Assembly: GCA_026416535.1 (NCBI GenBank)
Contig: JAOAFA010000083.1
Span: forward strand, 1 to 32,628
Length of the DNA: 32,628 nt
Reading direction: 5' to 3'
DNA from: Deltaproteobacteria bacterium
GTDB taxonomy: Bacteria; Myxococcota; SpSt-1050
The notes beneath the pieces were generated by a model. It saw nothing but the letters and a program-made list of their open reading frames with translations, was not told the DNA's origin and did no database searches. Below, piece by piece: positions 1 to 32,628 of this stretch (the first letter of the stretch is position 1; each line of letters begins with the position of its first letter). A program made the translations under genes and the position numbers.

Positions 1-17
1 ATGTGTATAAGAGACAG
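1..17. other. Tn5/Nextera mosaic-end adapter remnant
   Basis: The window opens with ATGTGTATAAGAGACAG, which is the 3' 17 bases of the 19-bp Tn5 mosaic end used in Nextera-type libraries. Reading frame and protein similarity for the first gene resume directly after it. This stretch is most simply untrimmed sequencing adapter and not chromosomal sequence. Confidence 0.93.
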
Positions 18-475
18 GTCCTGGGGAAGATGAAGATATTCAGGGATTGCCTTTTGTTGGTAGGGCTGGACAGCTTCTCACAAGAATAATCAAGGCTATG
101 GGGTTTGAAAGATCAGATGTGTATATAGCAAATGTGGTAAAGTGTAGACCTCCTCAAAATAGAGCCCCATTTCCTGATGAGATGGATGTGTGTGGTCAAT
201 TTTTAAAAAGACAGATCAAGATTATTATACCGAAAGTCATTATTGCATTGGGAGCAACGGCTGCCTCTTATTTGTTGGGAGACTACAAGATTAAGATTGG
301 ACAGGTCAGATCCAGAGAACTTGTGTATAGAGATGGAGATGTTGAAATTCCCATGGTTGCGACGTTTCATCCTTCCTATGTGTTGAGAAGAGGAGAAACT
401 CCAGAGGTAAAAAGGGAGGTCTGGAAAGATATAAGTATTGCATTGAGGATTATAGGTATGGAGGTAATGAAATAG
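18..475 (+). CDS. Type-4 (Fe-S) uracil-DNA glycosylase, 5'-truncated
   Basis: C-terminal part of a family-4 uracil-DNA glycosylase, which removes uracil from DNA to start base-excision repair. The in-frame reading begins G-PGEDEDIQGLPFVGRAGQLL from about base 17, matching the family's GE(A/G)PG...GxPFVGxxGxLL motif at the uracil pocket. Further on are the conserved KCRPPxNRxPxxxE...C stretch, whose two cysteines are Fe-S cluster ligands in this family, and the catalytic-loop HPSYVLR motif near the C-terminus. The N-terminal third, including the other two cluster cysteines, is missing because the contig starts in an adapter. The true start therefore lies outside the window. The stop TAG is immediately followed by the ATG of nfeD, which suggests translational coupling. 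Confidence 0.92.
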
Positions 476-1792
476 ATGTCTAAGGTTTTTCGATTGGTGA
501 TTTTTACATTATTTGTCTTGTCCCCTTTGACAACGACCGCATCAAAGATTTTAGTTGTAGAGATAAATAGCTCGATAAATCCTGCCACGGTGGACTATCT
601 TAATGATGCAATTAGAGAGGCTACTTTAAAAAAGTATGAAGCAATTGTTATTTTATTGGATACACCAGGGGGTTTGGTAAGTTCTACGAGAGAGATAGTG
701 AAGAGTATTATGTCCAGTGATGTACCTGTTATTGTATATGTATATCCTGATGGTGCTAGGGCTGGTTCTGCTGGAGTATTCATCACTATGGCTGCCCATA
801 TAGCGGCTATGGCACCCGGAACAAATATAGGGGCTGCCCACCCAGTTGAGGCAGGGGGGCAGGATGTTGATAAAAGGGGAGGTAGGGACCTTAAGAGGAA
901 GATAGAGAATGATACAATAGCTTTTATTGAATCAATAGCCGAAAAGAGAAATAGGAATAAGGATTGGGCAATTAGGGCAGTGAGGGATTCAGTCTCTGTT
1001 ACCGCTAGTAAGGCTTTAGAAGAAAAGGTAATTGATGTGGTAGCAAAAGATATAAATGAGCTTTTAATGCGTATTAATGGTATGGAAGTTGAGACAGCTT
1101 CAGGGAAGAAGATCTTAAATACGGGAAATGCAAGCCGCACTGTCTTCCAAATGAATATACGCCAAAAGATTACTAATCTATTTGCAGATCCAAACATAAG
1201 CTATATCCTAATGATGATTGGTATAGTAGGTATTATGATGGAACTTTATCATCCTGGCGTTATTTTCCCAGGCGTGATAGGTGGTATTTCGCTTATTTTA
1301 GCTTTTATGTCCTTTCAAGTAATACCGATTAATTATGGAGCTTTATTATTAATTTTGCTTGGAGTTATATTGATCATTGCAGAACTTTATGTTACAAGCT
1401 ATGGGATATTGAGTATAGGAGCAGCTATCTCGATTATGATTGGATCGTTGCTCCTTGTGAATAAGCTTGATCCAAGGTTTTTATTTGAACCGGGATATGG
1501 AGTGGATAGAAGTATGATATACCTGACAACTCTTGTAATAGTTGGTTTTTTTGCACTCGTGGGATTCTTGGTAGTAAAATCTAGAGTTAAGAAACCTGTA
1601 ATTGGACCAGAGGGGCTTATTGGCAAGACTGCAGAGGTTACCGATAAGATTACTCCTCAGCATGGAGGACGTGTATATGTAGGTGGAGAGTATTGGTTTG
1701 CTGATTCTGATGAAGAGATTGAAAAAGGGGCAAGTGTAGAAATTATAAAGGTTGAAAATTTGAGACTAAAGGTAAGAAAGAAGGTCAATTAA
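476..1792 (+). CDS. nfeD: NfeD-type membrane-bound serine protease (long form)
   Basis: A 438-residue long-form NfeD protein. Residues 1-22 are a signal peptide. Residues 24-200 form a ClpP/SppA-class protease domain with TPGG near 63-66, Ser98 in GARAGSAG as the likely nucleophile and Lys142 in RKIENDT as the likely general base. These match the Ser/Lys dyad known for the Pyrococcus 1510-N protease. Residues 240-330 are several hydrophobic segments, a further segment lies around 345-368, and the last 70 residues fit the NfeD OB-fold domain. The ATG directly abuts the upstream glycosylase stop, with GGAGGT about 10 nt upstream inside that gene. The slipin gene follows 14 bp later. NfeD proteases of this type are known to cleave their stomatin partner, so the pair probably works in membrane quality control. 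Confidence 0.93.
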
Positions 1793-1806
1793 AAAAGGAG
1801 GTTTTT

Positions 1807-2553
1807 ATGGGAAGCTCATTAATTCCGATCGCAATTATAGTGTTTTTGATCCTCTCAGGAATTAAAATCTTAAATGAGTATGAGAGAGGAGTAGTTTTAA
1901 GACTTGGAAAATACACAGGGCAAATAAAGGGACCGGGTATTATATGGATAATCCCGTTTGTTGATAGGATGATAAGAGTGGATTTAAGACTTATTGCTGA
2001 GGATGTTCCAAGTCAAGATATAATAACCAAAGATAACGTATCTATAAAAGTGAATGCTGTAGTTTATTATAGGGTAATGCAGCCTGAGAAGGCAATATTG
2101 GAGGTTTATAATTATTTATATGCTACTAGTCAGCTTGCACAGACAACATTGAGGTCTGTACTTGGTCAGTCAGAGTTGGACGAGCTCTTGGCTCATAGAG
2201 AGAAGATAAACTCACATCTCCAGGAAATCCTTGATAAAGACACTGAAAATTGGGGGATTAAAGTTAGCAAGGTTGAGGTAAAGCATATAGATTTGCCACA
2301 GGAGATGCAAAGGGCAATGGCAAAACAAGCTGAGGCGGAAAGAGAAAGACGGGCAAAGATTATTGCAGCAGATGGTGAGTTCCAGGCGGCAGAGAAACTT
2401 GCTCAAGCAGCCAAGATTATTTCTGAATCTCCAGGAGCGCTACAATTGAGATTTTTACAGACGATGAGGGAGGTTTCTGCAGAACATAATACCACGACTA
2501 TTTTACCCTTACCTATTGAGATTTTCAAACCATTTTTAGAAAAGAAATCTTGA
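1807..2553 (+). CDS. Slipin (stomatin-like SPFH/band-7 protein)
   Basis: A 248-residue slipin. A single hydrophobic N-terminal segment (residues 4-20) is followed by the slipin signature [14 protein letters not shown] and KGPG, then the SPFH/band-7 domain (about 25-185). An alanine/glutamate-rich coiled-coil stretch ([21 protein letters not shown]) comes next, and the protein ends with a conserved LPLPIE(I/L) motif. A strong AAGGAGG ribosome binding site precedes the ATG. The gene lies 14 bp after nfeD, the usual nfeD-slipin operon, in which slipin oligomers form membrane scaffolds and the NfeD protease acts on the slipin C-terminus. Confidence 0.93.
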
Positions 2554-2578
2554 TATTATGTTTAGATGAGGTTTATTT

Positions 2579-2920
2579 ATGAAAATTGTATTTTTTTTAA
2601 TGTTTTTATTCTTTATTGCTGAGGAAATGGTTTTTGCAGTAGAGTGTAGATGTGGTGATCCGGGTGTTACTCTTCTTGTTGTAGAAGGTTGTAAAGATTG
2701 GGAGGATGCTACGAAATGTTCGGGATGGGCATCTGTTGCTCATGCGAATGGAAGGGATGAAAATGACTTGTTTCCTGATAAAACCAAGTTAACTGCTTAT
2801 GATTGCACCATTCAGATAAACTGTCCGTTAGGTGGTAATACCAATGATACGGGTTCAATAATAACTGAAGAAAAGAAGGAGGATGACTCGGGCTTTTGCT
2901 CTATACAGGGGTTAGAATAA
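2579..2920 (+). CDS. Small cysteine-rich secreted protein, unknown function
   Basis: A 113-residue protein with a clear signal peptide (hydrophobic residues 3-14, probable cleavage near VFA-VE at 20/21). The mature part is short and holds seven cysteines (23, 25, 38, 47, 76, 82, 107), suggesting a disulfide-stabilised exported protein. I recognise no family. It lies 25 bp after the slipin gene on the same strand and may be the last gene of that operon. Its stop is about 55 bp from the convergent lon stop, and no strong terminator hairpin is visible between them. Confidence 0.7.
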   Translation: MKIVFFLMFLFFIAEEMVFAVECRCGDPGVTLLVVEGCKDWEDATKCSGWASVAHANGRDENDLFPDKTKLTAYDCTIQINCPLGGNTNDTGSIITEEKKEDDSGFCSIQGLE

Positions 2921-2974
2921 TTAGATGATATTAGGTATTTAAGATAACTTATTATTTTTTTGGTGAGTTCCGAG

Positions 2975-5317
2975 TTAATGAGAAGTAGAAAATAAGAAGT
3001 CAATTACCTCTTTTGCACTTTTGGCTGTTTTGACCGTGAGTTTTTTTAGTATTGAAGGTGGTATCTCTGTGAGATCTTTTTGATTATCATCTGGGATAAT
3101 TACGGTCTTTATACCTGATCGTGTAGCTGCAAGTAGCTTTTCTTTGATGCCCCCTACTGGAAGTAGTCTCCCTTTGATTGTAATCTCGCCGGTGAGTGCT
3201 ATATCTGTTGATATTGGTTTGTTTTTTAGTAAGGAGTATATAGAAAGTGCTATTGCTAGGCCTGCTGAGGGTCCATCTTTGGGTACAGCTCCTGCGGGGA
3301 CGTGGACGTGAATTTCGCGCGTCATAAACACTTCGGTATTTATCCCAAGACTTTCAGCCGTAGATCTTAAGAAGGTAAGGGCAGTGTGTGCGGATTCCTT
3401 CATAATATCTCCAAGATGTCCTGTGAGAGTAAGGCCAGGCTTTCCGTTCATAAGGGCAGATTCTATCGTTAGAATTTCTCCGCCAAATGGTGTCCAAGCA
3501 AGTCCATGAATCATCCCGGGTTCTTTAAATTCTCCTTTTAAATCGAGATTGTATTTTCTGACCCCCAGTAACTTATTCACAGTTTTCCCATTTATTATGT
3601 GAGTGTATTTTTTCTTTTCTACTTTTTCTCTGACAATCTTTCTAATAACTGATGATATCTCCCTTTCAAGACTTCTTACTCCAGCTTCTCTTGTGTAGTA
3701 TCTGATTATTTCTATAATGGCAGAATTTTTTATTTTAAGATTTAAGTCATTGGCACCGTTTTCTATGAGTTGTCTTGGAATTATATGCCGTTTTGCTATT
3801 TCAATCTTCTCCTCTTCGGTATATCCTGAGAGAAATATCATTTCCATTCTATCTTTTAGAGGTTCTGGTATTGTGTCAGGATGATTTGCTGTGGTAATAA
3901 AAAGAACCCTTGATAGATCAAACGGCAATCCTATGAAGTGGTCAACAAATGAATTATTCTGTTCAGGGTCAAGAACTTCAAGAAGTGCGGATGATGGATC
4001 GCCACGGTAATCAAGACCAATTTTATCTACCTCATCGAGCATAAAAACAGGATTTGATGAACCAGCATTTTTTATTCCTTGAATGATCTTTCCTGGGAGT
4101 GCCCCTACATATGTCCTTCTATGTCCTCTTATCTCCGCTTCGTCTCTAATGCCTCCTAGAGAGATTCTGACAAATTTTCTGCCCATTGCACGCGCGATAG
4201 ATCTTCCTAGGGATGTCTTACCAACACCTGGAGGTCCAATAAAGCATAGTATAGGACCTTTATGGTCTTTTTTTACCATTCTAACGCTTAGAAATTCTAG
4301 TATTCGTTCCTTTATTTTCTCAAGATCGTAATGGTCTTCATCTAGTATCTTTTTTGCCTCTTCTAGGATGATGTTGTCATCTGTGTAGATGTTCCAAGGT
4401 AATGAGATTACCCAATCAATGTAGTTTCTAATTACGCTTGCCTCGGCAGAATCGGAATGCATTGATTCAAGGCGGTTAATCTGTTTTTCCATTTCCTTTT
4501 TGACTTCTTGAGGCATGTTCATCTGTAGAATCTTTTGTCTTAGTTCCTCAATGTCACTCATTTCCTTACCAATTCCAAGTTCTTTTTGAATTGCTCTGAG
4601 TTGCTCCATCAGTAGATACTGTCGCTGACTCTTATCCATCTCCTCTTTGACTCTATCTTGAATTCTCTGTTGGACTTGATATACCTCTGTTTCTCTTAAG
4701 ATAAACTCGTTTACCTTTTTTAGGCGTTTTATGGGGTCTGGTTCCTCTAAGATGAGCTGTGCATCCTCTATTTTCAAAGTTAGATTTGGGACTATTATAT
4801 CAGCCAATCTGCCAGGGTCGTTTATAGTTTGAACAAGAGAGAGAAATTCTTGGGAAAAATGCTTTCCTAATGCCTCCATCTTTTTGATGTTTTCTCTAAT
4901 TGTTCTTACAAGCGCCTCGGTCTCAATGGAAAAATCAGCAACAGGTAATTCCTTAATAATGTTGATCTTAACTTTGAAAATAGGGTTTTCAGCTAAAAAC
5001 TCTATTACCCTTGCCTTGGCAATACCTTGAAGAATTATCCTTGTTCTACCATCTTGAAGCTTTCGCATTCGTTGTATTATACATACAGTGCCAACTCTAT
5101 AGATATCCTGGGACGATGGTTCTTCTATATTGCTATCTCTTTGGGTTAGGCAAAGTATCATCCTTCCTCGTAAAAGCGCCTCATCTATAGCCTTATAGGA
5201 TATTGGTCTAGAAGCGACTAATGGGATGAGCATATATGGGAATATTACTATGTCTTTAATAGGAAGTGCTATTATCTCTTCCGGGATTATAAATGAGTCT
5301 TCAAGTCTTTCATTCAT
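2975..5317 (-). CDS. lon: ATP-dependent protease Lon
   Basis: A 780-residue Lon, full length for a bacterial LonA. It comprises the N-terminal substrate-recognition domain (about 14-208), a coiled-coil linker (210-300), an AAA+ module with Walker A GPPGVGKT (361-368) and Walker B FMLDEVD (426-431), and the C-terminal Ser-Lys peptidase domain with Ser684 in DGPSAG and Lys725 in GGIKEKLLAA. Lon degrades misfolded and selected regulatory proteins in the cytosol, driven by ATP. The start ATG lies 3 nt after the hsp20 stop, so the two genes are co-transcribed and probably co-induced by heat or unfolded proteins. All catalytic residues are present. Confidence 0.97.
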   Translation of the reverse strand: MNERLEDSFIIPEEIIALPIKDIVIFPYMLIPLVASRPISYKAIDEALLRGRMILCLTQRDSNIEEPSSQDIYRVGTVCIIQRMRKLQDGRTRIILQGIAKARVIEFLAENPIFKVKINIIKELPVADFSIETEALVRTIRENIKKMEALGKHFSQEFLSLVQTINDPGRLADIIVPNLTLKIEDAQLILEEPDPIKRLKKVNEFILRETEVYQVQQRIQDRVKEEMDKSQRQYLLMEQLRAIQKELGIGKEMSDIEELRQKILQMNMPQEVKKEMEKQINRLESMHSDSAEASVIRNYIDWVISLPWNIYTDDNIILEEAKKILDEDHYDLEKIKERILEFLSVRMVKKDHKGPILCFIGPPGVGKTSLGRSIARAMGRKFVRISLGGIRDEAEIRGHRRTYVGALPGKIIQGIKNAGSSNPVFMLDEVDKIGLDYRGDPSSALLEVLDPEQNNSFVDHFIGLPFDLSRVLFITTANHPDTIPEPLKDRMEMIFLSGYTEEEKIEIAKRHIIPRQLIENGANDLNLKIKNSAIIEIIRYYTREAGVRSLEREISSVIRKIVREKVEKKKYTHIINGKTVNKLLGVRKYNLDLKGEFKEPGMIHGLAWTPFGGEILTIESALMNGKPGLTLTGHLGDIMKESAHTALTFLRSTAESLGINTEVFMTREIHVHVPAGAVPKDGPSAGLAIALSIYSLLKNKPISTDIALTGEITIKGRLLPVGGIKEKLLAATRSGIKTVIIPDDNQKDLTEIPPSILKKLTVKTAKSAKEVIDFLFSTSH

Positions 5318-5320
5318 AAT

Positions 5321-5773
5321 CTAATCCTCGAAATTTATTTCAACCTCCCTTTTTTCTCCGCGCCTTTCCTCGATCCTTTTTAGTTTTAGTGTAAGAACCC
5401 CGTTTTTGTATTCGCCGGTTATGCTCTTTGTGTCACATGCCTGAGGAAGTTCAATGACTCTTTTTATTGAGCCATAAGGTCTCTCCATCCAAATATAATT
5501 TACTTTTTCTTCCTTTGCACTGTCTGGTTTTGTCCCCTCTATGAAAAGCTTGTTTTTACTTACGAATACTTTTATATCTCCCTTTTTTAATCCCGGAATT
5601 TCAGCCTGAATAAAAACTTCGCTTTTAACTTCGTATATATCAACAGGAATGTGTATGTTATTTGATTCACTTATTAGATCTGTGTCTAATCCTGAGAATT
5701 CACGTATTAGTCTTTCCATCTCCCTCTTAATAAGGAGGATTCTTTCATAAGACTCTCTGGATATTGAACCCAT
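5321..5773 (-). CDS. hsp20: Hsp20/alpha-crystallin small heat-shock protein
   Basis: A 150-residue small heat-shock chaperone. The alpha-crystallin domain starts at about residue 41 with IPVDIYE and includes AEIPGLKKGDIKV, the ERPYGSIKR stretch, and the family hallmark NGVLTLKLKR near 128-137. Small heat-shock proteins bind unfolding clients without ATP and hold them for refolding or degradation. The ATG has a good GGAGGT ribosome binding site 9 nt upstream. The lon ATG lies 3 nt after this gene's stop, which couples a holdase with a protease in one transcript. Confidence 0.93.
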   Translation of the reverse strand: MGSISRESYERILLIKREMERLIREFSGLDTDLISESNNIHIPVDIYEVKSEVFIQAEIPGLKKGDIKVFVSKNKLFIEGTKPDSAKEEKVNYIWMERPYGSIKRVIELPQACDTKSITGEYKNGVLTLKLKRIEERRGEKREVEINFED

Positions 5774-5803
5774 ATATTGGGACCTCCGTAAAGACTTGGT
5801 AAT

Positions 5804-5832
5804 GTTATAACCTGAAAAATCAGTTTATACAA
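5804..5832 (-). promoter_or_regulatory. Probable sigma-70-type promoter of hsp20-lon
   Basis: Read on the minus strand: TTGTAT (-35, weak), a 17-nt spacer, then TATAAC (-10, five of six consensus bases), about 30 nt upstream of the hsp20 ATG and its GGAGGT site. No convincing sigma-32 element (CTTGAAA...CCCCAT) or CIRCE-like inverted repeat was seen on this strand, so how heat induction works is unclear. Confidence 0.4.
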
Positions 5833-5859
5833 ATAAAAATATTTAAGTACAAATCAAAA

Positions 5860-6260
5860 TGAGTTTTTTGCGATGTGCTGGGATATGAGTAAAATAAGGC
5901 ATCTACAAGATGCCTCTCAAAAAAATTCCAACAGCTTTGTGAGTGAAAAACTTTTTGGTATATTCTTCTTAAAACAAATTCTATCTCTTGAAAAGATGAA
6001 ATGCAATAGCGAAAATAAGCATAATGGATAAAATTGTATATGGATTTGAGGGACACACGATAAGTGGGATATAGAAGATAAACATAATGATAGGGATGGA
6101 GATGATAGTTATAATAAGATATGTTGGTTAGTCATCACTTTTTTATATTGCAACAGCTCAAACTATACATTAATAGCTTTGGAATAAAATTACTACTAAG
6201 AAGCGAGCTGTTAATAGTTGATTACGAGTTGTGGATACTGGGTTTATACAATGTGTGAGG
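5860..6260. repeat. Dispersed diverged repeat, copy A, with palindromic hairpin
   Basis: This non-coding stretch shares ordered blocks with 24721-25220. Shared landmarks are TGAGTTYTTTRCGATG at the left edge, then AGTAAAATRAGGYATCT, a perfect 8-bp-stem hairpin, and TCARAAAAATTC. Weaker shared blocks follow (TTGATATAT-like, CTTGAAAAG-like, ATTGC..AAGCT-like and GAGCWGTTAWTRGT-like) in the same order and orientation. The element sits between divergent hsp20 and valS. It is broken by stops in every frame and most resembles a decayed mobile element or a conserved untranslated element. The right edge is approximate. Confidence 0.5.
5897..5915. other. Palindromic hairpin of repeat copy A
   Basis: AGGCATCT-ACA-AGATGCCT is a perfect 8-bp stem with a 3-nt loop. 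Compared with the hairpin at 24765-24783, one base pair is changed on both sides (C-G here, T-A there) and the loop is the reverse complement (ACA versus TGT). The stem is followed by CTCAAAAAAATTCC and not by a T-tract, so it does not look like a simple plus-strand terminator. Confidence 0.65.
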
Positions 6261-6386
6261 TAAAAAATGGAAATAGCAATCATCTATGAGGTTGCAGTGA
6301 ATTTTTTGGACAAAACATTTATTTTATAGTAGATAAGAGCGGTTTTTCTTTGAAGAGGCCTATTTTAAAATATTGGAGGTCTTATT
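6261..6386. other. Untranslated leader region upstream of valS
   Basis: AT-rich sequence without a supported gene. A possible weak promoter is TTGGAC near 6307 followed 18 nt later by TAGATA. The last bases hold TTGGAGGTC, the ribosome binding site of valS. No T-box or riboswitch fold was recognised. Confidence 0.3.
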
Positions 6387-9098
6387 ATGGAGGTCATCCT
6401 TGATAAGAATTATAATCCGCAGGATATAGAGAAGAAGTGGTACGATTTCTGGATTGAAAAGAATGTATTTTCTCCCGATAAAGGTAATAATAAGAGAGGT
6501 AGATTTTCGATAGTCATCCCACCACCTAACGTTACTGGGTCACTTCATATGGGTCATGCCCTTACAGTGACAATTGAGGACATTTTTGTAAGGTGGCATA
6601 GGATGAGACAAGAGAGGACTTTATGGCTTCCTGGGACTGATCATGCGGGTATAGCTACTCAGATGGTAGTAGAAAGGGAGCTTGCAAAAGAGGGTATTAC
6701 ACGGCATCAGCTTGGAAGGCGTGAGTTTTTGAAGAGGGTATGGGAATGGAAAGATAAGTATGGCAATAGGATTATTGAGCAGCTTAAATTACTTGGTGCC
6801 TCTTGTGATTGGTCAAGGCTTAGGTTTACGCTTGACGAACAGCTATCTAGAGCTGTTACTAGAGCATTTGTTTTATTGTTTAATGAAGGGCTCATTTATC
6901 GGGATTTTAGGCTAATCAATTGGTGTCCGAGGTGTCAGACAGCTTTGTCTGATTTGGAGGTGGATTATGAGGAGAATATCAAAGGGGAAATGTATTCATT
7001 TGCCTATCCGCTGTGCGATGGCGGAGAGATTATTGTTGCAACTACAAGACCTGAGACTATGTTAGGGGATACCGCTGTGGCTGTTCACCCTGAAGATGTT
7101 AGATATAAGCATTTAATTGGGAAAATGATTAGGCATCCAATTTTAGGATATGATCTACCTATTATAGCGGATGAGAGGCTCGTGGATATTGGATTTGGGA
7201 CAGGTGCTGTAAAGGTTACCCCTGCCCATGATTTTAATGATTTTGAGACAGGAAAGCGGCACGGTCTTAAGAATATTAATATCTTAACGGATGACGGATG
7301 TATTAATGAAAATGGTGGGAAATTTAAAGGAATGAAAGTATTGGAGGCAAGAAGGGCGGTTAAGGAGGAGTTGAAGAGGTTAGGATTGGAGAGGGGAACT
7401 AAGGAACACATTATGTCTATTGGAAGATGTCAGAGGTGTCATGAGATTGTTGAGCCATATTTGTCAACTCAATGGTTTGTAATGACGAAGCCTCTTGCAG
7501 AGCCTGCCATTGAGGCAGTTGAAAAGGGTATTGTAAAGATTATACCAGAGAATTGGACAAAGACATACTTTCATTGGATGAAAAATATAACTGATTGGTG
7601 TATCTCAAGACAGCTTTGGTGGGGTCATCAAATACCAGCATATTATTGTACGGATTGTTCTAGGATCCCAGAAGATCGTAACCGTATACCTGTTGGTGCC
7701 AAACCAATAGTATCTGAGGCGGAGGTTAAGTTCTGTCCGTTGTGTAACAACTCAAGCATTATTCGAGATCCAGATGTGTTGGATACGTGGTTCTCATCTG
7801 CATTGTGGCCATTTTCGACCTTGGGTTGGCCTGATGATACAAAGGATATGAGAGATTTTTATCCTACTGATCTGATGGAAACAGGGTTTGATATTTTATT
7901 TTTCTGGGTAGCAAGGATGATGATGATGGGAATCCACTTTACCAATCCTGGGCAACCTCTTGATAAAAGGGTACCATTTAGGACCATATATCTTCATGCC
8001 ATGGTGCGAGATGAAAAAGGTCAGAAGATGAGTAAGACTAAGGGGAATGTTATTGATCCCATAGATGTGACATCTAAATATGGGGCTGATGCCCTAAGAT
8101 TTACTCTAGCCTCAATGGCTGCCCAGGGGCATGATGTTAAGTTGTCAATGGAGAGAGTTGAAGGTTATAAACACTTTGGGACGAAGCTTTATAATAGTGC
8201 TAGATTCATATTAATGAATCTTAAGGATTTTCATAAGGTGGATTTGTCGTTACCGCTTTCTTGTTATGACCGTTATTTTTTAGTGCGGATAAAAAAGCTT
8301 GCTAATTGTGTAAATGAATCTCTTTCGAATTATCGTATTGATGAGGCTGCTAATTCAATATACCATTTTGTGTGGCATGAGTTTTGCGATTGGTATTTGG
8401 AGTTGGCAAAGCCATTCATTTATCAAGTTGAAGATAAAAGTCGAAGGGAGGCCACCTTATCCGTACTTTTGGTCTCTCTTGATTATATTTTGAGGCTTTT
8501 GCATCCTTTTATGCCGTTTATTACAGAAGAGCTATGGCAAAAGATAAGGGTTTTTGTGGATAGTAGATCTGATGTGTTGGCAGAGGCAGAATATCCGTCG
8601 AGTGATGCTAAGGAAGTCGATGTTGACGCTGAGAGAAAAACTGAGAAGGTAATAAAGATTGTCTCTTCTTTGAGAACTTTTAGAACCGAACATCAAATAG
8701 ATAATTTGAGAAAGTTGAGAGTGCTAATAAATAAGGATTTAGAATTAGATGAACTTGAGAAAATATCTTTGATTAGGCTTGCAAATATTGAATCTATAGA
8801 GAAGGTAGATTCAAGGCCTCATAGATCATTTGTGGTGCCTCTTTTGGATGTTGGTCTTGAGCTTTATGTCAGTGCTGAGGGTACTATAGATATTGAGAAG
8901 GAAATGAACAGATTAAAGAAGGAGCTTGATAAGACAGAGAGGGATCTAGAATTGATCAGACAGAAGATGTCAGATAATAACTTCTTATCCAAAGCACCGC
9001 CAGATGTGATAGAGGGTACTAACCTGCGGTTTGAAGAATTGAGCAAGAAGGTTTTAAGACTTAGAGAGTTAGTTAAAGAAATAGAAGGCATTATGTAA
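6387..9098 (+). CDS. valS: Valyl-tRNA synthetase
   Basis: A 903-residue class I synthetase that attaches valine to tRNA-Val in the cytosol. The ATP-binding HIGH motif appears as HMGH (54-57) in PPPNVTGSLHMGHAL, followed by LPGTDHAGIATQ. The editing (CP1) domain carries TTRPETMLGDTAVAVHP near 218-234. The KMSKS loop appears as KMSKTKGNVIDP near 547. Cysteine pairs CPRC (about 178), CQRC, CTDC and CPLC could be metal ligands. The C-terminus is a long charged coiled coil (about 840-903) typical of ValS. GGAGGTC lies 8 nt before the ATG. It is followed after 13 bp by nadC. Confidence 0.97.
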   Translation: MEVILDKNYNPQDIEKKWYDFWIEKNVFSPDKGNNKRGRFSIVIPPPNVTGSLHMGHALTVTIEDIFVRWHRMRQERTLWLPGTDHAGIATQMVVERELAKEGITRHQLGRREFLKRVWEWKDKYGNRIIEQLKLLGASCDWSRLRFTLDEQLSRAVTRAFVLLFNEGLIYRDFRLINWCPRCQTALSDLEVDYEENIKGEMYSFAYPLCDGGEIIVATTRPETMLGDTAVAVHPEDVRYKHLIGKMIRHPILGYDLPIIADERLVDIGFGTGAVKVTPAHDFNDFETGKRHGLKNINILTDDGCINENGGKFKGMKVLEARRAVKEELKRLGLERGTKEHIMSIGRCQRCHEIVEPYLSTQWFVMTKPLAEPAIEAVEKGIVKIIPENWTKTYFHWMKNITDWCISRQLWWGHQIPAYYCTDCSRIPEDRNRIPVGAKPIVSEAEVKFCPLCNNSSIIRDPDVLDTWFSSALWPFSTLGWPDDTKDMRDFYPTDLMETGFDILFFWVARMMMMGIHFTNPGQPLDKRVPFRTIYLHAMVRDEKGQKMSKTKGNVIDPIDVTSKYGADALRFTLASMAAQGHDVKLSMERVEGYKHFGTKLYNSARFILMNLKDFHKVDLSLPLSCYDRYFLVRIKKLANCVNESLSNYRIDEAANSIYHFVWHEFCDWYLELAKPFIYQVEDKSRREATLSVLLVSLDYILRLLHPFMPFITEELWQKIRVFVDSRSDVLAEAEYPSSDAKEVDVDAERKTEKVIKIVSSLRTFRTEHQIDNLRKLRVLINKDLELDELEKISLIRLANIESIEKVDSRPHRSFVVPLLDVGLELYVSAEGTIDIEKEMNRLKKELDKTERDLELIRQKMSDNNFLSKAPPDVIEGTNLRFEELSKKVLRLRELVKEIEGIM

Positions 9099-9114
9099 AT
9101 AAGGGGGTGAGATG

Positions 9115-9939
9115 ATGGATATTAAGACATTGGTGAGAAAGGCTTTGGAAGAAGACATCCCGATAACTGATATTACTACAGACTCAATTATCCCTGAGGG
9201 TATGAAAGGTAGAGCAGTACTACTGGTAAAAGAGGATTGTGTTATATCGGGTATTGAGATTTTCTCTGCCGTGTTCGAAGAATTGGGGGGTGTGGACATT
9301 GAGTTTAATGTCGGGGATGGTGATTTTGTTCCTTCAAAGACTGAGATAGCTTATTTAAGAGGAAATTTAAGAGCAGTACTTAAAGGTGAGAGGACGGCTC
9401 TAAATTTTATCACGCTTATGTCAGGTATAGCAACACAGACCAGAAAATATGTTGAAGCAGTTGAAGGGACTGGGGTAAAGATTGTTGATACTCGTAAGAC
9501 CCATCCTCTTTTGAGATTACTGGAGAAGAAGGCTGTAAGAGATGGTGGGGGATTTAATCACCGGTTTTCATTGTCTGATGGAATTCTTATAAAGGATAAT
9601 CATATAGCGGTGGCTGGTTCCATTAAGAGGGCCATAGAACTTGCAAAGAGAGCTCATTATCTCTTAAAGATTGAGGTTGAGGTTCAAAGGTTATTCCAAA
9701 TAGAGGAGGCAATAGAGGCAGGTGCAGATCTAATAATGCTTGATAACATGGAAGAAGAGGATATTAGAAGGGCAATAGAAATAGTAAGGGGCAGAGTGCC
9801 AATAGAAGTATCAGGAGGAGTTAATCTAGAAAATATTAGAAGGATTGCCCAATATAAACCCAATTTTATTTCTGTGGGCAGGATTACTCATTCCCCAAAT
9901 AGCGTCGATATGTCGCTTGAGGTAGTAAAGAGAAAATAG
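9115..9939 (+). CDS. nadC: Nicotinate-nucleotide pyrophosphorylase (quinolinate phosphoribosyltransferase)
   Basis: Makes nicotinate mononucleotide from quinolinate and PRPP, the step that leads de novo synthesis into NAD. The protein has 274 residues from the chosen start. It shows the family core GERTALNFITLMSGIATQT, then TRKTHP with LEKKAVRDGGGFNHRFSLSD and ILIKDNHI, whose Arg, Lys and His residues bind quinolinate and PRPP. The C-terminal barrel motifs LIMLDNM and VEVSGG-like IEVSGGVN follow. Two ATGs stand in tandem (9112 and 9115). AGGGGGTGA ends at 9110, so the second ATG has the more normal spacing. No nadA or nadB is visible nearby. Confidence 0.96.
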   Translation: MDIKTLVRKALEEDIPITDITTDSIIPEGMKGRAVLLVKEDCVISGIEIFSAVFEELGGVDIEFNVGDGDFVPSKTEIAYLRGNLRAVLKGERTALNFITLMSGIATQTRKYVEAVEGTGVKIVDTRKTHPLLRLLEKKAVRDGGGFNHRFSLSDGILIKDNHIAVAGSIKRAIELAKRAHYLLKIEVEVQRLFQIEEAIEAGADLIMLDNMEEEDIRRAIEIVRGRVPIEVSGGVNLENIRRIAQYKPNFISVGRITHSPNSVDMSLEVVKRK

Positions 9940-10098
9940 CCCATTTGTTAGGTTAAAAATTAACTATTTTCAAATAATTAATAATTTTTGAGTTGTAAAA
10001 TAAAATAATTCTGATAAATTATGCCTTGTGCATATGGAATGGTTTAATAATTTTTGCGATCTTATGAAGAGTTTTAATGTTTGGAGGGTAGGGAAGTA

Positions 10099-10518
10099 AT
10101 GTCTCAATCAAGGACAAAGCCAAAGACCCTGTCAAGGAGAGTTCTGAAGAGGACAAAACTTACTAAAGAGGACATTGAGGATTTAAAACATCTTCTGAGC
10201 CTTAAGAGACCGAGGAAAAGATCTGATTGTGTAAATTCTTTAAGACCTTGTCCATTTGTATCTTGTAAATATCATTTGTATTTGGATGTTAATGAAGAGA
10301 ATGGGTCGATAAAAATAAATTTTCCTGATAAAACCATATGGGATCTCAAGGAGACGTGTGCACTTGATGTAGCGGAAAGAGGTGGTCTTACACTGGAGGA
10401 GGTGGGAGAATTAATGAATCTAACGAGAGAAAGAGTGAGGCAGATAGAAAATGAGGCAACTGAGATATTAAGGAAATTAGGGATTGATCCAGACTATGAC
10501 CTTGGAGATAAGAAATGA
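10099..10518 (+). CDS. Sigma-70 region 4-like DNA-binding protein with conserved cysteines
   Basis: A 139-residue probable transcriptional regulator. The C-terminal part (98-126, GLTLEEVGELMNLTRERVRQIENEA) is nearly identical in pattern to sigma-70 region 4.2, the helix-turn-helix that reads the -35 element. There is no sigma region 2 or 3. The N-terminal half is basic and is followed by four cysteines (44, 51, 56, 87) in DC...RPCPFVSCKYH...ETC, a layout that could hold zinc or an iron-sulfur cluster. A TTG at 10081 would add six residues, but GGAGGG at 10083-10088 fits the ATG at 10099. The stop overlaps the purD start by 4 nt (ATGA). Similar stand-alone proteins occur in deltaproteobacterial genomes, and I know of no established function. 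Confidence 0.85.
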   Translation: MSQSRTKPKTLSRRVLKRTKLTKEDIEDLKHLLSLKRPRKRSDCVNSLRPCPFVSCKYHLYLDVNEENGSIKINFPDKTIWDLKETCALDVAERGGLTLEEVGELMNLTRERVRQIENEATEILRKLGIDPDYDLGDKK

Positions 10519-11786
10519 ACGTTCTGGTAATTGGGAATGGGGGAAGAGAACATGCACTTGTGTGGAAGATTAGAAAGTCACCTCTTGTTAAAGAGATTTA
10601 TTGCGCAAGAGGAAACGCAGGGACAGCTGAGATAGCCATAAATGTCGATATACCACCTGAGGATATAATAGGCCTTAAGAATTTTGCAATAGCTAATAAG
10701 ATAGACCTTACGGTTGTAGGTCCAGAGCTCCCACTCTCACTAGGTCTAGCAGATGAGTTTTTGAAAAATGGCCTATTGATTGTAGGCCCTATTCAAGGTG
10801 CTGCTGAGATAGAATCAAGTAAGGTCTTCTCGAAATTAGTGATGAGAGAGGCAGGGATCCCTACTGCTGATTTTGAAATATTCGATGATGCGGACAAGGC
10901 AGAGAAATATATTATGGGGGTCAATAGACCTCTGGTAGTAAAGGCCGATGGACTTGCCCAAGGTAAGGGAGTCTTTCCATGTCTAAACAAGGGAGAGGCT
11001 ATAGCTGCAGTAAATGCGATTATGAGAGAGAGATTGTTTGGTCAAGCGGGTAATAGAATAGTAATTGAGGAGTTTCTTGAAGGGGAAGAGGTCTCCTTTA
11101 TGGGAATCACGGATGGCGAAATCTTTATCCCGTTTGCTACTTCACAAGATCATAAGAGGGCATATGATAATGATGAGGGACCAAACACTGGTGGGATGGG
11201 TGCATTCTCTCCAGCAAGGATACTCGGTTCGGAGGAGCAGCAGAGGGTAATATCGGAGATCATAAGCCCTTTATTGAAAAAGATGAGTGAAAAGGGGAGA
11301 CCATATAGAGGATTTTTGTATGCAGGTCTAATGGTAAAAGATGGGAGACCTTATGTGTTGGAGTTCAATGCACGTCTTGGTGACCCGGAGACACAACCGC
11401 TCATGCTCAGAATGAAGTCCGATATAGTCCCTATGCTAGTAGGGGCAGCGCAGGGCAATCTCAAGGCTCAAGAGATTAGTTGGGATGAGAGATTCTCTGT
11501 ATGTGTAGTAATGACGGCACAAGGATATCCGGGGAGTTATAGAAAAGGGATGGAGATATTAGGTCTTGAGCAATTTAGGGATTCCGAGGACATTGTTATA
11601 TTCCATGCAGGTACACTTAAAGATTGTGAAAGGATCATTACGAATGGGGGTAGGGTTTTAGGGGTTACAGGTATAGATGTAAGTCCACGAAATGCCATAG
11701 AGAAGGTTTATAGCGCTATATCTAAGATTCACTTTGATGGTTCGTTTTACAGAAGGGATATTGGCAAGAAGGTATTATTAAAATAA
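10515..11786 (+). CDS. purD: Phosphoribosylamine-glycine ligase (GAR synthetase)
   Basis: Second step of purine biosynthesis: ATP-dependent joining of glycine to phosphoribosylamine in the cytosol. At 423 residues it is of normal length. It shows the N-terminal GNGGREHALVWK, VGPELPL and the ATP-grasp core with VVKADGLAQGKGV, EEFLEGEEVSF, DHKRAYDNDEGPNTGGMGAFSP and EFNARLGDPETQP. The ATG overlaps the stop of the sigma-4-like gene (ATGA), so translation is probably coupled. A stable GNRA-loop hairpin follows the stop. No other pur gene is present in the window. Confidence 0.97.
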   Translation: MNVLVIGNGGREHALVWKIRKSPLVKEIYCARGNAGTAEIAINVDIPPEDIIGLKNFAIANKIDLTVVGPELPLSLGLADEFLKNGLLIVGPIQGAAEIESSKVFSKLVMREAGIPTADFEIFDDADKAEKYIMGVNRPLVVKADGLAQGKGVFPCLNKGEAIAAVNAIMRERLFGQAGNRIVIEEFLEGEEVSFMGITDGEIFIPFATSQDHKRAYDNDEGPNTGGMGAFSPARILGSEEQQRVISEIISPLLKKMSEKGRPYRGFLYAGLMVKDGRPYVLEFNARLGDPETQPLMLRMKSDIVPMLVGAAQGNLKAQEISWDERFSVCVVMTAQGYPGSYRKGMEILGLEQFRDSEDIVIFHAGTLKDCERIITNGGRVLGVTGIDVSPRNAIEKVYSAISKIHFDGSFYRRDIGKKVLLK

Positions 11787-11787
11787 A

Positions 11788-11807
11788 ACGTTATTGCGAA
11801 ATAATGT
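11788..11807 (+). other. Hairpin with GCGA tetraloop after purD
   Basis: ACGTTATT-GCGA-AATAATGT forms an 8-bp stem (one G-T wobble) capped by a GNRA tetraloop, beginning 2 nt after the purD stop codon. No T-run follows, so it may protect or trim the 3' end of the transcript and need not terminate it. Confidence 0.4.
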
Positions 11808-11846
11808 CTGAGGTAGTAAACTATACTTATTCTCTTGGAGGAAACT

Positions 11847-13349
11847 ATGAAAAGGATGGTTTCTTTGGCTATAGTGATTTTTGTATTCTTATTTATCCAT
11901 GGTTGTAGCTCTGATACCTCCAAAAATGGGGGTAAAGATATAGGGCTGAGCGATATTCAATTTTTAGACGTATTTGACAAGCTAGATGCAGATTATGAGG
12001 ATGCAGGACCTGTGGATAGGTTTGTTCAAAAAGATTACTTTTGTACTGAGAGAGATCAAGAATGTCCTCCTAATATGGTTTGTGATAGAGATAAAGGGAA
12101 ATGTATAGCTGGGAAATCTTGCATGGACAATGCAAACTGTGCCTACTATTTCCCCTCTGGGGACTATTATTGTGATAGTGTTGGCAAGGTGTGTAAGAGG
12201 AGACTAATGATCTGTGAACCTTGTAATTCTGACGAAGAGTGTGGATATAATGCCTCTGACGGTGAAAGCGAGGATAGATGCATAGAGTATCTGGGGGGTA
12301 AGAAGTATTGTGGTAGGGCGTGTGGGAAGATGGCATGTCCACCAGGATTTGAATGTGTCAGTGTTGAAAATCCCCTACCAGATCCAAACCCGAATCAATG
12401 TAAACCTAAAAGACAGGATTATGCTGATCCATTTTCTTGTGCTGGAACGACAATCTGTAAGAGTGAGGAGGATTGCAAAGATCCGAATAAGAGTAAGTGT
12501 GTAAAGTATTTTGTAGGTTCAGAGTTGGGAGTTTGTGCGGGGTACTGCGAAAGTGATAGAGATTGCCCAATAGGTTATCTCTGTAGAAAAGATACTCATT
12601 CCTGTATTGCCTCATGTATAAAAAACGGTCAACCGTTTGACGCGCAATGTTCATCGGCAAAGCCCGTTTGTCACTATAATGGTAAGTGTGATCAACCATG
12701 CATGAATGATGGTGATTGTGATAATATGTTTGGTACATTGACTTTGCCAAGACAATGGCAGTGTAAAAATAGTAGATGTGTTATTCAGATATGTGATGAG
12801 AATAACAACTGCTCGCCAGGCTGCCTATCTGATTCTGAGTGTTGTTTTCCAGGATATTGCGATACCGATACAAATATGTGTATGTGTGATAAATGTCGTA
12901 CAGAAAAGGATTGTTGGTCTGGTTATAAATGTGAGAATCAACTTTGCGTAAAACTCAATTGTCTGGAAAATGGGGGCGCTGTAATCTCATGCAATATTTT
13001 TGAGTTTTGCTGTGGCGAGGATCCCAGCAAGTCTCCATGTAAAAATCCAGAAGGGGAGATTGTTAAAGAGGGAGAGTGTTATCTTGCCTCAACACCTCCA
13101 TGGTGTACTAAGTGTGAGAAGAATGAAGAGTGTGATAAAAAGAACGGGTTTGATGGGTATTGTTATGAGTTTCAGGATAAAGACGGGAATACCATTGGTA
13201 AGTTCTGTGGAGTACCTTGTACAGGTCGAGATGGTGAGTGTCCCAGAGGACATGAGTGTAGAGAAATAAAGGATCAGGACGGAAATCTTGTCTCTAAATC
13301 TTGTCTCTGGCTGAGATGTCCAGATTGGATAAAGCAGAATCAACAATAG
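11847..13349 (+). CDS. Cysteine-rich surface lipoprotein
   Basis: A 500-residue exported lipoprotein. The N-terminus MKRMVSLAIVIFVFLFIHGC is a type II signal peptide, with the lipid-accepting cysteine at 20. After an acidic linker (about 25-62) the rest is made of short disulfide-rich units of the type C-x-(4-6)-C-P-x-G-x-x-C...C, with roughly sixty cysteines in total and repeated 'DxDCP.GY.C' and 'CxxDxDC' phrases. Such proteins are common, in unrelated numbers, in Myxococcota and relatives, and probably sit on the outer membrane. The start is ATG 11847 behind GGAGGA; an upstream TTG at 11835 overlaps that ribosome binding site and is rejected. Function unknown. Codon and base use match the neighbours. 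Confidence 0.85.
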   Translation: MKRMVSLAIVIFVFLFIHGCSSDTSKNGGKDIGLSDIQFLDVFDKLDADYEDAGPVDRFVQKDYFCTERDQECPPNMVCDRDKGKCIAGKSCMDNANCAYYFPSGDYYCDSVGKVCKRRLMICEPCNSDEECGYNASDGESEDRCIEYLGGKKYCGRACGKMACPPGFECVSVENPLPDPNPNQCKPKRQDYADPFSCAGTTICKSEEDCKDPNKSKCVKYFVGSELGVCAGYCESDRDCPIGYLCRKDTHSCIASCIKNGQPFDAQCSSAKPVCHYNGKCDQPCMNDGDCDNMFGTLTLPRQWQCKNSRCVIQICDENNNCSPGCLSDSECCFPGYCDTDTNMCMCDKCRTEKDCWSGYKCENQLCVKLNCLENGGAVISCNIFEFCCGEDPSKSPCKNPEGEIVKEGECYLASTPPWCTKCEKNEECDKKNGFDGYCYEFQDKDGNTIGKFCGVPCTGRDGECPRGHECREIKDQDGNLVSKSCLWLRCPDWIKQNQQ

Positions 13350-13431
13350 TTAGATCTTTACATTGAAATAGATAAATTTGGTTGTAGAAATTAGGATATT
13401 TTTATAATTTTTGCTTTAGGTATTAAAATCT

Positions 13432-15834
13432 GTGAGGCAATTTATAGTTAGACTATTAATAGCATTTTTAATTCTTGTAATTGGAAATATTCTTTCGTTA
13501 TATCCATTCTCATTGAATCTAAAAGATACATCACCTGATAATCCTGACGATGTCCTGCTTAATTCGTATATTATGCAGTGGGAATACGAACGGATATTTT
13601 CTCTGGATATTAAAAATTATTTCAACACCTTATATTATTATCCATATAAAAATACCCTTGCTTTTACAGAACACCATACGATTAGTCAGCTCTTTTTTAT
13701 TCCTCTTTTCTCCATTTTTAAGGATCCTGTATTGGTTCATAACATAATGATCCTCATTTTATTAGTACTTGCTGGATTAACTATGTTTATCTATATTCAC
13801 TACCTGACTGGCTCATTCTTTGTATCTTTACTTGGCGGAGTTCTTTTTTCTTTTGTCCCATATAGATACACTCATCTTGTTCATGTAAATGTTTTGCACT
13901 GGTGGCTCATTCCACTCACTTTTCTTTCATTTTATATTTACGCCAATAAGATAAGTCTCTTAAATTCTTTATGTTTTGGGCTGACTTTATTGGGAATGTT
14001 TCTCTGGTCAAATAATTTAACTGCCTTCTTCATTATTCCATTTTCAATTTATGCGTTGTTTATTGTTTGGGATAAAGCCCTATTTTTTAATAAAAGATTT
14101 TATATTTACTCTGGCATGGTATTTGTTTTTGTCCTTCTATTTGTATTGCCTTTTCTTTTGCAATATTTCAAGTTGCGTGAAGAGATGTTTTTTGAGAGAT
14201 TTTTATTTGATGTTCGGTACTTTTCTCCACAAATTAAGAATTTTATGGGTGTTCATGAATCAAATCTGCTCTGGGGTAAGATCCTTGGTAAAAACGGTAA
14301 GTGGGAGTGTTATTTATTCCCTGGCGCAACTTTCTTGTTTTTATCAGCTCTTTCAGCTATGTTCTTACCTTTTAATGCTTATAGGAAATATACGTGCCTT
14401 TTTATGGGTATGGCCATAATCTCATTGATTTTTACTTTTGGTCCATATTTCAATGGACTTGAAGGTAAAATTAAGGCGCCTTATTATCTTTTGTGGGAAT
14501 ATATGCCTGGTTATTATGGTATAAGGGTGCCAACTCGCTTTGCTATTTTTTTCTTCTTTGCAATGGCAACGGCTATATCTTTGTCTATAGGAGGTATATA
14601 TGAAAAACTGAAATCTCATGAATTCATAAGGAGTATTTTTATAATCTCTTTTCTAATAATATTTTATATTCTTGAAGGCTCACATAAGATTAATTTAAAA
14701 ACACCATTAAATCATCCGGAAAGAGATCCTTTGTATAAAAAGTTGAAAGAACTACCTGATGGAGTACTATTTGAGTTTCCAGCTTATGTTAGGTACAAAG
14801 ATGCTTCCCATGTTTTTGCAATACTTTATCATAGAAAACCTACGATAAATGGGTATTCAGGGTGGGGTTCAAAGCCACTTGAAAATTTATATAATGCCTC
14901 ACTTAACTTTCATCCTTCGGCTTTAATTGAATTTTTTAACGATATTAATGTAAAATACTTTATACTAAGAGGCAATGTTGCGTCTGAGGTATACAATAGA
15001 TTATCTAAGTTGGATGAGTATAATAGTGGAGTAAAAAAGTTATTTCAAGATGGGAAAGATATACTGTTTCAAATTGATAATTCTTCCTTAAAGATTTTTA
15101 ATTACTATGAGGAAGAGCTATCGGATGCCAAGTTTTATCTTCCATCTTGCATAAGGACTGATAGTAAAGTTAATGGTGGAATAGTGTTTGATTCGACAGA
15201 ACAATTTTATTTTTCTCATAGAAGGAGGTATAGAGATACCCTCGAATTTATAGATAAAAGTAATAACCTAAGAAAAAGGGTATCTACTGATGTTATAGCA
15301 TATAGGGTGTATGAACCCGGCAATGTTCATCTCCTATTGAAGTTTAAGGCTAAACTTCCTGAAGGTAGATATTCTGTGTATTTGCGGAATGTGTTGGTAA
15401 GGGAGAATATTGATATCTCTAGTTTTTGTCATAATGAATTGTCTGATAAAATAGAAATCTCAGACATTAATATACCGATTAATTTGTTGGAAGGAGAACC
15501 TATAAAAATAGATTTTTTGATAAAGAATAAGGAGAAGTATCTATTGGCAGCTGTGGATATAGACGATTTTACAACAGATGGTGTTTTTAGAGTAGGTATT
15601 TTTCTTGAGGGAATTGATGATGGCAATAGAAATATAAGATATGAAGTAAGATATCCTATTTACTCAGATATGTCTGCAGGTGATGTTATACACTTTGGTC
15701 AAAAAATCCCTCTATATCTTACCAAGGGGAGATATAAATTGAAAGTGGATTTTGTCTCAGAGAAGAGATTTTGGTTTTCAAATAGGGGTCTCTTACCTAT
15801 AGAAAGAGAAATTATAGTAGGGAATCAAAAATAG
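13432..15834 (+). CDS. Large multi-pass membrane protein, GT-C glycosyltransferase-like
   Basis: An 800-residue inner-membrane protein. Residues 1-420 hold about ten to twelve hydrophobic helices. An early extracytoplasmic loop carries DNPDDVLLNSYIMQWE and FTEHHTISQLFFIP, an acidic loop after helix 1 as in GT-C enzymes that use polyprenyl-linked sugars. Residues 430-800 are a soluble, probably beta-rich domain (DGVLFEFPAYVRY, YSGWGSKPLE). This arrangement resembles uncharacterised 'glycosyltransferase family 39/YfhO-like' proteins, and the family assignment is an inference. The start is GTG at 13432 with only a weak ribosome binding site (TTTAGG). A TATAAT at 13403-13408 could be a -10 box. 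No partner genes for cell-surface glycans are nearby. Confidence 0.75.
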   Translation: MRQFIVRLLIAFLILVIGNILSLYPFSLNLKDTSPDNPDDVLLNSYIMQWEYERIFSLDIKNYFNTLYYYPYKNTLAFTEHHTISQLFFIPLFSIFKDPVLVHNIMILILLVLAGLTMFIYIHYLTGSFFVSLLGGVLFSFVPYRYTHLVHVNVLHWWLIPLTFLSFYIYANKISLLNSLCFGLTLLGMFLWSNNLTAFFIIPFSIYALFIVWDKALFFNKRFYIYSGMVFVFVLLFVLPFLLQYFKLREEMFFERFLFDVRYFSPQIKNFMGVHESNLLWGKILGKNGKWECYLFPGATFLFLSALSAMFLPFNAYRKYTCLFMGMAIISLIFTFGPYFNGLEGKIKAPYYLLWEYMPGYYGIRVPTRFAIFFFFAMATAISLSIGGIYEKLKSHEFIRSIFIISFLIIFYILEGSHKINLKTPLNHPERDPLYKKLKELPDGVLFEFPAYVRYKDASHVFAILYHRKPTINGYSGWGSKPLENLYNASLNFHPSALIEFFNDINVKYFILRGNVASEVYNRLSKLDEYNSGVKKLFQDGKDILFQIDNSSLKIFNYYEEELSDAKFYLPSCIRTDSKVNGGIVFDSTEQFYFSHRRRYRDTLEFIDKSNNLRKRVSTDVIAYRVYEPGNVHLLLKFKAKLPEGRYSVYLRNVLVRENIDISSFCHNELSDKIEISDINIPINLLEGEPIKIDFLIKNKEKYLLAAVDIDDFTTDGVFRVGIFLEGIDDGNRNIRYEVRYPIYSDMSAGDVIHFGQKIPLYLTKGRYKLKVDFVSEKRFWFSNRGLLPIEREIIVGNQK

Positions 15835-15911
15835 TAATAGTTGTTGAATTGTATTGATGATTGGGAAATTATTATATAGCATAGTTCACACGTCTTAGGG
15901 AGTTATATTAC

Positions 15912-17309
15912 ATGGTAAAATGTTTATTATTTATCATTATGTTTTTTTCGCATTTGGTTAACTTATATTCGGAAGAATTTCCCTCTTTGATAGTGTTTAA
16001 TGTAATAGCTGAGGAAGGAGTTACAAAAGGTAAGGCAAATATGCTTACTGAAATTTTGATAGATGAAATAACCAAATTAAATAGATTCAAGGTTATTGGT
16101 CAGAAAGATTTGGATTCTATGTTCTTTTGGGAACAAAACAAACAGCTAAAAAATTGTACAGATTCATCATGTCTTGCCCAAATAGCAGGTGCGATGGGTG
16201 CCGAGTATTATGTGGAAGGTTCTGTTGGTCAAATCGGGGATAGATATATAATAGCGATCAAACTGATTAACGCATACAAAGTGGAAGTTGTAAACAGACT
16301 TATAAGTAAGGTTTATAAAAGTGATAATGCCCTTCTTGATGAGATGCCAAAAATAGTAAAGGAGCTATTTGATCCTAAAAGGCTTAAGAAAGAGTTCGAG
16401 GATGTGAAGGGCGAGGTCTTTTTTACCTCTGGGCTTGACATAGTAAGTGAACCAGTTGGGGCTAAGGTTATAGTTAATAATGAGTATAAAGGGGTGACAC
16501 CACTGAAGATCGAGAAACTAAGGAATGGAAGACATGTAATTGTAGCTAAAAAGGAGGGGTATAAAGATGAGGTAGTCAATGTTATATTGAATAAAGACGA
16601 AATTAAACCGGTTATGATAAAACTTAGAAAGAAGATTTGCTCTGTTAGTGTGGAGACGGTTCCAGAGAGTGCAGAGGTCTTTTTTCAAGGCAAGAAATAT
16701 TATACACCTGCGAGGATTGAGAATGTTACTCCTGGAAAATATGAGATGAAAGTATATAATAAGAAATATGGCGAAAGGAAAGTGCCTGTTGTTGTGATGG
16801 ATGATAATGAAGAGACAAAAGTAGTTGTTGATTTTGAGGCAACAACAATAGATGCTATAAAGAAATATAAAAAGGATAGTGGAACAGGATATTTTACTAT
16901 TGATGTTTTTTATAGTTTTGGTGGAACTTCGTATGGCGATGAAGATCCAATTTCGTCGCACATACTTCAATTAAGGACCAAACTAAATATATTTCCTTTT
17001 CTTATTACTCCTCAGTTCCAATTCCTTGCTACACATAGTAAATATTATTCAGGGAGCTTTTCACTCGTGGCATTTAGTACTCAGAGATTTGAACTTTTTA
17101 CATTTGGTGTAGGATATACGCAAGGTCCATTAGGCGGTGGCCCTGGTGCCGTTTTTAATCTTTACAGAATGAATATTGCCTTGCATTCCATAACAAGGAA
17201 TAATGATTTTCACCTCTTTATTGGATTTGTAGATGGTTATTCCGGTGGGAACAACTTTGTTGTATCGTTGATTTCTCTTGGGCTTGGTTGGGGAAGTTAT
17301 ATGTTCTGA
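15912..17309 (+). CDS. CsgG/TolB-like plus PEGA-domain envelope protein
   Basis: A 465-residue secreted protein. Signal peptide 1-20; then a CsgG/TolB-N-like alpha/beta domain (about 22-155) with the recurring pattern NCTDSSCLAQIAGAMGAEYYVEGSV. Two PEGA domains follow (174-238, IVSEPVGAKVIVNNEYKGVTP; 243-308, VETVPESAEVFFQGKKYYTP). The C-terminal region (320-465) alternates aromatic and polar residues and ends in WGSYMF, a terminal aromatic as in outer-membrane barrels. A role at the cell envelope is likely and the exact task is unknown. The gene at 22227 shares the first domain type. The NifH-like gene starts 7 nt downstream, so the two are probably co-transcribed. Confidence 0.8.
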   Translation: MVKCLLFIIMFFSHLVNLYSEEFPSLIVFNVIAEEGVTKGKANMLTEILIDEITKLNRFKVIGQKDLDSMFFWEQNKQLKNCTDSSCLAQIAGAMGAEYYVEGSVGQIGDRYIIAIKLINAYKVEVVNRLISKVYKSDNALLDEMPKIVKELFDPKRLKKEFEDVKGEVFFTSGLDIVSEPVGAKVIVNNEYKGVTPLKIEKLRNGRHVIVAKKEGYKDEVVNVILNKDEIKPVMIKLRKKICSVSVETVPESAEVFFQGKKYYTPARIENVTPGKYEMKVYNKKYGERKVPVVVMDDNEETKVVVDFEATTIDAIKKYKKDSGTGYFTIDVFYSFGGTSYGDEDPISSHILQLRTKLNIFPFLITPQFQFLATHSKYYSGSFSLVAFSTQRFELFTFGVGYTQGPLGGGPGAVFNLYRMNIALHSITRNNDFHLFIGFVDGYSGGNNFVVSLISLGLGWGSYMF

Positions 17310-17316
17310 GGTGTAT

Positions 17317-18129
17317 ATGGAGAGCATAGCCTTTTACGGTAAGGGTGGTATAGGTAAATCTTTTATAGCCGCTAATATGAGTTATCACTTTGCCAAAAAG
17401 GGGAAAAAGGTTTTACACATTGGCTGTGATCCAAAACACGATAGTACATTTTTGCTAACTAAGGGAGATTTAAGGATATTGACTGTATTGGATGCAATAG
17501 GTGATAAAATAACCTCAAGTAATATACCTGGGATTATTAATAAGGGGAAGTTGGGTATTGAGTGTATTGAGTCTGGTGGTCCCCCGCCTGGTGTGGGGTG
17601 TGCTGGCAGGGGTGTCGCGAGAACACTTGAGTTCTTACAAGAAAATCGTATTGTTGGTTCCTCGAGGTATGATGTAGTGATTTATGATATTCTGGGAGAT
17701 GTGGTGTGTGGAGGCTTTGCGGCACCACTGAGATTGGGCTTTGCTAAAAAAGTAGTCATTGTTACATCCGAAGAGGTGATGTCTTTATATGCAGCAAATA
17801 ATATTACAAAGGCTATTAATACCTACTTTGAAAATGGAATATATTTAGCGGGGTTAATAGTAAATTTAAAGGATAACGAGGCTAATAGGGATATACTACA
17901 TGATTTTGCATGTCGTATTAATTCTGAGATACTAGGGTTTATAAGTAGATCAACTCTTGTATCAAGAGCCGAAAGGGAGAGGAAGACATTAGTAGAGAAG
18001 TTTCCACAATCTCCAGAAGCCAAAGAGTTATCGAGAATAGCCGATATAGTCTACAACCATAAGCTAAAATATAGGCGTCCCACCCCCATGAGGGATGATG
18101 AATTCTTTGATTTTATAAGAAAAGGATAA
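17317..18129 (+). CDS. Orphan NifH/BchL/BchX-like iron-sulfur ATPase (reductase component)
   Basis: A 270-residue member of the nitrogenase-iron-protein/protochlorophyllide-reductase-L family. It has the P-loop FYGKGGIGKS (6-15), switch-I IGCDPKHDSTF (35-45), Cys95 in GGPPPGVGCAGRGV and Cys131 in DILGDVVCGGFAAP. These two cysteines per subunit hold one 4Fe-4S cluster between two monomers in NifH and BchL. The CDPKHDSTF motif is BchL-like, while Phe directly after GKS is BchX-like. Proteins of this family hydrolyse ATP to pass single electrons to a partner such as NifDK, BchNB, BchYZ or CfbD. No partner gene is present in the window. ATG 17317 matches family starts and is preceded by GAGGTG; GTG 17311 is an alternative. 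The substrate is unknown. Confidence 0.9.
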   Translation: MESIAFYGKGGIGKSFIAANMSYHFAKKGKKVLHIGCDPKHDSTFLLTKGDLRILTVLDAIGDKITSSNIPGIINKGKLGIECIESGGPPPGVGCAGRGVARTLEFLQENRIVGSSRYDVVIYDILGDVVCGGFAAPLRLGFAKKVVIVTSEEVMSLYAANNITKAINTYFENGIYLAGLIVNLKDNEANRDILHDFACRINSEILGFISRSTLVSRAERERKTLVEKFPQSPEAKELSRIADIVYNHKLKYRRPTPMRDDEFFDFIRKG

Positions 18130-18145
18130 AATATTGTTGGAATTT

Positions 18146-20503
18146 TTAACTTGTAGTTATTAGTTCAATCTCCTTTTCTCTATCTTTAATAATCGACCAC
18201 AAAGTTTTATTTTTTTCATTGGAAAGGGTAGGATCACTATTGATAATCTCAAAAGCGGAGACCCTTGCCTCTTCAAGTATGTCAGCATCTCTTATTAAGT
18301 TGCTCATGTGTAAATCAGGTATACCTGACTGTTTTGTTCCAGCGAGTTCACCAGGTCCCCTAATTCTCAAGTCTTCCTCTGCTATTTTAAAACCATTATT
18401 AGTCTTCTCCATAATTTTCAGTCTTTCATGTGCGTTTTCCGATAATGAATTGTACGTAATTAGATAACAGTAAGACTCCTTTGTTCCTCTTCCAACTCTA
18501 CCTCTTAACTGATGTAGTTGAGATAATCCAAATCTTTCGGCATGTTCAATTACTATGATAGATGCATTGGGAACATCTACGCCTACCTCTATGACAGTTG
18601 TGGCAATTAATACTCTAATTTTCCCTTCCTTGAATTGGCTCATTATATCGTTTTTTTCTTCATCTTTCATTCTGCCATGTAGTAGCCCCAAGGGGATATT
18701 ATTAAAATAGGTAGTTTTGAGTTTTTCATACATCTTTTCTGCTGCTTTTAGTTCCACCTTTTCACTCTCCGAGATGAGCGGATATACTATATAACACTGG
18801 GCACCATTTTTTAGTATCTGTTCTCTTATATGTAAGTACAAATTCTCCGAGTTTTCCCCACTTATTACATTTGTAATAATCTCCTTTCTCCCTGGAGGAA
18901 GCTCTTTAATTAGGCTTATATCTAGATCGCCGTATAAAGATATGGCAAGGGTCCTAGGTATAGGGGTGGCACTCATCATTAACAGGTCGGCTTTAATACC
19001 CTTCTTTTTCATTCTTGCCCTTTGGTTAATACCGAATTGATGCTGCTCATCTATTATGACGTAGGTCAAGTTTTTGAAGGTAATGTTTTCTTCTATTAGT
19101 GCGTGTGTCCCTATGATAATCTTTGCTGTCCCTAATTTAATATCTCCAAGTATTCTTAACCGTTCTTTACCTTTTATAGACCCTGTTAAAAGTCCTATCT
19201 TGTTTTTCATCTCTGGAAATATATGAATAAAGTTTTTGTAGTGTTGCCTTGCCAGAATTTCTGTTGGGACCAATATTGCGGCTTGAGTGCCTCCTTGGGC
19301 TACTAGATACGACGATATCATAGCAACGGCTGTTTTACCTGATCCTACATCACCTATAAGAATTCTATTCATCTCCTTATCACTTTTAAGATCATTAATT
19401 ATTTCTGATAATGCTATATTTTGAGAATTTGTGAGCCTAAATGGGAGACGATTGATAGCATCTGCAACTCTGCTTTCTTCAATTTGGTGTGAAAACCCCC
19501 TCTCCTTATTAAATTGCTCTTTTCGTAGGGCAAGCATTATCTCCAAAGAAAATAGTTCGTCAAATATCAATCTTCTTCTCGGTCCCCATTTGTTGGAAAA
19601 TAGTTCATCAAAATTTATATTATTGTTGGGGAAATGGATCTCCTTTATAGCCTCTGATAGTGGGATTAGATTGTGTTTTTCTCTTAGATATTGTGGAAGA
19701 GGGTCTAATACATATGGGGCATAATCATCTACGATGGACTTCATGATTTTTATGAGTAGACCTTCGCTAATCCCCTCTATTGTTGGATATATAGGAATTA
19801 TTTTTTTGAAAAAGATGTCGTCTTCTAAATTTGTTGCTTCTTTTATGACTGGATGGTTTATTTGGACATTTCTTCTAAATATGTTTGTTTTGCCGCTTAC
19901 TATTACCTGTGTATCTGGTTTAAATTTTTCATTCAGATAATTTAAATAATGAGGTTGGATGTTAAACCACACTAAGTCTAAAAATCCACTTTTGTCAGCA
20001 ATCGTTATTGTATACGTCTTTGGTGTCTTCCCAGAACATATTACTTTTCCAATTACGGTGACGTTTTCTCCAATCGGTATATGGCTTATGGGTGTAATAA
20101 ATCTTCTGTCTTCATAATCTCTTGGGAAGAAAAAGAGAGCATCTCTAATGGTTTTGATGCCTTTTTTCTTAAATTTCTCGAATAAAACAGGACCGACGCC
20201 CTTTACATATTGTATTGGTTTGGTTAAGATGTCATGTAGTTCCCCCTTTTTATGAAGTTTATTCTTGATAAATCCTCTCTTATTTAATTCACTTTCAATC
20301 AGAATTTTTAAGAGTATTAATGAGCTTTCATCGTTGTTTATTACTGTTTGATAAAGGTTATTGAGAAGGTTTAGTTTATCAGGGTATTGGGTTTTCATAT
20401 GGCGTAGCTCTTCGCGAATCTTAAAAAACTTATTTTTGTCTATTTTTCCTGCTGAGGTAAGACTCAAGAGCCTCGAGAGTCTTATAGCAAATTCTTCATT
20501 CAT
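18146..20503 (-). CDS. recG: ATP-dependent DNA helicase RecG
   Basis: A 785-residue RecG, about 90 residues longer than the E. coli enzyme because of an N-terminal helical extension (1-90). An OB-fold wedge domain lies around 130-225. The helicase core has Walker A GDVGSGKT (384-391), LVPTEILARQH, motif II DEQH (485-488) with QFGINQR, SATPIPRTLA, and the C-terminal LRGRVGRG and GPGELAGTKQSG motifs. RecG remodels stalled forks and branched DNA by reversing forks and migrating Holliday junctions. The start overlaps the end of the DUF1858 gene by 8 nt, indicating coupling. The stop is 16 nt from the convergent NifH-like gene. Confidence 0.96.
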   Translation of the reverse strand: MNEEFAIRLSRLLSLTSAGKIDKNKFFKIREELRHMKTQYPDKLNLLNNLYQTVINNDESSLILLKILIESELNKRGFIKNKLHKKGELHDILTKPIQYVKGVGPVLFEKFKKKGIKTIRDALFFFPRDYEDRRFITPISHIPIGENVTVIGKVICSGKTPKTYTITIADKSGFLDLVWFNIQPHYLNYLNEKFKPDTQVIVSGKTNIFRRNVQINHPVIKEATNLEDDIFFKKIIPIYPTIEGISEGLLIKIMKSIVDDYAPYVLDPLPQYLREKHNLIPLSEAIKEIHFPNNNINFDELFSNKWGPRRRLIFDELFSLEIMLALRKEQFNKERGFSHQIEESRVADAINRLPFRLTNSQNIALSEIINDLKSDKEMNRILIGDVGSGKTAVAMISSYLVAQGGTQAAILVPTEILARQHYKNFIHIFPEMKNKIGLLTGSIKGKERLRILGDIKLGTAKIIIGTHALIEENITFKNLTYVIIDEQHQFGINQRARMKKKGIKADLLMMSATPIPRTLAISLYGDLDISLIKELPPGRKEIITNVISGENSENLYLHIREQILKNGAQCYIVYPLISESEKVELKAAEKMYEKLKTTYFNNIPLGLLHGRMKDEEKNDIMSQFKEGKIRVLIATTVIEVGVDVPNASIIVIEHAERFGLSQLHQLRGRVGRGTKESYCYLITYNSLSENAHERLKIMEKTNNGFKIAEEDLRIRGPGELAGTKQSGIPDLHMSNLIRDADILEEARVSAFEIINSDPTLSNEKNKTLWSIIKDREKEIELITTS

Positions 20504-20717
20504 TTAATTTTTCATTTATGCATTTATTGATTTCGTTTAACAAGACTTTTAGAGAGATATTGTGAATCTCGGCTGCGTTTTCAAGTGTAGATGTTGGAGC
20601 GAGTGCACACTCTTTACAGTTCATCCCATATTTTTCCAACACCTTGCATACCTCTGGATATTTTCTAATCAGTTCATCTATTAAGATATCCTTATTTATT
20701 ATTTTTCTACTTTTCAT
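20496..20717 (-). CDS. DUF1858 CxxC protein (hybrid-cluster-associated disulfide type)
   Basis: A 73-residue protein of the DUF1858 family, also called the hybrid-cluster-protein-associated redox disulfide domain. Visible are the N-terminal INKDILIDELIRKYPEVCKVLEKYGMNC, with Cys34-x-x-Cys37 in GMNCKECALAPT, then TLENAAEIHNI. Two further cysteines are at 24 and 66. The family is small and cytosolic, with a suspected thiol-redox or metal-binding role that remains unproven. It begins 1 nt after the stop of the outer-membrane-type gene and overlaps recG by 8 nt, so it is the middle gene of a three-gene transcript. Any link to RecG is unproven. Confidence 0.88.
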   Translation of the reverse strand: MKSRKIINKDILIDELIRKYPEVCKVLEKYGMNCKECALAPTSTLENAAEIHNISLKVLLNEINKCINEKLNE

Positions 20718-20718
20718 C

Positions 20719-22005
20719 TTAAAATTGTCCTGTCATTGAAATATTCCAAAATATGATAAATGTATCGGCAATTTTGATCCTGTTTCCCCTTTGATCAAGG
20801 ATGGGTTCGTATATAGGATTTGGTATGTCGCCTTCCTCTTTTGAACATCTGCCATTATTGTTTTTGTCCTCAGAGCATGAATTGGCAAAGGTGAGATAAT
20901 GCCATGTGTCATGTCCAAACCCAACATTGCTCATTAACCTTAGGTATTTGGCTATTACAAAACTAATGCCAAACAGACCTCTAAATTCAAAGTATTGCTC
21001 AGTGGCAGTTATTCTCCCCCATGAGTCAATTATGGGTAGGTTATCATCTCCCAATATATGTTTTCCATCTTGGTCTTTTTTAAAGTTTGGCAAGAATTCA
21101 GCTACCTCTGAGTAGGCCTTTTCAGCATTGCTTATGAATGCAGCAGAGAGTCTAAAATCAAAGGCGAACTTATTCCCGAGTTGTACGTCCTCATAAGGAA
21201 TAATCTCAGTTCCTATATCAAAGCCAGCTTTATGTGAGCCTGAAATTAAGGAGCTACTAATTGTTAGAGGTAGTTTGTAGTATACACCGAAGTAGGGATC
21301 AACGTATTCAAATCGTTTTGAAAAGGCTGTCCAAAAGGATAGTATCTGTATCTTATTACCGATATCACCTTTATTGGAAGATATTGCTTGTTCATCAAGG
21401 TCATATCTTGCTCCCGTTGGGATTGTATATTCGATCCCAAGAACCCACGTTGCCATTGTATCGTCCCAATTTAATTTTTGCTTATCTCTCTTAAGGATAT
21501 GATATGGTTTTTGATCATAAAATGGAGCCCATTTAATCCCAACTGACATGTCCCCAAATCCACCCCTTACAGCTTTGTCCGGGATTTTTCTTATAATTCT
21601 ATTGGGGTCCTCTGTAGTTTGACCATAGTAGGTATTAGTCTTATTCATTGTTATCTGTTTCCATCCTGTCTGAGTTGCAAAGTTAATAGACTTTTCATAC
21701 AATAAGTATATGGGGAAGATAGCGTAGATCTCTAGGTCTTTATAAACTCCAATTTCAAGTTTGGGGACAAGTTGATAGTGAGTTTCGTCGTAATCAAGAT
21801 TTTTTGCATCAATTAACACTGCCCTATTTTTGTCCAGAAATTCCCTTGTTATTGTTGAATTTTTATAGAAACCTTGAAAAAATATTTCAACATTGGCATC
21901 AAATGGATCGTCTTCGTAGAATGCCCCAGCAACTTTCGTGTAGTTTGAGGCGTAAACTGTAGTTGATAGGAGTATTAAGGTAGTCACTTTTGCAAGAGTT
22001 TTCAT
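20719..22005 (-). CDS. Probable outer-membrane beta-barrel protein
   Basis: A 428-residue exported protein. Residues 1-19 (MKTLAKVTTLILLSTTVYAS) form a signal peptide. The mature chain alternates aromatic and polar residues in short strands (LEIGVYKDLEIYAIFPIYL, GGFGDMSVGIKWAPFY, YVDPYFGVYYKLPL, FRGLFGISFVIAKYLRLMSNVGF) and ends with IFWNISMTGQF, a C-terminal Phe as used by the BAM assembly machinery. A CSEDKNNNGRC loop near the C-terminus could form a disulfide. It resembles generic transporter or porin-like barrels (the 'meta-pathway of phenol degradation' fold), but no specific family is claimed. It has AAAGGAG before the ATG and a consensus promoter upstream, and it leads the operon with DUF1858 and recG. 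Confidence 0.75.
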   Translation of the reverse strand: MKTLAKVTTLILLSTTVYASNYTKVAGAFYEDDPFDANVEIFFQGFYKNSTITREFLDKNRAVLIDAKNLDYDETHYQLVPKLEIGVYKDLEIYAIFPIYLLYEKSINFATQTGWKQITMNKTNTYYGQTTEDPNRIIRKIPDKAVRGGFGDMSVGIKWAPFYDQKPYHILKRDKQKLNWDDTMATWVLGIEYTIPTGARYDLDEQAISSNKGDIGNKIQILSFWTAFSKRFEYVDPYFGVYYKLPLTISSSLISGSHKAGFDIGTEIIPYEDVQLGNKFAFDFRLSAAFISNAEKAYSEVAEFLPNFKKDQDGKHILGDDNLPIIDSWGRITATEQYFEFRGLFGISFVIAKYLRLMSNVGFGHDTWHYLTFANSCSEDKNNNGRCSKEEGDIPNPIYEPILDQRGNRIKIADTFIIFWNISMTGQF

Positions 22006-22090
22006 AACTAGCTCCTTTATAATTTAGAGAGCATAATTCCCTTTTTTCCCTAAGGGTTCAAATAATACAATCCCTTAAAAACTTTTGAAG

Positions 22091-22119
22091 AATATACTCA
22101 TTTGATTTATAATTGTCAA
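22091..22119 (-). promoter_or_regulatory. Consensus sigma-70-type promoter for the outer-membrane/DUF1858/recG operon
   Basis: On the minus strand: TTGACA (-35, perfect), a 17-nt spacer, then TATATT (-10, five of six). It lies about 86 nt upstream of the ATG at 22005, leaving a leader of roughly 80 nt. It is back-to-back with the plus-strand promoter at 22166-22193. Confidence 0.7.
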
Positions 22120-22165
22120 GAATAAGGCACAGTAAAAATATTTTTTAGAATGTGTTATTTATCAC

Positions 22166-22193
22166 TTGAAAATGGATCGGAATAGGTTATATT
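22166..22193 (+). promoter_or_regulatory. Sigma-70-type promoter for the CsgG-like/rlmE genes
   Basis: On the plus strand: TTGAAA (-35), a 16-nt spacer, then TATATT (-10), about 33 nt before the ATG at 22227. A strong AAAGGAGGAG ribosome binding site follows. It diverges from the promoter at 22091-22119, so a regulator bound between them could affect both. Confidence 0.6.
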
Positions 22194-22226
22194 AAGCAAA
22201 TCTCATAAACTTTAAAAGGAGGAGAA

Positions 22227-23282
22227 ATGCCGAGATTAATAACATTGCTTGTTTTTATCTCTCTTATAATTTCTGGTTCATTATTTGCTGAAAAAAGGCT
22301 TCAAATTCCTACTCAATCTTCTAATATTGATGCCAAGAAAGGGACAGATGTAGGTGTTGACAAGAAAGATTCAAAAGAGATAAAAAGAGATACTCAAAAA
22401 AATGTAGAGGTGGATAAGAAGGAGATCCAACTAAAGCTAAGATCGGTTGCTAAGAATATAAGTAAAGAACTTGAAAGGCTAAAGGCGGGAGCAATTGTAA
22501 GAGTGGTAGTCAGTAGTTTCTCTAATAATGGGGAGCTGGCAAGGAAAAAAGAGATAGGGACCCTTGTAATGGGTGAACTTATGATTAATCTTTCAAGATT
22601 TAACAATATAGAGCTTATTGAAAGAGAAAAGCTTGCAAAGGTATTGGATGAAATGAAATTAGTTCAATTAGGTTTTGCTGATGAAAAGACGGCAGCTCAG
22701 GTGGGGAAGTTGCTTCAGGCACAGGTGGTAATTGTTGGTGAAGTAGCAGAGGCTGCAGATAAGTTTGTCATTAATTCAAGGGTTGTAGATGTAGAGACGG
22801 CTAAGGTATTGTATCAAGAGGGTTTTAATTCGCCAATAGAAGGAATGATAGCCTTATCAAGTGAATCTCTTGTGTTAAGGAGTAAGCTAGATGCCGCGTA
22901 CAGGTCTCTAATATTGCCTGGCTGGGGACAGTTTTATAACGGGGAAAAAATTAAAGGAGGAGTAATTACATTTTTAGAGGTAGGTCTATTTGCTACTGCC
23001 ATAGCCATGCATATAAATGGTAAAAATAAGGAAGATGAGTATAGAAAAACCGATTGCACAGAAAAGGGACAAGAGTGTATTGATAGGGTTCAGAGATTAA
23101 GGTCAGATGGGGAGGATTTTTACAAGATGAGAAATTATTTTATATATGGTGGAGTTGTCTTGTGGGCACTGAATGTCCTTGATGCATATGTATCAGGTAA
23201 GGATTTTGATTCAGCTCTTAAGATGTCAGATAATAGATTTGATATTTCATTGAGTGGACTTAGTTTAAGTCTTACTTTTTGA
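22227..23282 (+). CDS. CsgG/TolB-like plus DUF5683-like membrane protein
   Basis: A 351-residue exported or membrane protein. Signal peptide 1-21; a charged lysine/aspartate-rich linker (25-80); a CsgG/FlgO-like domain (about 85-200) with VVVSSF, RFNNIELIEREKLAKVL, the KLLQAQVVIVGEV strand and VDVETAKVL. A DUF5683-like region (about 224-350) opens with YRSLILPGWGQFYNGEKIKGG and has two hydrophobic helices (about 244-262 and 293-308). The C-terminus LSGLSLSLTF ends in Phe. Proteins of this layout are envelope-associated, and I cannot name the function. Its stop lies 2 nt before the rlmE ATG, so the two are co-transcribed. The gene at 15912 carries the same N-terminal domain type. Confidence 0.82.
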   Translation: MPRLITLLVFISLIISGSLFAEKRLQIPTQSSNIDAKKGTDVGVDKKDSKEIKRDTQKNVEVDKKEIQLKLRSVAKNISKELERLKAGAIVRVVVSSFSNNGELARKKEIGTLVMGELMINLSRFNNIELIEREKLAKVLDEMKLVQLGFADEKTAAQVGKLLQAQVVIVGEVAEAADKFVINSRVVDVETAKVLYQEGFNSPIEGMIALSSESLVLRSKLDAAYRSLILPGWGQFYNGEKIKGGVITFLEVGLFATAIAMHINGKNKEDEYRKTDCTEKGQECIDRVQRLRSDGEDFYKMRNYFIYGGVVLWALNVLDAYVSGKDFDSALKMSDNRFDISLSGLSLSLTF

Positions 23283-23284
23283 GA

Positions 23285-23890
23285 ATGGGAATATATAACA
23301 AGAAGGATTTTTACTATAAAAAGGCGAAGTTAGAAGGCTATTTATCACGAGCTGCTTATAAACTTATAGAAATAAATAGAAAATATTCCTTGATTAAGAA
23401 GGGGGATATTGTTGCTGATCTTGGTTGTGCACCGGGCGGGTTTTTGCAGGTAGCATCGGAACTTGTAGGCAGTGATGGGATTGTGGTCGGTGTAGACTTA
23501 GAGGTTATCGGTTTGGAAAAAGAAAATATATTCTTTGTCCACGGTGACTTTACTAAGGAAGAGATCAAAGACAAGATGCTGTCTCTTTTAAATGGGCGAA
23601 GATTTGATGTGATATTATCTGATATGGCGCCTAAAACCACAGGGATTACTTTTAGGGATGCATACCTTTCTTTTGGGCTTGCGAATGAGGCTTTTGTTTC
23701 TGCAAGAAGGCTTCTTAAGAAGGGAGGAAATATATTAATTAAAATTTTCGAGGGTGATGAGACCAAAATATTAATTAATGATATGAAAAAATGCTTTGGG
23801 GCTATATATTTAAATCGTCCAGACTCTACAAGAAAAGGTTCCAAAGAAATTTATATAATTGCTAAGCAGTACAAATTACTTATGGAATAA
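23285..23890 (+). CDS. rlmE: 23S rRNA (uridine-2'-O-)methyltransferase RlmE (FtsJ/RrmJ)
   Basis: A 201-residue S-adenosylmethionine-dependent methyltransferase of the RrmJ family, which methylates a conserved uridine (U2552 in E. coli) of 23S rRNA late in 50S assembly. SRAAYKL supplies Lys26, DLGCAPGGFLQVA (45-57) binds the methyl donor, LSDMAPKTTG supplies Asp113, LIKIFEG supplies Lys153 and SKEIY supplies Glu188, which complete the K-D-K-E set. Cys48 replaces the usual Ala in DLGAAPGG. The ATG at 23285 fits the family start. A TTG at 23279 overlapping the previous stop would add two residues. No clear ribosome binding site is present, consistent with coupling to the upstream gene. Confidence 0.94.
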   Translation: MGIYNKKDFYYKKAKLEGYLSRAAYKLIEINRKYSLIKKGDIVADLGCAPGGFLQVASELVGSDGIVVGVDLEVIGLEKENIFFVHGDFTKEEIKDKMLSLLNGRRFDVILSDMAPKTTGITFRDAYLSFGLANEAFVSARRLLKKGGNILIKIFEGDETKILINDMKKCFGAIYLNRPDSTRKGSKEIYIIAKQYKLLME

Positions 23891-23924
23891 ATTTAGGTTG
23901 GGCGGATTTTTATCTTTTGATTTA

Positions 23925-24656
23925 TTAAAAAAACCTGATTCTCAGTCTATATGAACCTATACCAATGTAATCATCTTTCTTCAATATTCGCTCTGTTATC
24001 TTCGTCCCGTTAACAGTGACAGCCGGGAAGCTTTTTAGCGATATTATTTTAATGTTTTCTCCATCATATTCGATCTTGGCATGTTTTGCGCCTATTAAGA
24101 ATCCATTTAATCTAATCTTGCAGTCGGCGTCTTTGCCAATGTATACTACTTCTTCTGATATGTTAATCTTCTCCTTTGTATCAACAACCTCGACATAGGC
24201 TATAGGTTTTATTTGCTTTTTATTATTTGTTTGGATTGGAGTTATTTTAATAACTGCGGTGGGGTCATATTTTATGGATTCGTCTACCTGCCCCTTTTTT
24301 TGTTCAGACTCTTCTTCTAAAATTTTACTGAAGTTAATAGAATAGGTTGAACTCGTTTCTTTGCTGCTGATTCTATCATAAAAAATAATCTTACACTTAC
24401 CTATGGTTAACTCAGTCCCTGAATTTAGCTGGCAAAGGGTTACTCTGGAATTATTAATATATGTTCCATTTGTTGAGCAGAGGTCCTCATAATACCATTT
24501 GCCATTCTTTTTAAAAATTCTTCCATGCTTTCTAGAAACAGACAGGTTTGGTATGAAAACATCTACTTCCGGGGCACGCCCAACTAATATATTTTCTTTA
24601 CTCACTGAATGGGTGCCTATTTCTCTATCTCCAACCATTACTTTTATAGTACTCAT
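23925..24656 (-). CDS. Protein with two FHA domains
   Basis: A 243-residue cytosolic protein. The N-terminal FHA domain (about 20-92) is canonical, with LVGRAPEVDVFI, SRKHGRIF and STNGTYINN; its Arg27, Ser41, Arg42, His44 and Asn63 form the phosphothreonine pocket. A flexible linker (100-160) follows. A second FHA-like domain (about 168-243) keeps VYIGKDADCKIRLN, AKHAKIEY and VNGT, but lacks the usual Gly-Arg and Ser-Arg-x-His residues, so it may not bind phosphothreonine. Such proteins read Ser/Thr-kinase signals or act as assembly adaptors; no kinase gene is in the window. The in-frame ATG at 24713 would add 19 mostly hydrophobic residues. Neither start has a good ribosome binding site, and 24656 fits the family better. 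Confidence 0.85.
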   Translation of the reverse strand: MSTIKVMVGDREIGTHSVSKENILVGRAPEVDVFIPNLSVSRKHGRIFKKNGKWYYEDLCSTNGTYINNSRVTLCQLNSGTELTIGKCKIIFYDRISSKETSSTYSINFSKILEEESEQKKGQVDESIKYDPTAVIKITPIQTNNKKQIKPIAYVEVVDTKEKINISEEVVYIGKDADCKIRLNGFLIGAKHAKIEYDGENIKIISLKSFPAVTVNGTKITERILKKDDYIGIGSYRLRIRFF

Positions 24657-24720
24657 AATTAGCTTTTTATATAAGGTAAACACCTTAGTCAAGAAAAATA
24701 TAGTCCCAAACATTACTTGT

Positions 24721-25220
24721 TGAGTTCTTTACGATGCAATTGCAATATGGTATTTAGTAAAATGAGGTATCTTGTAGATACCTATCAGAAAAATTCTCTT
24801 GCCTCTTGGGAGTAAAGTATGTTGATATATACCCAAGCATAACCTTTTGAAAAGCAAAACACAAATGTATTGGTATTCAAGAGATGGAGGCTAATTAAGA
24901 GGATGGCATATAGGTGGAATGAATGTATTATAAGGGCAGTATAGAATGGCCTTCTAGTAATGTCTGTACAAAACACGAGAATATCAGGTTTTAAGGGTGG
25001 AGTTGATGAGGAATCTGCTACTGAACCTGTGATGGGAAAGGGAGGAAGTGTTTTAGGAAATTAATAGCAGATTACAGTAGAGATTGAGGTTTTACATTGC
25101 GAAAAGCTTAGAATAAATAGTATTGTTAGATTTTCGCATGTGTAGCTATGCCATAGTTTACTTAGATTGATAGAGCAGTTATTGTAGAGTGTTAGGACCT
25201 TTGGATGGAGTAACAGAGAT
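24721..25220. repeat. Dispersed diverged repeat, copy B, with palindromic hairpin
   Basis: Second copy of the element at 5860-6260, in the same orientation and likewise between divergent genes. It opens with TGAGTTCTTTACGATG, reaches AGTAAAATGAGGTATCT with the hairpin, then TCAGAAAAATTC, and continues with weaker shared blocks up to GAGCAGTTATTGTAGAGT. It is about 90 nt longer than copy A inside. It has stops in all frames and no RNA fold I can name. A second inverted pair, CTTGGG near 24808 with CCCAAG near 24832, lies inside it. The right edge is approximate. Confidence 0.5.
24765..24783. other. Palindromic hairpin of repeat copy B
   Basis: AGGTATCT-TGT-AGATACCT is a perfect 8-bp stem. Relative to copy A (5897-5915) one base pair is changed on both sides, keeping the stem paired, and the loop is flipped to its reverse complement. 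Confidence 0.65.
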
Positions 25221-25541
25221 ATACTGCGAAGAAAAAGGACCTTGTTTGGCACTACAAGAAGAGAGAAAGTAATAATGAGCAAGATGAGCAATATAGACAC
25301 ACACTTTGTGTAAATTGAAGTATCTTTGTACTCTTGAACCCTTGGGTGTGGGCATAGAGTTCTACTATTAGCTTACCTTACATCTAGAATTCCCTGATTT
25401 CTAATCATTTGTTGTATGATCCTATACTTTTACATAGGAACGAAGTAGAAATAATTCAAGATAATAAAATAATATCCCGAGTAATCCGAGATACTCTAAT
25501 TTGGATTCACATTTAAAGGAATACCATCTTATGCCAATCTT
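25221..25541. other. Gene-free stretch after repeat copy B
   Basis: About 320 bp without a supported gene. A minus-strand open frame covers 25422-25706, but it runs through the promoter and into the start of the opposite gene, and has no ribosome binding site or recognisable motif. No tRNA, terminator or array was seen. Confidence 0.4.
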
Positions 25542-25574
25542 AAATTGTTGCATAGGTAATGAAAATTGTTGCAT
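25542..25574 (+). promoter_or_regulatory. Two 12-bp direct repeats spaced 21 bp (candidate operator)
   Basis: AAATTGTTGCAT occurs at 25542-25553 and again, identical, at 25563-25574. The 21-bp period is two helical turns, so both copies face the same side of the DNA. The second copy overlaps the -35 box of the promoter at 25569-25597. This is the layout expected of a regulator that binds in tandem. Confidence 0.6.
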
Positions 25575-25597
25575 TTCAATTTGCCGGTTATTATAAT
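25569..25597 (+). promoter_or_regulatory. Sigma-70-type promoter of the tail-anchored/ASH lipoprotein genes
   Basis: TTGCAT (-35), a 17-nt spacer, then TATAAT (-10, perfect), followed by the GGGAGGG ribosome binding site and the GTG at 25618. The -35 box lies within the downstream copy of the direct repeat. Confidence 0.68.
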
Positions 25598-25617
25598 ATC
25601 CCCAGCTGGGAGGGTTT

Positions 25618-25857
25618 GTGGCCACGAAGAGTGTGAGAGAGCTCATAAACAATATTAGTAATTTAATAAACGAGGGAAGGTATAAGAAGGCTTCTGATCT
25701 AATCAAGCAATTAGATATAAATGCCTTATCTGAAGAGGAGAAGAAAAAATATTTAAATTTTAAGCAGATTCTGGCTGTAGATAAGGTATATCTGTTAGTT
25801 GCAGTGGGTTTGATTTTAATTATTTTTATGTATTTTGTCTTAGTAAAAGTAAAATAG
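25618..25857 (+). CDS. Small tail-anchored membrane protein
   Basis: A 79-residue protein. Residues 1-50 are a charged helical region (RELINNISNLINEGRYKKA, then LIKQLDINALSEEEKKKYL) resembling one TPR-like hairpin. Residues 55-75 are a single hydrophobic membrane helix (VYLLVAVGLILIIFMYFVLV) followed by a short basic tail. The start is GTG behind GGGAGGG, just downstream of a perfect TATAAT box, and no in-frame ATG is available. The next gene starts 11 nt after the stop with its own AGGAGG, so the two form one transcript. I recognise no family. Confidence 0.7.
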   Translation: MATKSVRELINNISNLINEGRYKKASDLIKQLDINALSEEEKKKYLNFKQILAVDKVYLLVAVGLILIIFMYFVLVKVK

Positions 25858-25868
25858 GAGGTTTAAAG

Positions 25869-28800
25869 ATGAAAAGATCTATAATTTTCAGTCTCATTTT
25901 GATGTCTATCGTAATTGTTGGTTGTAATTGCGATGATACTGGGTTAACAGCTTTATATCCGAAGAGTGAGATAAGAGACCCAAGTGGAAATATGAAAAAG
26001 ACTGGAGAAACCTATGAACTTGACTTTGGAAATGTGGTGGTTGGATCTCTTAAGATGATAGAGTTGGAGGTTCACAACATAGGTGAAAGTGAACTGATTA
26101 TTGAAAATCCAACAATTACTGGTTCTACGGAGTTTACATACAAACTTCTGCTAACAAAGATTAATCCCAGTGCAAAGACCTATCTTCAGATTACTTATTC
26201 CCCTGTAAATAGGGGTTTAGATATTGCTAAACTGACCATAAATTCAAACGACAAAGATAATAAAACCATAACAATCAACCTCAAAGGCAAAGGAGTAATA
26301 GCCGATATTGAGGTCTGCCTAATAGATGAAAATAAGTGCAATGAAGATAAGACAGATGTCCTTTATATAGACTTTGGAAGTGTCTCATTTGGTCAAGAGA
26401 GCAAAAAGTATGGAATCTCAATTGGAAATACTGGCGATTACAACTTAAATGTGGTGAGCTACAGAATAATTCAGTGTCCATTTAACAATGAGAATTGCGA
26501 CATAAAGGATATGGAGACACCAACTTTCCCAGAATTTGTAATCGAACCACCTGAAATAACGGGTGAGTATTTGGGTGGCAGTGTCAAAAACTTCCAGATC
26601 TCATACAAACCTGTAAATGGCGGTATAGACAAAGGTGCACTCGAGATTGTAAGCGATGACCCTGATGAACTTAAAGTCTATATAATCCTTAAAGGTAGGT
26701 GTATCGCCCCAAGGGTTTGTCCACAACCACCTTATTACATTGACTTTGGCTCAGTTGTAATAGGTCAGACCAAAGAAATGACATTCGAGCTTACTTCCTG
26801 TGGAACAGAGAAGCTCATAATCTCCAAAATGGAGTATTCAAGCACTACATCAAATGAATTTGGCTGGGTAGAGACCCCGAATATTCCTATGGAATTAAAT
26901 CCTCCGGATAAATATGTGCTAAAGGTGAAATACACTCCGAAAGATGTCGGTGAGGATAATGGTAGGATTGAGATCAACACGAATGATCCACAATCACCTA
27001 ATGGTTATGTAACTGTCAAAGGGGAAGGGAAAGAGGGACCAAGTTGTTCGCTCGTAGTTGATCCAGTAGAATTAGATATGGGATCAGTTATGGAGGGTAA
27101 GACGAGTTCAGAAAAAGCAGTAATGCTCACAAACAAAGGTGAGATCGACTGCAACATTACATCATTTGTCAAGATTCAGGGTCCTGACTCATTCAAAATG
27201 ACGAGACCGGATTTTTCCAATGGAGCAACAATCAAACCAGGTCAATCCCTAAATGTATATTTTACATATACACCATCAATAATTGGTGTTGAACAATCCA
27301 GGTGGAGACTGACAAGCAATGATAAGGTTAGACCTAATCAAGATGTGGTTCTCAAAGGAGAAGGAACAAAGACCTTACCCTGTTCAATTGAGGCTACCCC
27401 AAACCCAATTCAATTTGGACTTGTGCAGCTTGGTACCTCTAAAGTAGTTAGTGTAACTATTAAGAATGTTGGAAATCAAAACTGTTTAATTACGGGATTG
27501 AAATTAGACCCTAACTCAAGTCCTACGTTTACAATTGGTAACTTTCCTATACCGAAGACACTTATACCAAATGCAACTGCGAAGTTTGATGTAACTTTTA
27601 AGCCAAGAGACATTAAAACAGAGACAGGAAAGGTTCTGGTGGAAATCCTTTCAGGATTTTTACCGAAGAATGCCGCAACAATTCCAGTATCTGGTGGTGG
27701 AACCGGACCGAAGATATGTGTTAATCCCAAAAAAGTTGAATTTGGTATCGTTAATATCGGGACACACTTAGATAAGATTGTGGAGATTATCAACTGTGGA
27801 ACTGCAGAACTAAATGTTACATCTATAAAACTCTCATCGCAAAGTTCCCCGGATTTCTCTATTCAAGGAGCCGTGCCAACAGGCAAATACGCTGCTGGTG
27901 AGAAGAAGACAGTAACGGTTAGGTATAAACCGATGGAAGAAGGAGAAGATAAAGGCAAACTTGACATTGCCAGCACAGATGCAATTGACCCAGTCTATTC
28001 AGTAGTTCTCAATGGCTATGGAGCTGATCCTAATACTCAGTGCGGTAACGTCACAGGTAGAGTATGCTCACCCGGGCAAGAGATTTGGATTGGTGGAGCT
28101 AAGGTCTGTGTGGGTACAAAGTGCACCATTTCTGATCCGGATGGTTATTTTACATTGTCCTGTGTTCCTGTAGGGAATCAAGTAGTGCATATCGAGGCTG
28201 GTTCATTCACCACTGATGTTCCTGTTGTGGTTAAAAATAGAGAGACTACGGATATCGGTGCTCAGTGTGTAAAATCCAATGCAAAAATTGCCGTTATGCA
28301 AGGGCAGTGGGATCAAATGGAACATATACTTGATGATCTAAAATTGCCGTACACACTTTATCCGCAGGATGATGATAGGGTAATAACCAACATAAATGAA
28401 TTGAACAAGTATGATATCTTAATAATAAATTGTGGTGCCATAGAAAACTTTGACCCAGGTGTTGTTTCAAATTTAAGAAATTGGGTTGCAGCAGGTAATT
28501 CATTTATGACTTCTGACTATTCTTATGATTACTTTGAAAAGGTGTTCCCCAACGCAGTCGATTTTTATGGGGACGATAATTCCAGCGATGCTGCTCAAAC
28601 AGGTGGTTCGGCAAGGGGAATGAGAGGATGCACGGCTCCATTACCTTGCAATATAGTCGACCAAAATATGGTTGCATTACTCGGTGTAAATCAGGTAGGA
28701 ATTGCTTCTATATGTTGGACGACGATGGACTCTGCTGCCCAAAATACCGTGATTCACATAGAAGGTGATGTATATAACGATAAGAGTATGAGACCTGTTA

Positions 28801-28919
28801 TAGTTAGCTATAAAGACTCCCCGAATTCTGGTAAGGCAGTTTACGCCTCATTCCACCTAAAAGATCAAAATGCCCAGTATATGGAAAAGATATTCTTTTA
28901 TTTAATCTTCCAAATGTAA
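25869..28919 (+). CDS. Large lipoprotein: six ASH/hydin-like repeats, carboxypeptidase-regulatory-like domain, glutamine-amidotransferase-like C-terminus
   Basis: A 1016-residue exported lipoprotein with type II signal MKRSIIFSLILMSIVIVGC (Cys19). Six immunoglobulin-like ASH/hydin ('choice-of-anchor D') repeats lie at about 49-141, 165-280, 288-387, 398-499, 510-612 and 620-718. Each opens with a 'DFGSVxxGx...V.N.G' strand pair and closes with 'Y.P...G...G.L.I.S.D...V.L.G.G'. Residues 723-800 form a carboxypeptidase-regulatory-like fold (GNVTGRVCS...DPDGYFTLSCVPVG). Residues 803-1016 resemble a class-I glutamine-amidotransferase/ThuA-like flavodoxin fold (AKIAVMQGQWD, YDILIINCGA, LRNWVAAGNSFMTSDY), but I see no catalytic Cys-His-Glu set, so it is probably a binding domain. 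It has a strong AGGAGG and follows the small membrane protein. The fusion is typical of Myxococcota-like genomes, and the function is unknown. Confidence 0.85.
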   Translation: MKRSIIFSLILMSIVIVGCNCDDTGLTALYPKSEIRDPSGNMKKTGETYELDFGNVVVGSLKMIELEVHNIGESELIIENPTITGSTEFTYKLLLTKINPSAKTYLQITYSPVNRGLDIAKLTINSNDKDNKTITINLKGKGVIADIEVCLIDENKCNEDKTDVLYIDFGSVSFGQESKKYGISIGNTGDYNLNVVSYRIIQCPFNNENCDIKDMETPTFPEFVIEPPEITGEYLGGSVKNFQISYKPVNGGIDKGALEIVSDDPDELKVYIILKGRCIAPRVCPQPPYYIDFGSVVIGQTKEMTFELTSCGTEKLIISKMEYSSTTSNEFGWVETPNIPMELNPPDKYVLKVKYTPKDVGEDNGRIEINTNDPQSPNGYVTVKGEGKEGPSCSLVVDPVELDMGSVMEGKTSSEKAVMLTNKGEIDCNITSFVKIQGPDSFKMTRPDFSNGATIKPGQSLNVYFTYTPSIIGVEQSRWRLTSNDKVRPNQDVVLKGEGTKTLPCSIEATPNPIQFGLVQLGTSKVVSVTIKNVGNQNCLITGLKLDPNSSPTFTIGNFPIPKTLIPNATAKFDVTFKPRDIKTETGKVLVEILSGFLPKNAATIPVSGGGTGPKICVNPKKVEFGIVNIGTHLDKIVEIINCGTAELNVTSIKLSSQSSPDFSIQGAVPTGKYAAGEKKTVTVRYKPMEEGEDKGKLDIASTDAIDPVYSVVLNGYGADPNTQCGNVTGRVCSPGQEIWIGGAKVCVGTKCTISDPDGYFTLSCVPVGNQVVHIEAGSFTTDVPVVVKNRETTDIGAQCVKSNAKIAVMQGQWDQMEHILDDLKLPYTLYPQDDDRVITNINELNKYDILIINCGAIENFDPGVVSNLRNWVAAGNSFMTSDYSYDYFEKVFPNAVDFYGDDNSSDAAQTGGSARGMRGCTAPLPCNIVDQNMVALLGVNQVGIASICWTTMDSAAQNTVIHIEGDVYNDKSMRPVIVSYKDSPNSGKAVYASFHLKDQNAQYMEKIFFYLIFQM

Positions 28920-28966
28920 TTAAGAAAAGGACATTAACAGGTATATGGATATAGAGGAGTGATTTT

Positions 28967-29812
28967 TTGAGGTTAAAATTTTGGGGAACTCGGGGATCTA
29001 TACCATCTCCAGGGTGTGGAAGAGAATATTATGGTGGGAATACACCATGTCTTGAACTAATTACGAGTTCTGGTCTGCAGATAATTGTGGACGCAGGTAC
29101 CGGAGTTAGAGAGTTAGGTAATTATATGGTTGCAAATAACATAGTTGCAAAAAATTCATATCTTTTTCTTACGCACTTTCACTGGGATCACATTCAAGGA
29201 CTACCGTTTTTCGTACCCGCCTATACTTTAGGAAATGAATTTTTTGTTGTTGGGGTTGAAGAGGACAAGGAAACTCTGAGGCAGATAGTCTCAAGTCAAA
29301 TGAAGCCGCCATACTTTCCAGTTGGTTTTGAAGCTATAGAAAATCAGTTAAATTTTTTGAATCTATTTCCTAATGGCTCTGAGATCGAGGGTATAAAAGT
29401 TTATTTTACACACACGAACCATCCTCAAAAGACACTTGCATTTAGATTTGAAGAGGGGAGAAAGACTGTCACTTTTATGACAGATTGCGAACTATCCTCT
29501 CATGCGAAGGATGCAAGGCCGATTGAATTTTTTGCCGAATTTTGCAAAGACTCAGATTATCTTATTGTAGACGCACAATTTACCGAACAAGAGCTTTGTA
29601 ATAGATCTGGGTGGGGACATTCATCAAATATGGACGCCTTAAAACTTGCATCTTTATCTCGCTCAAAGACTCTAATACTCTTTCACCATGATCCGAATCA
29701 CGACGACGAGCTCATAGATAGAATGGTTAAAGATGTCATCTCAAGTGCCAATGAGAAAAAAATAGATATAGCTTGTTTCGCTGCCAGAGATTATGATAGT
29801 TTTGATATCTAA
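28967..29812 (+). CDS. Metallo-beta-lactamase-fold hydrolase
   Basis: A 281-residue MBL-fold protein of the stand-alone hydrolase type whose members begin 'RFWGTRGSIPSPG'; this one reads RLKFWGTRGSIPSPG and then GGNTPCLE. Metal ligands are visible as THFHWDH (69-75), a later His in THTNHP, Asp in FMTDCEL, and a final His in LFHHDPNHDD. This subfamily includes phosphodiesterase-like enzymes and is linked in some bacteria to cyclic-nucleotide or tRNA-type substrates; the substrate here is unknown. The start is TTG behind GAGGAGTGA and no in-frame ATG fits. Its stop lies 2 nt from the convergent lipoprotein's stop. Confidence 0.87.
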   Translation: MRLKFWGTRGSIPSPGCGREYYGGNTPCLELITSSGLQIIVDAGTGVRELGNYMVANNIVAKNSYLFLTHFHWDHIQGLPFFVPAYTLGNEFFVVGVEEDKETLRQIVSSQMKPPYFPVGFEAIENQLNFLNLFPNGSEIEGIKVYFTHTNHPQKTLAFRFEEGRKTVTFMTDCELSSHAKDARPIEFFAEFCKDSDYLIVDAQFTEQELCNRSGWGHSSNMDALKLASLSRSKTLILFHHDPNHDDELIDRMVKDVISSANEKKIDIACFAARDYDSFDI

Positions 29813-29814
29813 TC

Positions 29815-31068
29815 TCATCTCCAACTAAGATTATCTATATACTCGAGGTCAATTATCATCAATTCAAAAAGTACTATGCCATTGAGGTCTAAGATATTGA
29901 TACCCTTACCTTGTTTTGTTACTATTGCGATGGCATTTGCGTTTGGTGAAAACGCTATACCATCAATGCCGTTGTGTGTCTCCTCAGAGATTCTTTTACG
30001 CGTAGAAATACCGTCAACCAAGTAGTATCCTGACTCTGGAAAGAGCACATGCAAATAAGCATATCTACTTGATATGGGCGACCACTCAGCCGATCTATTT
30101 GCCACTTTTGCTTGTATCTTTCTTGCCTCATTCGTTATGTTAACTAAAAAACCCGTTTCAAGATCGTAAATGAATAAATCACTTGAATACACGTCATATG
30201 AACCTGTTGGGTTGAGTATAGAAAAAAGGATCTTCTTTGAATCTGGCGAGAACGAAGGTGAGGATGGGCGATTATTCATTTCGCCGTCCATGAAGGTAGT
30301 TATTTGAGAGTACTTTTTGGTTTCAAGATTATACAAGAAGAGCTCATAGTCGTATTCGCCTATATCATTAACTTTTACGTATTTGCTTAACACTATTAAT
30401 TTTTCATCGTTGGATACAGCAAAATCTGTGCCAGAGCAAACCTCTATTGGTTCAAATTTGCCGAATACGGTCTTAAATATCTTGCCAGAAGATTCAAAAT
30501 AAAATGAATTACCATCAGGTGCCCAAAATGGCCTTTTAAATTCGTCGGGGAGGTCTGGAGAAATTTTTTTGGGATAACCACCTTGAGGATCTACATAAAA
30601 TATCGAGAACTTATTATTAAATTTTTCGCGAGCTGAAAACAGTATTCCTCTTTTTGTGCCAAAATCTACGAATCCTGTATCAGATACTATAGCATCTGTG
30701 TAATCTAGATCAACTAAACCTGAGTAAATGTCTTCTATCTCGCTATAACTATCATCAAACCCAAAATCTGCTTTATCATAATCTATTCCATCAATTAGGA
30801 TCTCTTCTCCAATATCTAATTTGTTACTAAACTCAGTATCAGCTAAGATGTCCATACCTGCTTTTTCATCAGTATAAATTATATCTTCTGCATCCTCGTA
30901 TAAAATTACTTCGTCAAAGACGTCATTATTGTGGATATCGGAGTAATATATATCCCAAATGCCTAATGTGTCGTTAGAGCGCGAAGTGTCAATATTACTC
31001 TGATTTGAAGAATCAGAACAATAATAAAAAAGAAGTGATGCCAATAAAGATAATAACATCTTTTTCAT
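29815..31068 (-). CDS. TolB-like beta-propeller lipoprotein
   Basis: A 417-residue exported protein. MKKMLLSLLASLLFYYCSD is a type II signal with Cys17. Residues 20-130 are very rich in Asp, Glu and Ile/Leu and form an acidic linker. From about 150 onward there are WD40-like PD40 repeats, as in TolB: 'RPFWAPDGNSFYF', 'SPSFSPDSKKILFSI', 'AEWSPISSRYAYL', 'GIAFSPNANAIAIV'. A propeller of about five blades is likely, anchored in the envelope. It starts with a good AAGGAGC site, 11 nt after the AgmX-like gene, and the two are probably co-transcribed. It has neither the TolB N-terminal domain nor tol neighbours, so it is not called tolB. Confidence 0.8.
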   Translation of the reverse strand: MKKMLLSLLASLLFYYCSDSSNQSNIDTSRSNDTLGIWDIYYSDIHNNDVFDEVILYEDAEDIIYTDEKAGMDILADTEFSNKLDIGEEILIDGIDYDKADFGFDDSYSEIEDIYSGLVDLDYTDAIVSDTGFVDFGTKRGILFSAREKFNNKFSIFYVDPQGGYPKKISPDLPDEFKRPFWAPDGNSFYFESSGKIFKTVFGKFEPIEVCSGTDFAVSNDEKLIVLSKYVKVNDIGEYDYELFLYNLETKKYSQITTFMDGEMNNRPSSPSFSPDSKKILFSILNPTGSYDVYSSDLFIYDLETGFLVNITNEARKIQAKVANRSAEWSPISSRYAYLHVLFPESGYYLVDGISTRKRISEETHNGIDGIAFSPNANAIAIVTKQGKGINILDLNGIVLFELMIIDLEYIDNLSWR

Positions 31069-31079
31069 TCAAGGGCTCC

Positions 31080-31580
31080 TTAGTCAATCTTTGTTTTTAT
31101 CCTCAACTTGAGTTCGGCGTTCAAATTATAACCTGTCTCAAACTCTTTTAAAGATGAAATACATTCATGCATAAAGGGACTCTTTGTTTTGCTTTTTAAA
31201 ACCTTTATCTCTTCAAATGTTCCATGTGTCATCTTTATTTTAACAATCCAATCTGAGTTAAATAATTTTTTATCCCTCCTTTGATACTCTTCTCTCTCGA
31301 TCAAAATCTTTGAAACACAATCCTTAACACTCCCCTCGACCTTTTTTGCCAGATCATCCTTTTGATCCCTTGTCAACTTTCTCCCTTTCACCTCAACATC
31401 TAAACGCAAAAGTTTGTTGATAATCTCAAACACAGAAATCTTCTTGTTCTTTCTTTTGTCTTTTTTACTCTCGATGCCTTTCTCATCCAGTCTAACTTCT
31501 TCTTTGATTCCCTCCTCTTGAGCACCTAAATAACCTCCTAGAAAGAAAAGAAAAACGAACAAGAAGATATATGATCTCAT
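31080..31580 (-). CDS. Secreted AgmX/TonB-C-like protein
   Basis: A 166-residue exported protein. Residues 1-20 are a signal peptide (probable cleavage after GAQ or YLGA). A lysine-rich stretch (30-48) follows. The last 60 residues (DWIVKIKMTHGTFEEIKVLKS, CISSLKEFE, LKLRIKTKID) resemble the C-terminal domain shared by AgmX/PglI and TonB-like proteins, in which 'G.V..v.v..S...'-type strands and a Cys form the core. The domain assignment is tentative. It has a strong AGGAGG ribosome binding site and leads an operon with the propeller lipoprotein. Together they look like an envelope complex of unknown function. Confidence 0.72.
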   Translation of the reverse strand: MRSYIFLFVFLFFLGGYLGAQEEGIKEEVRLDEKGIESKKDKRKNKKISVFEIINKLLRLDVEVKGRKLTRDQKDDLAKKVEGSVKDCVSKILIEREEYQRRDKKLFNSDWIVKIKMTHGTFEEIKVLKSKTKSPFMHECISSLKEFETGYNLNAELKLRIKTKID

Positions 31581-32398
31581 TAAAAACCTCCTATTATAGA
31601 TAGTAGAGGAAAAACTAATAAATGATTGCTCAAGATTTGTAAAGAGCTTTTGTTCGATTTCAGAAAATACCTGTTATTGCAAAGTAGAGTACTTTTTCAA
31701 TGAGAGGTTAACATTTTACAGGTATAGGATTGTAGTAAATCTTTATGATTGGGAGAGGGAATGTTATATTGGTCCATTAAAAAGATGCGTCTCCACCTGC
31801 TCCTGGGGAATCATCTATAACTTCTATATTTCATCTCACTCCATCAAAATACGTCCTATATAACTTATCTCCCCCATGTACTTGGATAAGTGTTATTCCT
31901 AAAGTTAATTTTACTTTTAAAATATCACATTACTTAATACTCTTCTCCATGGGTGATTCAACGGTGGTATGTATTCCCCTTTCTCCCTTTTTTCTCTCCA
32001 ACTTCATCAATCCTAAATACTAAAAATTCTTCTCATCTCTCTGTTTCTGCCTCAAATTATTCTTTGCCTCTATCTTCTAAGTATGATAACTCTTTACCTT
32101 CTCATAAAATCCCTATTCTCCCATCCAGAAGTTCGCATATCTCTACCCACCTCCCGCAGAAACAACTTATCCCGTTAAATGGAAGGATTTGGTAAATATC
32201 CCCAAAGAATCAAACAGTATTCTACTTATTCACCTTTCTTGCATGTTTTATTGAAAAGATAAAGTCAAGGTCTTTTATAAATTATGAGTATGTCTTACTT
32301 TTCTTATATCCCGTGATATTTTAATGTAGTAACCACATCCAACAGATTTCTCTTGCCTTTCGAAATCAGTTTGGTTATACTTCTTTTTATATAATATA
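31581..32398. other. Long gene-poor, pyrimidine-skewed region with possible decayed coding sequence
   Basis: About 800 bp without an intact gene. ATACCTGT (31667-31674) and ACAGGTAT (31718-31725) form an 8-bp inverted pair. Between about 31780 and 32200 the plus strand is markedly C/T-rich, whereas sense strands of genes in this window are purine-rich, which suggests the remains of a minus-strand gene. The plus-strand open frame 31953-32195 has no ribosome binding site or motif and is rejected. Confidence 0.4.
31790..31990 (-). pseudogene. Possible decayed minus-strand gene fragment
   Basis: Read on the minus strand, YIPPLNHPWRRVLSNVIF appears around 31919-31975, ended by a stop. In a second frame TLIQVHGGDKLYRTYFDGVR and, after one in-frame stop, NIEVIDDSPGAGGDASF follow at about 31780-31915. 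The peptides look protein-like and the strand is purine-rich, but the frame is broken. The HPWRR phrase recalls tails of some DDE transposases, which is only a weak resemblance. I do not name a family. Confidence 0.25.
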
Positions 32399-32628
32399 AA
32401 CCTCAGCAACGGGGTTTGAGTTGCCTGAGGTTATAAAATTTAGTTCTCACACCTATCTATCTATCGTGTAGTTTATTCAGAAAAAAATATAGATTCAATT
32501 GCAGGAGGTAGTGCAACACTCTTTACAGGGGATAAGTTTGATGGTAATATGAGTCTGAAAATGGAAGGGAATACGTGGAAGACGCAGAATATTAATCAGA
32601 TAAGGCTCAACAGGGGGAGTGTATTGAG
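32399..32628 (+). CDS. Open frame running off the right end, possible partial gene
   Basis: From the in-frame TAA just before 32399 the plus strand is open to the end of the window (about 76 codons). The second half, DSIAGGSATLFTGDKFDGN then MSLKMEGNTWKTQNINQIRLNRGSVL, loosely recalls the start of FecR-type domains ('G.A.L..GD....IRL..GSVL'). No good start or signal peptide is visible upstream, so it could be a truncated real gene whose start has decayed, or chance. Treat it as unconfirmed. Confidence 0.3.
32401..32430. other. Strong hairpin (10-bp stem, one bulge)
   Basis: CCTCAGCAAC pairs with GTTG-c-CTGAGG across a 9-nt loop (GGGGTTTGA), leaving one bulged C. The flanks are AT-rich. Read on the minus strand it is followed by TTTATATTATATAAAAAG, a poor T-tract, so it could be a weak minus-strand terminator or a repeat-type hairpin. 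Confidence 0.5.

Follow-up and report, generated by a model that had tools for sequence, protein, structure and literature searches.

The window, that is the whole stretch of 32,628 nucleotides analysed here, corresponds to contig C84 in the assembly of a member of the Myxococcota (G000; 2.96 Mb, 98% complete). It carries a gene for a NifH-like protein, hereafter H, just downstream of a gene for a PEGA-domain protein. The features considered are the following, all on the forward strand.

15912..17309, + strand: PEGA-domain gene (PF08308), ending 7 nt upstream of H and probably outside the system
17317..18129, + strand: nifH-like gene H, 270 aa, PF00142 (E 1.4e-82), Fe protein of an uncharacterised nitrogenase-like enzyme
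17338..17361, + strand: P-loop GKGGIGKS, residues 8-15 of H, read from the translation; in alignment A3, G8-G11 and G13-S15 do not vary
17419..17451, + strand: IGCDPKHDSTF, residues 35-45 of H, read from the translation; G36-K40 and D42 invariant in A3
17599..17601, + strand: codon of Cys95 of H, first [4Fe-4S] ligand, invariant in A3
17707..17709, + strand: codon of Cys131 of H, second [4Fe-4S] ligand, invariant in A3

The frame from 17317 to 18129 (+) is open, with 0 internal stops over 270 aa. In the Pfam scan Fer4_NifH (PF00142) covered residues 3-267 with 277.7 bits, the gathering score being 25, which places H in the NifH/frxC superfamily. Both hallmarks of this superfamily, the P-loop and the two cysteines of the inter-subunit [4Fe-4S] cluster, are present, and Cys95 and Cys131 are unchanged across the 12 relatives aligned in A3. 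H is not a chance open reading frame, since an ortholog with 73% identity occurs in another species of the genus (G001) in the same PEGA-H-recG order. Translation thus confirmed what an earlier note on this DNA had read from the letters alone, namely an intact P-loop, IGCDPKHDSTF motif and cysteine pair.

None of the NCBIfam equivalog cut-offs was reached by H. The best model was that of CfbC (NF033200, 289.7 bits for a cut-off of 402), and the scores were 279 bits for NifH (TIGR01287, cut-off 394), 201.7 bits for BchL (TIGR01281, cut-off 345) and 159.4 bits for BchX (TIGR02016, cut-off 331). We then used a tree rebuilt without the long branches, the misassigned L115 row among them, and with no CfbC sequence among its references. 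A branch (92/85) separated the H clade from NifH+MarH (99/98) and from BchL (100/100). According to AU tests the placement of the window H relative to these two clades was not fixed (p 0.41 and 0.42), and a position of P0001+G001 as sister of the NifH+MarH clade was not rejected (p 0.41). The scores refute H as an equivalog of NifH, BchL or BchX, and CfbC was set aside by score alone. As far as sequence comparison can tell, H falls outside the NifH, BchL, BchX and CfbC families, and its motifs bear out the proposal of the earlier note that it is probably a working ATP-driven electron donor.

H is the only strong H homolog in the whole genome. Searching the same genome with PF00148 gave exactly one convincing pair of genes, on contig C114, so that H and PF00148-type D and K proteins, the components of nitrogenase-like HDK enzymes, occur together in one genome.

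L028:9579-11378, - strand: D-like gene, 599 aa, PF00148
L028:8273-9604, - strand: K-like gene, 443 aa, PF00148, overlapping the D-like gene by 26 nt

Both C114 proteins scored far under every NifD/K/E/N and BchN/B/Z cut-off of NCBIfam, and with about 25 bits against the nifD and nifK models (cut-offs 654 and 427) they are not a NifDK pair. They are flanked by genes for DUF374, PGA_cap and Memo proteins and by type-IV-pilus-like genes (the pilus call being made by eye), and no tetrapyrrole or sulfonate gene was found among the genes scanned around them. No radical-SAM gene was seen directly beside H or D-K in this genome. The same separation exists in G001, with H after the PEGA gene on C85 and D-K on C47. 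The hdk and hxs genes (see below for the latter) are dispersed in this genome and its sister, so that co-regulation is not visible in either of them.

It is true, as first noted, that no catalytic partner lies within 15 kb on either side of H in the window, but this says little, as there is a PF00148 pair on a different contig of the genome. The description of H as an orphan therefore no longer holds: the D-K pair on C114 belongs to the matching subfamily, with which H co-occurs in 11/11 genomes, and it took a search of the whole genome and its relatives to resolve the apparent orphan. The idea that H may serve a new reductase has gained from this, as H very probably serves an uncharacterised one. 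Placement in a known clade together with matching partner genes had been named as the outcome that would speak against it; partner genes were found, and H stayed outside the known clades.

Among 195 genomes of the phylum, K of this clade (>480 bits) was present in G000, G001, G002, G005, G014, G020, G030, G034, G044, G091 and G189. These 11 genomes, and no others, also have H of this clade (>370 bits). The corresponding p-value of 3e-18 is uncorrected for kinship and, like the one given below, overstates independence because the genomes are related. The relatives' genomes are mostly MAGs, and genes in high-GC genomes were called with a simple self-trained caller. Homologs of H, D and K are clustered in seven of these genomes (G002, from the same taxonomic order as the window genome, G005, G014, G020, G030, G034 and G044), with H homologs of 40-53% identity, D-like proteins of 570-706 aa and K-like proteins of 428-458 aa, and the clusters usually also hold radical-SAM genes. 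The order in G020, G030 and G034 is D-K-H-R1-R2 or a close variant, R1 being HxsC4-like. We consider the partnership of the window H with the C114 D-K pair to be close to certain.

A scan of the contigs of named genomes with the window H as single query found no relative. With the K alignment, 40 loci were obtained, nearly all from MAGs of Myxococcota or 'Deltaproteobacteria', plus two from Elusimicrobia. D adjoins K at 39/40 of these loci, the remaining one beginning at a contig end; H lies on the same fetched stretch at 23/40, and a gene with a CX3CX2C motif, a crude marker, is present at 34/40. Between families the identity of D and of K is only about 20-35%. The two Elusimicrobia MAGs (L104 and L111) have radical-SAM genes near their D-K homologs, and L104 has one HxsD-like gene. 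A 'novel nitrogenase paralog' was reportedly described in groundwater Elusimicrobia by Meheust et al. in 2020, which we take to belong probably to the same broad clade as the D-K pair studied here.

Several further arrangements were observed in relatives. A second D-K type, with three cysteines in D and one in K, is possibly Isr-like and partly adjoins the first type. It was seen in G002, G005, G020 and G038 and was discarded as a part of the system of this genome, from which it is absent.

L061:6025-8620: second D-K type
L063:507-3139: second D-K type
L070:8189-10728: second D-K type
L072:1361-4185: second D-K type

G044, which is 70% complete, contains three H genes and three D-K pairs, and clusters with two or three D-K sets were seen at L068, L097 (G044), L096 and L100, which suggests sequential reductions or diverged substrates. 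At L074 and L075 (G019 and G025, same phylum) a bchL-like H is found with D, K and a large protein of ~1230 aa, pointing to chlorophyll biosynthesis in these two organisms.

Few cysteines are conserved in the catalytic pair: K has one invariant cysteine over 37 sequences (C45 in G001 numbering), and D has two over 33 sequences (C185 and C266). By motif they match NifK Cys95-, NifD Cys88- and NifD Cys154-type positions, and for C266 of D the equivalence is also shown by profile alignment. A P-cluster is unlikely with only three conserved cysteines. The simplest reading of these alignments is that DK would hold a single [4Fe-4S] cluster with a fourth, non-cysteine ligand, as in DPOR (BchL/BchNB), where three cysteines come from BchN and an aspartate from BchB (PMC11423573). 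Different from DPOR are the 2+1 split of the cysteines over D and K and the score of H, below the BchL cut-off.

AlphaFold models were made of the sister-species proteins (L077), not of those from C114. For the K model (pLDDT 92) Foldseek returned NifK, VnfK, NifN and DPOR at TM 0.74-0.80, and for the D model (pLDDT 84) NifEN and the alpha subunit of methylthio-alkane reductase. This latter enzyme, MarHDK (PDB 9d9u, 9fmg), also headed the profile matches of D as well as K and stood alongside NifEN among the top fold matches of D, whereas H is no member of the MarH clade, lying outside NifH+MarH (99/98).

D has an extra N-terminal part of ~120 residues, predicted to be a compact alpha/beta domain. 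It matched the N-terminus of the radical-SAM family c4 in hhalign (92-94%, E about 1e-7). When 32 neighbour families were compared, c4, c24, c29, c13 and c30 scored best, at 32-47, and the other 27 reached at most 17; the matches to c24, c29, c13 and c30 are weaker than that to c4 and distinct only against the background of those 27. Sequence searches of the PDB gave neither a relative of the domain nor a match to a known peptide-binding fold, so that a known peptide-recognition fold was dropped as a candidate, as was an origin from HxsD, for which profile comparison gave no match. That several cluster enzymes carry such a domain suggests that D and the radical-SAM enzymes may dock on the same partner; recognition of a peptide by this domain would be one way of using it.

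The genome contains genes of the His-Xaa-Ser system HxsA/B/C/D (TIGR03976, TIGR03977, TIGR03978, NF038313, NF038332), the models of which cover radical-SAM proteins, HxsD and a repeat peptide. HxsB (535 bits, cut-off 370) is followed on contig C83 by HxsA4 (82 bits, cut-off 55) and a double radical-SAM protein, and HxsD (56 bits, cut-off 50) is found on C126, all three above the curated cut-offs. R1, on C92, is HxsC4-like and scored under the cut-offs of both HxsC4 (177 vs 500 bits) and HxsC (98 vs 268), and R2 is located on C51. The C-terminus of HxsA4 reads HCSHASHGSHGS...HGSW in this genome.

The distribution of these genes follows that of HDK closely. HxsB above its cut-off and HxsD are each present in 10/11 HDK genomes, this one included, and R1 is found in 10/11 compared with 7/184 other genomes (p 1e-11, which again overstates independence). 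HGS repeats in the form of the HCS(HGS)nW peptide HxsA4 occur in 9/11. G030 has HxsB and no repeat match, and none of HxsB, HxsD, R1 or the HGS repeat was found with HDK in G044 (70% complete). A tally of 22 genomes with HGS repeats includes non-HGS repeats, so that genomes such as G045, G179 and G187 were not counted as having HxsA4. G091 stands out with 84 overlapping repeat-pattern matches (e.g. C104:65357-65580), against 5-20 in other genomes, and has an unusually long or multiple HGS repeat.

The genes are also linked physically. Six genes of G005 (L062) lie on one strand in the order HxsD-HxsB-H-D-K-HxsA4; HxsB, HxsA4 and HDK share one contig in G002, G014 and G020, with HxsB and HxsA4 within about 10 kb of HDK in the first two; and at L093 HxsB and HxsD come directly after D-K. 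Most of the 40 named D-K loci have no Hxs gene within 10 kb, which for many is explained by frequent contig ends. Five genomes (G086, G088, G102, G103 and G105) have an Hxs system without HDK, which makes HDK an add-on and not a requirement of that system. Operons and co-occurrence thus speak for a functional link, and the five Hxs genomes without HDK, as well as G044 with HDK and no Hxs gene found, speak against it. We regard the association of HDK with the Hxs peptide-maturation pathway as strong and a functional link as probable.

Two features of these loci were observed in passing. The HxsA4 precursors of this genome (C83, L178:8481-8864) and of L062:11834-12286 and L089:15560-15904 have an internal twin-arginine-like segment before the HCS(HGS)nW tail, TRRDLV or TRRDF in the relatives and TRGKSL here, which suggests that the matured protein may be exported. 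Contig C93 of this genome (L177:1480-16664) has radical-SAM genes in a row over 15 kb. Five of them have B12-binding domains, in one case with a fused methyltransferase, and a double radical-SAM protein is encoded there as well; the order c24-c24-c12 recurs upstream of D-K at L116 (c24-c24-c12-D-K). The view of this cluster as an obligatory part of the system is weakened, since a search of the sister genome at E 1e-30 gave no match to c12.

The reading we favour is that H is probably the reductase of a new nitrogenase-like subfamily acting in an HxsA4-type radical-SAM peptide-maturation pathway, with the C114 DK as catalytic half. In relatives HDK is accompanied by radical-SAM genes and by a peptide of His-Gly-Ser repeats, which suggests that nitrogenase-type chemistry modifies the peptide. 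In such a pathway H, as a homodimeric Fe protein, would pair with the D-K complex encoded on C114, hydrolyse ATP and donate low-potential electrons one at a time, from the [4Fe-4S] cluster at its Cys95 and Cys131, to an Fe-S cluster of DK. The latter would be held by the three conserved cysteines, two from D and one from K, and a fourth, non-cysteine ligand, and would be most like the DPOR cluster. DK may then act on the (His-Gly-Ser)n repeat precursor, reducing it once the radical-SAM steps are over or in between them, or else reduce an intermediate of the pathway. The N-terminal domain of D, which recurs in neighbouring radical-SAM proteins, would probably serve for docking on a component shared within the pathway. 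In a more specific form, which we put forward only tentatively, ATP-driven electrons of very low potential would reduce a residue or cross-link in the radical-SAM-modified HCS(HGS)nW peptide, with D carrying a domain for recognition of the peptide or of a partner. We infer the peptide as substrate, as well as complex formation, cluster type and direction of the chemistry.

The substrates of characterised nitrogenase-like enzymes in the literature covered are N2, chlorophyll precursors, the F430 precursor, methylthio-alkanes and isethionate, all of them small molecules. In the literature searched, with most subscription papers outside it, no paper joins nitrogenase-like enzymes with ribosomal peptide maturation, none assigns a function to HxsB, and no nitrogenase-like enzyme attached to an Hxs system was found; the link of HDK to this pathway appears to be new. 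An HDK clade tied to repeat-peptide maturation would widen the nitrogenase superfamily to peptide chemistry, and HxsA4, whose gene adjoins H-D-K in one relative, provides a concrete substrate candidate for an enzyme group otherwise without one. If true, peptide reduction by HDK would be a new reaction class of the superfamily and a new chemistry of ribosomal peptides.

It is rather unlikely, in our estimation, that H and the C114 D-K reduce a small molecule instead, either tetrapyrrole-like as with DPOR and CfbCD or a sulfonate as with Isr, and that the overlap with Hxs merely reflects a shared anaerobic, radical-SAM-rich lifestyle. Characterised nitrogenase-like enzymes do act on small molecules (PMC11423573), the cysteine make-up of D-K resembles that of DPOR, H scores highest with the CfbC model of NCBIfam, though below its cut-off, and the genome has the B12-binding radical-SAM cluster on C93. 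The direct linkage of HDK with HxsD, HxsB and HxsA4, the N-terminal domain common to D and radical-SAM proteins, and R1 and HxsB in 10/11 HDK genomes argue against such a reaction, as do the scanned neighbours of D-K on C114, without tetrapyrrole or sulfonate gene. CfbC and Isr also differ in detail. H resembles CfbC in its best NCBIfam score and in the ATPase and [4Fe-4S] motifs, whereas it stays under the 402-bit cut-off and occurs in a bacterial host with Hxs and radical-SAM partners, and the CfbD partner is described as a homodimer (PMC11423573), compared with the heteromeric D and K here. Isr (IsrBHDK) is likewise a Group IV-type HDK with reduced cysteine sets and a radical-SAM partner, and has been reported in Myxococcota among others (PMC11423573). 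It has one cysteine in D and three in K (PMC11423573), so that the pattern of two in D and one in K found here is a different one, and no radical-SAM gene that could be an isrB adjoins H or D-K in this genome; D here also bears the N-terminal domain, and Hxs genes are nearby in relatives.

An improbable alternative would make HDK a NifEN-like machine for cofactor building or metallocluster insertion, which matures a metalloenzyme or loads metal onto HxsA4. Both profile and fold searches place D near NifE/NifEN, and the tail of HxsA4 is rich in histidine, a potential metal ligand, but D and K together keep only three cysteines, and no NifB-type maturase was seen near the genes. The adjacent radical-SAM proteins resemble HxsC4 and MoaA and not NifB, and a NifB-type maturase was therefore set aside.

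That H forms, with the PEGA envelope protein, a stand-alone ATPase working without D-K is largely refuted and very improbable. The 7 nt gap is kept in the sister species (G001), but the adjacency is restricted to the genus and absent in G002 and other families, where H adjoins D and K; moreover, the cluster ligands of H are intact, and the genome has a D-K pair of the matching clade, with which this H type is found in every case. A functional pairing of these two neighbours, the close spacing of which the earlier note had pointed out, was dropped because the adjacency is seen in the genus only. Finally, H can scarcely be a true nitrogenase Fe protein, BchL, BchX or CfbC, given its scores far under every equivalog cut-off, its position outside the NifH+MarH (99/98) and BchL (100/100) clades and a catalytic pair that NCBIfam does not identify as NifDK, BchNB or BchYZ, in spite of 40-42% identity to plasmid-borne NifH.

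Regarding the rest of the window, the gene 7 nt upstream of H had been described as a CsgG/PEGA protein; the Pfam scan shows PEGA only, and the CsgG domain belongs to a separate gene at 22227-23282, which also has DUF5683 and FlgO matches. A predicted protein of 800 aa without Pfam match is encoded at 13432-15834, and the sister species has a copy of it upstream of PEGA-H (L029:4479-6884).
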